From Brevundimonas sp. Root608 (GTDB lineage Bacteria > Pseudomonadota > Alphaproteobacteria > Caulobacterales > Caulobacteraceae): 64,000 nucleotides of DNA. The notes below the pieces were generated by a model, which was given only the letters and a program-made list of their open reading frames with translations, made no database searches and was not told the origin of the DNA. The stretch covers positions 62,001-126,000 of the forward strand of contig NZ_LMGT01000001.1 of the NCBI RefSeq assembly GCF_001427825.1, written 5' to 3'. Position numbers and translations under genes: made by a program. Positions 1-64,000 of the stretch are shown piece by piece. Every line of letters begins with the position of its first letter. Position 1 is the first letter of the stretch.

Positions 1-13
1 CCCGCCCGTGAAA

Positions 14-28
14 TGACGCGCTGCGTCA
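14..28. promoter_or_regulatory. Short palindrome upstream of sdhC
   Basis: TGACGC and GCGTCA arms are separated by GCT, about 20 bases before a possible -35 element. This could be an operator. It resembles the TGACGC/GCGTCA dyad at 8000-8018, although the spacer differs (3 versus 1 base). Function is inference. Confidence 0.35.
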
Positions 29-48
29 ATCCTTGCACTCACGCTTCG

Positions 49-74
49 TTGACCCCCGCCGCCTCGCTGCTTAA
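49..74 (+). promoter_or_regulatory. Candidate sdh operon promoter
   Basis: TTGACC at 49-54 is followed after 14 bases by GCTTAA at 69-74. This fits the Caulobacter housekeeping promoter pattern (TTGAC..., 10-14 bases, GCTANA). It lies about 60 bases before the sdhC start. It was assigned by eye only. Confidence 0.4.
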
Positions 75-134
75 AGCCAGAGCACCGATTTCGAGCGGCT
101 GAATTCGCTCAGGTTTCTGAGAACCATTCGCAAT

Positions 135-608
135 ATGTCGACCTCTCCCCTGCCGGGCGACGCCTCCAACGACCCGACGGACGACCAGACCGGCCGTTTC
201 GTGGTCCAGCCCAACGGCCGCGTCCGCCCCCTGTCGCCCCATCTCCAGATCTGGCGCTGGCACGTGACCATGTTCGCCTCGATCCTCAACCGGATGACGG
301 GCGGCGCCCTGTCGGTCGGGTCGGTGCTGATCGCCCTGTGGCTGATGGCCCTCGCCTTCGGCCCCGACGCCTATGCGACTTTCACCGGCTGGATGGGATC
401 GCCGCTGGGCCTGCTGGTCTGGTTCGGTCTGACCCTGGCCCTGTTCCTGCATCTGACGGGCGGCGTCCGTCACCTGATCTGGGACGCCGTCATCGGCCTG
501 TCGCCGAAATCGGCCGACGCCCTGTCCTGGGCCTCGATCATCGTCGGCGTCGTTGGAGCGGTCGCCTTCTGGGTCTTCCTGTTCGCCTCCGGGAGGGTCT
601 CGCTGTGA
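135..608 (+). CDS. sdhC: Succinate dehydrogenase cytochrome b556 subunit
   Basis: Membrane anchor of respiratory complex II; with SdhD it binds heme b and ubiquinone and passes electrons from succinate to the quinone pool. The 157-residue product has a hydrophilic N-terminus, the family motif RPLSPHLQIW at about 33-42, then three membrane helices. The histidine-containing stretch HLTGGVRHLIWD at about 111-122 is where SdhC carries its heme ligand. It is the first gene of sdhCDAB, and its stop overlaps the sdhD start by 4 bases. Confidence 0.93.
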   Translation: MSTSPLPGDASNDPTDDQTGRFVVQPNGRVRPLSPHLQIWRWHVTMFASILNRMTGGALSVGSVLIALWLMALAFGPDAYATFTGWMGSPLGLLVWFGLTLALFLHLTGGVRHLIWDAVIGLSPKSADALSWASIIVGVVGAVAFWVFLFASGRVSL

Positions 609-1012
609 GCCGCGAAACCAAGGCCTTCGTGAAGGGCGTCAAGGTCTCCGAGCGCCACGGCGCCGGCGAATGGACCGCCGAACGGCTGTCGTCCCTGATC
701 CTGGTTCCCCTGACCCTATGGGGTCTGTGGAGCGGCTTCACCCTGTCGGGCGGCGGCTATGACGGCGCGCGCGACTGGTTCGCCTCGCCGGTCAACGCCG
801 TGCTGCTGGCCGTGACCCTGCTGGTCAGCCTCTGGCACATGAACATGGGCCTGAAGGTCATCGTCGACGACTACATCCACAAGCCCGGCTCGCGCGGCGC
901 GCTGCTGGGCCTGATCGGCCTGCTCTGCCTCGTGATCGCGGCGGCGGGCGTCTTCTTTATCGTACGGCTGGCCCTGGGCTCCGCGCCCCTGCCCGCCGGT
1001 TTCGGGATCTGA
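605..1012 (+). CDS. sdhD: Succinate dehydrogenase membrane anchor subunit
   Basis: Second membrane anchor of complex II, 135 residues with three predicted helices. I chose the GTG at 605, which overlaps the sdhC stop (GTGA), giving a product that starts SRETKAFVKG after the initiator. Longer in-frame extensions run back through sdhC and are not credible. The conserved region SLWHMNMGLKVIVDDYIH (about 78-95) carries the heme-ligand histidine and quinone-site residues typical of alphaproteobacterial SdhD. sdhA follows 6 bases later. Confidence 0.9.
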   Translation: MSRETKAFVKGVKVSERHGAGEWTAERLSSLILVPLTLWGLWSGFTLSGGGYDGARDWFASPVNAVLLAVTLLVSLWHMNMGLKVIVDDYIHKPGSRGALLGLIGLLCLVIAAAGVFFIVRLALGSAPLPAGFGI

Positions 1013-1018
1013 CGGCTG

Positions 1019-2803
1019 ATGGCTGCTTATGAATTCGTCGACCATGCCTATGACGTCGTCGTCGTCGGCGCGGGCGGCTCGGGCCTCCGCGCCGCCCTCG
1101 GCGCCGCCCAGCAGGGACTGAAGGTCGCCTGCGTCACCAAGGTCTTCCCGACCCGCTCCCACACCGTCGCGGCCCAGGGCGGCATCTCCGCCTCGCTCGG
1201 CAACATGGGCGAGGATTCGTGGCAGTGGCACATGTACGACACCGTCAAGGGGTCGGACTGGCTGGGCGACCAGGACGCCATCGAATACCTGGTCCGCAAC
1301 GCGCCCAAGGCCGTCTACGAGCTCGAGCACTGGGGCGTGCCCTTCTCGCGCACCGACGAAGGCAAGATCTACCAGCGCGCCTTCGGCGGCATGACCCGCA
1401 ACTTCGGCGAGGGCCCGGTGCAGCGTACCTGCGCCGCCGCCGACCGCACCGGCCACGCCATCCTGCACACCCTGTACGGCCAGTCGGTCCGCCGCGAGGT
1501 CGAGTTCTTCGTCGAATATTTCGCCCTCGACCTGATCATGCAGGACGGCGCCTGCACCGGCGTCACGGCGCTGAAGCTCGACGACGGCACGATGCACCGC
1601 TTCCGCGCCAAGCTGGTGATCCTCGCCACCGGCGGCTACGGCCGCGCCTATTTCTCGGCCACCTCGGCCCACACCTGCACCGGCGACGGCAACGCCATGG
1701 TGCTGCGCGCCGGCCTGCCGCTGCAGGACATGGAGTTCGTCCAGTTCCACCCGACCGGCATCTACGGCGCCGGCTGCCTGATCACCGAGGGCGCGCGCGG
1801 CGAGGGCGGCTACCTGACCAATTCCGAGGGCGAGCGTTTCATGGAGCGCTATGCGCCGACCGTGAAGGACCTGGCCCCGCGCGACATGGTCAGCCGCTCC
1901 ATGACCATCGAGATCCGCGAAGGCCGCGGCGTGGGCCCGAACAAGGACCACATCCACCTGCACCTCGACCACCTCGACCCGGCCGTGCTGCACGAGCGGC
2001 TGCCGGGCATTTCCGAGAGCGCCAAGATCTTCGCCGGCGTCGACGTGACGAAACAGCCGATCCCCGTCCTGCCGACGGTCCACTACAACATGGGCGGCAT
2101 CCCCACGAACTATCACGGCGAGGTCCTGACCAAGGTCGGCGATAACGCCGACAGCGTCGTGCCCGGCCTGATGGCGGTGGGCGAGGCGGCCTGCGTCTCG
2201 GTGCACGGGGCAAACCGCCTCGGCTCCAACAGCCTGACCGACCTGGTCGTCTTCGGCCGCGCCGCCGGCCTGCGCTGCGGCGAGGTGGTGGACAAGGCGT
2301 CGAAGGTGCCGGACGCCCCGGCCTCGGTCACGGACGGCCACATCGCGCGCCTCGACCGCTTCCGTCATGCCAACGGCTCGACCCCGACGTCGAAGCTGCG
2401 CATCGACATGCAGCGCGCCATGCAGTCCGACGCCGCCGTCTTCCGCACCGGCAAGACGCTGGAGGAGGGGGTCGCCAAGCTGCGCGCCATCCACGCCGCC
2501 GGCGACGACATCAAGACCACCGACCGCGGCCTGATCTGGAACACCGACCTGGTCGAGACGATGGAGTACGACAACCTCGTCGACCAGGCCCTGGTCACCA
2601 TCGAGGGCGCCCTGAACCGCACCGAGAGCCGCGGCGCCCACGCCCGCGAAGACTATCCGGACCGCAACGACGCCGAGTGGATGAAGCACACCCTCGCCTG
2701 GAAGGTCCCGGGCGAGACGGTGAAGATCGACTACCGCCCGGTGCACAATTACACGATGTCCGACGACATCGCCTACATCGAGCCGAAGGCGCGGGTTTAC
2801 TAG
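1019..2803 (+). CDS. sdhA: Succinate dehydrogenase flavoprotein subunit
   Basis: Catalytic subunit of complex II, oxidising succinate to fumarate in the TCA cycle on the cytoplasmic face of the membrane. The 594-residue length is normal. Visible features are the N-terminal FAD dinucleotide motif [12 protein letters not shown] (about 15-26), the covalent-FAD histidine in [11 protein letters not shown] (about 43-53), the substrate-site HPTG motif, and the C-terminal [13 protein letters not shown] region. The gene lies between sdhD and sdhB with only 2-6 base gaps, so all four are probably co-transcribed. Confidence 0.97.
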
Positions 2804-2805
2804 AG

Positions 2806-3606
2806 ATGGTTCAACTCACCCTCCCCAAGGGCTCCAAGCCCACGCGCGGCAAGGTCCACAAGGCCCCGGCCGGCGCGCAGAACGTCAAGACCTACAAGGT
2901 CTATCGCTACGACCCCGAGGTCGACGCCGACCCGCGCTGGGACACGTTCGAGATCTCGGCCGACGATCACGGCCCGATGCTGCTGGACGCCCTGATCCAC
3001 ATCAAGAACGAGATCGACCCGACCCTGACCTTCCGGCGCTCGTGCCGCGAGGGCATCTGCGGCTCCTGCTCGATGAACATCGACGGGCGCAACACCCTGG
3101 CCTGCACCAAGGGCTGGGAGGAGTGCTCCTCCTCGACCATCTCGATCGCCCCCCTGCCGCACCAGCCGGTGGTCAAGGATCTGGTCACCGACCTGACCCT
3201 GTTCTACGCCCAGTACGACTCGATCCAGCCGTATCTGCAGTCGGACGAGCCGGACCCGGAGACCGAGCGCATCCAGCTGCCCGAGGACCGGGCCAAGCTG
3301 GACGGCCTGTACGAATGCATCCTGTGCGCCTGCTGCTCGACCTCCTGCCCCAGCTACTGGTGGAACCAGACGGAGTATCTGGGACCGGCGGCCCTGCTGC
3401 AGTCCTACCGCTGGATCGCCGACAGCCGCGACGACGCGACGGACAAGCGGCTCGACGACCTCGAGGACCCGTTCAAGCTCTACCGCTGCCACACCATCAT
3501 GAACTGCGCCCAGGTCTGTCCCAAGGGGCTGAACCCGGCCGAGGCCATCGCCAAGACCAAGCAACTGATGGTGTCGCCGAGCCGCAAGACGACGGAAGCG
3601 GCCTGA
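2806..3606 (+). CDS. sdhB: Succinate dehydrogenase iron-sulfur subunit
   Basis: Electron-transfer subunit with three Fe-S clusters linking SdhA to the membrane anchors. The start ATG at 2806, 2 bases after the sdhA stop, gives 266 residues beginning [10 protein letters not shown]. The plant-type ferredoxin motif [11 protein letters not shown] and the following cysteine hold the [2Fe-2S] cluster. [12 protein letters not shown] and [11 protein letters not shown] provide the ligands for the [4Fe-4S] and [3Fe-4S] clusters. A ferredoxin gene follows after 41 bases. Confidence 0.96.
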
Positions 3607-3647
3607 TGGGCCTTGCTTGCCCTGTCGCTGTCGCTACTTGAGGCCTG

Positions 3648-3968
3648 ATGGCTAAGATCACCTACATCGAGCACGACGGCCGCGAGCATGTCGTGGAGGT
3701 CAAGACCGGCCTGTCCGTCATGGAGGGGGCGATCCGCAACAACGTCCCCGGCATCGACGCCGACTGCGGCGGGGCCTGCGCCTGCGCCACCTGCCACGTC
3801 TATGTCGACGAGGCCTTCGCCGCCGAGACCGGGCGCGCCTCGGCCATGGAGGAGTCGATGCTGGACTTCGCCGAGAACGTCCAGCCGAACAGCCGCCTGT
3901 CCTGCCAGATCCGGGTTTCGGACGATCTCGACGGCCTGATCGTCCGCCTGCCCGAAAACCAGCACTGA
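3648..3968 (+). CDS. [2Fe-2S] adrenodoxin-type ferredoxin
   Basis: Small soluble electron carrier of 106 residues. The cluster ligands are visible as C-x5-C-x2-C in [11 protein letters not shown] (about 38-48), with the fourth cysteine in RLSCQIR (about 85-91), the spacing of adrenodoxin/FdxB-type ferredoxins. It lies 41 bases after sdhB on the same strand, so it may be read from the sdh promoter. The partner oxidoreductase cannot be told from the sequence. Family call is firm; pathway is open. Confidence 0.88.
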
Positions 3969-3976
3969 GCCCCGGC

Positions 3977-4783
3977 GTGGGTCAGGCTGATCCCCGGATG
4001 GTCGACCTGATCGGCCGTCTGATCGCGACCGGATCCCGAAACGCCGTCGGACCTCCCCTGATCGCCGTGGTCGGGGCGCAGGGGTCGGGCAAGACGACCC
4101 TGGCCCGCGCCGCCGCTGAAACCTTCGGCGGAGTGCAGATCTCGATCGACGACGTCTATCTGACGCGCGCGCGGCGTGAGGCGATGGCGGAGGAGGTGCA
4201 CCCGCTGTTCCTGACGCGCGGGCCGCCGGGAACGCACGATCTTCGGTTGCTGGACCGCCTGATCAAGGCCCTGAGCACGGCCCGGCCCGACGACAAGGTT
4301 CTGATCCCCGACTTCGACAAGCGCGAGGACGACCGCCGGCCCATCCGGGACTGGCGAATCTTCATCGGAAGGCCCCGTGCGATCCTGATCGATGCGTGGT
4401 GCCTGGGCGCGCTGCCGGAGGACGAGGCCGACATCGCCGCCCCGATCAACGCGCTGGAGCGCGACCGCGACCCGGACGGCGCATGGCGCCGGGCCGTCAA
4501 CGGCTTCGTGGCCGGTTCCTATGCCGAACTCGCAGCCCGGTTCGACGCCATCGTGTTTTTGAAGGCGCCGGGATTCGATGTCGTGCTGGACTGGCGCTGC
4601 CAGCAGGAAGCCGACCTGCTGAAAGTCTTCCCCGCCGACCTTCCCGACGAGGAGCGCCGCCGTCTGGCGGACTTCATCCAGTATTTCGAACGCGTCACGC
4701 GGCGCATGCTGGACGGCGGCGTCCGGGCCGATGTCGTGGTCGCCCTTGATCACGACCGCCGGCCTGGCTTTATACCCTCATGA
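3977..4783 (+). CDS. P-loop kinase, D-glycerate 3-kinase-like
   Basis: ATP-binding protein of 268 residues. The Walker A motif GAQGSGKTT lies at about 34-42, followed by the SIDDVYLTR stretch typical of the plant-type glycerate kinase / Tda10 group of the phosphoribulokinase-uridine kinase superfamily. LIPDFDKREDDR and a conserved R-A-I-L-I-D-A-W-C block also fit. The likely substrate is glycerate, but kinases of this group have been misassigned before. The start shown is GTG; an ATG at 3998 is equally possible. The 3' end overlaps the PilZ gene (ATGA). Confidence 0.75.
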   Translation: MGQADPRMVDLIGRLIATGSRNAVGPPLIAVVGAQGSGKTTLARAAAETFGGVQISIDDVYLTRARREAMAEEVHPLFLTRGPPGTHDLRLLDRLIKALSTARPDDKVLIPDFDKREDDRRPIRDWRIFIGRPRAILIDAWCLGALPEDEADIAAPINALERDRDPDGAWRRAVNGFVAGSYAELAARFDAIVFLKAPGFDVVLDWRCQQEADLLKVFPADLPDEERRRLADFIQYFERVTRRMLDGGVRADVVVALDHDRRPGFIPS

Positions 4784-5103
4784 CCCTGCCATCGGATCGC
4801 CGCCGCGAAGCGCGAGACGCCGCCAGGAAGCGGGGGCTGGTCGTCGCGCCGGGGCTCGAACTGCCCTGCGTGATCGAGGACCAGTCGGCCTCGGGCCTGC
4901 GCATCCGTCTGGACCGCAGCTTCGCCCTGCCGCCGGTGATCATCGTCGTCGACCTAGCACGGGGCGTGGCCGTCGAAGCCGCGGTGGTCTGGAGCAAGGG
5001 TGTGGAGGCGGGTCTGAAACAGTCCGGCCAGATGTCGCTGCGGGGGCTGGTGCCCTCGCGCTTCGCCGCCGCGCGCGACGCCTTCCGACGGGCCGGGGGG
5101 TAG
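4780..5103 (+). CDS. PilZ domain protein, probable c-di-GMP binder
   Basis: The 107-residue protein is a single PilZ domain. The N-terminal arginine cluster DRRREAR (about 6-12) supplies an RxxxR motif, and DQSASGLRIRL (about 36-46) supplies the D-x-S-x-x-G motif, the two elements that contact cyclic di-GMP. The start overlaps the preceding kinase stop by 4 bases. motA lies just downstream on the opposite strand; PilZ proteins often tune flagellar motors, but neighbourhood here is only suggestive. Confidence 0.72.
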   Translation: MTLPSDRRREARDAARKRGLVVAPGLELPCVIEDQSASGLRIRLDRSFALPPVIIVVDLARGVAVEAAVVWSKGVEAGLKQSGQMSLRGLVPSRFAAARDAFRRAGG

Positions 5104-5116
5104 GACGAATCCCGGG

Positions 5117-5986
5117 TCAGGTGACCGCGGGCGCTCCCGAGAGGGATTCTTCCATTTCCAGGAAGGACGGCTGGGCCGAGGACGGGATGTCGCCGCGACC
5201 GATCTCGACCGAGATCTGGGCCGCATTGCCGTGCAGGTGGGCGACCAGCACCGACTGGATGATCTTATAGAAGGCCGATTCCTCGTCGATGATCGCCTTC
5301 AGCCGCGAGGCGATGGGGCCGACGAGGCCATAGGCCAGGAAGACGCCGAGGAAGGTGCCGACCAGGGCCCCGCCGATCATGCCGCCGAGAATTTCCGGCG
5401 GCTCCGTGATCGATCCCATGGTCTTGATCACGCCCAGCACGGCGGCGACGATGCCCAGGGCGGGCAGGGCGTCGGCGAGGGCGGTCAGGGCGTGGGGCGC
5501 GTTGAGCGCCTCGTGGTGATGTTTCTCCAGCTGCTTGTCCATGGCGTCCTCGATCTGGTGGGGATCCTCGAGGTTCATGGTCATCATGCGCAGGGTGTCG
5601 CAGATGAAGTCCGTGGCGAAATGGTCCTTCAGCACCTTGGGATATTTCTGGAAGATAGTGCTCTCGGCCGGCTTCTCGATGTGGCTTTCGAGGGCGATGA
5701 CGCCCTTCGACTTCATCGTCTTGGTCAGCTGGAACAGCAGCGACAACAGGTCCTTGTAGTCCTGCTTCTTCCACTTCGGGCCCGCGAAGGCCTTGCCGAG
5801 GCCGCCCATGGTGGCCTTCATCGTCGTGGTGCTGTTCGAGATCAGGAAGGCGGCCAGGCCGGCGCCGCCGATGGCCATCATCTCATGCGGCAGGGCGTGC
5901 AGGATCACCGCGAACTTGCCGCCCGAGATGATGTAGCTGCCGAACACGAGGCCGAACAACAGCACGATGCCGATAATCTGGAACAT
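5117..5986 (-). CDS. motA: Flagellar motor stator protein MotA
   Basis: Inner-membrane stator subunit that, with MotB, conducts protons and drives flagellar rotation. I chose the start giving MFQIIGIVLLFGLVFGSY, 289 residues, the usual MotA length; an upstream ATG at 6025 would add a hydrophilic 13-residue tail. Four membrane segments are evident, two at the N-terminus and two at about 160-215 of the product, around a large cytoplasmic loop. No motB is adjacent, as in Caulobacter crescentus, where the two genes are separate. Confidence 0.93.
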   Translation of the reverse strand: MFQIIGIVLLFGLVFGSYIISGGKFAVILHALPHEMMAIGGAGLAAFLISNSTTTMKATMGGLGKAFAGPKWKKQDYKDLLSLLFQLTKTMKSKGVIALESHIEKPAESTIFQKYPKVLKDHFATDFICDTLRMMTMNLEDPHQIEDAMDKQLEKHHHEALNAPHALTALADALPALGIVAAVLGVIKTMGSITEPPEILGGMIGGALVGTFLGVFLAYGLVGPIASRLKAIIDEESAFYKIIQSVLVAHLHGNAAQISVEIGRGDIPSSAQPSFLEMEESLSGAPAVT

Positions 5987-6064
5987 GGAGGGCGATTCGT
6001 CCTGCGCGCGAGAGACGCCGACCATCGCCGTTAATGATTAAGAGGCGGTTGCAGACCGCTAACC

Positions 6065-7876
<1,812 letters not shown>

Positions 7877-7999
7877 TCCTCGTCAGTCGCCCATCTGGTG
7901 ATGAACAAGCCGCTCGCCGCGGTCAACCGGCAGGGGAATCTGACCGCCCATAGAGGGGGGTCGGGCGCCGCTTTGCGGGAAGACGTGGCGCCGAAGCGG

Positions 8000-8018
8000 C
8001 GGTGACGCAGCGTCACCG
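8000..8018. promoter_or_regulatory. Perfect 9-bp dyad in a divergent intergenic region
   Basis: CGGTGACGC and GCGTCACCG flank a single central A. The site sits about 124 bases before the acyl-CoA synthetase start and 109 bases before the start at 8127. Its symmetry and position suggest an operator for a dimeric regulator, possibly a fatty-acid-responsive GntR or TetR type; that identity is inference. Confidence 0.45.
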
Positions 8019-8126
8019 TGCGGAATCGGGACGGGGCAGCTTGAAGAACGCGGCGCGCGGGGGCTTAATCGGCGAACGGGGGTTGGCGGCGTCGGGTCGC
8101 GGAAGGCCCCGAGGGGGACCATATCC

Positions 8127-8588
8127 ATGCGACTTCTGATCGCCGCCACGGCTTGCGCCCTGGTCTTCACGGGCGCCGCCACGGCCCAGGACTACAACGC
8201 CAACCCCAATTATGGGGACATCACCCTGGCGCCGGGCTTCACGCCCGATCCGCATCTCGTCAGCCTGCGCGCCGGCGGCAACGTCAGCGCCACGGCCGCC
8301 GGCAGCGGCTGCTCGGGCTATATCACCAGCGCCCCGGACTTCCGCCTGACCTGGGGCGGCAAGGGCTCGTTGAACCTGAAGATCTCGGTCCTGTCCAAGG
8401 CCGACACCACCCTGGTCGTGAACGGCCCCAACGGCGAATGGTATTGCGACGACGATACGGGCGAGGACAACAATCCGTTGATCACGCTGGGGTCGCTGGC
8501 CGGCCGGTATGAAATCTGGGTCGGGACCTATTCGAGCGGCGACCCCCAGCCCGCGGTCCTGTCGATTTCAGAACTCACAAACTTCTGA
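8127..8588 (+). CDS. Secreted protein with pre-peptidase-like C-terminal fold
   Basis: The 153-residue product has a clear signal peptide (MRLLIAATACALVFTGAATAQ, cleavage after about residue 21). The mature part is rich in glycine and small residues. It contains two cysteines (one in GSGCSGY, one in EWYCDDDTGEDNN) that could form a disulfide or, with the acidic run, a Ca2+ site. The pattern of L-x-I-x-V, TLVVNGPNGEWYCDDD and GRYEIWVGTY resembles bacterial pre-peptidase C-terminal beta-sandwich domains. A GAGGGGG ribosome site lies just before the ATG. Precise function unknown. Confidence 0.7.
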   Translation: MRLLIAATACALVFTGAATAQDYNANPNYGDITLAPGFTPDPHLVSLRAGGNVSATAAGSGCSGYITSAPDFRLTWGGKGSLNLKISVLSKADTTLVVNGPNGEWYCDDDTGEDNNPLITLGSLAGRYEIWVGTYSSGDPQPAVLSISELTNF

Positions 8589-8623
8589 CGCGAACAGACA
8601 AGTAAAGCGTCGACGTAAACATG

Positions 8624-8657
8624 CACCGTTGTCGCCCCAACTGTGGCGACAACGGTG
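8624..8657. terminator. 13-bp perfect hairpin, likely terminator
   Basis: CACCGTTGTCGCC at 8624-8636 pairs exactly with GGCGACAACGGTG at 8645-8657 around an 8-base loop, followed by TTTCTT. It lies 35 bases after the gene ending at 8588 and 80 bases before the next start. The T-run is short, so an attenuator role is also possible. Confidence 0.65.
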
Positions 8658-8737
8658 TTTCTTCACGGCCAGGCTTAAATCGCGGAACCGTGATCTCGCA
8701 GGACTGTTTCTTTCCTATCGATTTGGAGGAACAGATC

Positions 8738-9373
8738 ATGTCCGTGACTTACCCTGCCGACCCGCTGAAACCGTACGGTGAACGCAATGAAGTGAAGCCG
8801 TTCGGCGACCTGATGGAGCGCAGTCCACGCCTCGACGGCGCGAATGAAGAGCCCTTCGTTCCCGTCTACGCCCGTCGCGGCAAGGCTGCCCGCCGCGGGG
8901 GCGGAAAGGTCCAGACCTGGATGATCCTGGCGCCCGTGGGCGTGCTGGTCCTGGGCGGCCTCGGCGCCATGATGCTGATGAACGGCGAGGAGACCGCCCC
9001 GCCGCTGGCCGAACCCGCCGCGACGGCTACTGTCGTGTCCGCGACTCCGCTCGTCCCGGCGGCGAGTCCCGCCGCCAGCGCCTCGACTCCGGCTCCGGTG
9101 GTTCGGGCCCCGGCCCCGGCTCCCGTGCTGCGTGAAGCGACGCCGGTTCGCCGGGCCGCCGCTTCGGCCCCGGCGCGGCGGACGACGACGCCGGCGACTC
9201 CGCGCGCCGCTGTGGCCCCGGTCGCCCGTGCGGCGACCCCCGCTACGGCCGCGTCCTCGACGTCCACGCTGAATACCGCGCCGACCTCGCCCGCGCCGAC
9301 CGCGACGGCCACGCCCGCGCCTGCGCCGGCCCAGCCGCCGGCTCCGGTGATCGTGGTCCAGCCCATCGGCTGA
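8738..9373 (+). CDS. Single-span membrane protein with Pro/Ala-rich periplasmic tail
   Basis: I chose ATG 8738 because ATTTGGAGGAAC provides a strong ribosome site; longer readings run into the hairpin at 8624. The 211-residue product has a charged N-terminal part (about 1-58), one membrane helix (about 61-81, WMILAPVGVLVLGGLGAMML) and a tail of alternating Ala, Pro, Thr and Val ending VVQPIG. No TonB C-terminal domain or other fold is visible. A second protein at 14249-15238 has the same layout and the same QPIG end. Function unknown. Confidence 0.75.
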   Translation: MSVTYPADPLKPYGERNEVKPFGDLMERSPRLDGANEEPFVPVYARRGKAARRGGGKVQTWMILAPVGVLVLGGLGAMMLMNGEETAPPLAEPAATATVVSATPLVPAASPAASASTPAPVVRAPAPAPVLREATPVRRAAASAPARRTTTPATPRAAVAPVARAATPATAASSTSTLNTAPTSPAPTATATPAPAPAQPPAPVIVVQPIG

Positions 9374-9393
9374 TCCCGGCGACGATGAGATCG

Positions 9394-9423
9394 AAGGCCC
9401 CGGCGGGAGACCGCCGGGGCCTT
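9394..9423. terminator. Bidirectional terminator hairpin
   Basis: AAGGCCCCGGCGG (9394-9406) pairs with CCGCCGGGGCCTT (9411-9423) around GAGA, followed by a pyrimidine-rich CTTCGTT. It lies between convergent genes ending at 9373 (plus) and 9430 (minus) and could serve both. Confidence 0.85.
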
Positions 9424-9429
9424 CTTCGT

Positions 9430-10782
9430 TCAGGGGGCGGCCGCGGCGACCGGCGCGCCGCCGGCGGGCGACACCCGCCAGATCACATTGCCGACGTCGT
9501 CGGCCACCAGCAGGGCGCCCAGACGGTCGAACTGCACGCCCACGGGCCGGCCCATGGCCTGGTCCTGGTCGTTGAGGAAGCCGGTCAGGATGTCCTGCGG
9601 CGGTCCCGCGGGCGCGCCGTTCGCGAACGGCACGAAGATCACGCGATAGCCGTTGCGGGGCTTGCGGTTCCACGATCCGTGCTGTCCGACGAAGGCCCCG
9701 CCGCGATACCGGGCCGGAAACAGCGACCCCTCGCCGAACGTCAGGCCCAGCGAGGCGGTGTGCGATCCCAGCGCATAATCCGGCTTCAGGGCGCGGGCCA
9801 CCATGGCGGGATTGGCCGGCTCGACCCGGGTGTCGACGATCTGCCCGTAATAGCTCCACGGCCAGCCATAGAAGGCGCCGGGCGTGACCGAGGTCATGTA
9901 GTCGGGGACCAGATCGTTGCCGAGCTCGTCGCGCTCATTGACCGAGACCCACAGCTTGCCGCTGTCCGGCTGCCACGCCAGGCCGACCGGATTGCGCAGG
10001 CCGGAGGCGTAGATGCGGCCGGTTCCGGCGACGGGATCGATCTCCCAGATCGCGGCCCGGCCCTCTTCCTCGTCCAGGCCGTTCTCGCCGATATTGGAGT
10101 TGGAGCCGACGCCGACATACAGGCGCGATCCGTCCGCGCTGGCGACCAGGCTCTTGGTCCAGTGGTGATTTCTCTGGGCCGGCAGATCGAGGATCCTGCG
10201 CGGCGCGGCGGTGATCTGCGTCTGTCCCGCCTGGTAGGGGAAGGCCACCACGGCGTCGGCGTTGGCGACGTAGAGGGTGTCGCCGACCAGGGCCATGCCG
10301 AACGGCGAGGTCAGGTTCTCGAGAAAGGCGGTCCTGGTTTCGGCCGTTCCGTCGCCGTTCGCGTCGCGCAGCAGGGTGATCCGGTTGGCGCTGGGCGCCT
10401 TGGCGCCGGCCTTCTTCATGAACAGGCCCTGGACCCAGGCGCGCAAGCCGCCGCCGGCCGGGGCGTCGATGTTCTCGGGCTTGGGCGGCGCGTTGGACTC
10501 GGCGACGAGGATGTCGCCGTTCGGCAGACGGTACAGCCAGCGGGGGTGATCAAGGCCGCTGGCGAAGGGCTGGACGCGGAAGCCGGGCGCGGCGACCGGC
10601 GTCCGGCCGGTCGGCCAGCCGACGGCGTCGGCGACGTTCACCGTGGGGAACAGCGCCCTGTGCGGCGCGGGCAGGGTGGGATCGGGGCCGAAGCCGGCCG
10701 AGGGATCCAGCGCCTCATTGCCTCCGCAGGCGGCGAGGGTCAGGACGGCGGCCGAGACGGCGAGGACGGGCAGGCGGGACAT
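9430..10782 (-). CDS. Lipoprotein, sorbosone/glucose dehydrogenase-like beta-propeller
   Basis: The 450-residue protein starts MSRLPVLAVSAAVLTLAAC, a lipoprotein signal with lipobox LAAC. The mature part has the repeated beta-propeller pattern of PQQ-dependent soluble glucose/sorbosone dehydrogenases: HPRWLYRLPNGDILVAES, NRITLLRDANGDG, LTSPFGMALVGDTLYVAN, ASGLRNPVGLAWQP and HGSWNRKPRNGYRVIFVPF. It is probably an envelope-anchored oxidoreductase for an aldose or related substrate. Substrate and cofactor are inferred from family only. It is followed by a lipocalin gene on the same strand (upstream, 24-base gap). Confidence 0.82.
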   Translation of the reverse strand: MSRLPVLAVSAAVLTLAACGGNEALDPSAGFGPDPTLPAPHRALFPTVNVADAVGWPTGRTPVAAPGFRVQPFASGLDHPRWLYRLPNGDILVAESNAPPKPENIDAPAGGGLRAWVQGLFMKKAGAKAPSANRITLLRDANGDGTAETRTAFLENLTSPFGMALVGDTLYVANADAVVAFPYQAGQTQITAAPRRILDLPAQRNHHWTKSLVASADGSRLYVGVGSNSNIGENGLDEEEGRAAIWEIDPVAGTGRIYASGLRNPVGLAWQPDSGKLWVSVNERDELGNDLVPDYMTSVTPGAFYGWPWSYYGQIVDTRVEPANPAMVARALKPDYALGSHTASLGLTFGEGSLFPARYRGGAFVGQHGSWNRKPRNGYRVIFVPFANGAPAGPPQDILTGFLNDQDQAMGRPVGVQFDRLGALLVADDVGNVIWRVSPAGGAPVAAAAP

Positions 10783-10806
10783 GAGCGGCTTCCCTGATCA
10801 GACGGG

Positions 10807-11334
10807 TCAGAAGGCGGGGAATTCCAGACGACGGACATCGTAACCCAAAGCCCCGGCGCGAGCGACCAGCCGTTGACGTTCGGCGTCGTCGGGGACCCGA
10901 CGGGTGTAGATCCACAGCTTGTCGAAGCTCGGATCGGCCGAGATGAACCAGCTGTAGTCGTCCGCATGATCCAGCACCCAGTAGTCCCAAGTGACCAAGC
11001 CGCCGAAATACCGCACGCGCAGTCTGGCGTTCGTCCCGGGGTCCAGAATTTCGCCGCGCGCGCCGATCGCCTTCTCCCGCCCTTGCGGCGTACCGACCTG
11101 GCAGGTGTCGCGCACATCGACCCGCGAGGGACTGACCAGCACATAGTTGGTCGCGCCCGCGACGCAGCCGTCGGTCAGGCCCATCGGCAGGCGTGCGATC
11201 TCCAGCCAGCGGCCGGAATAGAACCGTTCCAGGTCTACGGCCTTCGCCGGTTGGGGGGCGCGCACCTGGTCCGGGGCCGGGGCGGTGACGCAGGCGGAAA
11301 GGGACAGCGACACGGCGAGGGCGGCGAGACGCAT
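10807..11334 (-). CDS. Bacterial lipocalin lipoprotein (Blc-like)
   Basis: Outer-membrane-type lipocalin of 175 residues. I chose the ATG at 11334, giving the lipoprotein signal MRLAALAVSLSLSAC; an upstream start would put an improbable stretch before it. The lipocalin signature GRW (FYSGRWLEIARLP) lies near residue 40. CVAGATNYVLV, FGGLVTWDYWVLDHADDYSWFI and the C-terminal KLWIYTR motif match the Blc family, which bind lipids or lysophospholipids. It reads toward the sorbosone-dehydrogenase-like gene 24 bases on, suggesting co-transcription. Confidence 0.88.
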   Translation of the reverse strand: MRLAALAVSLSLSACVTAPAPDQVRAPQPAKAVDLERFYSGRWLEIARLPMGLTDGCVAGATNYVLVSPSRVDVRDTCQVGTPQGREKAIGARGEILDPGTNARLRVRYFGGLVTWDYWVLDHADDYSWFISADPSFDKLWIYTRRVPDDAERQRLVARAGALGYDVRRLEFPAF

Positions 11335-11406
11335 GACGGGGCTCCTGCGGTTGATCAGCAAGGCAGATACGGCGCAGGTTCCGGCGGGGACGCCCGGCGC
11401 GGCCAT

Positions 11407-12312
11407 TCAGGTCAGGGGATTCAAATCCTTCGGCGGGCGGATGCGACGGAAACGCGCCTCGATGAAGGAAAAGGCCCCGAAGGCGACGAAGCCCAGCGCG
11501 GCCAGGGCCAGAATCCACGGACCGCCGGGCTGGCGCTCGACCGCATCCAGCGCGGAGCCGAAGGTGGTGACGTCCGAGGCCTTTGACCGGAGCCCGGCCA
11601 GAATCACGAGGATCGCAAGAGGAACATAGGCCAGACCGCGCGCGATGACGCCGGCGCGGGCGAGCGGCGCGACGCGGCGGCACGTCTTAGGCGAGCAGGC
11701 CAGGTATTCGGTGAAGTCCTCGCGCCATGCCCGGCTGACATTGGCTATTCCGATGCCCAGCAGGACGAGACCCGCACCCGCCAGCAACCAGTTGCCCCAC
11801 GGCAGGGCCAGCACCGTGGCCGCCTGTTCCTGGCTTCTGGCCTCGTCGGCGGCGGCCGGATCGTCCGGCTTGTGGATCAGCATGGCAAAGGCGTTGAACG
11901 CCAGGAAGCCATAGCTCAGGCCGCTGAAGGCCTGGCTCATCCGGGTCATCAGACCGTGTCGGCCCGTGCCTTCGTGGTCGGCGTCGAACACGGCCTGCAG
12001 CATCCGCCACATGACGAAGGCCGACAGGCCCAGTCCCACCAGCAGCAGCCAGAGACGGCCGAACGGCCGCTCCGCCATCCAGGCGATGGCGCCCTTGGTT
12101 CCGACCGCATCCCCGATCAGGTCCGCCGCCGCCAGCAGGATCAGCAGGCCGACGGACAGATAGACGAAGCCGCGCGCGCCGTAGCCGATCCGCGCCGCCA
12201 GTTCGAGCAGGTCTTGCAGGGGCGGGACGCGGCGCAGGACCGGAGACTTGCGGCGCCCGAAATCGCCCGCGCGGGCCAGACGGGATCGAAGGGAGGCGAG
12301 GGGGCTGGGCAC
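11407..12312 (-). CDS. DUF1206 integral membrane protein
   Basis: The protein of about 301 residues has six membrane helices arranged as three repeats of two, each repeat beginning with a glycine/arginine motif ([43 protein letters not shown]). This is the layout of DUF1206, whose function is not known. I chose the GTG at 12312; an ATG at 12387 in the same frame is possible but leaves only 27 bases before the divergent ABC gene. It is followed by the lipocalin gene 72 bases on. Confidence 0.8.
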
Positions 12313-12414
12313 GGCGACGGTAACTCGCGGCGCCGAATATGGCTCCGCTCGAGCATGCCGGTCTTGAGGTGCGGCCAACGGACGCATATCTGCGGACCGG
12401 TTCGGAGGGCGTGC

Positions 12415-13359
12415 ATGCAACCGGTGATCTCGATCCAGGGTCTGACCAAGACCTACAAGTCCGGGCTGCAGGCCCTCAAACCCATCGATCTGACCATCAG
12501 CAAGGGCGAGATCTTCGCCCTGCTGGGTCCCAACGGCGCCGGCAAGACGACCCTGATCTCGATCGTCTGCGGCATCGTCACCCCGTCGACCGGGACGGTG
12601 ATGGCCGACGGCCACGACATCCAGGCCGACTATCGGGCGGCGCGGTCGAAGATCGGCCTGGTGCCGCAGGAACTGACCACCGACGCCTTCGAGACGGTGC
12701 TGGCCACGGTCACGTTCAGCCGCGGCCTGTTCGGCAAGGCGCCGAACCCCGCCTTCATCGAACAGGTGCTGCGCGACCTCAGCCTCTGGGACAAGCGCAA
12801 CGACAAGCTCAGGACCCTGTCCGGGGGCATGAAGCGCCGGGTGATGATCGCCAAGGCGCTCAGCCACGAGCCCGATATCCTGTTCCTCGACGAGCCGACG
12901 GCGGGCGTGGACGTGGAGCTGCGCCGTGACATGTGGGCCCTGGTGCGCGGGCTGAGGGACAGGGGCGTCACCATCATCCTGACCACCCACTATATCGAGG
13001 AGGCCGAGGAGATGGCCGACCGGGTGGGCGTGATCCTCAAGGGCGAACTGATCCTGGTCGAGGAGACCTCGGCCCTGATGAAGAAGCTGGGCAGGAAGAC
13101 CCTGACGCTGAACCTGCAGGAACCGCTTGCCGCCCTGCCGCCCGAGCTGGCCGAATGGTCGCCGACGCTGAAGGCCGACGGGAACGAGCTGGAATACGTC
13201 TTCGACTCCAACCTCGAGAAGACCGGGGTGCCGTCGCTGCTGCGCCGGCTGTCGGACCTGGGCATCGCCTTCAAGGACCTGCACACCAGCCAGAGCTCGC
13301 TGGAGGACATCTTCGTCAGTCTGGTCCACAGCGACAAGACGACCGGAGCCGCCGCATGA
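12415..13359 (+). CDS. ABC-2 type exporter ATP-binding protein
   Basis: The 314-residue ATPase contains the Walker A motif GPNGAGKTT (about 38-46), the Q-loop in VPQEL, the signature LSGGMKRR (about 138-145), Walker B ILFLDEP and the switch histidine in [12 protein letters not shown]-terminal extension of about 90 residues is typical of the CcmA/NodI-like drug or polysaccharide exporter class. ATG 12415 is chosen because the protein starts [14 protein letters not shown]. The permease follows with an ATGA overlap, so the two are translationally coupled. Substrate unknown. Confidence 0.92.
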
Positions 13360-14147
13360 CCCGTCAATCCTCCAGGGCCCTGGCCTTCAACGGCTACGGC
13401 GTCTGGGCCATCTACCGTTTCGAGATGGCGCGGGCCCTGCGCACCGTCTGGCAGTCGCTGGTCACCCCCGTGATCACCACGGCCCTGTATTTCGTGGTCT
13501 TCGGCTCGGCCATCGGCAGCCGCATGACCGAGATCGACGGCGTGCCCTACGGCGCCTTCATCGTGCCCGGCCTGATCATGCTGAGCCTGTTCACCCAGTC
13601 GATCTTCAACGCCAGCTTCGGCATCTATTTCCCGAAATTCACCGGCACCATCTACGAGCTGCTGTCGGCGCCGGTGTCGCCGCTGGAGATCGTCATCGCC
13701 TATGTCGGGGCGGCGGCGACCAAGTCGGCGGTGCTGGGACTGGTGATCCTGGCCACGGCCGCCCTGTTCGTGCCGCTGCGGATCCTGCATCCGGTCGAGA
13801 TGCTGGCCTTCCTGATCCTGATCTCGACCACCTTCAGCCTGTTCGGCTTCATCATCGGCATCTGGGCCGACGGCTTCGAACAGCTGCAGATGATCCCCAT
13901 GCTGGTGGTGACGCCCCTGACCTTCCTCGGCGGGTCCTTCTATTCGATCGACATGCTGCCGCCGGTGTGGCGCACGATCACCCTGTTCAACCCGGTGGTC
14001 TATCTGATCTCGGGCTTCCGCTGGACCTTCTACGGTTCGGGCGACGTCGGCATCGGGGTCAGTCTCGCCGCCACCCTGGGCTTCCTGCTGGTCTGTCTCG
14101 CGGTCGTGGGCTGGATGTTCAGGACCGGCTATCGCCTCAAGACCTAG
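13356..14147 (+). CDS. ABC-2 type exporter permease
   Basis: Membrane partner of the preceding ATPase, 263 residues with six helices. The cytoplasmic N-terminus, the [32 protein letters not shown] segment and the [17 protein letters not shown] motif are characteristic of ABC-2 permeases (NodJ/YadH-like). The gene starts inside the ATPase stop (ATGA), making a two-gene operon. Likely exports a lipid, polysaccharide or drug-like compound; the sequence does not say which. Confidence 0.92.
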
Positions 14148-14248
14148 GACCGTCACGAAACGGGCCAGATCGGCGGACACCTTGCCCCTGCCTCGAAACC
14201 GGGGCCTCCGCGTTGTTGAAGCGCGCCCGACGGGGCGCGGGAGCCCGA

Positions 14249-15238
14249 ATGTCCACCGAGCCCGACAAACCCCTGAACGGAACGCCCGAGCCGTTCCGCC
14301 GTCCCGTGGTCTGGGGGCGGCCGCCCGCGACCGTGTTCCGCGCCGGGCCGCTGCCGAAGGGCGACCGCCTGCCGCCGCTCCCCGAGCCGCCGCGCGCGCC
14401 CCAACCGGCGCCGCGCCCCGGGGCTCCGGGCATCTTCAGCGGATCCATGATCCCGCGTGCGGCGCCCCGGCCGGCGCAGGAACCGGTCGCGCCCGTCGCC
14501 CGGGCTGAAGCGGCCGCGCCCGCGGCTGCGCCAGCCGAACCGGTCGCGGCGGCGGCGGTCGAAGCGCCCGTCAAGACTCCGCCCGCCCCTGACCTCGCCG
14601 TCAGGCCGCTGCCGCCGGCCCGGTCGGCCCCAGCCGGGCCTCGGCCGGTCCCTGAGGCCGCCGCGGCGCCCGTGACGCCGCGCCCTGTCGCCATCGAGCC
14701 GGCGGCGGGCTCGGCTCTCCAGGCGGCCAGCGCCCGCGGAAAGGCCCCGGGCCGCACGGCCCTGTACGGCGGTCTCGCCGCCGCTGCGATCGCCGTCGTC
14801 GCCGTGGGCGGCTGGATGCTGACCCGTTCCCCGGCCGTCGCGCCCGCCCCTCCGGCGGAGACGCCCGCCCTCGCGGCTCCGGCCGACACTGCGGCCGCGC
14901 GTCCGGTCGCGCCCGCGTCCGCGCCCGAAGCGACGCCGGCTTCAGCCGCCCCCGCCCCCGCCCCGGCCACGGAACCTGCCGCGGTCCGCGCTTCGGCCGT
15001 CACGACGCGACCGGACGCGCGTCCCGCCGCCGCGTCGACCCCGCCGCGTCCGGCCGCCGCGACCCCCGTCCGGACGCCTCCGGTTTCGGCGCCTGCCGCC
15101 CCGCCGCCGGCCATCGCCACGGCGCCGCTGGTCGAGATCGCCCCGGTCCAGCCCGCTGGGCCGCCGCCGACTGAGGCCGAGCGGCCGCCGGCCGATCCCG
15201 ACGCCCCGATCGCGACGCGGCCCCAGCCGATCGGCTAG
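14249..15238 (+). CDS. Single-span membrane protein with long Pro/Ala-rich tail
   Basis: The 329-residue product has a proline-rich cytoplasmic part (about 1-168), one membrane helix (about 170-190, TALYGGLAAAAIAVVAVGGW) and an Ala/Pro-rich tail ending TRPQPIG. Its layout and QPIG end match the protein at 8738-9373, though the rest aligns poorly because both are low-complexity. The ATG at 14249 was chosen over longer in-frame readings into the ABC permease. Function unknown; it might be a periplasm-spanning structural or scaffold protein. Confidence 0.7.
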   Translation: MSTEPDKPLNGTPEPFRRPVVWGRPPATVFRAGPLPKGDRLPPLPEPPRAPQPAPRPGAPGIFSGSMIPRAAPRPAQEPVAPVARAEAAAPAAAPAEPVAAAAVEAPVKTPPAPDLAVRPLPPARSAPAGPRPVPEAAAAPVTPRPVAIEPAAGSALQAASARGKAPGRTALYGGLAAAAIAVVAVGGWMLTRSPAVAPAPPAETPALAAPADTAAARPVAPASAPEATPASAAPAPAPATEPAAVRASAVTTRPDARPAAASTPPRPAAATPVRTPPVSAPAAPPPAIATAPLVEIAPVQPAGPPPTEAERPPADPDAPIATRPQPIG

Positions 15239-15250
15239 GCCGGACCGCGC

Positions 15251-15319
15251 CTGCGTCCGAATCTGACGCAGACGCATGCTTCCATGACGGAACCCTGCGG
15301 GGCCGGTCTTTGACAATCC
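15251..15319 (-). repeat. Two-hairpin dispersed repeat, copy A
   Basis: Read on the minus strand, this 69-base element starts GATTGTCAAAGACC and ends CGGACGCAG. It matches copy B (25160-25228) closely at both ends, with a divergent centre. CTGCGTC (15251-15257) pairs with GACGCAG (15265-15271). A second stem near the other end is weaker. It lies between convergent genes. It may be a REP-like element or a small RNA/terminator. Confidence 0.65.
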
Positions 15320-15346
15320 AACGCAGGGAGCGCCGCCTCCCGGCTG

Positions 15347-15379
15347 AAAAGACGCATGAGACGCATGAGACCGTCTTTT
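15347..15379. terminator. Bidirectional terminator hairpin with direct repeat in loop
   Basis: AAAAGACG pairs with CGTCTTTT (15372-15379), followed by another T. The loop contains GACGCATGA twice. It separates the convergent genes ending at 15238 and 15397 and could stop transcription both ways. Confidence 0.6.
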
Positions 15380-15396
15380 TCGGCCTGGGCCGAAGC

Positions 15397-15774
15397 CTAG
15401 CGGATGGCGATATAGCCGCGCTCGACCATCCGGCGCAGGCCCTCATAGGCCTCGGCCAGCTCCTCATAGGCCGTGCGGGCCGAGGTCAGGCGGGCGATCT
15501 GGTCCGGAGTCGAGGGCGCGCCGGATTCGGACTGGCGCAGGCTCTCCGCCACCCATTTGCCCCGCGCCGTTGCAGTCATGATGGCCAGCTTCTGAAAGGT
15601 CGGCGCGTCGACCCGCGGCAGCATCTGGCCGATGATCTCGCGATTGGCGACGAAGGCGGAATAGTCGATCTGCTCCAGCAGGCCGCGCACCCGCCGCTGT
15701 TCCGCGGGATCGGCGTCCTGGGGCTCGAAATGATCGCGCTGGCGGCGATAGGCGCCGGTCTGGATGGTGGACAT
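15397..15774 (-). CDS. Conserved hypothetical protein, helical
   Basis: The 125-residue protein has no signal peptide or membrane segment and looks almost wholly alpha-helical and soluble. Segments such as QRRVRGLLEQIDYSAFVAN and RTAYEELAEAYEGLRRMVERG have regular heptad-like spacing. I do not recognise the family. It is transcribed alone, divergent from the arsR-led operon at 15884, and ends at the hairpin described at 15347. Confidence 0.6.
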   Translation of the reverse strand: MSTIQTGAYRRQRDHFEPQDADPAEQRRVRGLLEQIDYSAFVANREIIGQMLPRVDAPTFQKLAIMTATARGKWVAESLRQSESGAPSTPDQIARLTSARTAYEELAEAYEGLRRMVERGYIAIR

Positions 15775-15869
15775 CGGCCCTCCGGAAATGGTCTGCGGTC
15801 CAGCCTGCGCCGCGTCGATTAACGCCCCGTTAGCCCTGTCCGGACGGGATTGCCCCAGGCTGCCGGATT

Positions 15870-15897
15870 TGATACTTAAGTGAATGCTTCAGTATCA
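15870..15897. promoter_or_regulatory. Dyad straddling the arsR start codon, likely auto-operator
   Basis: TGATACT at 15870-15876 and AGTATCA at 15891-15897 form exact arms. Inner AAG/CTT bases continue the symmetry, so 10 of 11 arm positions match. The arsR ATG (15884) lies at its centre. A/T-rich dyads at this position are typical autoregulatory sites of ArsR/SdpR-type repressors; the role here is inferred. Confidence 0.6.
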
Positions 15898-16231
15898 GTC
15901 GCCCCTCGACACGGCCTTCCAGGCGCTCTCCGACCCGACCCGCCGGGCCATGGTCGAGCGTCTGTCCCGCGGTCCGGCCACGGTCAGCGAACTGGCGGCG
16001 CCCTTGCCGATGTCGATGTCGGCGGTGGTGCAACATCTGAAGATCCTCGAGGCGTCGGGCCTGGTGGCCTCGGAGAAGACGGGGCGCGTCCGGACCTGCC
16101 GCGTCGACGCCCGGATCCTCGGCGCGGCCGAGCGCTGGATCAACGAACGCCGCCAGTCGGTCGAACGCAGTCTCGACCGGCTCGGCGTCTTTCTGGACGA
16201 AACCCGGGACGAAGAGGAGTTTCCGAAATGA
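15884..16231 (+). CDS. ArsR-family transcriptional regulator
   Basis: The 115-residue winged-helix protein contains the motif FQALSDPTRRAMVERLSRG and the recognition helix region MSMSAVVQHLKILEASGLV, typical of ArsR/SdpR regulators that accompany AHSA1 genes. It lacks the metal-binding CxC motif, so it probably senses something other than metals or acts as a simple repressor. No clear Shine-Dalgarno precedes the ATG, which lies inside a dyad; translation may be leaderless. It overlaps the next gene by 4 bases and leads a five-gene operon. Confidence 0.9.
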   Translation: MLQYQSPLDTAFQALSDPTRRAMVERLSRGPATVSELAAPLPMSMSAVVQHLKILEASGLVASEKTGRVRTCRVDARILGAAERWINERRQSVERSLDRLGVFLDETRDEEEFPK

Positions 16232-16719
16232 CCGCCGCCGCCCGCCCCTCCGTCGCGCACGGGACCTTCACGGTCGAGCGCCGCTACGACGCCTCGCCGG
16301 CGCGGGTGTTCCGCGCCCACGCGGACCCCGTCGCCTTCCGCCGCTGGTTCGCCGATGGCGAGGGCTGGACCATTCACGAATGGACGCAGGATTTTCGCGT
16401 CGGCGGCGGTTTCACCGGCCGCTTCCGCTTCGGCGACGAGGGCAACGACACCTGGTTCAACGACACCGACTATCTGGACATCGTCCCGGACCGGCGGATC
16501 ATCCTGTCCTATGTCATGGGTCGCATGGCCGGCGACGGGAAGCAGCGCGCCTCCGCGTCCCTGGCGACGACCGAACTGGTCCCGGACGGTTCGGGGACGC
16601 GCCTGATCTACACGGAACAGGGGGCCTTCCTCGACGGGGCCGACGACATCACCGAACGCGAACGGGGCTGCGCCGAAATGCTGGAAGCCCTGGGGCGCGA
16701 GCTGGAGGGCCACCGATGA
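16228..16719 (+). CDS. SRPBCC (AHSA1-like) domain protein
   Basis: START-like ligand-binding protein of 163 residues with the AHSA1 pattern FTVERRYDASPARVFRAHAD near the start and YLDIVPDRRIILSYVM in the middle. Proteins of this type bind hydrophobic small molecules in a helix-grip cavity and are often encoded beside an ArsR repressor. The start overlaps the arsR stop (ATGA) and its end overlaps the next start in the same way. A related but distinct copy is at 17375. Confidence 0.87.
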   Translation: MTAAARPSVAHGTFTVERRYDASPARVFRAHADPVAFRRWFADGEGWTIHEWTQDFRVGGGFTGRFRFGDEGNDTWFNDTDYLDIVPDRRIILSYVMGRMAGDGKQRASASLATTELVPDGSGTRLIYTEQGAFLDGADDITERERGCAEMLEALGRELEGHR

Positions 16720-17378
16720 GCGGCAAGGTGCGCGTCGACGCCTTCAGCGTCTCGGTCGACGGGTTCGGCGCCGGCCCCGACCAGAGCCTCGACCATCCCC
16801 TCGGCGTGGGCGGAGAAAATCTGCATCACTGGTTCTATCCGACCGAAACCTTCCGCACCCTCTTCGGCCAGTCCGCGGGCGAGGAGGGCGTGGACAACGA
16901 CTTCGCGCGCCGCAGCATGGAAGGGATGGGCGCCTGGATCATGGGGCGCAACATGTTCGCGCCGAGCCGGGGCGACTGGCCGGACGACGGCTGGAAGGGC
17001 TGGTGGGGCGCCGAGCCGCCCTATCATGTGCCCGTCCTCGTTCTGACCCATCACCCCCGCGACCCGATCGAGATGGAGGGCGGCACGGTCTTTCATTTCG
17101 AGACCGGAGGGATCGAGGCGGCGCTGGAGAAGGCGCGGGCCCTGGCGGGCGGCAAGGACGTCCGCATTGGCGGCGGCGCGGAAACGATCCGGCGGTATCT
17201 GAGGGCCCGGCTGGTCGACCGGATGCATGTGGCCATGTCTCCCGTGGTTCTGGGCCGGGGCGAGCCGCTGTGGCAGGGTCTGGATCTGCCGGCCCTCGGC
17301 TACCAGGTCGCCTCCAGCACCTCCGGCGAAAGGGCGACCCATCTCATCCTCACCCGCATCGGGGAGGATCGGCCTTGA
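16716..17378 (+). CDS. Dihydrofolate-reductase-like (RibD C-terminal) protein
   Basis: NADPH-dependent reductase-fold protein of 220 residues. The pattern MSGKVRVDAFSVSVDGFGAG, GAWIMGRNMF, YHVPVLVLTHHPRD and GGAETIRRYLRARLVDRMHV matches the DHFR/RibD_C superfamily of small reductases common in Actinobacteria and Proteobacteria. Such proteins are usually annotated only as dihydrofolate reductase family; the true substrate is unknown. It is joined to both neighbours by 4-base overlaps. Confidence 0.82.
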   Translation: MSGKVRVDAFSVSVDGFGAGPDQSLDHPLGVGGENLHHWFYPTETFRTLFGQSAGEEGVDNDFARRSMEGMGAWIMGRNMFAPSRGDWPDDGWKGWWGAEPPYHVPVLVLTHHPRDPIEMEGGTVFHFETGGIEAALEKARALAGGKDVRIGGGAETIRRYLRARLVDRMHVAMSPVVLGRGEPLWQGLDLPALGYQVASSTSGERATHLILTRIGEDRP

Positions 17379-17839
17379 GCGAACTCTTCTTCGGCGCCTT
17401 CACCGTCACCCGCCGTTATGACGCCCGGCCAACACGGGTCTTCGCCGCCTTCGCGGACCGGGAGATCAAGCAGCGCTGGATGGGCTGTGAAGCGGTCAGC
17501 GCGCCGGTGATCGAGCAGCTGGACTTCCATGTCGGCGGCCGTGAGATGAGCCGCGGCGGCGGCCTGGACGGCGTCGAGCATCTGTTCGACGGTCGGTACC
17601 TGGACATCGTCCCGGACAGCCGGTTCGTCTTCGCCTTCGTCATGTCCGTGGGCGGGCGCAAGATCTCGGCCTCGCTGGGAACCGTGGAGTTCACGCCGGA
17701 CGGCGAAGGGACGCTCCTGACCTTCAACGAGCAGGGCGTCTATTTCGGCGAGGACGGCTGGGCCGAGCGGGAGGAAGGCACGGCCGCCGGCCTGGATCAA
17801 CTCGGCGCCTGGCTGGCGTCCCAAGGCAAGGAGGCCTGA
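17375..17839 (+). CDS. Second SRPBCC (AHSA1-like) protein, TTG start
   Basis: START-like protein of 154 residues. The start is taken as TTG at 17375, which overlaps the upstream stop (TTGA) and follows GGGGAGGAT, a good ribosome site; no ATG gives a sensible N-terminus. FTVTRRYDARPTRVFAAFAD and YLDIVPDSRFVFAFVM parallel the same segments of the protein at 16228, so the two are paralogues in one operon. Ligand unknown. Confidence 0.83.
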   Translation: MSELFFGAFTVTRRYDARPTRVFAAFADREIKQRWMGCEAVSAPVIEQLDFHVGGREMSRGGGLDGVEHLFDGRYLDIVPDSRFVFAFVMSVGGRKISASLGTVEFTPDGEGTLLTFNEQGVYFGEDGWAEREEGTAAGLDQLGAWLASQGKEA

Positions 17840-17841
17840 CC

Positions 17842-18495
17842 ATGGCGCTGCAACTCTGGTCCCATCCCTACGCCGCCTACGGCCAGAAGGCCTCCGTGGC
17901 GCTGTACGAGCTGGACCTGCCATTCGATCTGCGGCTGGTCGATGCGGCCGACGAGGCGGGCATGGCCGCGTTCCGCGCCGTCTCGCCCTTCGGCAAGATG
18001 CCCGTCCTCGTCGACGGCGACCGCCGCCTCGTCGAATCCAGCATCGTCATCAAATATCTGGACCAGAGGGCGGGCGGCGGGCGGCTGATCCCCACCGACC
18101 CGGAGGCGGCGCTGGAGGCGCGGCTGATCGACCGGATCGTGGACACCTACGCCGGCGGGCCGATGAACCGCATCATTCCGCGCAAATTCCGGCCCGCAGG
18201 GAACGAGGATCCGTATGGCGACGCCCAGGACGAGGGTGTTCTGACCTCTGCGTGGGATTGGCTGGAGCAGCGGCTGTCGGACGGGCGCACCTGGGGCGCG
18301 GGCGAGGCCTTCACCCTGGCCGACTGCGGGGCCGCCCCCATCCTGACCTATGCGCGGCGGCTGGTCCCGTTCGGCGATCGGCCGCGCCTGAGGGCGTGGC
18401 ACAGGCGGCTGATGGCGCGGCCCTCGTTCGTTCGGGCGCTGGAGGACGCCGCCCCCTTCGGCGACCTGATGCCGGCGCCGCCTGCGGAAGACTAG
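17842..18495 (+). CDS. Glutathione S-transferase family protein
   Basis: The 217-residue protein has an N-terminal thioredoxin-like domain (ALQLWSHPYAAYGQKASVAL, then SPFGKMPVLVDGDRRLVESSIVIKYLD, which includes the glutathione-binding cis-proline and ES motif). An all-helical C-terminal domain carries the N-capping box region FTLADCGAAPIL. It is the last gene of the arsR-led cluster, 2 bases after the SRPBCC gene. A role in removing an electrophilic small molecule fits the cluster but is inference. Confidence 0.88.
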   Translation: MALQLWSHPYAAYGQKASVALYELDLPFDLRLVDAADEAGMAAFRAVSPFGKMPVLVDGDRRLVESSIVIKYLDQRAGGGRLIPTDPEAALEARLIDRIVDTYAGGPMNRIIPRKFRPAGNEDPYGDAQDEGVLTSAWDWLEQRLSDGRTWGAGEAFTLADCGAAPILTYARRLVPFGDRPRLRAWHRRLMARPSFVRALEDAAPFGDLMPAPPAED

Positions 18496-18499
18496 CGGA

Positions 18500-18739
18500 T
18501 CAGTGCGCCTCGGGCGGCCGCGCGGCGGGGCTGAAATATTCGTTCTCGGGGCGCGGATGGGCGTCGAGTACGAAGCGGCGGTCGCAATAGGCGCATTCGA
18601 CGAAATCCTCGCCGCCCATGTCCATGTAGACGAGGGGATGGCCGAGGGCTCCGCCGCCGCCGTCGCAGGCCACGCGCTTGGTCGGGACGACGATGGCCTC
18701 GGGCGGCGGGATGATCGCTTCGGGATGGCGCGGCGGCAT
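18500..18739 (-). CDS. CHCC-type zinc-finger protein
   Basis: Small protein of 79 residues starting MPPRHPEAII. The metal-binding pattern is a cysteine in RVACDGGGGALGHP, the nearby histidine, then C-x2-C in ECAYCDRRFVL, as in the zf-CHCC family related to the NDUFS6 subunit of complex I. A longer start at 18808 is possible but adds unlikely sequence. It converges on the GST gene with a 4-base gap. Role unknown beyond zinc binding. Confidence 0.8.
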   Translation of the reverse strand: MPPRHPEAIIPPPEAIVVPTKRVACDGGGGALGHPLVYMDMGGEDFVECAYCDRRFVLDAHPRPENEYFSPAARPPEAH

Positions 18740-18840
18740 TCGTTCAGCTCTGGTCTTGGCGGGGCAGGTGCGCGCGCATAGGTATGCGCCCGCGCTCCAT
18801 ATCGTCAAACGGGGCCATTCCGATACCTGAAAGCGCCTGC

Positions 18841-19815
18841 ATGACCGAGCCTGTCGCCCTGCCCGTCAACGCCGTCGAGATCCACGGGCTGGAGAAGACC
18901 TACGCCGGCGCCGGGAAGGCGCCCCCGAAGACGGCCCTGCGCGGCGTCGATCTGGTCATTCCGCGGGGGTCGATGTTCGGCCTGCTGGGTCCCAACGGGG
19001 CCGGCAAGTCGACCCTGATCAACATCCTCGCCGGGGTGGTGAACAAGACCGGCGGCACGGTCTCGATCTGGGACCGCGACATCGACCGGCAACCGCGCGA
19101 CGCCCGCGCCGCCCTGGGCGTGGTGCCGCAGGAGATCGTCGCCGACGTCTTCTTCACCCCGCGCGAGGCGCTGGAGGTCCAGGCCGGCTTCTATGGCGTG
19201 CCGGCCAGTGAGCGCCGGTCCGACGAACTGCTGGCCGCGCTCGGCCTGTCGGACAAGGCTCACGCCTATGTCCGCGCCCTGTCCGGCGGCATGAAGCGCC
19301 GGTTGATGGTGGCCAAGGCCCTGGTCCACAATCCGCCGATCCTGATCCTCGACGAGCCGACGGCGGGTGTCGACGTCGAACTGCGCCGTCAGCTGTGGGA
19401 TTACGTCCGGCGCATCAACGCCGAGGGCGTCACCGTGCTGCTGACTACCCACTATCTGGAGGAGGCGCAGGAACTCTGCGACACCATCGCCATCATGAAC
19501 CGCGGCGAGGTCGTGGCCTGCGAGCCGACGCCGCAGCTGCTCCGCCGGCTGGACACCCGCAACGTCGTGGTGACGCCCGAAGGAGCCCTGGACGGTCTGC
19601 CCGCGGTCAGGGGGTTCGAGGTCGTGGCCCGGCCCAACGGCGCCTTCGCCATCAGCTACAAGAAGGGCCAGTCGTCGGTCGAACAGGTGCTGGCGGCGGT
19701 GCGCGCCGCGGGCGTGACCATCGCCGACATCGTGACCGAGGACCCGGACCTGGAGGACGTCTTCCTGGCGCTGACCTATGGCGATGCGAACCAGGTCAGT
19801 CCGACGAACGATTGA
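18841..19815 (+). CDS. Orphan ABC transporter ATP-binding protein
   Basis: The 324-residue ATPase has Walker A GPNGAGKST, Q-loop VVPQEI, signature LSGGMKRR, Walker B ILILDEP and switch TTHYLEEAQE. Its [15 protein letters not shown] segment is almost identical to the equivalent in the ATPase at 12415, so the two belong to one subfamily of ABC-2 exporters. No permease gene is adjacent on either side; the partner must be elsewhere or be shared. Start ATG 18841 gives MTEPVALPVN. Confidence 0.88.
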   Translation: MTEPVALPVNAVEIHGLEKTYAGAGKAPPKTALRGVDLVIPRGSMFGLLGPNGAGKSTLINILAGVVNKTGGTVSIWDRDIDRQPRDARAALGVVPQEIVADVFFTPREALEVQAGFYGVPASERRSDELLAALGLSDKAHAYVRALSGGMKRRLMVAKALVHNPPILILDEPTAGVDVELRRQLWDYVRRINAEGVTVLLTTHYLEEAQELCDTIAIMNRGEVVACEPTPQLLRRLDTRNVVVTPEGALDGLPAVRGFEVVARPNGAFAISYKKGQSSVEQVLAAVRAAGVTIADIVTEDPDLEDVFLALTYGDANQVSPTND

Positions 19816-19863
19816 GCGTGTCGCGGTTGTCGCGGGTCAATTGTATCGGCCGACGCGCGACCC

Positions 19864-20238
19864 TCAGACCACCATCACCGTGCCGATGAGCAGGCGCGCG
19901 CCGGCCCGGCCCATGGTCGTATTGGTCGCCGCCTGAAGCTGGGCGACCAGACGTTCGACGTCGGGCGGCGCGCCGGGCAGCAGGGCGCCGGCCGACTGTT
20001 GCACCACCGCGGCGTAGGCGGCGCGAAGCCGCGGCGCGGACTGGGCCACGCGGGCGCGCAGGGCGGCGTCGGGGGTGTCGATCCCGGTCTCGACCGTCAT
20101 CACGCCGCGCCGGCCGCCGGGGCGCATGACGTTGGCGGTGATGGTCGGCAGGCGCAGATAGCTGGCCTGGGGCGCGCCCGCGCCTTCGCTGGTCCTGAGC
20201 GTCGTTGTCTTCAGTCCGAGGAGGTCGCGGCGATCCAT
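19864..20238 (-). CDS. Hypothetical protein, possible relict of an exported family
   Basis: The 124-residue product begins MDRRDLLGLK, which looks like the start of a Tat signal (twin arginine), but the hydrophobic stretch that should follow is absent. The rest, with LRLPTITANVMR, GRRGVMTVETGIDTPD and ARLLIGTVMVV, is compact and probably alpha/beta. I recall similar Caulobacter proteins annotated as Tat pathway signal proteins, but cannot verify this. It ends 35 bases before bioB on the same strand orientation, with bioB upstream reading into another unit. Confidence 0.5.
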   Translation of the reverse strand: MDRRDLLGLKTTTLRTSEGAGAPQASYLRLPTITANVMRPGGRRGVMTVETGIDTPDAALRARVAQSAPRLRAAYAAVVQQSAGALLPGAPPDVERLVAQLQAATNTTMGRAGARLLIGTVMVV

Positions 20239-20272
20239 GCGCCGACCCTGGCACGGAGCGCTTAAGGCGTGG

Positions 20273-21268
20273 TTACGCCGCCGCCTCGATCGTCCGGGCT
20301 TCCATGGCCTTCAGGTCCAGCAGGGCGAACAGGGCCGCGTCCTCGTCCTGTTCCGGATTGGGCGTGGTCAGCAGCTTGCCGCCGACGAAGATGGAGTTGG
20401 CGCCGGCGAGGAAGCACAGGGCCTGCATCTCGGCGCTCATGGTCTCGCGGCCGGCCGACAGGCGCACCATGGCCTTGGGGCAGACCAGACGGGCGACGGC
20501 GACGGTGCGGACGAATTCGATCGGATCGATCTGGCCCTCGGCCAGCATCCGCTCGCCCAGAGGCGTGCCGGTGACCGGCACCAGGGCGTTGACCGGCAGG
20601 CTGTCGGGATGTTCGGGCAGGGTCGCCAGCGCATGCAGCAGGCTGGCCCGGTCCCGCCGCGTCTCGCCCATCCCGACAATGCCGCCGCAGCAGGTGTTCA
20701 TGCCGGCGTCGCGCACATGCCGCAACGTGTCCAGCCGGTCCTGATAAGTCCGGGTGGTGACCACCTGGGCGTAGTACTCCGGCCCCGTATCCAGGTTGTG
20801 ATTGTAGAAATCGAGACCCGCCGCCTTCAGCTGCCGCGCCTGGTCGGCGGTCAGCATGCCCAGCGTCGCGCAGGTCTCGAGGCCCAGCGCCTTCACCCCT
20901 GCGATCATGGTCGCCAGTTTCGGCGTGTCGCGGTCCTTCAGTTCGCGCCACGCCGCGCCCATGCAGAACCGGCTGGCCCCGCCGGCCTTCGCCGCCATGG
21001 CCTCGGCAAGGACGGCGGTCGCGTCCATCAGCTTTTCCGCCTTCAGCCCCGTGTCGAAACTGGCCGACTGCGAGCAGTAGCCGCAGTTCTCGGCGCAGCC
21101 GCCCGTCTTGACGGACAGCAGCTGGCTCTTCTGCACCTCCGACGGATCGAACCATGCGCGGTGCACCGTGGCGGCGTCATACACCAGGTCCATGAAGGGG
21201 CGGGCGAACAGCGCCTCGACCTCGGTCAGGGTCCAGTCGTGGCGGGGCGTCGAGGGGCTGGCGGTCAT
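20273..21268 (-). CDS. bioB: Biotin synthase
   Basis: Radical SAM enzyme inserting sulfur into dethiobiotin, the last step of biotin synthesis. The product of 331 residues carries the radical SAM motif C-x3-C-x2-C in [13 protein letters not shown], the NHNLDT motif ([12 protein letters not shown]), and the [13 protein letters not shown]-like region. The second cluster ligands are expected in the C-terminal half. I start at the ATG at 21268 ([12 protein letters not shown]); an ATG at 21304 is also in frame. No other bio gene is adjacent. Confidence 0.95.
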
Positions 21269-21310
21269 GAAGCCGTGCTTAGCTCCCCCATTCCGTTCCG
21301 CCAAGCCCGC

Positions 21311-22648
21311 CTAGTCCTCGTCGCGGTAGACCCGGCCGTCGCGCATGACGAAGTCCATCGAGGTCAGAACGGTCACGTCCGTCAGAGGATCGCCGTCGAC
21401 GGCGACGAGGTCCGCCCGCTTGCCCGGCTCCAGCGAGCCGATCTCGGATGACAGGCCCAGCAGGTCCGCCGCGTTGACCGTGGCGGCCTGGATCGCGCTC
21501 ATCGGCGTCATGCCGTGCTGGACCATCAGGGCGAATTCGTCGGCGTTGCGGCCATGCTTCGACACGCCGGCGTCGGTGCCGAAGGCGATCCTGACCCCGG
21601 CGGGAACAGCCCGCTGGAGGGACTGGCCGGTGATCGAAATGCGCCAGCGGATCTTGGGCAGGACCTCGGGCGAATAGGCGTTCGGATCAGCGGCCAGCCG
21701 CTCGATATAGCCGTTCACGGTGGACAGGGTCGGGACATAGTAGGCGCCGGACTGGCGGAACAGGCGGATCGTCTCGTCGTCGAAGACGGTGCCGTGCTCG
21801 ATCGAGTCGGCTCCCATCCGCAGCGCCAGGTTGATGCCGTCGGCGCCGTGGGCGTGGACCGCGACCTTGAGGCCGTACAGATGCGCCGTGTCGACAAGGG
21901 CGCGGGCCTCGTCCTCGAACATCTGGGCTCCGACGCCGGCGCCGATGCGGCTGTTCACGCCGCCAGTGGTGGCGATCTTGATGACGTTGGCGCCGCGCCC
22001 GACCTGGATGCGCACCGCCTCGCGGCAGCTTTCCGGGCCGTTGCAGACATTGTCGTGCGGAATATCATCGCGGAGGTCGTCGTTGAAACCCAGACGGCCG
22101 TCCATGTGCCCCGAGGTCGTCGAGATGCTGTTCCCCGCATCGACAATGCGCGGTCCGGGCAGGCGATGGGCCGCCGTCGCATCGCGCAGCGCCAGGGTCA
22201 CGCCGCCGTCATCCCCGAGGTTCCGCACGGTCGTGAAGCCGGCCATCAACGTCTTCTCGGCGTTCTCGGCGGCGCGATAGGCGTGGGTCGGCAGGTTCTC
22301 GGTGATGCCCGACAAAAAGCCCGCCTGGCCGCCGAGGTCGGACACCAGATGCACGTGGCTGTCGATCAGGCCGGGCAGGACGAAGCGGTCGCGCTGGTCG
22401 ATGACGGTGGCGCCGGGAAAGGTCGAGGCGTCGACGAAGCCGTCGCGGATCTCGACGACCAGCCCGTCGCGCACCACCACGGTCGAGGGGCCGCGCGGGG
22501 CCTGACCCGGCCGGTCCAGCAGACGGCCGGCCTGGACCAGGGTGACCGGTCCCGGTTCGGACACGGCAGGCGCGGGCTGGGCGTTCGCCGCCGCCGCCGT
22601 CAGGGCCAGAATCGCCACGCCGCCGAGGCTCGCCATCGGTCTGTTCAT
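21311..22648 (-). CDS. Secreted metal-dependent amidohydrolase
   Basis: The 445-residue product starting MNRPMASLGGVAILALTAAA has a signal peptide. The amidohydrolase fold is shown by the HxH metal ligands in LIDSHVHLVSDLG, later histidines in LKVAVHAHGADGIN and DSIEHGTVFDD, and the catalytic aspartate in AFGTDAGVSKHG, followed by the C-terminal GKRADLVAVDGDPL strand. It resembles the imidazolonepropionase-like / Xaa-Pro dipeptidase group of periplasmic amidohydrolases; substrate unknown. Transcribed alone, divergent from ahcY. Confidence 0.88.
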   Translation of the reverse strand: MNRPMASLGGVAILALTAAAANAQPAPAVSEPGPVTLVQAGRLLDRPGQAPRGPSTVVVRDGLVVEIRDGFVDASTFPGATVIDQRDRFVLPGLIDSHVHLVSDLGGQAGFLSGITENLPTHAYRAAENAEKTLMAGFTTVRNLGDDGGVTLALRDATAAHRLPGPRIVDAGNSISTTSGHMDGRLGFNDDLRDDIPHDNVCNGPESCREAVRIQVGRGANVIKIATTGGVNSRIGAGVGAQMFEDEARALVDTAHLYGLKVAVHAHGADGINLALRMGADSIEHGTVFDDETIRLFRQSGAYYVPTLSTVNGYIERLAADPNAYSPEVLPKIRWRISITGQSLQRAVPAGVRIAFGTDAGVSKHGRNADEFALMVQHGMTPMSAIQAATVNAADLLGLSSEIGSLEPGKRADLVAVDGDPLTDVTVLTSMDFVMRDGRVYRDED

Positions 22649-22720
22649 CGTCACCCTCTCCTGATCCGCCGCCATGTTGAGCGCAGTCGACGCCGTTGCG
22701 CCAGAGCAGCCTTCATCGGT

Positions 22721-22748
22721 AAACACATAAAGATATCCTTATGTGTTT
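22721..22748. promoter_or_regulatory. 10-bp perfect palindrome upstream of ahcY
   Basis: AAACACATAA and TTATGTGTTT flank AGATATCC. It is strikingly A/T-rich for this genome. It lies 1 base before TTGCTC (22750-22755), which with TATAGG (22773-22778, 17-base spacer) is a candidate ahcY promoter. Likely operator for a regulator of S-adenosylhomocysteine metabolism, possibly ArsR-family SahR-like; that identity is inference. Confidence 0.6.
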
Positions 22749-22749
22749 C

Positions 22750-22778
22750 TTGCTCCGGAGCCGGGACCGGTCTATAGG
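22750..22778 (+). promoter_or_regulatory. Candidate ahcY promoter
   Basis: TTGCTC, a 17-base spacer and TATAGG precede the ahcY ATG by 32 bases. The palindrome at 22721-22748 abuts its -35 element. Assigned by eye. Confidence 0.4.
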
Positions 22779-22810
22779 CCGCCCGAACAATCTCCCGGAA
22801 AGCCCGCTCC

Positions 22811-24202
<1,392 letters not shown>

Positions 24203-24225
24203 GCCGAAGGGCCGAGAGACCCGAG

Positions 24226-24256
24226 GGGCCCGCGCCAACTGGCCGCGGGCCCTTTT
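24226..24256 (+). terminator. ahcY terminator
   Basis: GGGCCCGCG (24226-24234) pairs with CGCGGGCCC (24244-24252) and is followed by TTTT. It lies 24 bases after the ahcY stop. Confidence 0.88.
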
Positions 24257-24313
24257 CGTTGCGGGCCGCCCCGGGCGCTGGCTTCGGACGGCGGCGGGCT
24301 CTAGATTGCCGGC

Positions 24314-24520
24314 ATGGGCGACGTACTGAACATCCTGATCCTGCTGGCGATCGCGGCGGTGGCCGTGACCCTCGGGTTCGGCATCTATTCCCTGTACCGG
24401 GGCGGCGACTTCGCACGGTCGCATTCCAACAAGCTGATGCGGCTGAGAGTCGCGCTGCAGGCGCTGGCGATCGTGCTGCTGGTCATCGGGATGTGGTGGA
24501 AATCCACGCACGGGGCCTAG
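24314..24520 (+). CDS. HIG1-type two-span membrane protein
   Basis: The 68-residue protein has two membrane helices (about 5-25 and 46-63) joined by a short polar loop containing LYRGGDFARSHSNKLMRLRV. This pattern is the HIG1 (hypoxia-induced) domain, found in mitochondria as a respiratory-supercomplex factor and in alphaproteobacteria as small membrane proteins. The cobalamin adenosyltransferase gene begins 5 bases after its stop, so the pair is probably co-transcribed. Exact bacterial role unknown. Confidence 0.85.
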   Translation: MGDVLNILILLAIAAVAVTLGFGIYSLYRGGDFARSHSNKLMRLRVALQALAIVLLVIGMWWKSTHGA

Positions 24521-24525
24521 GCGCC

Positions 24526-25098
24526 ATGGTCGTCCTGAACCGCATCTATACGAAGACGGGAGACGGCGGCGAGACGCGGCTGGCCTCGGGCGCGAAGGTG
24601 TCCAAGAGCAACCCGCGGGTCGAGGCCTATGGGGCCGTGGACGAGCTGAACGCCGTCATCGGCGTGGCGCGGCAGCATTCGGGCCAGCACGACCGCATCG
24701 ACGCCATGCTGGGCCGCATCCAGAACGAACTGTTCGACCTCGGCGCCGACCTGGCCACGCCGCTGGACCCGCCGCCCAAATGGGAGGCCCTGCGCATCCT
24801 CGACAGCCAGGTCGAGCGGCTTGAGGCCGAGATCGACTGGATGAACGAGAGCCTGAAGGAACTGGACAGCTTCATCCTGCCGGGCGGATCGCCGCTGTCG
24901 GCGCATCTGCATCTGGCCCGCACCGTGGCGCGCCGGGCCGAGCGCGAGGCGGTGCGTCTGATGGAAGCAGGCGAGGCGGCGACGCCGGCGTCGATCCGCT
25001 ATCTCAACCGGCTGTCGGACCATCTGTTCGTCGCCGCCCGCCGGGCCAATGCCAACGGGGCGGACGATGTGAAGTGGAAGCCCGGGGCGACCCGCTAG
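24526..25098 (+). CDS. PduO-type cob(I)alamin adenosyltransferase
   Basis: Transfers the adenosyl group of ATP to cob(I)alamin to make coenzyme B12. The 190-residue protein has the N-terminal ATP-binding motif IYTKTGDGGETRLASG, the conserved RVEAYGAVDELNAVIG, the catalytic arginine region TVARRAEREAV and the SDHLFVAARRAN block. It sits between ahcY and etfBA, a common alphaproteobacterial order. The start ATG (24526) gives MVVLNRIYTK. Confidence 0.93.
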   Translation: MVVLNRIYTKTGDGGETRLASGAKVSKSNPRVEAYGAVDELNAVIGVARQHSGQHDRIDAMLGRIQNELFDLGADLATPLDPPPKWEALRILDSQVERLEAEIDWMNESLKELDSFILPGGSPLSAHLHLARTVARRAEREAVRLMEAGEAATPASIRYLNRLSDHLFVAARRANANGADDVKWKPGATR

Positions 25099-25159
25099 AC
25101 GGTCAAAAAAAACACCGTCCAGATCGTCCAGATAGTCCGTTCACCGGCTGGCCGTATTC

Positions 25160-25228
25160 GATTGTCAAAGACCGCAGCTGAAGGGTCGCGGTCAGTGAAG
25201 CATGCGGATGCGTCAGATCCGGACGCAG
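25160..25228 (+). repeat. Two-hairpin dispersed repeat, copy B
   Basis: This 69-base element begins GATTGTCAAAGACC and ends CGGACGCAG, matching copy A at 15251-15319 in inverted orientation. Stem 1 is GACCGC (25170-25175) with GCGGTC (25188-25193); stem 2 is TGCGTC (25209-25214) with GACGCA (25222-25227). Like copy A it lies between two convergent genes. Confidence 0.65.
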
Positions 25229-25243
25229 GTCTTCGGATGCCGC

Positions 25244-25558
25244 CTATTGCGCGGCCAGGGCGGCGCGCTGGCGGTCGGCGTCCGCGTCCCGGGCCTTCTG
25301 CTGGGCGGCCAGGGAGTCCTCGATCGCCACCAGTTCGCGATTCTTCTCGGCCGAGGCCGCCGCGCGCTCGCCGGGGTTGGGGCGGCCCGTGATCTCGGCG
25401 ATGGAGACGGGCTGGGCGCAGACCCGGCCCCGCGGATCCCACCACTTGCCGCCTTCCTCGCAGCGGTCGCCCGGCGCGATGACCAGGTTCTCATAGGCGA
25501 ACATGCCAGCCAGCAGCACGGCGAAGATCGACAGGAACAGGACGCTGAGCCGTTTCAT
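25244..25558 (-). CDS. Membrane-anchored hypothetical protein
   Basis: The 104-residue product begins [27 protein letters not shown], a single N-terminal membrane anchor or uncleaved signal. A short part with two cysteines ([20 protein letters not shown]) and a basic/acidic helical tail follow. The two cysteines could form a disulfide in the periplasm. An upstream ATG at 25576 is possible. Transcribed alone. I do not recognise a named family. Confidence 0.65.
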
Positions 25559-25698
25559 GGTCAGGAGGCGATGCATGGAGGCGTTCCGAGGCTGGGCGGG
25601 ACGGAGGATCGGCTCCGTTGACGCGGCGTTACGTTGACAGGCCGGATGCGGCGTACCATTCCCTGACGCAACATTCCGGCGCTTTCGTGGATAGCACA

Positions 25699-26463
25699 AT
25701 GAAGGTTCTCGTCCCCGTCAAACGGGTGATCGACTACAACGTCAAGGCTCGCGTCAAGGCGGACCAGACCGGCGTTGATCTGGCCAACGTCAAGATGAGC
25801 ATGAATCCGTTCGACGAGATCGCCGTCGAGGAGGCCGTGCGCATGAAGGAGGGCAAGGAGCATCACGCGGCCGGTACGGTCAGCGAGATCGTGGTCGTCT
25901 CCATCGGCGTCACCCAGGCCCAGGAGACCATCCGCACGGCCCTGGCCATGGGCGCGGATCGCGGCCTGCTGATTCAGTCGGACGCCGATCTGGAGCCGCT
26001 GGCGGTGGCCAAGCTGCTGAAGGCCGTGGTCGACGAGGAGAAGCCGGATCTGGTCCTGCTGGGCAAGCAGTCGATCGACGGCGACAACAATGCGGTCGGC
26101 CAGATGCTGGCCGCCCTGCTGGACTGGCCCCAGGCCACCTTCGCCGGCAAGATCGTTCTGGCCGACGGCAAGGCGACGGTGACGCGCGAAGTCGACGGCG
26201 GACTGCAGACCCTGGCGGCGAGCCTGCCGGCGGTGGTGTCGGTCGACCTGCGGCTGAACACGCCGCGCTACGCCTCCCTGCCCAACATCATGAAGGCCAA
26301 GAAGAAGGAGATCGCGGTCAAGGCGGTCGCCGACTACGGCGTCGACACGGCGCCGCGCCTGAAGGTGGTCAAGGTCACGGCCCCGCCGCAGCGCTCGGCC
26401 GGGATCAAGGTGGCCGACGCCGCCGAACTGGTTGCGAAACTCAAGACCGCGGGGGTCCTGTAA
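25699..26463 (+). CDS. etfB: Electron transfer flavoprotein beta subunit
   Basis: Small subunit of the ETF heterodimer that collects electrons from acyl-CoA dehydrogenases and hands them to ETF-ubiquinone oxidoreductase. The 254-residue product starts [20 protein letters not shown] and contains the AMP-binding signature region [17 protein letters not shown] and the ETF-beta motif near [27 protein letters not shown]. The in-frame upstream region lacks a better start. etfA follows with a 1-base overlap. Confidence 0.96.
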
Positions 26464-27392
26464 TGGCCGTTCTCGTTATCGCCGACCGCGACGGCGACAC
26501 CGTCCGCGACACCACCCACAAGACCGTGACCGCCGCCCTGAAGCTGTCGGGCGATGTGGACGTTCTGGTCATCGGTCAGGGTTCGAAGGCCGCCGCCGAC
26601 GCCGCCGCGAAGATCGCCGGCGTGCGCAAGGTCCTGCTGGCCGAAAGCGCCGGCCTGGGCCACCAGTTGGCCGAGGCGGTCGAGGCGACCGTGACCGGTC
26701 TGGCCGGCGGCTATGACGCCATCCTCTCGCCGGCCACCACCGACGGCAAGAATTTCATGCCCCGGATTGCGGCGAAGCTGGATGTCGCGCCGATCTCGGA
26801 CATCATCGAGGTCGTGTCGAACGACACCTTCGTGCGCCCCATCTACGCCGGCAATGCGCTGGAGACGATCCAGTCGGGCGACGCGAAGAAGGTCATCACC
26901 GTGCGGCCGACCAGCTTCGACGCCGCCGCTGAAGGCGGCTCGGCTTCGGTCGAGACCGTCGCGGGCGCGGACGCCGGCAAGGCCGCCTTCGTCAGCGAGG
27001 AGATGGTCAAGTCCGACCGCCCGGAACTGGGCGCGGCGAAGATCGTCGTCTCGGGCGGCCGGGCCCTCGGTTCGGCCGAGGAGTTCCACGCCGTCATGGA
27101 CCCGCTGGCCGACAAGCTGGGCGCCGCCGTGGGCGCCTCGCGCGCCGCCGTGGACGCCGGCTATGCGCCGAACGACTACCAGGTCGGCCAGACCGGCAAG
27201 GTGGTGGCCCCGGCCCTCTACATCGCCATCGGCATCTCGGGCGCCATCCAGCATCTGGCCGGGATGAAGGACTCCAAGATCATCGTCGCCATCAACAAGG
27301 ACGCCGACGCCCCGATCTTCCAGGTCGCGGACTACGGGATCGTCGGCGACTACAAGGTCGTGGTGCCGGAGTTGATGGCTGCGCTGGGCTAG
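26463..27392 (+). CDS. etfA: Electron transfer flavoprotein alpha subunit
   Basis: FAD-binding subunit of ETF, 309 residues. The FAD motif is visible in the C-terminal half: [32 protein letters not shown], then [21 protein letters not shown]. The start ATG uses the last base of the etfB stop (TAATG), so translation is coupled. The DUF1993 gene begins 7 bases later. Confidence 0.97.
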
Positions 27393-27399
27393 GACTCCC

Positions 27400-27915
27400 G
27401 TGGCAGCCACCAACCTCTACACATTCGTCGATCTCTTCTCCCGGTCGGTCGGAGCCGCCAGGCATCTGCTCGCCAAGGGCGCCGCCCATGCCGCCAGCAC
27501 CGGCGTCACCGAGCAGGAGATGCTGGGTTGGCGCCTCGCGGAGGACATGCACCCGTTGGGCTTCCAGCTGATGGTGGTGGCCAATTTCAGCCGGACCTGG
27601 TCGGCGCGGGCTGCCGGGCTTGAGCCGCCGGAGGGGATGGCTCCCGATCTGGATGTGGCTGGCTTCGACGCCGGTCTCGAGGCGGCCCAGTCCTTTCTGG
27701 CGAGCCTCACGCCGGAGCAGTTCGACGGCCGTGACGACGTGCCCCTGACCTTTGAAATCATGCCGGGCATGGCGCCCACCTTCCCGGCGGCCAAATGGTT
27801 GACGGTGTTCGCGGCCACCAACATCAACTTCCATCTGGCGATGGTCTACGCGATCCTCCGCGCCAACGGCGTGCCGCTGGGCAAGGTGGACATGTTCCCT
27901 GCGGGGCTCGGCTAG
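27400..27915 (+). CDS. DUF1993 family protein
   Basis: The 171-residue protein starts at GTG 27400, 7 bases after etfA. It has a DinB-like helical bundle pattern ([21 protein letters not shown], then [27 protein letters not shown]), as in DUF1993. No clear metal-ligand triad is visible. Function unknown; the position suggests read-through from etfBA. Confidence 0.78.
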
Positions 27916-27948
27916 CTGAGCCCACCGCCCATCCGGTCTTCCTCCGCC

Positions 27949-28227
27949 ATGGCCAATCTCGCCGTCCGCCTGACACCCGGCGCGTCCGCCGACCGCATCG
28001 ATGGCTGGGACGTGGACGCCGACGGCCGGCCCGTCCTCAAGGTCCGGGTGCGCGCCCGGCCGGTCGAGGGGGAGGCCAATGAGGCCCTTGCCAGACTGTT
28101 GGCCAAGGCCCTGGCTGTACCGAAATCCGCGGTGAGCCTGCAGCGCGGGGGACAGTCCCGAACCAAGATGATCGACATCGCGGGCCTGTCCAACGACGAG
28201 ATCCGCGCCCGCCTTACCGGTTTGTAA
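27949..28227 (+). CDS. DUF167 / YggU family protein
   Basis: Small soluble protein of 92 residues with the family pattern LAVRLTPGASADRIDGW, VRARPVEGEANEALARLLAKAL and VSLQRGGQSRTKMIDI. Function is not established. Single-gene spacing of 33 bases from DUF1993 permits co-transcription. Confidence 0.87.
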   Translation: MANLAVRLTPGASADRIDGWDVDADGRPVLKVRVRARPVEGEANEALARLLAKALAVPKSAVSLQRGGQSRTKMIDIAGLSNDEIRARLTGL

Positions 28228-28310
28228 TGTTTCCGGCTTTGACGGGACGCGCCGGAGCCTTTTGTAATCCGCCCCGACATGCGCCAGCGGGCGCATCAGG
28301 GGAGCGTTCG

Positions 28311-29807
28311 ATGAGACTTCACGCCTTGCGGGGTTCCAGCCTCGCCGTTCTCGCCTGCGTGCTCGCGGGCTCTCTGGCCCTGTCGGCCTGCGCCACCACC
28401 GGGGGCGACGACGCGTCCGACGCCAACGGGTCGTCCGACGAGGAGGCGCGCGAGCCTCTGGCGCGGGGGCTGGACCATGCGGCCAACCCCGATCCCTTCC
28501 CCTCGACCTATCGCGGCCTGCCGCGCGAGAACATGGCCATCGTCGGCGGCACGGTCTTCGACGGCGCGGGCCGCAAGATCGAGAACGGCGTGGTCATCGT
28601 CACCGACGGCAAGGTGGCCGCGGTCGGCGACGCCTCGACCCCGGTCCCCGGCGGACACCGCGTCGTCGATGCGCGCGGGCGGTTCGTGACGCCGGGCATC
28701 ATCGACGTGCACTCGCACCTCGGCGTCTATCCCTCGCCGGGCGTGCAGGGCATGAGCGATGGCAACGAGGCGACCAATCCGAACACCGCCCAGGTCTGGG
28801 CCGAGCATTCGCTGTGGCCCCAGGATCCCGGCTTCAACGCCGCCCGCGCCGGCGGGGTGACCACGCTCCAGATCCTGCCCGGCTCGGCGAACCTGTTCGG
28901 CGGCCGCGGCGTGACGGTGCGTAATGTGCCGTCGGTGACCATGCAGGGCATGAAGATGCCGGGCGCGCCCTACGGGCTGAAGATGGCCTGCGGCGAGAAC
29001 CCGTCGCGTGTCTACGGCGGCCGCAACACCTCGCCCGCCACCGGCATGGGCAATGTCGCCGGCTATCGCGCCGCCTTCATCGCGGCCCGCGAATACAAGG
29101 CCAAGTGGGACAAGTGGCGTGACGACGGCGAGGGCTCGCCGCCGACCCGCAACCTTCAGCTCGAGACCCTGGCGGGGGTGCTGGACGGCTCGGTGCTGGT
29201 GCAGAACCACTGCTACCGCGCCGACGAGATGGCGGTGATGATCGATATCGCCAAGGAGTTCGGCTACCGCATCACCGCCTTCCACCACGCCATCGAGGCC
29301 TACAAGGTCGCGCCGCTGCTGGCCCGCGAGGGCATCTGCGCCGACATGTGGACCGGCTGGTGGGGCTTCAAGATGGAGGCCCTCGACGCGGTCGAGGCCA
29401 ACGCCGCCCTGGTCGACGCGCCGCAGGGATCGTGCGCCGTCATCCACTCGGACGACGCCGAGCTGACCCAGCGCCTGAACCAGGAGGCGGCCGCCGGCCT
29501 CGCCGCCGGCCGCCGCATGGGGATGAACATCTCCGAGGAGCGGGCGATCAGCTGGATCACCCTGAACCCGGCCCGGTCCCTGGGCATCGCCGACCAGACC
29601 GGATCGCTGGAGGCCGGCAAGCGCGCCGACGTCGTGATCTGGAGCGCCAATCCGTTCAGCGTCTACGCCCGCGCCGACCAGGTCTTCATCGACGGCGGCC
29701 TGAGCTTCGACCGCATGAACCCGGCCTATCAGCCGCTGTCCGACTATGAGCTGGGCCAGCCCGGCTTCGGCCTGTCCGCCGCCAACGTCCCGCAGGGAGC
29801 CCGCTGA
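28311..29807 (+). CDS. Periplasmic lipoprotein amidohydrolase
   Basis: The 498-residue enzyme starts MRLHALRGSSLAVLACVLAG with a lipobox ending LSAC27, so it is probably membrane-anchored outside the cytoplasm. The metal-ligand HxH is at H134 and H136 (IIDVHSHLGV). Further histidines occur in VLVQNHCYRADE, ITAFHHAIEAYK and AVIHSDDAEL, giving a complete metal site. The C-terminal GKRADVVIWSANPF is typical. The next gene (29807) is a paralogue sharing one base. Confidence 0.85.
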   Translation: MRLHALRGSSLAVLACVLAGSLALSACATTGGDDASDANGSSDEEAREPLARGLDHAANPDPFPSTYRGLPRENMAIVGGTVFDGAGRKIENGVVIVTDGKVAAVGDASTPVPGGHRVVDARGRFVTPGIIDVHSHLGVYPSPGVQGMSDGNEATNPNTAQVWAEHSLWPQDPGFNAARAGGVTTLQILPGSANLFGGRGVTVRNVPSVTMQGMKMPGAPYGLKMACGENPSRVYGGRNTSPATGMGNVAGYRAAFIAAREYKAKWDKWRDDGEGSPPTRNLQLETLAGVLDGSVLVQNHCYRADEMAVMIDIAKEFGYRITAFHHAIEAYKVAPLLAREGICADMWTGWWGFKMEALDAVEANAALVDAPQGSCAVIHSDDAELTQRLNQEAAAGLAAGRRMGMNISEERAISWITLNPARSLGIADQTGSLEAGKRADVVIWSANPFSVYARADQVFIDGGLSFDRMNPAYQPLSDYELGQPGFGLSAANVPQGAR

Positions 29808-31162
29808 TGCGCCTCAGGAACCTCATCCTCGGCGCCGTCTGCGCCGGCGCCCTGACCACCCCGGCCCTCGCCCAGTCCCTGACCGCCATCACCGGCGGGC
29901 GGGTGCTCACGGGGTCCTCCGTCATCGAGAACGGGACGGTGGTGATCCAGAACGGCCGGGTGGTCTCGGTCGGGACCGGCGCCGCGCCGTCGGGCGCGCG
30001 CGTCATCGACGCCCGCGGCAAGGTGGTCGCCCCCGGCTTCGTCGCCGTGGACAGCGGCCTCGGGGCCTCGGAAATCTCGTCGGTCGGCGGGTCGGACGAC
30101 CAGACCAACGGCGCCAACACCATCAGCGCCTCGTTCGACGTCAGCTACGGCCTCGACCCCTGGTCCTTCACCCTGCCGGTCGCCCGTCTGGGCGGGATCA
30201 CCCGCGCCATCGTCGTGCCCGGCCATCCGGGCGGCGCCGGCGGCAATCACCGGGACGACGGCGATGCGGACTTCGCGGGCGTCGGCCCGGCCGGCCTGCA
30301 GGCGCCCAGCCTGTTCGCGGGTCAGGCGGCGATCATCCATCTGGCGCAGGGGACCGACATCCTCGTCAAGCCGCGCGTGGCCATGGTCGCCCCGTTCGGC
30401 GAGGCTGGCGCCGGCGTCTCGGGCGGCGCGCGCGGGGCCGAGTTCACCCAGTTCAAGGAAACCCTCGCCGAGGTGCGTCTCTATGCGCGCAACAAGGCCG
30501 CCTATGACCGGGCCGGCCTGCGCGACCTCAGCCTGTCGCGGGCCGATCTGGAGGCCCTGATCCCGGTCGCCAACGGGACCCTGCCGCTGATCGTCACCGT
30601 GCACCGCGCGGCCGACATCCAGCAGGTGTTGCGGCTGGCGCGCGAGGAGGGGGTGAAGGTCATCCTCGACGGCGCCGAGGAGGGCTGGCTGGTCGCCGAC
30701 CAGATCGTGGCGGCGGGCGCGCCCGTGCTGCTCAACCCGATCGCGAACCTGCCCGGCAATCTCGAGACCCGGGCCGTGCGGATGCAGAACGCGGCCGTGC
30801 TGGACGCCGCCGGGGTGGTCATCGCCATCAAGGGCAACGAGGGCTCGATCCACCGCGCCCGCGAGACCCGCTACAACGCCGGCAACGCGGTTTCGCATGG
30901 CCTGCCGTACGAGGCGGCGATCGAGGCGATCACGGTCAATCCGGCCAGGATCTTCGGCATGGCCGGCCAGTTCGGCGAGCTGCGCGCGGGCGCGGCGGCC
31001 GATGTGGTGGTCTGGTCCGGCGATCCGCTGGAGCCGTTGAGCATCGCCGAGACCATCTTCATCGGCGGCGCCGAACAGGCCCCGACCAGCCGCCAGTTCC
31101 TGCTGCGCGACCGCTATGCGACGGGCGGCGAAGGGGCGATGCCGCCGGCCTACGGCCGGTAG
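29807..31162 (+). CDS. Amidohydrolase-like protein lacking metal-binding histidines
   Basis: The 451-residue protein has a signal peptide and the same fold pattern as its upstream neighbour (TAITGGRVLTGSSVIENGTVVI, then GKVVAPGFVAVDSGLG, and the C-terminal GAAADVVVWSGDPLEPLS). Where the neighbour has V-H-S-H-L-G, this has V-D-S-G-L-G (D82, G84), and later metal-ligand histidines and the catalytic aspartate also appear lost. It is therefore probably not a standard metal hydrolase. TGATG overlap makes it co-translated with the active paralogue. Confidence 0.83.
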   Translation: MRLRNLILGAVCAGALTTPALAQSLTAITGGRVLTGSSVIENGTVVIQNGRVVSVGTGAAPSGARVIDARGKVVAPGFVAVDSGLGASEISSVGGSDDQTNGANTISASFDVSYGLDPWSFTLPVARLGGITRAIVVPGHPGGAGGNHRDDGDADFAGVGPAGLQAPSLFAGQAAIIHLAQGTDILVKPRVAMVAPFGEAGAGVSGGARGAEFTQFKETLAEVRLYARNKAAYDRAGLRDLSLSRADLEALIPVANGTLPLIVTVHRAADIQQVLRLAREEGVKVILDGAEEGWLVADQIVAAGAPVLLNPIANLPGNLETRAVRMQNAAVLDAAGVVIAIKGNEGSIHRARETRYNAGNAVSHGLPYEAAIEAITVNPARIFGMAGQFGELRAGAAADVVVWSGDPLEPLSIAETIFIGGAEQAPTSRQFLLRDRYATGGEGAMPPAYGR

Positions 31163-31174
31163 GGACCAGGTTTT

Positions 31175-31256
31175 AGGTTCTAGGTTCTAGGGAAGTATGC
31201 TTGGAGCAGTTCGCCCTGCTGCCTACCTAGCCCCTAGAACCTAGCCCCTAGAACCT
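31175..31256. repeat. Inverted CTAGAACC-type repeat before a start codon
   Basis: TAGGTTC units at 31174-31190 are mirrored by CTAGAACC units at 31234-31255. The arms can pair over about 18 bases, broken by a short insertion. The right arm ends 2 bases before the next ATG (31259), where a ribosome site would normally be. Confidence 0.65.
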
Positions 31257-31258
31257 TC

Positions 31259-31717
31259 ATGACCCCCCGCATCTTCATCGACGCCGACGCCTGTCCGGTG
31301 AAGGACGAGGTCTATCGCGTGGCGGCGCGATACGGCCTGCATGTGTTCGTGGTGTCCAACAGCTGGATCAACACGCCGCGCGAAAAGTGGATCGAGCAGA
31401 TCGTGGTCGACGCGGGCCCCGACATCGCCGACGACTGGATCGCCGAGCGGGCCGGGCCGGGCGACATCGTCATCACGGCCGACATTCCGCTGGCCGACCG
31501 CTGTCTGAAGGCCGGGGCGCAGGCGTTGAAGTCGAACGGTCAGCCGTTCACGCCGGACTCCATCGGCTCGGCCCTGGCCGGGCGGATGGTGGGCGAGCAT
31601 CTGCGTTCGATGGGGGTGGCGACCTCGGGTCCGCCGCCGTTCGGACCCAAGGATCGCTCGGCCTTCCTGCAGGCGCTGGATCAGGCCGTGGTGCGGGCGA
31701 AGCGGGTAGTCCGTTGA
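31259..31717 (+). CDS. YaiI/YqxD (DUF188) family protein
   Basis: The 152-residue protein begins MTPRIFIDADACPVKDEVYRVA, with the family's PIN-like acidic motif FIDADACPVK, and contains DIVITADIPLADRCLKAG and KDRSAFLQALDQ. The domain is nuclease-like but no activity is established. No Shine-Dalgarno is visible because a CTAGAACC repeat runs to 2 bases before the ATG. It overlaps the arfB-like gene by one base. Confidence 0.92.
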   Translation: MTPRIFIDADACPVKDEVYRVAARYGLHVFVVSNSWINTPREKWIEQIVVDAGPDIADDWIAERAGPGDIVITADIPLADRCLKAGAQALKSNGQPFTPDSIGSALAGRMVGEHLRSMGVATSGPPPFGPKDRSAFLQALDQAVVRAKRVVR

Positions 31718-32118
31718 TGGTCATCCCGGAGAGCGAGCTGGAGTTCCGCTTCTTCCGCGCCGGCGGGCCGGGCGGGCAGAACGTCAACAAGGTCTCGACC
31801 GCGGTGCAGATGCGGTTCGACGCCCGCAACTCCCCCTCGCTGACCGAGCCGGTGCGGGCGCGGCTGATGAAGCTGGCGGGCAGCCGGCTGACGCTGGACG
31901 GGGTGATCCTGATCACCGCCGTCCGCTATCGCACCCAGGAACGCAACCGGGCCGACGCCATCGAGCGGCTGCAGGGTCTGGTCGACAAGGCCTCGATCGC
32001 GCCGGTGTATCGCGTACCGACCAAACCGACCCGCGCCTCGAAGGAACGGCGGCTGGAGGGCAAGGCGAAGCGGTCGACCATCAAGAGCGGGCGCGGACGG
32101 CCCGGCGCCGACGACTGA
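31717..32118 (+). CDS. arfB: Peptidyl-tRNA hydrolase ArfB-like (release-factor domain)
   Basis: Ribosome-rescue factor of the YaeJ/ArfB group, 133 residues. The catalytic GGQ is in FRAGGPGGQNVNKVSTAV (about 13-30), and the basic C-terminal tail (TRASKERRLEGKAKRSTIKS) is the part that enters the mRNA channel of stalled ribosomes. The start overlaps the DUF188 stop (TGATG). Its stop abuts the stop of the convergent gene at 32119 with no gap. Confidence 0.88.
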   Translation: MVIPESELEFRFFRAGGPGGQNVNKVSTAVQMRFDARNSPSLTEPVRARLMKLAGSRLTLDGVILITAVRYRTQERNRADAIERLQGLVDKASIAPVYRVPTKPTRASKERRLEGKAKRSTIKSGRGRPGADD

Positions 32119-32583
32119 TCAGGTCGCCGGGCGGAACAGCAGGGCGGCGACCTTGCCGCTCTCGTCGAAGCCGATGATCCACTGGGTCGCGGCGGTGGCG
32201 AAGGTGACGGCGAACAGATCGGCGCCCTCGCGGTTGCCCACGAAGTCCAGCGCCTGGATCGCGCCGAGGCCCTGCAGGACCGGCAGCACCGCGGCCTCCT
32301 GCTCGCGCACCTTGGCGGCGAGGTCGTCGGTCATCAGCGCATAGGGAAGGGCGCCGGCCTGACCGCCCGCGATGATCTCGCGCAGGACCTCTTCGGATTT
32401 GGGATTGGCGGGCGTGGTCGCCATCGCGGGCGCGGCGGCGGCTGCCGGGGCGGCGGCGGGCGCGGCCTGCCGGGGCTGCGTCGCCGGACGATCGAAACTG
32501 TTCGGAATGGCGGCTGCGGCGACCTGGGCCTGGGCCGCGGCGGGGACGAGCAGAAGGACGGCGGCGATCAAAAGCGGCTTCAT
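32119..32583 (-). CDS. Secreted hypothetical protein
   Basis: The 154-residue product has a signal peptide (MKPLLIAAVLLLVPAAAQAQ), an Ala/Pro-rich linker to about residue 60, and a C-terminal domain of about 90 residues with TDDLAAKVREQEAAVLPVL and TQWIIGFDESGKVAALLFRP. The last part reads like a DUF3887- or SnoaL-type strand pair, though this is only an impression. It is convergent with arfB and follows ubiB on the same strand by 23 bases. Confidence 0.68.
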   Translation of the reverse strand: MKPLLIAAVLLLVPAAAQAQVAAAAIPNSFDRPATQPRQAAPAAAPAAAAAPAMATTPANPKSEEVLREIIAGGQAGALPYALMTDDLAAKVREQEAAVLPVLQGLGAIQALDFVGNREGADLFAVTFATAATQWIIGFDESGKVAALLFRPAT

Positions 32584-32606
32584 GGGGGTCGTCTCCGGAA
32601 CTGAAC

Positions 32607-34205
32607 TCAGAAGATGGCGGGCCAAAGCGACAGAACGAGGGCGGCCGCCGACGCCGCCATGGCGAGGGTGACGCCGACGATCATCCAGCCCGGCGTGCGC
32701 GTGTCGCGGATGACCACCGTCTGCGGCTGGGGCGGGTTCTGCGCCAGCCGGGCCAGGGCCTTCAGCGTGGCGCGCAGCTCCTCCAGGGCGTCGCGGACCT
32801 GGGCCTGGGGCCCCAGTTCGCGGCGGATCCACTGCTCGACCACCGGCCGCGCCGCCTCCCACAGGTCGTGGTCCGGATTCAGCCGCCGGGCCACGCCCTC
32901 GACCGAGACCATGGTCTTCTGCAGCAGGATCAGCTCGGGCCGCAGGTGCATGTCGAACAGGGCGGTTATCTCGAACAGCTGGCCCAGCAACCGGCCCATC
33001 GACACCTGCGACGCCGCCTTGCCGATCACGGGCTCGCCGACGGCGCGCAGGGCCTGGGCGAAGGCCTCGACCGAATGTTCGGGCGGCACGTATCCCGCCT
33101 CGAAATGGACGCGGCTGATGCGGTCGTAGTCGCGGCTCAGGAAACCCCAGAGAATCTCGGCGAGGTAGCGGCGCTCGCCGTGCCCCAGCCGGCCGACGAT
33201 GCCGAAGTCGATGGCGGTCAGCTCGGCCGGCGCGTGGCAGAACAGATTGCCCTCGTGCAGGTCGGCGTGGAAGGTGCCGTAGTCCAGCGCCTGGGTCAGG
33301 AAGGCGCGCACCAGATTGTCGGCCAGACCATTGCGGTCCAGTCCCGGCTGTTCCGCCGCCGCCGGGTCGGTCATGGCCACGCCGGTCGCCCATTCGAGCG
33401 TCAGCACCCGTTTGCCGACCCCGTCCCAGACCACGGCGGGCGCGGTCATATGGCCCCCGCCGGACGCGCGGACCTTGTCCATGATGTCCTTCAGCTCGGA
33501 GGCGGCGGCGGCCTCGAGCCGCATGTCCAGCTCGAGCTGCAGGGCCCGGGCGATGGTCTCGACGAAGGCGGACGGTTCCAGCCGGCGCGCCAGCGGGACG
33601 AAACGGACGGCCAGGCGGGCGGCCAGTCGCATGGAGTCCAACCCCTGCGCCACGCGGCGTTCGACGCCGGGGCGCAGCACCTTGACCGCGACCTTGCGGC
33701 CGTCGGCCAGCCAGGCGGGATGCGCCTGGGCCAGCGACGCCGCGGCGACCGGAGGACCGAAATCGGTGAACAGGCTCTCCACGGAACGACCCAGCGAACG
33801 CTCGATCTCGCGCCGCGCCTGATCGACGGGGAAGGGTTCCAGCGCGTCCTTGAGGCGGCCCAGATCGCGGGCGAATTCGACGCCGAAGATGTCGGCGCGG
33901 GTGGCCAGGACCTGACCCAGTTTGATGGCCACGGGCCCAAGATGCTCGAAGGCCTTGCCCAGACGCTGGCCCGGACGGCCGTTGCGGCCTTCCTTGCCGG
34001 CGAAGGCGTGCAGCAGATGGGCCAGCCAGCGCACCCAGACCGGAAGAAGGTGCGTGATCTCGCGCGGGGCCAGGGCGTCGTGCCGGATCAGCACCCAGCC
34101 CCAGCCGAGCAGGCGCAGCCAGGCCTCGACCGGATGGCGCACCGGCACGGTCGCCGGCGGCGGCGGCGGGGTTGCGGGATCGATCCGGCTGGTCAGATCG
34201 CCCAC
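32607..34205 (-). CDS. ubiB: Ubiquinone biosynthesis kinase-like protein UbiB
   Basis: Atypical protein-kinase-like ATPase needed for ubiquinone synthesis, 532 residues. The diagnostic KxGQ motif is in [19 protein letters not shown]. The ATP-site aspartates are in [20 protein letters not shown] and [13 protein letters not shown]. Two C-terminal hydrophobic helices anchor it to the membrane. It overlaps ubiE by 13 bases on the same strand, an arrangement common in alphaproteobacteria. Confidence 0.95.
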
Positions 34206-34984
34206 CCGTGATGGATGGCGGCCACGCCGCCCGCCAGATTGGCGACCGTCACGCGGCTGAACCCGGCGGCCTCGATCATGGATTTGAACGTCGCCTGATC
34301 CGGGAAGCGGCGGATGCTCTCGACCAGATACTGGTAGCTGTCGCGGTCGCCGGCCACCCAGCCGCCGATGCGCGGAATGGCGTGAAAGGACCAGGCGTCA
34401 TAGGCCGTGCGGATCGCCGAGGCGGTCGGCCGCGAAAACTCCAGGCACAGGAACCGGCCGCCGGGCTTCAGCACCCGCCGCGCCTCGCGCAGCGCCTGCG
34501 GGATGTCGGCCACGTTGCGGATGCCGAAGCTGATCGAATAGGCGTCGACCGAGGCGTCCGGCAGCGGCAGGGCCATGGCGTCGCCGACCGACCACGACAT
34601 CTCGGGCTCGCCGCCCTTGTGCACGCCCGCCATGATCATCTCGGCGTTGTAGTCCAGCACGATGACCGAGGCGTCTTCCCCGCCGCGCCGCGTCTGGGCC
34701 GCCCGGGCCATCTTCGCATAGCGCCGGGCCATGTCGCCGGTGCCGCCCGCGACATCGAGGATGGTTTCGCCCGGACGCGGGTTCAGCTTCGCCGCCGCCG
34801 CATCCTTCCAGAGCCGGTGCACGCCCGCGCTCATCAGGTCGTTCATCAGGTCGTAGTTCGAGGCCACGCTGTCGAACACGCCGCGCACCAGCTGCACCTT
34901 CTCCTTCGCATCGACATCGCGAAAGCCGAAGGATGAGGTCTTGCCGGAAGAGGTCGTGTTTGAGGGTGGGGCCGTGTCGGTCAT
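34193..34984 (-). CDS. ubiE: Ubiquinone/menaquinone C-methyltransferase UbiE
   Basis: SAM-dependent methyltransferase of 263 residues acting in ubiquinone synthesis. The family motifs [34 protein letters not shown] (SAM-binding) and [19 protein letters not shown] (the NxIRNV region) are intact, as is [19 protein letters not shown]. It leads a two-gene unit with ubiB. Confidence 0.96.
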
Positions 34985-35051
34985 GCTGGCGGTCTAGCGC
35001 GTCGCCGCGCCGCCGTCACCGGGCCGCGTGGTCGCGGTGAGAGCGTCTGGT

Positions 35052-35762
35052 TCAGGCGCCGGCCCCCGGCTGGGGGCGGGGTACGCCGAGGTCCTTCATC
35101 AGGCCCCGCATCGCACGGTAGCAACCGCAGGCCGCGCCTTCGAGGGCGGGCCGGTCCGTAACCTCGACCCAGCCGCGGCCGCGACGGATCAGACCCTTGT
35201 CCTCCAGGTCGGCCCCGACCTCGGACACCGTGGCGCGGCGTACGCCCAGCATGCCGGCGATGTCGGCCTGGGTCAGGCGGAACCGGTCGCCGTCGGTGCG
35301 ATCATGGATGGTCAGCAACCAGCGGGCCAGTCGTTCGTCCAGTCGGTGCTGGGCGTTGCAGGCGGCGGTCTGCTGCACCTGGGCGAACAGGCCTTCGGTG
35401 AATCTGGCCAGGGCGGTCCGCATGGATTCGCTCTTGTCCAGCGCGTCGGAGAAGACGTCGGACGGGCAACAGGCCGAGACGCCGTCGATCTGGGCGATGG
35501 CGCGGCTGGCGGCGCGGGCGTTCAGCGGGCCGCAGGTCACGCCGACCAGCCCCTCGCGGCCGATGGCGGCGGTTTCGATCATGCGATCGTCGTCCAGGAT
35601 CGTCATCAGCGACACCACGCCGCTCATCGGGAACCAGACCTCCTCGACCGCCTCGCCGGCGTCATACAGCATCTGGCCCTGGGCGAAGGGGCGTTCATGG
35701 AGATGCGGCTCGATCCGCCTGCGATCCGCGGGCTCCAGCGCAGCGATCCACATATTGTCCAT
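35052..35762 (-). CDS. Crp/Fnr-family transcriptional regulator
   Basis: The 236-residue regulator has a cyclic-nucleotide-binding-type beta-barrel (PHLHERPFAQGQMLYDAGEAVEEVWFPMSG), a dimer helix, and a C-terminal HTH in RFRLTQADIAGMLGVRRATVSEVGADLEDKGLI. FNR-type cluster cysteines are not present in the N-terminus, so it is not a classic oxygen sensor. Ligand unknown. It is divergent from phhB with a 116-base gap. Confidence 0.9.
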   Translation of the reverse strand: MDNMWIAALEPADRRRIEPHLHERPFAQGQMLYDAGEAVEEVWFPMSGVVSLMTILDDDRMIETAAIGREGLVGVTCGPLNARAASRAIAQIDGVSACCPSDVFSDALDKSESMRTALARFTEGLFAQVQQTAACNAQHRLDERLARWLLTIHDRTDGDRFRLTQADIAGMLGVRRATVSEVGADLEDKGLIRRGRGWVEVTDRPALEGAACGCYRAMRGLMKDLGVPRPQPGAGA

Positions 35763-35878
35763 GGCAGGCTCCCGTTCCCTGAATAGCGACGCTCGGTAAC
35801 GTCAAAGCTTCGCCGTGCGTTCCGCTGCTTGTGAGAGCCCCTCTGGCGGGATAGGGCGGAGGGGACGCGGAGGATGGC

Positions 35879-36178
35879 ATGACGGACCGGATTGACGTTG
35901 CGGAAGCCCTCAAGGGCCTGCCCCTGTGGCGCGAGGACGCCGGAGACCGGCCCGCGATCGCGCGCACGCTGACGTTCGCCGATTTCAACGCCGCCTTCGG
36001 CTTCATGACCCGCGTGGCCTTGAAGGCGGACAAGGTCGATCACCATCCGGAATGGTCGAATGTCTACAACCGCGTCGAAATCCTGCTGACCACACACGAC
36101 GCGGGCGGGGTCACGGCCAGGGACGTCGACATGGCCCGCTTCATCGACGAGACCGCGGCCGCGGCGGGAGCCCGGTGA
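35879..36178 (+). CDS. phhB: Pterin-4a-carbinolamine dehydratase
   Basis: Recycles the pterin cofactor of aromatic amino-acid hydroxylases. The protein of 99 residues contains the signature [18 protein letters not shown] with the catalytic HH pair (about 50-51) and the [16 protein letters not shown] segment. It overlaps the SDR gene by one base (TGATG), but the neighbours do not include a hydroxylase. Confidence 0.93.
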
Positions 36179-36969
36179 TGGCGGGCAGGGCGGGACGGGT
36201 CGCGGGCAAGCAGGCCCTGATCACCGGCGCCGCGGGCGGTCTGGGCGAGGCCATGGCCTGGATGCTGGCGCGCGAGGGCGCGAAGGTCGCCGTCACCGAC
36301 GTCAATCTGCCGGGCGTCCGGGCCCTGGCCGACGCCATCAACGCCGAGGTCCCGGGCGCGGCCTTCGCCTTCGCCCACGACGTCACCGACGAGGCCGCAT
36401 GGATCTCGGTCATCGATCAGGCGGCGGCGGCCATGGGCGGGCTGTCGATCCTGGTCAACAACGCCGGCATCGGCGGTGACCTCAAATTCGTCGAGACGGA
36501 CACCCTGGAGAATTGGCGGCGCGTCCAGGCGGTCAACATCGAGTCCATCATGCTGGGCTGCAAGCACGCCATGCCGCACCTGCGGGCCTCGGCACCGTCG
36601 TCGATCGTCAACATCTCGTCGGTGGCGGGACTGGCCGCGGCGCCGGGCATGGGCGCCTATAACGCCACCAAGGCGGCGGTGTGGATGTACACCAAGACCA
36701 TCGCCCTGGAGGCCGCCAAGGGCGACTGGAACGTGCGCTGCAACTCGGTGCATCCGGTCTTCATCAAGACGCCCATCCTCGACCCGTTCATCGCCATGGC
36801 CGGCGGCGACGAGGCCAAGGCGCACGAACGCCTCAGCCGCGGCATCCCGCTGAAGCGGATCGGCGAGCCGGACGACGTGGCGTATTGCGTCCTCTATCTG
36901 GCGGCCGACGAGAGCAAATTCGTCACCGGCGCCGAGTTCAAGATCGACGGCGGCATGCTGGCCCAGTGA
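36178..36969 (+). CDS. Short-chain dehydrogenase/reductase
   Basis: NAD(P)-dependent oxidoreductase, 263 residues. The cofactor motif is TGAAGGLGEAMA (TGxxxGxG), NNAG is in ILVNNAGIGGD, and the catalytic Ser-Tyr-Lys is in VNISSVAGLAAAPGMGAYNATKAAV. The C-terminal VTGAEFKIDGGMLAQ is typical of classical SDRs. The acidic D at the end of the second strand (AVTDVNLPG) favours NAD. Substrate unknown. It overlaps phhB by one base. Confidence 0.9.
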   Translation: MAGRAGRVAGKQALITGAAGGLGEAMAWMLAREGAKVAVTDVNLPGVRALADAINAEVPGAAFAFAHDVTDEAAWISVIDQAAAAMGGLSILVNNAGIGGDLKFVETDTLENWRRVQAVNIESIMLGCKHAMPHLRASAPSSIVNISSVAGLAAAPGMGAYNATKAAVWMYTKTIALEAAKGDWNVRCNSVHPVFIKTPILDPFIAMAGGDEAKAHERLSRGIPLKRIGEPDDVAYCVLYLAADESKFVTGAEFKIDGGMLAQ

Positions 36970-36976
36970 GGCGGGT

Positions 36977-37429
36977 TCAGTCGAGCTTGTAAGCGGTGTG
37001 GCAGGCGTTGCAGCTCTGGCGCACCACGGCCGATTGGGCCGAGAAGGCCGCGGCGTCCTCGCCGGCCGCCAGTTCCGCCAGACGGTCGGCCGCGGCCGCG
37101 TAGTCGGCGGCCCTGGCTTCGAAGCCCGCGCGGTCGCTCCAGACCTCGGGTTTCGCCTTGGTGGGCACGCCCGCCTCGGCGCCGCTGCCGGCCGGGAACA
37201 TGCCGGGCACGGCGTGGGCCCAGCGCGCCAGGGCGCGGGTGGCGAACCGCTGGGTCGACGGGGCCTGCCCGGCGTCGATCGCCGATTTCATGGCGCCCAT
37301 GGCCACGCCCGACAACATCATCGCGCCCTGACGGCCCTGGATGACGCTTCCCGCGCCGTCGCCCTGGGCGTTGGCCGCGCCGCCCACGCACAACAGGCCC
37401 AGAACCGCCGCCGTGATCGATTTCCGCAT
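36977..37429 (-). CDS. Periplasmic class II cytochrome c (c'-like)
   Basis: The 150-residue product has a signal peptide (MRKSITAAVLGLLCVGGAANAQ) and a C-terminal heme-binding CxxCH in QSCNACHTAYKLD, the position found in cytochrome c' four-helix bundles. The start at 37429 is chosen for its signal peptide. A methionine-rich stretch GAMMLSGVAMGAM lies in the first helix. It converges on the SDR gene with a 7-base gap. Probable roles are NO binding or electron transfer. Confidence 0.85.
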   Translation of the reverse strand: MRKSITAAVLGLLCVGGAANAQGDGAGSVIQGRQGAMMLSGVAMGAMKSAIDAGQAPSTQRFATRALARWAHAVPGMFPAGSGAEAGVPTKAKPEVWSDRAGFEARAADYAAAADRLAELAAGEDAAAFSAQSAVVRQSCNACHTAYKLD

Positions 37430-37551
37430 CGTCGTTTCTCCCGCCAGGGCGAAGCTCCGTCGCCGGGCCGGCGGAGTCAATGACCCGGCCGCCCTCTCGA
37501 CGGACGGCGCATTTCCGGCTTAGGTCCGGCCAACGAGGGAGAGGAACCCCA

Positions 37552-39609
37552 ATGACCGACACACCCGCGAGCGCGCCCCCAGTTGGCGTCAAGCGTATCG
37601 AGCTGACGCTGCGCGCCCTGGTTCTGGGCTGCATCCTGGCGGTGATCTTCACCGCGGCGAACACCTATCTGGGTCTGAAGGTCGGGCTGACCTTCGCCTC
37701 GGCCATCCCGGCGGCGGTCATCTCCATGGCCATCCTGCGGATGTTCAAGACCTCGACCATCTGGGAGAACATGACCGTCCAGACCGTGGCCTCGGTCGGC
37801 GGGGCCATGAGTTCGATCATCTTCGTGCTGCCAGGCCTGGTCATGGTCGGCTGGTGGCTGGAGTTCCCGTTCTGGGAGTCTGTGCTGATCTGCGTCTTCG
37901 GCGGCGTGCTGGGCGTGACCTTCTCCATCCCCCTGCGCCGGGCCCTCGTGGTCGAGGCCGGCCTGCCCTACCCCGAAGGGGTGGCCGCGGCGGAAGTCCT
38001 GACGGTCGGCTCGCGCGGAGCGGAACAGACCGAGAGCGCCGTGCGCGAGAACGCCTCCGGGCTGTGGGTGGTGATCACCGGCGCCGTGGTATCGGCCGGT
38101 TACGCCCTGCTTGTGGCGGGGCGGGTGTTCGCAGGCGAGGCTGCGCGGTTCATCAAGCTGCCGGCGAGCCTGGGCGGCGGAGCCACGGGCCTCGGCTTCG
38201 GCATGCAGTTCGCCCTGCTGGGCGCGGGGCACCTGATCGGCCTGAGCGTCGGCCTGGCCCAGCTGTTCGGCCTGATCCTCGCCTGGGGTATCGCCGTGCC
38301 GATCCTGACCTCGCCGGACACCATCGCCTGGCTGACGGCCAACGGCATCCCCTCGATCGCGACGACCCTGCCCGCAGGGGCGGGCGCCGAGGAACTGGCC
38401 GGCACCGTCTGGAGTCGGGAAGTCCGCTTCATGGGCGCCGGCGTCATCGGCGTGGCCGCCATCTGGACCCTGATCAAGCTGGCCGGCCCGCTGATCGGCG
38501 GCCTGACCTCCGCCCTCGCCGCCAATCGCCGCCGCCAGGGCGGCGAGGTGCTGGACCGGACCGAGCAGGATATCCCGATCAACATCGTCGCCGGCCTGTC
38601 GGTGGCCTGCCTGATCGGGATCGGCTTCATCCTCGCCTGGTTCGCCCAGGGCAATCCGACGCTGGCGGGCTCGACCGCCCTGCTGGTCGGCGGCGGCCTG
38701 ATCTATGTGGTCTTCATCGGCTTCGCCGTGGCCGCCATCTGCGGCTACATGGCCGGGCTGATCGGCTCGTCGAACAGTCCGGTGTCGGGCGTGGGCATCC
38801 TCGCCGTGGTGATCGCCTCGGTGTTGATGCTGGGCGTGCTGGCGCTGGCCGGTCTGCCGGCCGACCCGTCGGTGGTGGCCTTCGCCCTGATCGTCACGGC
38901 GGTTGTCTTCGCCGTGGCCGTCATCGCCAACGACAACCTGCAGGACCTCAAGACCGGCCAACTCGTCCACGCCACGCCATGGCGGCAGCAGACGGCCCTG
39001 ATCGTCGGCGTGATCGCCGGCGCTATCGTCATCCCGCTGATCCTGAACCTGCTGAACAAGGCCTTCGGTTTCGAGGGCGGACCGGTCGGGATCGCCGACG
39101 AACCGCTGGCGGCTCCTCAGGCGACGCTGATCTCGGCGCTGGCGCGCGGGGTGATCGGCGGCGACCTGCGCTGGGACCTGATCGGCCTCGGCGCCGTCAT
39201 CGGCGTGGTCATCATCGTGCTGGACGCCGTGCTCAGCGGTGCGACGAAAGGGAAGATGAAACTGCCGCCGCTGGCCGTGGGGATCGGCTTCTATCTGCCG
39301 GCCGCCGTGACCACCATGCTGGTGATCGGCGCGGTCTGCGGCTGGATCTACGACAAGGCGATCAAGAACACCCGGTTCGCCGATGTCGGCCGCCGCATGG
39401 GCGTGCTGCTGGCGTCCGGCCTGATCGTGGGCGAGAGCCTGTTCCTGGTCATGACGGCGGGGGTGATCGTCTCGACCGGCAACGACGCGCCCTTCGCCAT
39501 GCTGCCCGAAGGCTCGGCCTGGCCGGCCATGCTGGCAGGGATCGCGGCCTTCGGAGTGCTGACGGTGATGCTGTACGGCTGGGTGCGGAGTCAGTCGGCG
39601 AAGGTCTGA
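37552..39609 (+). CDS. OPT-family oligopeptide transporter
   Basis: Integral membrane protein of 685 residues with about 14-16 hydrophobic helices. The N-terminal TAANTYLGLKVGLTFASAIPAAV, the AGLPYPEGVAAAEVL motif and SSNSPVSGVGIL are characteristic of the bacterial OPT/YSL family (TIGR00733 type). It probably imports peptides or metal chelates by proton symport. The start ATG 37552 follows a GGAGAGGAAC ribosome site. It is transcribed alone. Confidence 0.92.
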   Translation: MTDTPASAPPVGVKRIELTLRALVLGCILAVIFTAANTYLGLKVGLTFASAIPAAVISMAILRMFKTSTIWENMTVQTVASVGGAMSSIIFVLPGLVMVGWWLEFPFWESVLICVFGGVLGVTFSIPLRRALVVEAGLPYPEGVAAAEVLTVGSRGAEQTESAVRENASGLWVVITGAVVSAGYALLVAGRVFAGEAARFIKLPASLGGGATGLGFGMQFALLGAGHLIGLSVGLAQLFGLILAWGIAVPILTSPDTIAWLTANGIPSIATTLPAGAGAEELAGTVWSREVRFMGAGVIGVAAIWTLIKLAGPLIGGLTSALAANRRRQGGEVLDRTEQDIPINIVAGLSVACLIGIGFILAWFAQGNPTLAGSTALLVGGGLIYVVFIGFAVAAICGYMAGLIGSSNSPVSGVGILAVVIASVLMLGVLALAGLPADPSVVAFALIVTAVVFAVAVIANDNLQDLKTGQLVHATPWRQQTALIVGVIAGAIVIPLILNLLNKAFGFEGGPVGIADEPLAAPQATLISALARGVIGGDLRWDLIGLGAVIGVVIIVLDAVLSGATKGKMKLPPLAVGIGFYLPAAVTTMLVIGAVCGWIYDKAIKNTRFADVGRRMGVLLASGLIVGESLFLVMTAGVIVSTGNDAPFAMLPEGSAWPAMLAGIAAFGVLTVMLYGWVRSQSAKV

Positions 39610-39792
39610 TCGCCTTCGCGCCGCCCTTTTCCTGAGGCATAGAGCCGCCGTTACGCCGGTGCGTGTTCGTCATGCACTGGCGTTTCCGCGTGCGTCCCTG
39701 TAAGAGGCGCGCGCTCCCCGCACCGTCGCCTGAACCCAGCGGCCGCCCCAACGTTTCGACCGGGCCGGCCGCCTTGCACGTCTGATAGTCAA

Positions 39793-41622
<1,830 letters not shown>

Positions 41623-41653
41623 GCTGCGGGGCTTTCGCTCGCTCGCCGCCGCG

Positions 41654-42160
41654 TCAGACTTCGGGCTGCGGCGGGGCCGTGATGACCTCGACGTTGTCGT
41701 TCAGAAGATAGGCCAGCTCGTCCAGCGCCACCCGGCGTTCGGCGGGCGTGGCGGCGGCTTCGACCGCCGCGATCTTCTTCGGCATGTCTTCCGAGATGCC
41801 GCGCAGGATGCATTTCAGGTCGCCGTCGGTGCCGCGCTCCTTGAGGATCAGGTGACCCTGCATGTCGCTGGCCGCCAGCGCCTCGGCCTGGGCCTTGAAG
41901 CCGGTGAAGGCCGGGCCGGCGACGAAATCAGCCTGATCCATCACGCCGGCCTCGATCCAGCCCTGGACCACGCCCTTGAGCGCGCCCGAACGGGCCACGA
42001 TGTCGGCGAACAGGGGCTCGGCGGCTACGGAAACAGGGGCCGCAACCGGCGCGGGCGGCTGGGCCGCGGCCAGCGCCACATTGGGATCGGCGAGCAGCAG
42101 GGAAACCGTTAGGGCGACGCCGCAGGACATGGCGAACCTCTTTAATATGGGCCGAATCAC
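41654..42160 (-). CDS. Secreted hypothetical protein
   Basis: The 168-residue product begins with a signal peptide (MIRPILKRFAMSCGVALTVS, cleaved about residue 32) and a Pro/Ala linker. It then has a helical domain with VARSGALKGVVQGWIEAGV, GHLILKERGTDGDLKCILRG and a C-terminal ERRVALDELAYLLNDN. One conserved-looking cysteine (CILRG) is present. Family not recognised. It ends 32 bases from the typA stop and is divergent from pgi. Confidence 0.65.
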   Translation of the reverse strand: MIRPILKRFAMSCGVALTVSLLLADPNVALAAAQPPAPVAAPVSVAAEPLFADIVARSGALKGVVQGWIEAGVMDQADFVAGPAFTGFKAQAEALAASDMQGHLILKERGTDGDLKCILRGISEDMPKKIAAVEAAATPAERRVALDELAYLLNDNVEVITAPPQPEV

Positions 42161-42233
42161 GGATTCAGCGTTGAACCGGCTTACGCCACACCCGTAAACG
42201 AGGGTTTACCCCGCTGCTCCGCGAGTCCCGCCG

Positions 42234-43859
42234 ATGACCGCCCGTTCCCAGGCTCTCAACATGCTTCGCGCCGTGGCGCGCAAGGACGCCGGGGGACGGA
42301 TCGTGCATCAGTTCGCGACAGACCCCGGCCGCATGCAGCGCATGGGGGTCGAGGCGGCGGGCCTGTATCTGGACCTGTCGAAACAGTCGTGGAGCGCCGA
42401 GGGGTTCGAGGCCGCGCTGGATCTGGCCCGGACCTGCGATGTCGAAGGCCGTCGCGACGCCCTGTTCGCCGGCGAACCGGTGAACAACACCGAGGGGCGG
42501 GCCGTGCTGCACCCGGCCCTGCGCGCCCCCGCGGTGGCCGATTTCCACGCCCTGGGCGAGCCGGTCTCCGCCGAGGTCGATGAGACGCGCCGGGCGATGG
42601 CCGAGTTCGCCGTCGATGTCGGCACCGGCGCCGAGGCCGGAGGATCCAAGCAACCCTTCAACGCGATCGTTCATATCGGCATCGGCGGCTCGGACCTGGG
42701 CCCGCGCCTGCTGTGGGACGCCCTGCGCCCGCTGGAGCCGACCATCGACCTGCGCTTCGTGGCCAATATCGATCCGCGCGACATGGGCGAGGCCCTGTCC
42801 GGCCTGGACCCCGAAACCACACTGGTGGTGGTGGTGTCCAAGACCTTCACCACCCAGGAAACATTGGCCAACGCCGACCTCGCCAAGGCCTGGCTGGCCG
42901 AGAGCCTGTCGCCGCGGCGGATGGTCAAGCACCTGATCGGAGTCACGGCGGCGCCGGAGAAGGCCGAGGCCTGGGGCTGCGGCCGGACCTTCGGTTTCCG
43001 CGACTGGGTCGGCGGACGGTATTCACTGTGGTCGGCGGTCAGTTTGTCGGTGGCGGTGGCCCTGGGCTGGGACGTGTTCGAGCGGGTGCTGGACGGCGCG
43101 CGAGCCATGGACGAGCATTTCCGCGAGGCCGATCTGGAGAAGAACGCCCCGGTGCTGCTGGCGCTGGCGCAGATCTTCAATGTCGAGGGTCTTGACCGCC
43201 ATGCCCGCACCGTAGCCCCCTATGCCCATGGGCTGCGCCGGCTACCGGCCTTCCTGCAGCAGCTGGAAATGGAGTCGAACGGCAAGCGCGTGAAGCGCGA
43301 CGGTTCGCCCGTGGACACCGCGACGGGCCCCGTCGTGTTCGGCGAACCGGGGACCAACGGCCAGCACGCCTTCTTCCAGCAGATCCATCAGGGGCCGCAG
43401 GTCGTTCCGGCGGAATTCATCGTGGTCGGCCATACGTCCCGGGCGGCGGTGGACGCCCGCGAGGGCGATGCGCCGCTATGGTCGAACGCCCTGGCCCAGG
43501 CCCAGGCGTTGATGGTCGGCAAGACCGAGGCGCAGGTCCGTGAGGAACTGATCGTTTCAGGGATGAGCGCCGAAGAGGCGGACCGGCTGGCCCCGCACAA
43601 GACCTTCCCGGGTGATCGCCCGTCGACCACCATACTGCTCGACGCCCTGACGCCCGAGGCGGTCGGCGCCCTGCTGGCCCTCTATGAGCACAAGACCTTT
43701 GTCGAGGGCGTGATCTGGGACATCAACAGCTTCGACCAATGGGGCGTGGAACTGGGCAAGCTGCTGGCCAGCGCCATCCTGAAGGACGTCGCCGACGGCG
43801 AGCCGTCGCCTGACCTGGATCCCTCGACGGCCGAGTTGATGAAACGACTGATGGTCTGA
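42234..43859 (+). CDS. pgi: Glucose-6-phosphate isomerase
   Basis: Glycolytic/gluconeogenic isomerase converting glucose-6-phosphate and fructose-6-phosphate, 541 residues. The PGI signatures are present: HIGIGGSDLGPRLLW (sugar-phosphate site), VSKTFTTQET, and GEPGTNGQHAFFQQIHQG with the catalytic His/Glu region. The C-terminal NSFDQWGVELGKLLA is the second PGI signature. A strong terminator lies 6 bases after the stop. Confidence 0.97.
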   Translation: MTARSQALNMLRAVARKDAGGRIVHQFATDPGRMQRMGVEAAGLYLDLSKQSWSAEGFEAALDLARTCDVEGRRDALFAGEPVNNTEGRAVLHPALRAPAVADFHALGEPVSAEVDETRRAMAEFAVDVGTGAEAGGSKQPFNAIVHIGIGGSDLGPRLLWDALRPLEPTIDLRFVANIDPRDMGEALSGLDPETTLVVVVSKTFTTQETLANADLAKAWLAESLSPRRMVKHLIGVTAAPEKAEAWGCGRTFGFRDWVGGRYSLWSAVSLSVAVALGWDVFERVLDGARAMDEHFREADLEKNAPVLLALAQIFNVEGLDRHARTVAPYAHGLRRLPAFLQQLEMESNGKRVKRDGSPVDTATGPVVFGEPGTNGQHAFFQQIHQGPQVVPAEFIVVGHTSRAAVDAREGDAPLWSNALAQAQALMVGKTEAQVREELIVSGMSAEEADRLAPHKTFPGDRPSTTILLDALTPEAVGALLALYEHKTFVEGVIWDINSFDQWGVELGKLLASAILKDVADGEPSPDLDPSTAELMKRLMV

Positions 43860-43864
43860 CGAAA

Positions 43865-43890
43865 AAGGCGGGCGCCGAAGCGCCCGCCTT
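43865..43890. terminator. pgi terminator
   Basis: AAGGCGGGCGC (43865-43875) pairs with GCGCCCGCCTT (43880-43890) around CGAA. It lies between convergent pgi and the gene at 43938 and could act for both. Confidence 0.88.
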
Positions 43891-43937
43891 CCTCGCCCTC
43901 GTCCGACCCTACTCACGCGGCCGAACGAAACCCGGTA

Positions 43938-44375
43938 TCACCAGCGGCGATCGTAGCGGTAGTCGCGATCGCGATGATTCTGATAGCTGCGCCACTGCCC
44001 GTGGTTCCGCCAGAAGCGGCCGTCCCGGTAGTAGCCCCGGCCCGAATAGGTTCGGCCTTCAACATAGGCGCCGTAGCCATCCCCGTAGGCGGAGGAACGA
44101 TCACGGCTGTTGATGCCGTGTTCCCGTTCCCAATGGCCGAGGTTCCGGTAGCAGCGGCCGTCGCGATAGTATTGGCAGTCCGGGCCGCGGTAGGTCCCCT
44201 GGCCATAGCCGTATCGGCTGTCCTGACCGGAAGCGGCCAGAACGCCTCGAACGATGGTGTCGATCAGGGGATCGCCATAGGATTGGGCGCTGGCAGGGCT
44301 CGCCGTCGCCAGGCCCATCGCCAGGGCGGCGGCTGCGCCTGCTCCGACGGTCTTCAGGTTGATGAGATTGCGCAT
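43938..44375 (-). CDS. Secreted Tyr/Arg/Gly-rich protein
   Basis: The 145-residue product starting MRNLINLKTVGAGAAAALAM has a signal peptide cleaved after about ASAQ. The mature part carries repeated aromatic-basic units: DCQYYRDGRCYRNLGHWERE and, further on, GRGYYRDGRFWRNHGQWRSY. These two YYRDGR-x-[YF]-RN-x-G-x-W blocks form an internal duplication. The two cysteines lie only in the first block. The C-terminus is rich in Arg, Asp and Tyr. Function unknown. Confidence 0.68.
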   Translation of the reverse strand: MRNLINLKTVGAGAAAALAMGLATASPASAQSYGDPLIDTIVRGVLAASGQDSRYGYGQGTYRGPDCQYYRDGRCYRNLGHWEREHGINSRDRSSAYGDGYGAYVEGRTYSGRGYYRDGRFWRNHGQWRSYQNHRDRDYRYDRRW

Positions 44376-44518
44376 CGGATTGCTCCTTGCTGAGGCGCCG
44401 ATATCGATCGGCATGAGGGGCAATCTAACCGTCCGAGCCTGTACCGCGTCAGAGCGGGTTGTTCAGGCTCCAGTCATCTGAAGGTCAGGAGACCGCCAGA
44501 ATTCGAGGGCGGCTGCGC

Positions 44519-44583
44519 TTGACGCGGACGCCCCGCCCTCCTACTTGCCGCTCGCGTTAGCACTCGGGCGTCGTGGCTGCCAA
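44519..44583 (+). promoter_or_regulatory. groESL promoter region with degenerate CIRCE element
   Basis: TTAGCACTC (44557-44565), a 9-base spacer and GGCTGCCAA (44575-44583) match the HrcA-binding CIRCE consensus; the left arm is perfect and the right arm matches at 6 of 9 positions. A TTGACG (44519-44524) upstream is a candidate -35. Heat-shock control of groESL by HrcA is well known in Caulobacter crescentus; the weak right arm may lower repression. Confidence 0.7.
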
Positions 44584-44629
44584 AAAGCGCCGCGTCCGGG
44601 GTTCAATCGAAGATGTTGGAGACAATCAG

Positions 44630-44917
44630 ATGGCGTTTCGTCCGCTCGGCGACCGCGTGCTCGTGAAGCGCGTGGAAGAAGAATCCAAGACCAAGGGCGG
44701 GATCATCATCCCTGACTCGGCCAAGGAAAAGCCCCAGGAAGGCGAAGTCGTCTCCGTCGGCCCCGGCGCCCGCGATGAAGACGGCAAGCATGTCCCCATG
44801 GACCTGAAGGCCGGCGACCGCATCCTGTTCGGCAAATGGTCGGGCACGGAAGTCAAGATCGACGGTAACGATTTGATTATTATGAAGGAATCGGACGTGC
44901 TGGGCGTGCTGTCGTAA
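44630..44917 (+). CDS. groES: Co-chaperonin GroES
   Basis: Heptameric lid of the GroEL folding chamber, 95 residues from ATG 44630 ([20 protein letters not shown]). An earlier in-frame start at 44573 lies inside the CIRCE element and is rejected. The mobile loop is [18 protein letters not shown], and the fold continues to [13 protein letters not shown]. groEL follows after 51 bases with AGGAGCTGCC as ribosome site. Confidence 0.96.
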
Positions 44918-46621
<1,704 letters not shown>

Positions 46622-46656
46622 TCCGGTCGTTCAGCGGTTCAAGCTGATACAGAAGA

Positions 46657-46688
46657 GGGCGGGTCCGGTGACGGGCCCGCCCTTTTTT
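46657..46688 (+). terminator. groESL terminator
   Basis: GGGCGGGTCC (46657-46666) pairs with GGGCCCGCCC (46673-46682) with one G-T pair, followed by six T residues. It marks the end of the core region before the lower-GC defence genes. Confidence 0.9.
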
Positions 46689-46852
46689 GGTGGCCGTTGA
46701 TGTTCGTTGCCAGCGGCAGGTGTTGGCTGAAGGCACGATGCAGTCGGCCTGAGTTGCGATCGTTGTTCCCGGTTGTATGGCCAGTATGCTACCGGCGCGC
46801 AGCGCGCGTCGGGCGGCTCTGGACGATCAAGCCTGACTGCGGGGGGTCTACG

Positions 46853-47815
46853 ATGAAATTCGCCTATGAGGATTTGAGTGAGGATCAGTTTGAGCGACTG
46901 ATTGTCCTACTTTGTCAGCGGTTGTTGGGCGTCTCTGTGAAGGGCTTCGCCAAGGGGCCTGACGGCGGCCGGGATGCCAAATTCGTGGGTACGGCGGAGT
47001 TGCATCCGAGCAAAGCTGCGCCATGGGTCGGAACGACCGTTGTCCAAGCCAAACACACCAATGGGTATAACCGCCATTTCGGCGAGGCCGATTTTTACAG
47101 CCCGACCGCCAAAGACACGGTGATTGGAAAGGAGGTCCCGCGGATCATTAAGCTCCGCGAGGCGAAGCAGCTCGACCACTATATGCTGTTTGCCAACCGC
47201 CGGCTCGCGGGCAATGCCGACCAGAACATCACCAAGTATATCGCTGAGACGTGCGGCCTTCCCGAAGGGTCGATTTATCTCTGCGGCGTGGAGCAGCTGG
47301 AGCTCTATCTGAAGCAGTTTCCTGAGGTGGCGGCTCTCGCCGACTTGGATCCCGTCGACTCCCCATTGATTGTGTCGCCCGACGAACTCGCCATCGTTGT
47401 CGAAGCGATTGCGAGTCATGACGCCGATCTGTCGGCTGTGCTCGATGCGCCGCCGAGTGAGCGGACCTCGTACGAGGAAAAGAACGACTTGAACAACATG
47501 ACCGCCGACTATGCGGCGGCTTTGCGCAGGCGATATCTGAAGGACACCGCGCAAATCCGGGCGTTCCTGGCCGCGCCCGAGAATCTTGAAATTCTCAAGT
47601 CCTACGAGGCGACTGCCGAGGAGTTCCAGATGAAGATCATCTCGAAGCGGAAAGCCTTCCAAAATTTCGACGCGGTCATGGAGTATCTGCTTGATCTTCT
47701 CTTCCAGCGGGACCCAATCTTGCGGCAGCGTCAGCACAAGCGTCTGACCCGCGCGGTGCTTTTTTACATGTACTGGAACTGCGACATCGGGGAGGTGGCG
47801 AATGTTGAGGCCTAG
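46853..47815 (+). CDS. ABC-3C system effector: Mrr-like PD-(D/E)xK nuclease domain protein
   Basis: The 320-residue protein (start MKFAYEDLSEDQFERLIVLL) has an N-terminal restriction-endonuclease-like domain: E14 in DQFERL, the acidic GPDGGRDAKF (35-44) and the QxK of VVQAKH (63-68) follow the Mrr-type E...D...QxK pattern. The middle (about 85-150) continues this domain; the C-terminal half is helical, with a conserved-looking YTSYEEKNDLNNMT-like segment. Similar proteins are encoded in ABC-three-component systems, where the nuclease is thought to be the effector. The gene overlaps the next by 14 bases. Base composition is less GC-rich than the neighbours. Confidence 0.8.
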   Translation: MKFAYEDLSEDQFERLIVLLCQRLLGVSVKGFAKGPDGGRDAKFVGTAELHPSKAAPWVGTTVVQAKHTNGYNRHFGEADFYSPTAKDTVIGKEVPRIIKLREAKQLDHYMLFANRRLAGNADQNITKYIAETCGLPEGSIYLCGVEQLELYLKQFPEVAALADLDPVDSPLIVSPDELAIVVEAIASHDADLSAVLDAPPSERTSYEEKNDLNNMTADYAAALRRRYLKDTAQIRAFLAAPENLEILKSYEATAEEFQMKIISKRKAFQNFDAVMEYLLDLLFQRDPILRQRQHKRLTRAVLFYMYWNCDIGEVANVEA

Positions 47816-48050
47816 CAAACACGCCCACCCCGACCGCACCGTCGTCAATGTCGCCTTGGTTCTCTTGGCCCGCCTACGTTCGCAGCGACTCTGTGATTAT
47901 GGGATGCTGTTTAAGTACGCGCGCAAATCAGTAACTGGTGGTGACGTGTTGTTCCTGCCCTCACTAAATTTCCTGTTCCTACTTGGTCTAATCGAATACC
48001 ATCCCAAGACAGACGCCGTCGAATATGTGGGCCAGAATGAAGCCGTCTAA
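47802..48050 (+). CDS. ABC-3C middle component
   Basis: The 82-residue protein starts MLRPSKHAHPDRTVVNVALV. Its winged-helix-like pattern, LARLRSQRLCDYGMLFKYARK then FLPSLNFLFLLGLIEYHPKTD, fits the small middle components of ABC-three-component systems, which link the ATPase to its effector. It begins 14 bases inside the nuclease gene and ends 14 bases inside the ATPase gene, so all three are translationally coupled in the order effector, middle component, ATPase. Confidence 0.75.
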   Translation: MLRPSKHAHPDRTVVNVALVLLARLRSQRLCDYGMLFKYARKSVTGGDVLFLPSLNFLFLLGLIEYHPKTDAVEYVGQNEAV

Positions 48051-49830
48051 GCTTTATTCCGATCAGCCGACGGTTTTCGTTCCGGTGGAATTCGAGCCCG
48101 AATTCAACGTGGTGCTCGCCGAAATCCGCGTGCCGGAGAACCGTGACCGCGACACACACAATTTGGGCAAGACGACCCTGGGCCGGCTTCTCGATTTCGG
48201 CTTTCTGGCCGGGCGCGACGCCAAATTCTTCCTGTTCAAACATCTCGATCGCTTTGAAGATTTCACATTCTTCCTTGAGATCGAGCTGCCCGACGGAAGC
48301 TATGTAACCGTGCGTCGCAGCGTCGCCGAAGCCTCAAAGATCGCCTTCAAGAAGCACACGGGTCGGCATCAAGATTTCACGACTCTGCCTGACCGAGACT
48401 GGGATCACATTGACGTTCCCTTCGATCGCGCCAAGGAATTGCTCGACAGTCTTCTCGACTGGCGGGCGCTAAAACCGTGGCGCTACCGAAAAGGACTCGG
48501 TTATTTCATTCGATCGCAGGAGGACTTCCGCGACGTTTTCCACCTGCGCAAGTTTGCGAATTCCCACGCCGACTGGAAGCCTTTCCTTGCTCATATTCTC
48601 GGCTTCAACGCCGATCTGATCACCCAACACTATGCCAAGGAGGACGAGCTTAGGGAGAAGGAGCACAAGGCCACGACCATCCGCCAGGAGCTTGGCGGCG
48701 AGATCGAGGACGCCGGAAAGATTGATGGCCTTCTACTTCTGAAGCGACAGGAGGTCAGCAGGAAGCAGGAATTGCTCGATGCTTTCGATTTCCGAACCCA
48801 AGACAAGGCGGACACCAAGCAGCTTGTGGATCAGGTCGACGAACGTATCGCGGACCTTAATCAGCGCCGGTACTCCCTCACTCAAAATCGAAAAAAGGTT
48901 ATCAGCTCTCTCGAAGAGGATCAGATACTTTTCGACCCGGAAGATGCGCGGGTTCTTTTCCGCGAAGCCGGAGTTCTCTTTGATGGGCAGATCAAACGCG
49001 ATTTTCAGCAGTTGATCGCATTCAACAAGGCGATCACTGAGGAACGCCGGGTCTATCTCGTCGAAGAGCGCGAGGAGATCGAGGCGGAACTCAAGGTAAT
49101 AAATGCTGAGCTGAACGCGCTGGGTAAGCGTCGATCCGAGATGCTGGCTTTCCTCAGCAGCACGGACTCCTTCGCCAAATACAAGCACCTATCGGGTGAG
49201 ATGGTGACGTTGCGAGCTGATATCGAAGGCCTCGAACGTCAGCGGGAGTTCGTGCATCGGCTTCAGCAATTGCGGGCTGATATTCGTACTTTGGCCGAGG
49301 AGAAAAGCCACCTACAGGCCGCAATCGAGGCCGACGTTGAGGCAAAGAACGCGGATAGCGACAGCCTGTTCTCGCGCATCCGTTTGTTCTTCAACGAAAT
49401 CGTTGAGGACGTAATCGATCACAAGGCGCTCCTGAGCGTCGTGGTCAATCAGCAGGGACACCTCGATTTCCGGGCGGAATTGCTTGATGATGCCGGGGTG
49501 GCGACGAGCGCTGATCGTGGGTTCAGCTACAAGAAGTTGTTGTGCGTCGCATTCGATCTGTCGCTGCTTCGCGCGCATCTGGATGACGCATTTCCTCGCT
49601 TCGCGTTCCACGACGGGGTGCTGGAATCGCTCGATGACCGAAAGAAGGAAAACCTCTTGGGGGTCATCCGAAGCTACACCGCGCTGGGCCTGCAATCGAT
49701 CATAACTCTGATCGACTCAGACCTTCCCCCGCGCAGTGATGAGGATCCGGTGTTTGAACCGTCCGATATCGTCGTGCGTCTCCATGACGTGGGGGACGAC
49801 GGTCGACTATTCAGGATGAAAGCTTGGTAG
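48037..49830 (+). CDS. ABC-3C system ATPase, DUF2326 family
   Basis: SMC/RecF-like ABC ATPase of 597 residues from ATG 48037. The P-loop is shortened, D-T-H-N-L-G-K-T-T at about 39-47, followed by LGRLLDFGFL, as in DUF2326 proteins. A long coiled coil occupies roughly residues 205-430. The C-terminal lobe carries GFSYKKLLCVAFDLSLL, in the position of the ABC signature, and a Walker B-like FAFHDGVLES with D526. DUF2326 ATPases define one branch of ABC-three-component conflict systems (Krishnan, Burroughs, Iyer and Aravind). Last gene of the operon. Confidence 0.85.
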   Translation: MKPSKLYSDQPTVFVPVEFEPEFNVVLAEIRVPENRDRDTHNLGKTTLGRLLDFGFLAGRDAKFFLFKHLDRFEDFTFFLEIELPDGSYVTVRRSVAEASKIAFKKHTGRHQDFTTLPDRDWDHIDVPFDRAKELLDSLLDWRALKPWRYRKGLGYFIRSQEDFRDVFHLRKFANSHADWKPFLAHILGFNADLITQHYAKEDELREKEHKATTIRQELGGEIEDAGKIDGLLLLKRQEVSRKQELLDAFDFRTQDKADTKQLVDQVDERIADLNQRRYSLTQNRKKVISSLEEDQILFDPEDARVLFREAGVLFDGQIKRDFQQLIAFNKAITEERRVYLVEEREEIEAELKVINAELNALGKRRSEMLAFLSSTDSFAKYKHLSGEMVTLRADIEGLERQREFVHRLQQLRADIRTLAEEKSHLQAAIEADVEAKNADSDSLFSRIRLFFNEIVEDVIDHKALLSVVVNQQGHLDFRAELLDDAGVATSADRGFSYKKLLCVAFDLSLLRAHLDDAFPRFAFHDGVLESLDDRKKENLLGVIRSYTALGLQSIITLIDSDLPPRSDEDPVFEPSDIVVRLHDVGDDGRLFRMKAW

Positions 49831-50171
49831 TCCAAACGCGAGCTTATGGCGCGTGAGAAGAACCTCCGGTGCGGGGCTTTGGCCACGGGGCCAAGGCCTC
49901 CTTTTCTCACCGCGCTGCACGTGGTCCCTGAACTAATCTGCACCCGCCGAGGCGGCGGATGAGCCGCAGATTGCAGCCTTCGCCGTCCCGCCCGCTCCCC
50001 GAACCGCCGACCGCATGAACCGCAACGGCCCGACCGCGCTCCGCGCCGTCGCCGCCATCCCGGCTGAAATGCTGACAGTTCGCCGCCAGCCAGACGATTG
50101 CGGCGGCGCAAGCCGCTGATCCGGCGGGGCTTCCCGGCGCGGGCAGCGTCATCTTCAAGCCGCAGGAGCGG
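49831..50171. other. Intergenic stretch between ABC-3C operon and terminase genes
   Basis: No credible gene is seen. It opens with an imperfect long hairpin: GTGAGAAG (49853-49860) faces CTTTTCTCAC (49901-49910) around a second inner palindrome GCTTTGGCC/GGCCAAGGC. This could terminate the defence operon. The remainder is unstructured GC-rich DNA up to the terS ribosome site. This is where the right boundary of the lower-GC segment falls. Confidence 0.5.
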
Positions 50172-50900
50172 ATGGCGCCAGACTCTCCGGTCCATGAAAC
50201 GGATCAGGGGCGCAGGGTGGCGGACGAAATCAGGGGCGAAATCGGAAACGGGGCGGACGGCGCGGTCGTGCGGCGGCCGCGCGTGCGGGGGCATGTGAAG
50301 CTGGGGACGCGGATGTGGGCGCGCATCCAGCGGGAGTTCGCGGCGGGGGCCTCGGTCCCCTGGCTGTCGGCGCGGTACGGGGCGGGCGAGCGGACCATCG
50401 GCTTCCGGGCGAAGAAGGAGGGCTGGCGACGCAAGGACCTGGCCGAGGCGGCCGACGCCGAGCTGGAGGCGGCCGAGGTGCGCGGGGATGCGGACCCGGT
50501 CGCGGGGCCGGCGATCGGGGCGGGGCTGGGGCTGGACGGCTCGGCGCGGAAGGCGACCGAGGCGTTCGCAGCGGCGCTGGCCGCAGTGGACGATGAGGCG
50601 CGGGACGGGGCGGCGCGCGAGGCGATGAACCGGGCGGTGGCCTGCATGCGGCGCGAGGATGCGCCGGCGGCGATGGGCTGGGCGAAGCTGGCGGCGGCGC
50701 TGGACGGGATGGGGCGGACCGGCGGCGAGGCGGGGGAGGAGATGGATCCGACCCATCCGGGACGGGTGGCGGCGCTGGAGTTTCTGCGGCGGCGGGCGGC
50801 GGACCGGGAGGCGGCGAGGGAGGGGGCCGGGGATGGGGCGTACCCCTCCACCCCTTCGGGGTCCCCCTCCCCATTGCATGGGGAGGAGACGGGTGGGTGA
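50172..50900 (+). CDS. Small terminase-like (gene-transfer-agent gp1-type) protein
   Basis: The 242-residue protein, with a CAGGAG ribosome site before ATG 50172, has a helix-turn-helix segment (MWARIQREFAAGASVPWLSARYGAGERTIGFRAKKEGW, about 50-90) like phage and gene-transfer-agent small terminase subunits, which recognise DNA for packaging. The C-terminal 15-20 residues (PSTPSGSPSPLHGEETGG) are encoded by a palindromic repeat that also runs into terL, so the original C-terminus was probably shorter. No integrase or other phage gene precedes it. Confidence 0.65.
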   Translation: MAPDSPVHETDQGRRVADEIRGEIGNGADGAVVRRPRVRGHVKLGTRMWARIQREFAAGASVPWLSARYGAGERTIGFRAKKEGWRRKDLAEAADAELEAAEVRGDADPVAGPAIGAGLGLDGSARKATEAFAAALAAVDDEARDGAAREAMNRAVACMRREDAPAAMGWAKLAAALDGMGRTGGEAGEEMDPTHPGRVAALEFLRRRAADREAAREGAGDGAYPSTPSGSPSPLHGEETGG

Positions 50901-50943
50901 GGCTCCGCCGACCCTTCCTCCACCCCATGAAGGGGAGGGAGAG
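50862..50943. repeat. Palindromic repeat element, copy 1, at the terS/terL junction
   Basis: CCTCCCC-ATTGC-ATGGGGAGG near its left end and CACCCCATGAAGGGGAGGG near its right end form nested hairpins. The right end is nearly identical to that of copy 2 (51684-51807). The element supplies the terS C-terminal codons and the GGGAGGGAGAGG just before the terL GTG, so it doubles as the terL ribosome-binding site. Confidence 0.7.
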
Positions 50944-50946
50944 GAT

Positions 50947-52332
50947 GTGTACCGGTGGCTGACGGAGGACGAGTTCGCGCGCGAGCTCTGGCGGGAGGAC
51001 GCGCACGAGGGGCAGCTGCCGGAGACGGACCCGTGGCGCACCTGGGTCTTCCTCGGCGGGCGCGGGGCGGGGAAGACGCGGGCGGGGGCGGAGTGGGTGT
51101 GGGAGACGGCGCAGAGGCTGGGAAAGGGCGGGCGGATCGCGCTGGTGGGGCCGACGATAAGGGATGCGCGGACGGTGATGGTCGAGGGGCCGTCGGGGGT
51201 GATGAACCTGCCGTTCCGGACGGGGGCGGCGTTCGCCTCGTCGCTGAGGCAGGTGAGCTTTCCGGGCGGGGCCGTGGGGCTGCTGTTCTCGGCCGAGGAG
51301 CCGGAGCGGCTGCGCGGGCCGCAGTTCCATGCGGCCTGGGGGGACGAGTTCTGCGCCTGGTCCTATGGCGCGGAGACGCTGGCGATGCTGCGGCTGGGGC
51401 TGAGGCTGGGGGAGGGTCCGAGGCTGGTTCTGACGTCCACGCCGAAGCCGGGGCGGGTGTTGCGCGGGGTGCTGGCGGAGGACGGCTGCGCGCGGACGGA
51501 TGCGCCGACGCGCGCCAATGCGGGGAACCTCGCGCCGGGATTCCTGGCGGCGATGGAGGGGCTGTACGGCGGGACGCGGCGGGCGGCGCAGGAGCTGGAC
51601 GGGCGGGTGCTGGAGGATGAGGGGGCGCTTTTCACGCTCGCGGAGATCGAGAGGGCGCGGGCGGGGTGGGGGCTGCTTTCGCATTCTCCCTCCCCCGAAG
51701 TGGGGAGGGACGGCGGAGCGAAGCGAAGCCCGGGTGGGGAAGTTCAGACGTACCCCACCCTGTCGTCGCTGCGCGCCGACATCCCTCCCCATGAAGGGGA
51801 GGGAGAACGCGTTTCTCCTGTCTTTGACAAGGTCGTGGTGGCCGTCGATCCGCCGGCGGGGACGCTGTCGGGGCGGGCGCGGGATGCGTGCGGGATCGTG
51901 GTGGCCGGGCGGCGCGGGGACCGGGTCGGGGTGCTGGCGGACTGGACGGCGCAGGGGCTGTCGCCCGAGGGCTGGGCCGAGCGGGTGCGGCGGGCGGTGG
52001 AGGCGTACGGGGCGCGGCGGGTGGTGGTCGAGAGCAACAACGGCGGGGCGATGGCGGAGGCGGTGCTGAAGGCCTCGGGGCTGTCGGTCGCGGTGAAGCG
52101 GGTGCATGCGTCGGTGGGCAAGGTCGCGCGGGCCGAGCCGGTGGCGGCGCTGTACGAGCAGGGGCGGGTGGCGCACGCGCCGGGGCTGGAGGCGCTGGAG
52201 GAGGAGCTGATGGGGCTGGGCGGCGAGGACGCGGGCGGGGCCAGTCCCGACCGGGCCGACGCCCTGGTCTGGGCGGTGACCGATCTGCTGCCGGCGCCGG
52301 GGGCGAGGGGACCGTCGCTGCGGGTGCTTTAG
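50947..52332 (+). CDS. Large terminase subunit, gene-transfer-agent type, with inserted palindromic element
   Basis: DNA-packaging motor ATPase/nuclease of 461 residues. Walker A is GGRGAGKT (37-44) and Walker B WGDE (about 132-134). The RNase H-like nuclease acids appear in VVVAVDPPAG, VVVESNNGG and SPDRADALVW. Residues about 246-287 (SPSPEVGRDGG onward to HEGEGER) come from an in-frame palindromic repeat. I take GTG 50947 as start because GGGAGGGAGAGG lies directly before it; ATG 50878 is an alternative. No portal, capsid or tail gene follows. Confidence 0.85.
   Translation: MYRWLTEDEFARELWREDAHEGQLPETDPWRTWVFLGGRGAGKTRAGAEWVWETAQRLGKGGRIALVGPTIRDARTVMVEGPSGVMNLPFRTGAAFASSLRQVSFPGGAVGLLFSAEEPERLRGPQFHAAWGDEFCAWSYGAETLAMLRLGLRLGEGPRLVLTSTPKPGRVLRGVLAEDGCARTDAPTRANAGNLAPGFLAAMEGLYGGTRRAAQELDGRVLEDEGALFTLAEIERARAGWGLLSHSPSPEVGRDGGAKRSPGGEVQTYPTLSSLRADIPPHEGEGERVSPVFDKVVVAVDPPAGTLSGRARDACGIVVAGRRGDRVGVLADWTAQGLSPEGWAERVRRAVEAYGARRVVVESNNGGAMAEAVLKASGLSVAVKRVHASVGKVARAEPVAALYEQGRVAHAPGLEALEEELMGLGGEDAGGASPDRADALVWAVTDLLPAPGARGPSLRVL
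51684..51807. repeat. Palindromic repeat element, copy 2, inserted inside terL
   Basis: The 124-base element has perfect 12-base terminal inverted repeats, TTCTCCCTCCCC (51684-51695) and GGGGAGGGAGAA (51796-51807), and an internal GGGTGGGG/CCCCACCC pair. It is read through in the terL frame without a stop. It belongs to the same family as copy 1. Such coding-region palindromes recall Rickettsia palindromic elements. Confidence 0.8.
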
Positions 52333-52415
52333 GCGGGCGAAAAGGGCGGGCAACCGTTTGACGGGCGCGGCGTTCCAGCCGATTACAATGGCTGCGCTTC
52401 AGGGGGCGAGGGGCT

Positions 52416-54326
52416 TTGGCGGTATTGAGTGCGACCAGCGGGGCGGCCCTGTTGTCGGCCCTGTCGATGACGGCGGCGGCGGATCCGGCGGCGATTCCCC
52501 AGGGCGCGGGGCCGACGGAGCAGGACCTGTCGCGGCTGTCGCTGGAAGAGCTGGCCCTGGTCGAGGTGACCTCGGTGTCGCGGCGGCCCGAGGCCCTGGC
52601 CGACGCGGCGGCGGCGATCTTCGTCATCACGGGCGACGACATCCGCCGCTCGGGCGCGACCAGCCTGCCCGAGGTGCTGCGGCTGGCCCCCAATCTGAAC
52701 GTGCAGCGGGTCAATGCGGTCGACTATGCGATCAGCGCGCGCGGCTTCAACGGCTATGAGATGTCCAACAAGCTGCAGGTGCTGCTGGACGGGCGCAGCC
52801 TGTATTCGACGCTGAGCTCGGGGGTGTTCTGGGACGCCCGCGACGTGATGCTGGAGGACGTCGAGCGGATCGAGGTCGTCAGCGGGCCGGGCGGGACCCT
52901 GTACGGGGCCAACGCCGTCAACGGCGTCATCAACATCATCACCCGGTCGGCGGCGGAGACGACCGGGACCCTGGTCAGCGCGGGGGTCGGCAACGAGGAC
53001 GCGACCTTCGCCCTGAGGCATGGCGGGCGGCTGGGCGAGGCCGGGGCGTGGCGGGCCTATATCAAGGGCTTTGCGCGGGACGACAGCGATCGCCTGACCG
53101 GCGGGGACGCGACGGACGCGGCGTCGGGGCTGCGCGGCGGGGCGCGGGCGGACTGGACCGTGGGCGACAACCGGCTGACGCTGCAGGGCGACGTGTTCGA
53201 CAATGAGGTGGCCGTCAACGAGGGCTTCAGCGGCGAGGAGACCCGGGTCAGCGGGCGCAATGTCGTGGGGCGGTGGTCGCGGCCGCTGGCGGGCGGCGAA
53301 CTGCAGGTCCAGGCCTATTACGACCGGTTCGAGCGGACGGAATCGGGCGGGGTCGAGGATTCGGACACCTGGGACGTCTCGGCCCAGCACGCCTTCGGCC
53401 GGGGCCGGCACCGGCTGGTGCTGGGGGCGGGCTACCGGACGGTGCAGTCGCGCTTCGCCGCCGCGCCGGGCGGGGCCTTCCTCGACCCGGCCGAGCGGAC
53501 CCTGTCGCTGACCAACCTGTTCGCTCAGGACCAGATCGCCCTGACGGACGCCTTGACCCTGACGCTGGGGATGAAGGTCGAGGACAACAGCTTCTCGGGC
53601 CAGGAATTCCTGCCGAACGTCCGCCTCGGCTGGGAACGGCCGGGCGGGGACCTGGTGTGGGGCGCGATCAGCCGGGCCAGCCGCACGCCGAACCGGATCG
53701 AGCGCGACCTGACCCTGCCGGGCTTCCTGGTCGGCGGCGACTTCCAGTCCGAGACGCTGACGGCCTGGGAGGCCGGCTGGCGCGCCCGGCCGCGCGAGCA
53801 TGTCTCGTTCTCGATCTCGGCCTTCTACAACGTCTATGACGACCTGCGGACGGCGTCCTTCCATCCGGTGACGGTGTTCCCGCTCAGCCTGACCAATTTC
53901 GGCGCGGGCGAGACCTGGGGCGTGGAGGCCTGGGGCAGCTATGACGTCACGGACCGGTGGCGGCTCAGCGCGGGCCTCAGCACCCTGGACAAGGATTTCG
54001 CGGTCGATCCGTCGGGCTCGGACATCACGGGCCTGATCTCGACCGGGGACGATCCGGCGTATCAGCTGCTGCTCAAGTCGCAGACGCGGATCACCGACCG
54101 GCTGGACCTGGACCTGCGCCTGCGCGCCGTCGATGCGCTGCAGACGAGCGGGACGGAAGCCTGGGTCGAGGCGGACGCGCGGCTGGGGTGGCGCTTCACC
54201 GATGCGCTGGAGCTGTCGATCAGCGGCCAGAACCTGCTGGAGGAGCGGCGCGTCGAAACCGGCGACTCCGCCCGACAGCGGGCCTTCGGCCGCAGCGTCT
54301 TCGTCGCCCTGCGGACGAGTTTCTGA
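52416..54326 (+). CDS. TonB-dependent outer-membrane receptor
   Basis: The 636-residue protein starts at TTG 52416 and has a signal-like N-terminus. The segment DLSRLSLEELALVEVTSVSRRP precedes a plug domain with VITGDDIRRSGATSLPEVLRLAPNLNV and IEVVSGPGGTLYGANAVNGVINIITR. A beta-barrel ends in FGRSVFVALRTSF with the C-terminal phenylalanine. Ligand unknown. A yfiR gene and a hybrid histidine kinase follow with 1-base gaps, so the receptor is probably part of a signalling unit rather than plain uptake. Confidence 0.87.
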   Translation: MAVLSATSGAALLSALSMTAAADPAAIPQGAGPTEQDLSRLSLEELALVEVTSVSRRPEALADAAAAIFVITGDDIRRSGATSLPEVLRLAPNLNVQRVNAVDYAISARGFNGYEMSNKLQVLLDGRSLYSTLSSGVFWDARDVMLEDVERIEVVSGPGGTLYGANAVNGVINIITRSAAETTGTLVSAGVGNEDATFALRHGGRLGEAGAWRAYIKGFARDDSDRLTGGDATDAASGLRGGARADWTVGDNRLTLQGDVFDNEVAVNEGFSGEETRVSGRNVVGRWSRPLAGGELQVQAYYDRFERTESGGVEDSDTWDVSAQHAFGRGRHRLVLGAGYRTVQSRFAAAPGGAFLDPAERTLSLTNLFAQDQIALTDALTLTLGMKVEDNSFSGQEFLPNVRLGWERPGGDLVWGAISRASRTPNRIERDLTLPGFLVGGDFQSETLTAWEAGWRARPREHVSFSISAFYNVYDDLRTASFHPVTVFPLSLTNFGAGETWGVEAWGSYDVTDRWRLSAGLSTLDKDFAVDPSGSDITGLISTGDDPAYQLLLKSQTRITDRLDLDLRLRAVDALQTSGTEAWVEADARLGWRFTDALELSISGQNLLEERRVETGDSARQRAFGRSVFVALRTSF

Positions 54327-54327
54327 G

Positions 54328-54870
54328 ATGAGCGGAGCCCGGCGCATCCCGGCGGGCGTGGCGGCGGTCTGGGGCCTGATGCTCCTGACCGCGGCCGGGC
54401 CCGTGGCCGCCCAGAGCCGGCTCGAATATTCGGTCAAGGCCAACTACCTCGTCCGCTTCGCCGCCTTCGTCGAATGGCCGCCGCGCGCCTTCCAGACCCC
54501 CCAGTCGCCGGTCGTCATCTGTGTGGCGGGCCGCGACCCGTTCGGCCCGGCGCTCGACGCGGCGGCCCGGGCCCAGACGGCCCATGGCCGGCCGCTGGCG
54601 GTGCGCCGGCGCGCGGACGCGACGGCGCTGGCCGGCTGCCACATCGTCTATGTGGGCCAGGGCGGCGGCGCGGCCCTCGCCGCGGCGGCGGGCCAGCCGG
54701 GCCTGTTGCTGGTCACCGACAGTGCGACGGCGCCCGACCGGGGCGCGGTCCATTTCGTGCTCAGCCAGGGCCGGGTGCGGTTCCACATCGACCAGCAGTC
54801 GGCGTTGCGGAACGGGCTGCAATTCAGCTCGCGCCTGCTGAACCTCGCCCTTACCGTGCGGGGCGGCTGA
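54328..54870 (+). CDS. YfiR-family periplasmic protein
   Basis: The 180-residue product has a signal peptide (MSGARRIPAGVAAVWGLMLL) and the YfiR (DUF4154) pattern: YSVKANYLVRFAAFVEWPPRAF, then VVICVAGRDPFGPAL, CHIVYVGQ, LLVTDSA and RVRFHIDQQSALRNGLQFSSRLLNLA. In Pseudomonas, YfiR is a periplasmic repressor of the cyclase YfiN; here the protein next door is a kinase instead. It begins 1 base after the receptor stop. Confidence 0.88.
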   Translation: MSGARRIPAGVAAVWGLMLLTAAGPVAAQSRLEYSVKANYLVRFAAFVEWPPRAFQTPQSPVVICVAGRDPFGPALDAAARAQTAHGRPLAVRRRADATALAGCHIVYVGQGGGAALAAAAGQPGLLLVTDSATAPDRGAVHFVLSQGRVRFHIDQQSALRNGLQFSSRLLNLALTVRGG

Positions 54871-54871
54871 G

Positions 54872-56629
54872 ATGGCGTGGATGGAGCGACTGCGGCGGGC
54901 GCGTTTTCCCCTGATGGTGCTGGTCTCGCTGATCGTGCTGCTGATCGCGGGCGTGGCGACCACCGTGGTCAGCGAACGGGGGCTGAAACAGCAGCTGGCC
55001 CGCGAGGCCGAAGCCCAGGCCGATCTGCTGGCCTCGGCGGTCAGCGGCGCCCTGGCCTTCGACGACCGGGCGGCGGCCCAGGACTATGTCGACGCCGTCC
55101 AGATCAATCCGAACGTCCTGGCCGCCGCGGTCTATGACGAGAACAATCGGGTGGTGGCCAGTTTCGCCCGCGCGGGCGAGACCATCCCCGCGATCGCGAC
55201 GCCCCGGGACCGCGCCACCGTCTTCGAGGACGGCCGGCTGTATGTGGTGCGGCCCGTCGAACAGGCGGGCCAGCGGCTGGGCACGGCGCGGCTGCGCCTG
55301 CTCGACACCCCCCCGTCGCAGCGGTTCAGCCGTTACGCCGGCCTGTTGCTGGTGCTGGGCCTGGCGGTGCTGGTCGTGGTCGTCCTGGCCGTGGCCCAGG
55401 GCGCCCTGAGGCGGGCCAACCGCGAGCTGGCGCGCCGGGCCGAGGTTCTGGTCGAGACCAATCTGCTGCTGCAGCAGCAGATGGCCGAGCGCGAAAAGGC
55501 CGAGGAGGCGCTGCGCCAGAGTCAGAAGATGGAGGCCATCGGCCGGCTGACCGGCGGCATCGCCCACGACTTCAACAATCTGCTGATGGTGGCCTCGAGC
55601 GGGATCGAGCTGCTGGACCGCACCGAGGATCCGAAGAAGCGCAAGACCCTGAGCGAGGGCGTGCGCCAGGCGGTCGAGCGGGGCGCCGCCCTGACGCGGC
55701 AGATGCTGGCCTTCTCGCGCCGTTCGCCGCTGAAGGCCGACGTGCTGGATCTGCCGACCCAGGTGGAGGGGCTGAGGTTCCTGCTGGAACGGTCGCTGCG
55801 CGAGGACATCGAAGTGGTGGTGGACCTGCCCGAGGGCCTGTGGCGGGTCGAGGCGGACGCGGGCGAGCTGGAGCTGGCCCTGCTGAACCTGGCGGTCAAC
55901 GCCCGGGACGCCATGCCCAACGGCGGCACGCTGACGCTGTCGGCGCGCAATGTGACGGGATCGAACGGGGAAGGCGACACCGTCTGCCTGACCGTGTCGG
56001 ACACCGGCACGGGCATGTCGCCGGCCGTGGCCTCGCGCGTGTTCGAGCCCTTCTTCACCACCAAGGAGGTCGGGCGCGGCACGGGCTTGGGTCTGTCGCA
56101 GGTCTATGGTTTCGTGCGGTCCTCGGGCGGGGATATCCGCGTCGAGTCCGTCGAGGGGAGCGGCACGACCTTCACCCTGTGCCTGCCGCGCAGCGAGAAG
56201 GAAGCCACGGCCCTGGGGCCGGCCCAGACGGGCGCGGAAACGCCGGGGCCCCGGCGCAAGCGCGGCGGCCGGCTTCTGCTGGTCGAGGACGACGACGCCG
56301 TCGCCGCGGGGGTCGGGCACATGCTGCGCGACCTGGGCTACACCTATGTGCGCGCCGCCCAGGCCGCCGACGCCCTGAACATCCTGGACGGCGACCAGGG
56401 GTTCGACCTGGTGTTCTCCGACATGGTCATGCCGGGCGAGCTGGACGGGCTGGGTCTGGGCAAGGAAATCCGCCGCCGGCGTCCCGATCTGCCCGTGGTG
56501 CTGACGACCGGATACAGCGAGGCGGCCTCGGCGGCGGCGGGGGAGAATTTCCGCCTGCTGCTGAAGCCCTACGGCATCGGCCAGATGGAGGCTGTGCTGG
56601 GCGAGGCGATGGCGGCGGGGGCCGGCTGA
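54872..56629 (+). CDS. Hybrid sensor histidine kinase with receiver domain
   Basis: The 585-residue protein has an N-terminal helix (about 13-35), a periplasmic domain (about 36-150) that looks like CHASE8 (SAVSGALAFDDRAAAQDYV, PNVLAAAVYDENN) and a second helix (about 153-178). HisKA follows with the phospho-accepting histidine in GGIAHDFNNLL, then HATPase_c (N-box NLAVNARDAMP, G-boxes DTGTGM and GTGLGL) and a REC domain with DD near the start of LLLVEDDDAV, the phospho-Asp in LVFSDMVMPGEL and the Lys in LLLKPYG. No output domain is present. It is the third gene of the receptor/yfiR/kinase cassette. Confidence 0.92.
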   Translation: MAWMERLRRARFPLMVLVSLIVLLIAGVATTVVSERGLKQQLAREAEAQADLLASAVSGALAFDDRAAAQDYVDAVQINPNVLAAAVYDENNRVVASFARAGETIPAIATPRDRATVFEDGRLYVVRPVEQAGQRLGTARLRLLDTPPSQRFSRYAGLLLVLGLAVLVVVVLAVAQGALRRANRELARRAEVLVETNLLLQQQMAEREKAEEALRQSQKMEAIGRLTGGIAHDFNNLLMVASSGIELLDRTEDPKKRKTLSEGVRQAVERGAALTRQMLAFSRRSPLKADVLDLPTQVEGLRFLLERSLREDIEVVVDLPEGLWRVEADAGELELALLNLAVNARDAMPNGGTLTLSARNVTGSNGEGDTVCLTVSDTGTGMSPAVASRVFEPFFTTKEVGRGTGLGLSQVYGFVRSSGGDIRVESVEGSGTTFTLCLPRSEKEATALGPAQTGAETPGPRRKRGGRLLLVEDDDAVAAGVGHMLRDLGYTYVRAAQAADALNILDGDQGFDLVFSDMVMPGELDGLGLGKEIRRRRPDLPVVLTTGYSEAASAAAGENFRLLLKPYGIGQMEAVLGEAMAAGAG

Positions 56630-56649
56630 GGCCGCTGCCGCGACGCCCG

Positions 56650-56679
56650 CTTCCGTTCCCGACCCATTGCGGACATGAA
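56650..56679. repeat. GTCCGC-type dispersed repeat, copy 1 (partial)
   Basis: CTTCCGTTCCCGACCCATTGCGGACA is a variant of a repeat with GTCCGC and GCGGAC ends around CTTTCCACCCATT. Its left arm is degenerate. Copies 2 and 3 are at 56976 and 57471. Confidence 0.5.
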
Positions 56680-56703
56680 CTCGGGCGGCAACACTGCCGT
56701 GTA

Positions 56704-56970
56704 ATGAGCATCACGCCCGCGATTCTGAGCCAGCTTCCACTTCCGGAGATTACCTCGGCGGTTTTCTACAAACGCGATCAGATCACCGTCGATCTCGTCT
56801 GCTGCGATGTCGAAGTAGGCGGGCAAGTCTGGACGTTTCACGAGGAGGCAGAGGGATGGGACGCGCTGCTCCGTCACATCGAGAAGCTGCCCGGCTTCCG
56901 CTCGGACTGGCAGAATGGCGTTGTCCTGCCGCCTTTTGCGTCGAGCGAAACGGTGGCGTTCCAACGCTGA
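56704..56970 (+). CDS. Hypothetical small protein
   Basis: The 88-residue product starts MSITPAILSQLPLPEITSAV and has a compact alpha/beta pattern with KRDQITVDLVCCDVEVGGQVW and HEEAEGWDALLRHIEKLPGF. There are two adjacent cysteines and no signal or membrane segment. I do not recognise the family. Its base composition is less GC-rich than the kinase before it, and dispersed repeats flank it on both sides, which suggests accessory DNA. Confidence 0.6.
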   Translation: MSITPAILSQLPLPEITSAVFYKRDQITVDLVCCDVEVGGQVWTFHEEAEGWDALLRHIEKLPGFRSDWQNGVVLPPFASSETVAFQR

Positions 56971-56975
56971 GCACA

Positions 56976-57026
56976 ACGTCCGCTTTCCACCCCTAGGCGA
57001 CAGTCGGCTCCCGACCCGTTGCGGAC
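56976..57026. repeat. GTCCGC-type dispersed repeat, copy 2
   Basis: GTCCGC (56979-56984) and GCGGAC (57021-57026) enclose CTTTCCACCC and a second partial unit CCCGACCCGTT. The layout suggests one repeat nested in another. Confidence 0.55.
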
Positions 57027-57045
57027 TCCGGTTTTGGAATAGCTC

Positions 57046-57438
57046 TCAGCGCGCAGCAGCTCGCTCGAAGTCGCCCTGAGCGAAGCGTGGTGTGGCGCAG
57101 GCGCTCGTAGACATTCTGATGCCCTGCCTCTTGGCGAGAACGAGAACATCTCGTGATTGAACGAAGTCTATGCCGCAGGTGGCGCCCCAAGAGCCGGGCG
57201 CGTGCGTGATCCGCTGAACGTCGTGGTGAGCCCCCTTCAGTGTGCGAGAGACATTGAACTCCGTCACCACGTAACCGTCGCGCCCCGTTGTAGAGGATAT
57301 CGCCTGTCCCACGAACGCGACGTCTGCGAAGCCGAGTTGATCTGAGGCACTTCTCCAGTATGGGCAGGAACATGCCCACGCCACTCCGGCGATCAGCGCC
57401 AACGCAGTTGCAAAGATCAGCATGAAGATGATGCGCAT
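57046..57438 (-). CDS. Secreted protein with TIMP-like / NTR-fold pattern
   Basis: The 130-residue product has a signal peptide (MRIIFMLIFATALALIAGVA) and a mature N-terminus beginning W-A-C-S-C-P. Then come FADVAFVGQAIS, FNVSRTLKG, GATCGIDFVQSRDVLVLAK and a C-terminal SACATPRF. Cysteines at the mature N-terminus and near the end recall netrin/TIMP-like domains found in some bacterial secreted proteins. The assignment rests on pattern only. The gene lies between two dispersed repeats. Confidence 0.6.
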   Translation of the reverse strand: MRIIFMLIFATALALIAGVAWACSCPYWRSASDQLGFADVAFVGQAISSTTGRDGYVVTEFNVSRTLKGAHHDVQRITHAPGSWGATCGIDFVQSRDVLVLAKRQGIRMSTSACATPRFAQGDFERAAAR

Positions 57439-57470
57439 GTCGGCACGATAGCAGAGGCACAGCGTTCACC

Positions 57471-57500
57471 AAGGTCTGCTTTCCACCCATTCCAGACCTT
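57471..57500. repeat. GTCCGC-type dispersed repeat, copy 3
   Basis: AAGGTCTG (57471-57478) pairs exactly with CAGACCTT (57493-57500) around CTTTCCACCCATTC. The loop matches copies 1 and 2, while the arms differ by compensating changes. Confidence 0.6.
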
Positions 57501-57549
57501 CGCAGCGTCTGCGTCCGGCGCTTCGCACCACCACCACCTCGCCCCCCGC

Positions 57550-57684
57550 CCGTCATCCTCGGGCTTGACCCGAGGATCGGACCGTCCGGTGCTCGGTCAG
57601 GGAACCGTCTCCACCCTCGCGGGGCCGTCCCGGGGTACAGCGCGGCCCCACCTCTGATCCTCGGGTCAAGCCCGAGGATGACGG
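57550..57684. repeat. Large inverted repeat with perfect 29-bp arms
   Basis: The left arm 57550-57578 and right arm 57656-57684 are exact complements; each arm carries CCTCGGGCTTGACCCGAGG or its complement, itself nearly palindromic. The 77-base centre holds no gene. Elements of this sequence are widespread in alphaproteobacterial intergenic DNA as I recall. The rest of 57501-57881 shows no gene. Confidence 0.8.
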
Positions 57685-57881
57685 CGAAGGGGGAGGGGCG
57701 GGATACTGGCGGGACGCGGGCGCGCGTTCCAGCTCAAGCCGATAGACCGCCTGCAACCCGTTGCAGCGGTTCGGGGCGTCCGGGGTTCGGCAGATCGCCC
57801 TACCTCACCGATGAGCCTGTACCTGGCCCGCCCTGCACCGCTCGGTTCGAAAGCGGCGGAGGGCGGAAGGGACGCCTGAAC

Positions 57882-58034
57882 TCAGTCTTCCTCGAGCGGC
57901 GGCAGGCCGGCTTCCTTGCGGGCGGCGGCGGCGGCTTTCTTTTCGGCCTTGGCGGCGGCCTTCTCGGCGGCCTTTTTGGCGTCGGCGCGATCGCGTTCCT
58001 GACGCTCGAAACTGTAGTTGGGCTTACGGGCCAT
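57882..58034 (-). CDS. Small Lys/Ala/Glu-rich protein
   Basis: The 50-residue product starts MARKPNYSFERQERDRADAK and continues as one Lys/Ala/Glu helix to GLPPLEED. Very similar short proteins with the MARKPNY start are common in alphaproteobacteria, so I treat it as a real gene although it is short. Longer starts up to 58172 add unlikely sequence. Role unknown; the basic helix may bind nucleic acid. Confidence 0.65.
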   Translation of the reverse strand: MARKPNYSFERQERDRADAKKAAEKAAAKAEKKAAAAARKEAGLPPLEED

Positions 58035-58182
58035 CGGCGGCTCTTTCTCTTTTTGTGGCGCTACCGCGCTTCGCGCTGCCTGAGCGCAGATGATTGACGC
58101 TGCTTGAGCGCAGGAAGCGCCGCGGGAGCGCCTTGTGTTCCCCAAGGTGGGGCAAGCGGGGGGCCGGGGCAACCGTTGACCG

Positions 58183-58659
58183 TCAATCGACGGCGACGAT
58201 CTCCACCGTCTGGCCCGCGACGACGGCCTCGTCGCCCACGCTCCTGCCGATCAGGGCGACGGCGAGGGGCGAGACATGGCTGACCGAGCCGGCGGCGGGA
58301 TCGGCCTCGTCCTCGCCGGTGATGCGCCAGGTCTGGGCCCGACCGTCCTCGCGTTCGATGGTCACCGAGCCGCCGAAGCGGACGCGGCCGTCCGGCTCGG
58401 TCTCGACCAGCTGGGCCGTGGCGCGGCGGGCGGACCAGTAGCGCAGGTCGCGGGTGGCGCGGGCCATGGCGGTGCGGTCGGCCTCGATGGAGCCGTGGGC
58501 CTGGGCGGCGCTGTAGGCCGCGCGGGCCGAGGCCAGGGCGGCCTCGATCGCGGCCAGGCCCGCGGGCGTGACCAGATTGGGGTGCGGGGAGATGGGGCGG
58601 TCGGGAAGATCGGCGGCCGTGGCCTCCAGATCCTCCTCGCGGGTAAAGGCGACGCTCAT
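58183..58659 (-). CDS. GreA/GreB-type transcription factor
   Basis: The 158-residue protein (start MSVAFTREEDLEATAADLPD) has a helical N-terminal part (AAIEAALASARAAYSAA) and a C-terminal GreA/GreB FKBP-like domain with RFGGSVTIEREDGRAQTWRITGEDEAD, then SHVSPLAVALIGRSVGDEAVV. The N-terminal coiled coil is shorter than in true GreA/GreB, so it may be a Gre-like factor with a different effect on RNA polymerase. Confidence 0.83.
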   Translation of the reverse strand: MSVAFTREEDLEATAADLPDRPISPHPNLVTPAGLAAIEAALASARAAYSAAQAHGSIEADRTAMARATRDLRYWSARRATAQLVETEPDGRVRFGGSVTIEREDGRAQTWRITGEDEADPAAGSVSHVSPLAVALIGRSVGDEAVVAGQTVEIVAVD

Positions 58660-58726
58660 GGGGGATGAGCGTATGCGCGATGCGGGTGTTCCCCGAGCCA
58701 AATTTCGCGCGACGGCGCCCTTCACC

Positions 58727-58898
58727 CTTTCGTCATCCTCCGGCAAGCCGCGCCTTCGCGGCGCAGACCGGGGGACCCAGCGGCGCGCGCGAGCGCGACC
58801 CTGCCGCAGACCAGCCATAAGCCCGCGTGCGTGAACAGATCGCCTTCGGCGCCGCCGGGTCCCCCGGTCTCGCTGCGCTCGCCGGAGGATGACGAAAG
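58727..58898. repeat. Nested inverted repeat upstream of a flavoprotein gene
   Basis: The outer arms CTTTCGTCATCCTCCGGC (58727-58744) and its complement (58881-58898) match perfectly over 18 bases. The inner arms GACCGGGGGACCC (58766-58778) and GGGTCCCCCGGTC (58857-58869) match over 13. No gene is inside. It fills most of the 303-base gap between the Gre-like gene and the flavoprotein gene. Confidence 0.75.
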
Positions 58899-58962
58899 AA
58901 GAGAGAGCGCCGCCACCGTCTTCGCATTCGCCGGGATGCCCGGAAAAGCGTAGTGGGTCGGC

Positions 58963-60171
58963 ATGACTGACTCATCCAAAACCGTCCATGTGATCGGGGC
59001 CGGGCCGGCCGGGCTGATGGCGGCCGAGCGGCTGGCGCAGGCCGGGCTCAAGGTGGTGGTGCACGAGGCCATGCCCTCGCCGGCGCGCAAATTCCTGATG
59101 GCCGGGCGGGGCGGGCTGAACCTGACGCATTCGGAGGGGATGGAGGGGTTCGTCGGCCGCTATGGCCCGGCGGCGGGCGCGGTGGCGGCGTGGCTGGAGC
59201 GGTTTTCGCCGACGCATCTGATCGGCTGGGCCGAGGGGCTGGGACAGGCGACGTTCACGGGGTCGTCCGGGCGGGTGTTTCCGCGGGCGATGAAGGCCTC
59301 GCCGCTGTTGCGGGCGTGGCTGGGGCGGCTGGCCGGGCTGGGGGTCGAGGTGCGGACGCGGTCGAAATGGATCGGACGGCGGGACGGAGCCTGGGTGTTT
59401 GCGACGCCGGAGGGCGAGGCGGTCGAGCGGCCCGACGCCGTGGTGCTGGCCATGGGCGGGGCCAGCTGGCCGCGGCTGGGCTCGGACGGGGCGTGGGCGA
59501 CGATGCTGGAGGGCGTGGAGGTCGCGCCGTTCCGGCCCTCGAACGTCGGCTTCGGCGTGGCCTGGTCCGAGGTGTTCGCGGAACGGTTCGCGGGGCAGCC
59601 GCTGAAGCCGGTGGCCATGACGCATGACGGGCAGACGGTGCGCGGCGAGGCGATGCTGACCCGCTATGGCATCGAGGGCGGGGCGGTCTACGCCCTGTCG
59701 GCGGGGCTGAGGGACGCGATCGAACGGGACGGGACGGCGGTGCTGACCGTGGACCTGCGGCCCGACCTGTCGGTCGAGGCGCTGGCCGGGCGGCTGGCGA
59801 AACCGCGCGGCAAGGACAGCGTGACCAACTGGCTGCGCAAGGCGGGCGGGCTGTCGGCGCCGGCGGTCGGGCTGTTGCGGGAGATACCGGGCGAGCTGCC
59901 GGCGGGGTCGGACAAGCTGGCCAGGCGGATCAAGGCGGTGCGGCTGACGCTGACGGGGGTGCAGGGGCTGGCGCGGGCGATCTCGTCGGCGGGCGGGGTG
60001 CGGCTGGACCAGCTGGACGACGGGCTGATGCTGACGGCCATGCCGGGCGTGTTCGCGGCCGGAGAGATGCTGGACTGGGAGGCGCCGACGGGCGGCTATC
60101 TGCTGCAGGCGTCGATGGCGTCGGGCGTCGCGGCGGCGGACGGGGTGATGAGGTGGCTGGCGGCGCGGTGA
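58963..60171 (+). CDS. TIGR03862/HI0933-family FAD-dependent oxidoreductase
   Basis: The 402-residue flavoprotein starts with the dinucleotide motif VIGAGPAGLMAAERLAQAG, then ARKFLMAGRGGLNLTHSE, the family-specific stretch of the HI0933/BaiN group. Later it has VLAMGGASWPRLGSDG and the C-terminal FAAGEMLDWEAPTGGYLLQA. Substrate and physiological role are not known. The start ATG 58963 is preceded by an inverted repeat but no clear promoter. Confidence 0.88.
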   Translation: MTDSSKTVHVIGAGPAGLMAAERLAQAGLKVVVHEAMPSPARKFLMAGRGGLNLTHSEGMEGFVGRYGPAAGAVAAWLERFSPTHLIGWAEGLGQATFTGSSGRVFPRAMKASPLLRAWLGRLAGLGVEVRTRSKWIGRRDGAWVFATPEGEAVERPDAVVLAMGGASWPRLGSDGAWATMLEGVEVAPFRPSNVGFGVAWSEVFAERFAGQPLKPVAMTHDGQTVRGEAMLTRYGIEGGAVYALSAGLRDAIERDGTAVLTVDLRPDLSVEALAGRLAKPRGKDSVTNWLRKAGGLSAPAVGLLREIPGELPAGSDKLARRIKAVRLTLTGVQGLARAISSAGGVRLDQLDDGLMLTAMPGVFAAGEMLDWEAPTGGYLLQASMASGVAAADGVMRWLAAR

Positions 60172-60273
60172 CGCTGCGGTAATCCGGGCGGTCTTTCCGT
60201 CGGCGCATGACGACTGAAATGCCTTCGAGCGGCTGCTCTGGATGGCCGGTGTGTGGACCGGCGGCGTGCGCCT

Positions 60274-60681
60274 TCAGCGTGGCGGGCGCCGGTGTGAGGG
60301 GGTATAGGCGATGACCTCGACACGGCGGTTCTGGCCGGCATCCTCCGGGTTCCCGGCCGGTGTTGAGGAATCAGACGCTCCGACGGTCATGCGCTGGACG
60401 CTGACGCCGTAGGCCTGGAGATGCTCGTGTACGATCGTGGCGCGGCGCTGTGAAAGATCGTCGACGTCCGCCTCGCGGCCCTCGGAGGGGTCGGCGCGCC
60501 CGCGTATGATGACATGCCTGGCGCCGAGATCGACAGCGAACCGCTGAAGCTGGCTGGTCGCCGAGTCGTCCAGTGCAATGCTCTCAGGCGCGAACATAAC
60601 CCAAAGGGTTTGCGGCGACTGGGCCACGGCAGGCGTGCAGACAAGGAGGAGCGCCGCCGTCCCCGCCAAATAACGCGTCAA
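60274..60681 (-). CDS. Small OmpA-like periplasmic protein, TTG start
   Basis: The 135-residue product has a signal peptide and one OmpA C-terminal-like peptidoglycan-binding domain: RHVIIRGRADPSEGREADVDDLSQRRATIV with the NxxL-R-type pattern replaced by DDLSQRR, then GNPEDAGQNRRVEVIAY. The TTG at 60681 has GGAGG seven bases before it. There is no barrel, so it is a soluble or lipid-free envelope protein. Confidence 0.75.
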   Translation of the reverse strand: MTRYLAGTAALLLVCTPAVAQSPQTLWVMFAPESIALDDSATSQLQRFAVDLGARHVIIRGRADPSEGREADVDDLSQRRATIVHEHLQAYGVSVQRMTVGASDSSTPAGNPEDAGQNRRVEVIAYTPSHRRPPR

Positions 60682-60810
60682 AGGTCCGCCTCCACTGTTC
60701 GGAAAGTTAAAGCGCGTCGCGACGGCGCTTTCAAGACGGTCACGGACCTGTGGTCGGCGCGATCTGAACGAGGAGTGACGGTCTCTGATCGAAGGCGCTA
60801 GAACGGTCGC

Positions 60811-62445
60811 ATGACCCAGCACCGCATGATCCTCGCCGCCGCCGTCGCGGCCCTGCTCACCGCCTCCCCCGCCCTCGCCCAGCAGGCCGACGCCGCGCGG
60901 CTGAACGCGCATGTGCGGGTGCTGGCCTCGGATGAATTCGAGGGGCGCGGGGTGGCGACGCCGGGCGAGCAGAAGACAGTGGACTACGTCGTCGGCCAGT
61001 TCCAGGCGCTGGGGCTGGAGCCGGGCGGGCCGGACGGCCAATGGGTGCAGGCGGCGCAGCTCGGGCGGACGCGGCAGGACGGGCCGGCGATGATCACGGT
61101 CAGCAGCGGCGGCCGGACGCGGGCGCTGGAGCGGGGGCCGGATATTCTGGTGTCCAGCGACCGGCCGGTGAACCGCATCACCGTCCTCGACGCGCCGGTG
61201 GTCTTCGCTGGCTATGGCGTCGACGCGCCCGAGCGCAGCTGGAACGACTTCAAGGGCATGGACCTGAAGGGCAAGGTGCTGCTGGTCATCGTCAACGATC
61301 CGGACTTCGGCGCGCCCGAGGGGCATCCGGTCGCGGGCCGGTTCGACGGCAATGCGATGACCTTCTACGGCCGCTGGACCTACAAATTCCAGGAGGCGGC
61401 GCGGCAGGGGGCGGCGGCGGTGCTGGTGATCCACGACACCGCGGGCGCCGGCTATGGCTGGAGCGTGCTCGAGGGGTCGTCGACGGCGCCGAAATTCGAC
61501 ATCGTCCGGGCCGATCCGGACGCCGAGCGCGTGCCGGCGCAGGGGTGGATCCAGGGGCCGGTCGCGGAGCAGCTGTTCGCCGATGCGGGGCTGGACTACG
61601 CGGCCCTGCGCGAGGCGGCGCGGACGCCGGAGTTCTCGCCGGTGACGCTGGACGGGGTGACGATGTCGATCGACTTCGGCCAGACCGCCGACCGGATCGA
61701 GAGCCGCAACATACTGGCGCGGATTCCGGGGTCGGAACATCCCGAGGAGACTGTCCTGTACGGCGCCCACTGGGACGCCTACGGCCGCGCGACGCCGGTG
61801 GGGGACGACGACATCTATAACGGCGCCGTCGACAATGCGACGGGCGTGGCCGGGCTGATCGAACTGGCGCGGCTGTTCAAGGCGGGCGAGGCGCCGAAGC
61901 GGTCGGTGGTGTTCGCGGCCTGGACGGCCGAGGAGGCCGGACTGCTGGGGGCGGAATACTACGCCGCCAACCCGGTCTGGCCGCTGGAGACGACAGTGGC
62001 CAACATCAACATGGACTCCCTGCTGCCGGGGACCGAGGTCTCGCCGCAGATCGTGGTCATGGGGGCGGGCAAGAGCCAGACGGATGCGTGGCTGGAGCGG
62101 CGGGCGACGGAGCAGGGCCGGACCCTGATCCCCGACCCGGCCCCGCAGGCGGGCGGCTTCTACCGCTCGGACCATTTCCCGCTGGCGAAGAAGGGCGTGC
62201 CGGCCCTGTTCGGGGCGGCGGGCTTCACCGGGCACAACGAAGCCAGCCGGGACTATGTGGCGAACCGCTATCACAAGCCGTCGGACGCATGGACGCCGGA
62301 GTGGGTGATGGACGCGGCGGCGGTGGACGTGGACCTGCTGTACCTCGTGGGCCACGACCTAGCCGACAGCGCCGACTGGCCGGAGTGGAATCCGGGGGCG
62401 GAGTTCGAGGCGGCCAGGCAGGCGTCGGCCGGGCGGCGGCAGTAG
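60811..62445 (+). CDS. Secreted M28-family zinc metallopeptidase with PA domain
   Basis: Exported aminopeptidase of 544 residues with signal peptide MTQHRMILAAAVAALLTASP. Zinc ligands are visible in VLYGAHWDAYG, GAVDNATGVAGLIELA, AAWTAEEAGLLGAEY (catalytic E) and NINMDSLLPG, with the last histidine in YRSDHFPLAKKG. The region around 100-250 is a protease-associated domain inserted before the catalytic one. It is divergent from the OmpA-like gene with a 129-base gap. Confidence 0.9.
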   Translation: MTQHRMILAAAVAALLTASPALAQQADAARLNAHVRVLASDEFEGRGVATPGEQKTVDYVVGQFQALGLEPGGPDGQWVQAAQLGRTRQDGPAMITVSSGGRTRALERGPDILVSSDRPVNRITVLDAPVVFAGYGVDAPERSWNDFKGMDLKGKVLLVIVNDPDFGAPEGHPVAGRFDGNAMTFYGRWTYKFQEAARQGAAAVLVIHDTAGAGYGWSVLEGSSTAPKFDIVRADPDAERVPAQGWIQGPVAEQLFADAGLDYAALREAARTPEFSPVTLDGVTMSIDFGQTADRIESRNILARIPGSEHPEETVLYGAHWDAYGRATPVGDDDIYNGAVDNATGVAGLIELARLFKAGEAPKRSVVFAAWTAEEAGLLGAEYYAANPVWPLETTVANINMDSLLPGTEVSPQIVVMGAGKSQTDAWLERRATEQGRTLIPDPAPQAGGFYRSDHFPLAKKGVPALFGAAGFTGHNEASRDYVANRYHKPSDAWTPEWVMDAAAVDVDLLYLVGHDLADSADWPEWNPGAEFEAARQASAGRRQ

Positions 62446-62480
62446 GTGACGCGCGCCGGGCGGGCCGGTAGGACATCCCC

Positions 62481-63617
62481 ATGACCTCCCCTCCCGACAT
62501 CCACGGCGTCTGCCCGCCGCGCTTCGCCGCCGTGAAGGACGCCTTCGCCGCCAATTTCACCGAGGCGCCCGAGGGGCTGAACGAACAGGCGGCGCGGTTC
62601 AGCGTCTGCATCGGCGGCGAGACGGTGGTCGATCTGTGGGGCGGCTGGGCCGATGCGGCGAAGACCGTTCCCTATGACCAGAACACGCTGACGCCGGTGT
62701 TCTCGACCGGCAAGGCGGTGATGGCCCTGCTGATCGCCACGGCGGTCGAGCGGGGCAGGCTGTCCTATGACGAGACCGTCGCGACCGTCTGGCCCGCCTT
62801 CGGCCAGGCCGGCAAGGACCGGATCACCGTGGCCCAGATGATGAGCCATCAGGCCGGTCTGCCGGGCTTCTCGGAGACGGTCGATCCGGCGATCTGGTTC
62901 GACCGCGAGGCGGTGCTGGAGCGGCTGGCGGCGCAGGCGCCGATGTGGCCGCCGGGGACGGCCTCGGGCTATCACCCGATCACCATCGGCTTCCTGGCGG
63001 GCGAGCTGTTCCGGCTGGCGGACGGACGCAGCATGGGGATGGCCCTGCGCGAGGACTTCCCGGGACTGGACCTGTGGATCGGCCTGCCCGAGGCGGAGCA
63101 CGGACGGGTGGCGGCGTTGCGCAAGCCGACGGCGGCGCCCGATCTGGGGACCATCGACGCGATCAAGACCTCGGCCTTCCTCGACAGGGGTTCGGCGCCG
63201 GGCGGGCGCGGCTCGGCCGAGTGGCGGATGGTGGAGATGCCCTCGGCCAATCTGCACGGCACGGCGCTGGACCTGGCGCGGATCATGGGGGTGCTGGCCA
63301 ACGGCGGGACGCTGGACGGCCGGACCGTCCTGTCCCCCGGCGTGCTGGCCGAGATGCTGCGCGAGCGGATCCATGGCCGCGACAAGGTGGTGCCGTTCGA
63401 CGTCAGCTGGGCGGCGGGGCTGATGCGCAACGAGGGCCTGCACATCTTCGGCCCCAATCCGACCGCGGCGGGCCACTGCGGCTGGGGCGGGAGCTGCGCC
63501 TTCGCCGATCCGGACGCGGGCGTGTCGGGAGCCTATGTGATGACCCGCCAGTCGCCGCACCTGATCGGCGACCCGCGGGCGCAACGGTTGATCGGGGCTT
63601 TGTACGCGGGGCTTTAA
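62481..63617 (+). CDS. Serine beta-lactamase-like esterase (EstB/class C fold)
   Basis: The 378-residue protein of the beta-lactamase superfamily has the S-x-x-K nucleophile in VFSTGKAVMALLIA (about 75-78), the YxN-like motif in SGYHPITIGFLAGELF, and a C-terminal HCGWGGSCAFAD in place of K-T-G. There is no signal peptide, so it is probably cytoplasmic and an esterase or peptidase rather than a resistance enzyme. Confidence 0.86.
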   Translation: MTSPPDIHGVCPPRFAAVKDAFAANFTEAPEGLNEQAARFSVCIGGETVVDLWGGWADAAKTVPYDQNTLTPVFSTGKAVMALLIATAVERGRLSYDETVATVWPAFGQAGKDRITVAQMMSHQAGLPGFSETVDPAIWFDREAVLERLAAQAPMWPPGTASGYHPITIGFLAGELFRLADGRSMGMALREDFPGLDLWIGLPEAEHGRVAALRKPTAAPDLGTIDAIKTSAFLDRGSAPGGRGSAEWRMVEMPSANLHGTALDLARIMGVLANGGTLDGRTVLSPGVLAEMLRERIHGRDKVVPFDVSWAAGLMRNEGLHIFGPNPTAAGHCGWGGSCAFADPDAGVSGAYVMTRQSPHLIGDPRAQRLIGALYAGL

Positions 63618-63620
63618 GGG

Positions 63621-63648
63621 AGTGGCTGGCCACCAGCCACCAGCCACT
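63621..63648. terminator. CCAGCCAC-type hairpin between convergent genes
   Basis: AGTGGCTGG (63621-63629) pairs with CCAGCCACT (63640-63648); the loop contains another CCAGCCA, so the right side is a short direct repeat. It fills almost the entire 32-base gap between the convergent genes ending at 63617 and 63650 and could act as terminator. Compare the CTAGAACC repeat at 31175. Confidence 0.5.
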
Positions 63649-63649
63649 T

Positions 63650-64000
63650 CTACGCCGGTTCGGCCGACCGCTTCAGGGCCTCGCGCGCCGCGCGGACGCG
63701 GAAGAAGGCGGCGGCGGCGAAGACGGCGGCGCCGCCCCAGATGAAGGCGAAGCTGATGATGCGCAGCGGCGTCAGGGCCTCGCCGGCCCAGACGCCGACG
63801 GCGAACTGCAGCGTCGGGGCGAGGAACTGGATGAAGCCGAGGGTCGACAATGGCAGGCGCCGGGCCGACCAGGCGAACAGGGCCAGGGGCAGGACAGTGG
63901 CCGGGCCGTTGGCCAGGGCCCAGAGGGTGTTGACGGGGCTGTCGAAGGCCACGCCGGCCCCGGTGTGCTGCAGCCAGAGCACCCAGGCGAGGCCGAACGG
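63650..64000 (-). CDS. RarD-family EamA transporter, truncated by the window edge
   Basis: Only the C-terminal part (about 116 residues) is in the window; the start lies beyond 64000. It has three to four membrane helices, with LWLQHTGAGVAFDSPVNTLW, GPATVLPLALFAWSARRLP, TLGFIQFLAPTLQFAVGVW and a C-terminal IWGGAAVFAAAAFF, matching RarD-type permeases of the drug/metabolite transporter superfamily. Substrate unknown. Confidence 0.88.
   Translation of the reverse strand, partial: PFGLAWVLWLQHTGAGVAFDSPVNTLWALANGPATVLPLALFAWSARRLPLSTLGFIQFLAPTLQFAVGVWAGEALTPLRIISFAFIWGGAAVFAAAAFFRVRAAREALKRSAEPA

What the first reader, a model, noticed from the sequence alone, without database searches (positions are those of the whole stretch)
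51684..51807. Palindromic repeat inserted in frame inside the large terminase
A 124-base element with perfect 12-base terminal inverted repeats is read through as about 41 residues between the ATPase and nuclease domains of TerL. It has no stop in the terL frame. It separates the two domains at what is normally a short linker, so the protein could still fold. This resembles Rickettsia palindromic elements and suggests that a GC-rich repeat family can create new coding sequence in this genus.
Basis: partly seen in the sequence, partly recalled or inferred. Interest (0 to 1): 0.65.

Follow-up and report, generated by a model that had tools for sequence, protein, structure and literature searches.

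The report
Palindromic repeats inside Brevundimonas protein genes
A palindromic DNA repeat sits in frame inside a DNA-packaging enzyme gene of a Brevundimonas bacterium, and unrelated palindromes occupy the same few spots of this gene, of a cell-wall gene and of a repair helicase in related species, which suggests that stray repeats are repeatedly turned into protein there.

Summary
Confirmed and widened. The 124-bp element (perfect 12-bp ends, fold z -8.8) is one of 31 near-full copies examined in this genome; two lie inside a coding frame, both in the ATPase-nuclease linker of the genome's two large-terminase (TerL) paralogues. The nearest TerLs have an empty linker or an unrelated palindrome. 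Among 132 intact TerLs from 104 Brevundimonas genomes, inserts of 12 or more residues occur at only two loops, in 31 of 48 orphan TerLs and 0 of 84 of gene-transfer-agent (GTA) type. I recognise at least six palindrome types. Two further orphans are broken at an insert. The same happens in a ligase-associated helicase and in murD, also in this genome.

Best reading: non-autonomous palindromes land widely; inside genes, in-frame copies in a few permissive loops survive, read as disordered Pro/Ser/Gly/Glu-rich spacers. It works like Rickettsia palindromic elements (RPE); membership is not shown: several unrelated families, reused sites, no target duplication found, mover unknown. There is no protein-level evidence. 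Side finding: this genome's GTA cluster shows no terL, so the orphan pair may serve it in trans (inference).

The parts
51684..51807 (+). palindromic element (family 'S'), read in frame as about 41 residues of TerL
51684..51695 (+). left terminal inverted repeat, 12 nt perfect
51796..51807 (+). right terminal inverted repeat, 12 nt perfect
51701..51791 (.). inner palindrome: arms 51701-51739 and 51753-51791, 82% complementary
50947..52332 (+). orphan large terminase gene (terL), likely start GTG 50947 (the open frame is listed from 50659)
   Evidence: the start codon is inferred from the sequence
51049..51651 (+). TerL ATPase domain (Terminase_6N)
51841..52278 (+). TerL nuclease domain (Terminase_6C)
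51403..51420 (+). insertion site 1 of the family (RLGEGP loop), empty in this gene, filled in 20 of 48 orphan relatives
50172..50900 (+). likely small terminase subunit (terS), weak PHROG match, no Pfam match
   Evidence: phrog_1206, E 0.00095
50845..50945 (+). related GC-rich repeat debris at the terS end / terL start
   Evidence: row C1:112920-112942; inverted repeats not clearly enriched here across orphans

Best explanation
The stretch is a copy of a non-autonomous, dispersed palindromic repeat of about 112-148 bp that inserted into the flexible linker between the ATPase and nuclease domains of an orphan TerL after this lineage split from its nearest sequenced relatives. Copies land widely; inside genes, those that are stop-free, in frame and in a loop tolerating about 40 extra disordered residues survive. 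Because such loops are few, unrelated palindromic families end up at the same places again and again: TerL linker, TerL ATPase loop, one junction in the ligase-associated helicase, and one MurD loop. Shown: repeat nature, insertion relative to relatives, recurrence, mostly kept frames, purifying selection on the host gene. Inferred: translation of the segment, the mobilising enzyme, and that tolerance rather than targeting makes the hot spots.
For: Dispersed repeat; 2 of 31 near-full copies in coding frames, both terL. Tree: the two own TerLs lie in separate parts of clade B; nearest relatives are empty (L067) or carry another palindrome (L090). Inserts >=12 aa at only two loops of a 380-column core: 31 of 48 orphans (clades A and B), 0 of 84 others of GTA type; Fisher p 2.9e-18, uncorrected for relatedness. 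0 of 80 viral and 4 of 77 other-genome TerLs have inserts, the 4 being Brevundimonas orphans already seen. Site-2 inserts fold with z<-2 in 17 of 23, controls 11 of 142. At least six types by my reading; Fitch minimum 14 presence changes at site 2, 11 at site 1. dN/dS 0.13-0.53 in 23 orphan pairs. Inserts are Pro/Ser/Gly/Glu-rich (49% vs 27% in core) and of low model confidence (blocks 45-64) between well-modelled domains. Same pattern in the helicase (18 of 27 loci with both flanks) and MurD (18 of 29). Out-of-frame insertion occurs: L073 has an S-type linker of the wrong length.
Against: No transposase or other mover was searched for. No target-site duplication: flank sharing equals shuffled flanks (p 0.34, 27 copies). 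Orphan TerLs tend to evolve faster than GTA TerLs (0.13-0.53 against 0.075-0.25 in 6 pairs), so part of the tolerance may be relaxed selection. The 31 are intact by the way they were counted; the contrast is with only 2 insert-bearing orphans seen broken. Helicase and MurD loci were the 30 best matches to an insert-bearing query, so their shares are biased upward. Four MurD loci (L483-L486) have long non-palindromic segments at the same place, so the loop accepts other sequence too. Site-1 inserts are only partly palindromic (8 of 19 with z<-2), and six site-2 inserts (L083, L089, L091, L096, L099, L100) do not reach z -2 either. No expression or protein data.
Confidence: 0.82

Rival explanations
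1. Hot spots by targeting: the loops are docking sites where a palindrome, once present, is exchanged for or invaded by another, through palindrome-seeking transposases or recombination between hairpins.
For: Unrelated families at the same positions in terL, helicase and murD; composite inserts (e.g. L089, L098, by eye); single-hairpin relics in MurD loci L487, L488, L491, L492, L494 (by eye); PMC5896051 (passages read) states that IS1111 prefers a palindromic REP target in Coxiella.
Against: Several empty relatives have short linkers without palindromes; the sites are loops and domain linkers, as tolerance predicts. A shared target sequence was not systematically searched for.
Confidence: 0.2
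2. Relaxed selection: the orphan TerL is decaying, and the palindromes are junk in a dying gene.
For: In TerL, inserts only in orphans, none in 84 GTA-type; orphan dN/dS up to 0.53; two orphans broken at inserts, L073 by frame and L087 by a stop (L087 is from an assembly with ambiguous bases).
Against: dN/dS below 1 in all 23 pairs; 31 of 33 insert-bearing orphans stay open; the Walker A, acidic and nuclease residues I recognise are invariant in the 20 orphans aligned; the same happens in murD and in a helicase.
Confidence: 0.15
3. The insert is kept because it does something, e.g. an RNA hairpin pacing translation between domains or a useful spacer.
For: Placed between independently folding domains; nearly always in frame.
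Against: Close relatives lack it (L067, L093); types, lengths and sequences differ between species; presence changes at least 14 times on the tree at site 2.
Confidence: 0.07
4. Native linker, chance palindrome or assembly artefact.
For: None found.
Against: Repeat family, fold z -8.8, empty relatives, and many genomes with inserts at the same sites.
Confidence: 0.01

Closest known systems
Rickettsia palindromic elements (RPE); Wolbachia equivalents known to me only from a reference title and recall
   Same: 105-146 bp palindromes with about 12-bp terminal inverted repeats, intergenic and also fused in frame inside conserved protein genes, with an active product for at least one enzyme, Gmk (passages of the review PMC2229807)
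   Different: GC-rich, other hosts; several unrelated families reuse the same few positions in the same genes across a genus; sequence kinship to RPE not tested
Caulobacter CcrM-associated intergenic repeats (CIR)
   Same: about 110 bp, two-arm inverted repeats in Caulobacter and relatives (PMC2229807 passages)
   Different: CIR carry GANTC; the window copy has none and only 2 of 27 copies do, against about 10 sites expected by composition
Enterobacterial RU/ERIC and Coxiella QMITE elements
   Same: small repeats carrying open frames, found intragenically and for QMITE sometimes in frame (PMC2759123 and PMC5896051 passages)
   Different: no repeated use of one position by unrelated families in the passages read
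Alphaproteobacterial GTA large terminase
   Same: same TerL domains and tree neighbourhood
   Different: orphan, no portal seen downstream; many carry palindromes

Membership tests
RPE | palindrome of about 100-150 bp with terminal inverted repeats | tested here: met
RPE | dispersed copies, some inserted in frame in conserved genes | tested here: met
   S family; F family:
RPE | sequence relation to the RPE families of Rickettsia | not tested
   no RPE sequence was used; Rfam gave no match reaching a gathering score over 50700-52400
RPE | inserted protein remains active | not testable with these tools
   needs biochemistry; only purifying selection seen
CIR | GANTC (CcrM) motif | tested here: not met
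   0 in the window copy, 2 of 27 copies
MITE | terminal inverted repeats | tested here: met
MITE | target-site duplication | tested here: not met
   no excess of shared flanks in 27 copies
MITE | partner transposase sharing the ends | not tested
   no search for a transposase was made
REP | 20-40 bp palindrome | tested here: not met
   112-148 bp in 27 copies; another insert type, GCTACCGCCCTTCGGGCTACTTGAGC, has that size
Terminase large subunit | ATPase and RNase-H-like nuclease domains | tested here: met

The most novel reading that the evidence does not exclude
Fixed coding docking sites: in Brevundimonas a handful of loops in core proteins act as sockets into which unrelated palindromic repeats are actively targeted and exchanged, so that one position in an enzyme gets a new disordered segment from species to species by a dedicated process and not only by tolerance.
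Probability: 0.2. Interest if true: 0.82.

Novelty: new variant of a known kind. Interest (0 to 1): 0.68.

Why it matters
In-frame palindromes are best known from Rickettsia, with small, decaying genomes. Here, in a GC-rich, largely free-living genus, unrelated repeat families feed the same loops of three conserved proteins, one of them (MurD) known to be essential in bacteria. With empty and filled alleles in close species, it becomes a natural experiment on how DNA repeats become protein, and on whether insertion is aimed or merely filtered. It also marks loops that seem to accept about 40-60 foreign residues.

Tried and rejected
Chance palindrome: rejected. CIR membership: rejected (GANTC). 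Target-site duplication: none seen. A third hot spot upstream of terL: not supported (perfect 10-nt inverted repeats in 8 of 43 orphans and 5 of 81 GTA type, controls 6 of 43 and 4 of 81). Rfam: only sub-gathering matches to miRNA and sRNA families, taken as chance. Phage origin of the orphan TerL: all 198 phage records matched are under 60% identical, the 20 listed 34-40%. Sequence match to solved structures: none meaningful; by fold it matches D6E, Sf6 and T4 terminases. TerL-only phenomenon: rejected after the helicase and MurD. tRNA beside the pair: none in 30000-64000.

Rows dropped: L064, L073, L087 (no single frame; L064 counted as full); L060 and L082 left out of the tree; L127, L143, L193, where 2 of the 157 frames were duplicates and not aligned twice; three partial TerLs (L073, L087, L358). 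L082 counts as a clade-B row without insert though only 221 residues are held. One search listed only its best rows, so weak TerLs may be missed; 114 of 121 genomes had a match there and 104 are represented. In one search four of 31 copies (the own paralogue's among them) failed the end refinement and were left out of that and. One search also scored seven short matches; L295 and L297 gave spanning frames, but their matches are 22-23 nt at E 0.02-0.09 and were not counted as copies; some short rows were not examined. Helicase and MurD: only the 30 top loci of 61 genomes each were read. Part of the output was cut.

Full report
OBSERVATION. The element at 51684-51807 has perfect 12-nt inverted ends, an inner 39-nt pair of arms and a fold z-score of -8.76. 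It is open in the terL frame between Terminase_6N and Terminase_6C. A model from 61 sequences gives mean pLDDT 87.6 with the two domains well modelled, while the five blocks covering residues 241-290 of the modelled protein, which hold the insert, score 45-64; by fold it matches phage large terminases.

REPEAT FAMILY. The own genome, 2.79 Mb in 11 contigs, gave 93 match rows at E<=1. I examined 31 near-full copies (L001-L027, L286-L289): with a codon model trained on window genes, 2 of 31 lie within a coding frame that runs through, both terL; reading, whose output was partly cut, many of the others lie just past a stop codon. Twenty-seven refined copies are 112-148 bp, and 67% of their six frames are stop-free. 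Among relatives, 27 of 61 genomes and 2 of 11 genera have matches at E<=0.001, the own genome included.

TERL ACROSS THE GENUS. The best named relatives are Brevundimonas (B. alba, B. lenta, B. bullata and others). A search of 121 genus genomes (114 with a match) and fetched stretches gave 132 intact TerL frames in 104 genomes and 3 broken ones. They fall into a GTA-type remainder G (84; 72 with a portal gene downstream in the stretch held) and two orphan clades, A (25) and B (23), none with a portal downstream in the stretch held, which was under 1.5 kb for some. G is not a single clade in the midpoint-rooted tree, and 12 of its 84 showed no portal. Inserts of at least 12 residues occur at two places only: the loop after LRLGE before the strand PRLVxTT (site 1), and the domain linker (site 2). 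A and B: 31 of 48 have at least one (24 at site 2, 20 at site 1); G: 0 of 84. Counted by portal instead, it is 31 of 60 without and 0 of 72 with one. Outside this sample, 157 relatives from genome and viral contigs (155 distinct) gave 4 with inserts, all Brevundimonas orphans already counted, and 0 of 80 viral.

WHAT THE INSERTS ARE. Site-2 inserts have median fold z -5.5 (17 of 23 below -2), site-1 inserts 8 of 19, control windows 11 of 142. By reading I recognise at least six types at site 2: the CCCTCCCC type of the window (S); CTTCTCCCC...GGATGAGGGG (F); a short REP GCTACCGCCCTTCGGGCTACTTGAGC; CCCCTCCACC...GGTCCCCCTCCCC (V); palindromes with tandem arms (GGGAGTAGG, GAGTGGC, GAGGGGCGA); and a CGCGGGGATGA type (Q). 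Blast linking merges several of these because they share short GC-rich arms, so the six types are my assignment. F is dispersed in its own genomes (55 and 47 rows in two genomes, 15 in a third); the REP is of low copy number (1-6 rows), and the tandem-arm insert tested has few copies (6 rows in its genome). Fitch counts are at least 14 changes of presence at site 2, 22 with families as states, and 11 at site 1. The window gene's near relatives are empty (L067, L093) or carry a REP (L090). The own paralogue (L065, the same place as L023) carries an S copy at the same linker while its neighbours L058, L103, L104 are empty.

SELECTION. NG86 dN/dS is 0.13-0.53 in 23 orphan pairs (0.37 and 0.38 for the two pairs with the window gene) and 0.075-0.25 in 6 GTA pairs. 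Thirty-one insert-bearing orphans are open; two are broken at inserts, L073 by a 185-nt S-type linker and L087 by a stop in the site-1 insert. So out-of-frame insertion happens and seems to be mostly weeded out.

NOT ONLY TERL. In B. alba, 20 F elements in 19 stretches were scored: 2 in coding frames, terL and a helicase whose best NCBIfam match is TIGR04121, ligase-associated DEXH helicase, below its cut-off for this partial frame. Of 27 helicase loci with both flanks, 18 carry an insert at the same junction (F, V or another type; L425 has a stop in it, L439 a run of N) and 9 are empty with 18-27 nt; all 17 scored have z<-2. In the own genome 2 of 13 F places are in coding frames: that helicase and MurD (murD by TIGR01087 above its cut-off). 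Of 29 MurD loci with both flanks, 18 carry palindromic inserts of three types by my reading (F, a GCTCATCCCGGCGAAAGCCGGGACCCAG type, and a third), 4 have long non-palindromic segments, 5 a single-hairpin relic, and 2 none. Both sets were ranked by likeness to an insert-bearing query, so the shares are biased. That murD is essential is established knowledge, not tested here.

MECHANISM. Established here: dispersed palindromes, recurrent in-frame presence at few loops, mostly kept frames. Inferred: insertion by a mover acting in trans, translation of the segment, tolerance as the cause of site reuse. Targeting of existing palindromes remains open. S copies show fewer GANTC than expected and no target duplication.

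RELATION TO KNOWN SYSTEMS. RPE in Rickettsia are the closest analogue (review PMC2229807, passages read). The RPE paper PMC186582 is not held. Searches of the held library (capped lists) showed me no report of coding palindromes in Brevundimonas or of several families sharing sites; I saw listings and abstract starts only, except for passages of PMC2229807, PMC2759123, PMC5896051 and PMC9632790.

SIDE FINDING. The own GTA cluster reads PAS kinase, portal, protease, capsid, with no TerL found in the 12 kb held, and the only TerLs that a GTA TerL query finds in the genome are the two orphans. Of 37 orphan-bearing genomes, 20 have no GTA-type TerL among the frames examined. Of 30 genomes chosen for a portal search, 29 have a strong match and 4 show terL in the up to 1.5 kb held upstream of it; others may have it farther away. 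In Caulobacter crescentus the terminase gene CCNA_02880 lies in the GTA locus, and deleting it in a rogA mutant removed the GTA-dependent survival gain (PMC9632790, passages). Supply of the terminase in trans is therefore plausible but unproven; G116 keeps orphans with hardly any portal match (E 7e-4), which speaks against a strict link.

Noticed in passing
G000:C1:704000-716000 (L294) and window 50172-52332: The own GTA head cluster shows no terL (kinase-portal-protease-capsid); orphan terS-terL pairs elsewhere may supply the terminase in trans in this and other Brevundimonas.
   Followed up: partly
G000:C6:201513-203030 (L446, L465): murD of this genome carries an in-frame F-family palindrome in a loop used by two other palindrome types in relatives.
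   Followed up: yes
G000:C2:62403-64130 (L413): Ligase-associated DEXH helicase with an in-frame F-family palindrome at a junction also filled in many relatives.
   Followed up: yes
window 46622-49830: ABC-three component (ABC-3C) gene pair (CTD12 protein and DUF2326 protein) just upstream of terS.
   Followed up: no
window 44918-46615: A chaperonin-family protein (Cpn60_TCP1, E 9e-78) next to the ABC-3C genes; whether it is the main GroEL was not checked.
   Followed up: no
L073 (G116): Third terminase paralogue with a 185-nt S-type linker that puts the nuclease domain out of frame.
   Followed up: yes
L483-L486 (MurD loci): Long non-palindromic segments at the MurD site that takes palindromes in other species; origin unknown.
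   Followed up: no
L111, L113, L120-L122 and others (GTA clusters): In many genomes terL and portal of the GTA cluster are about 0.7-3.4 kb apart, leaving room for other genes between them.
   Followed up: no
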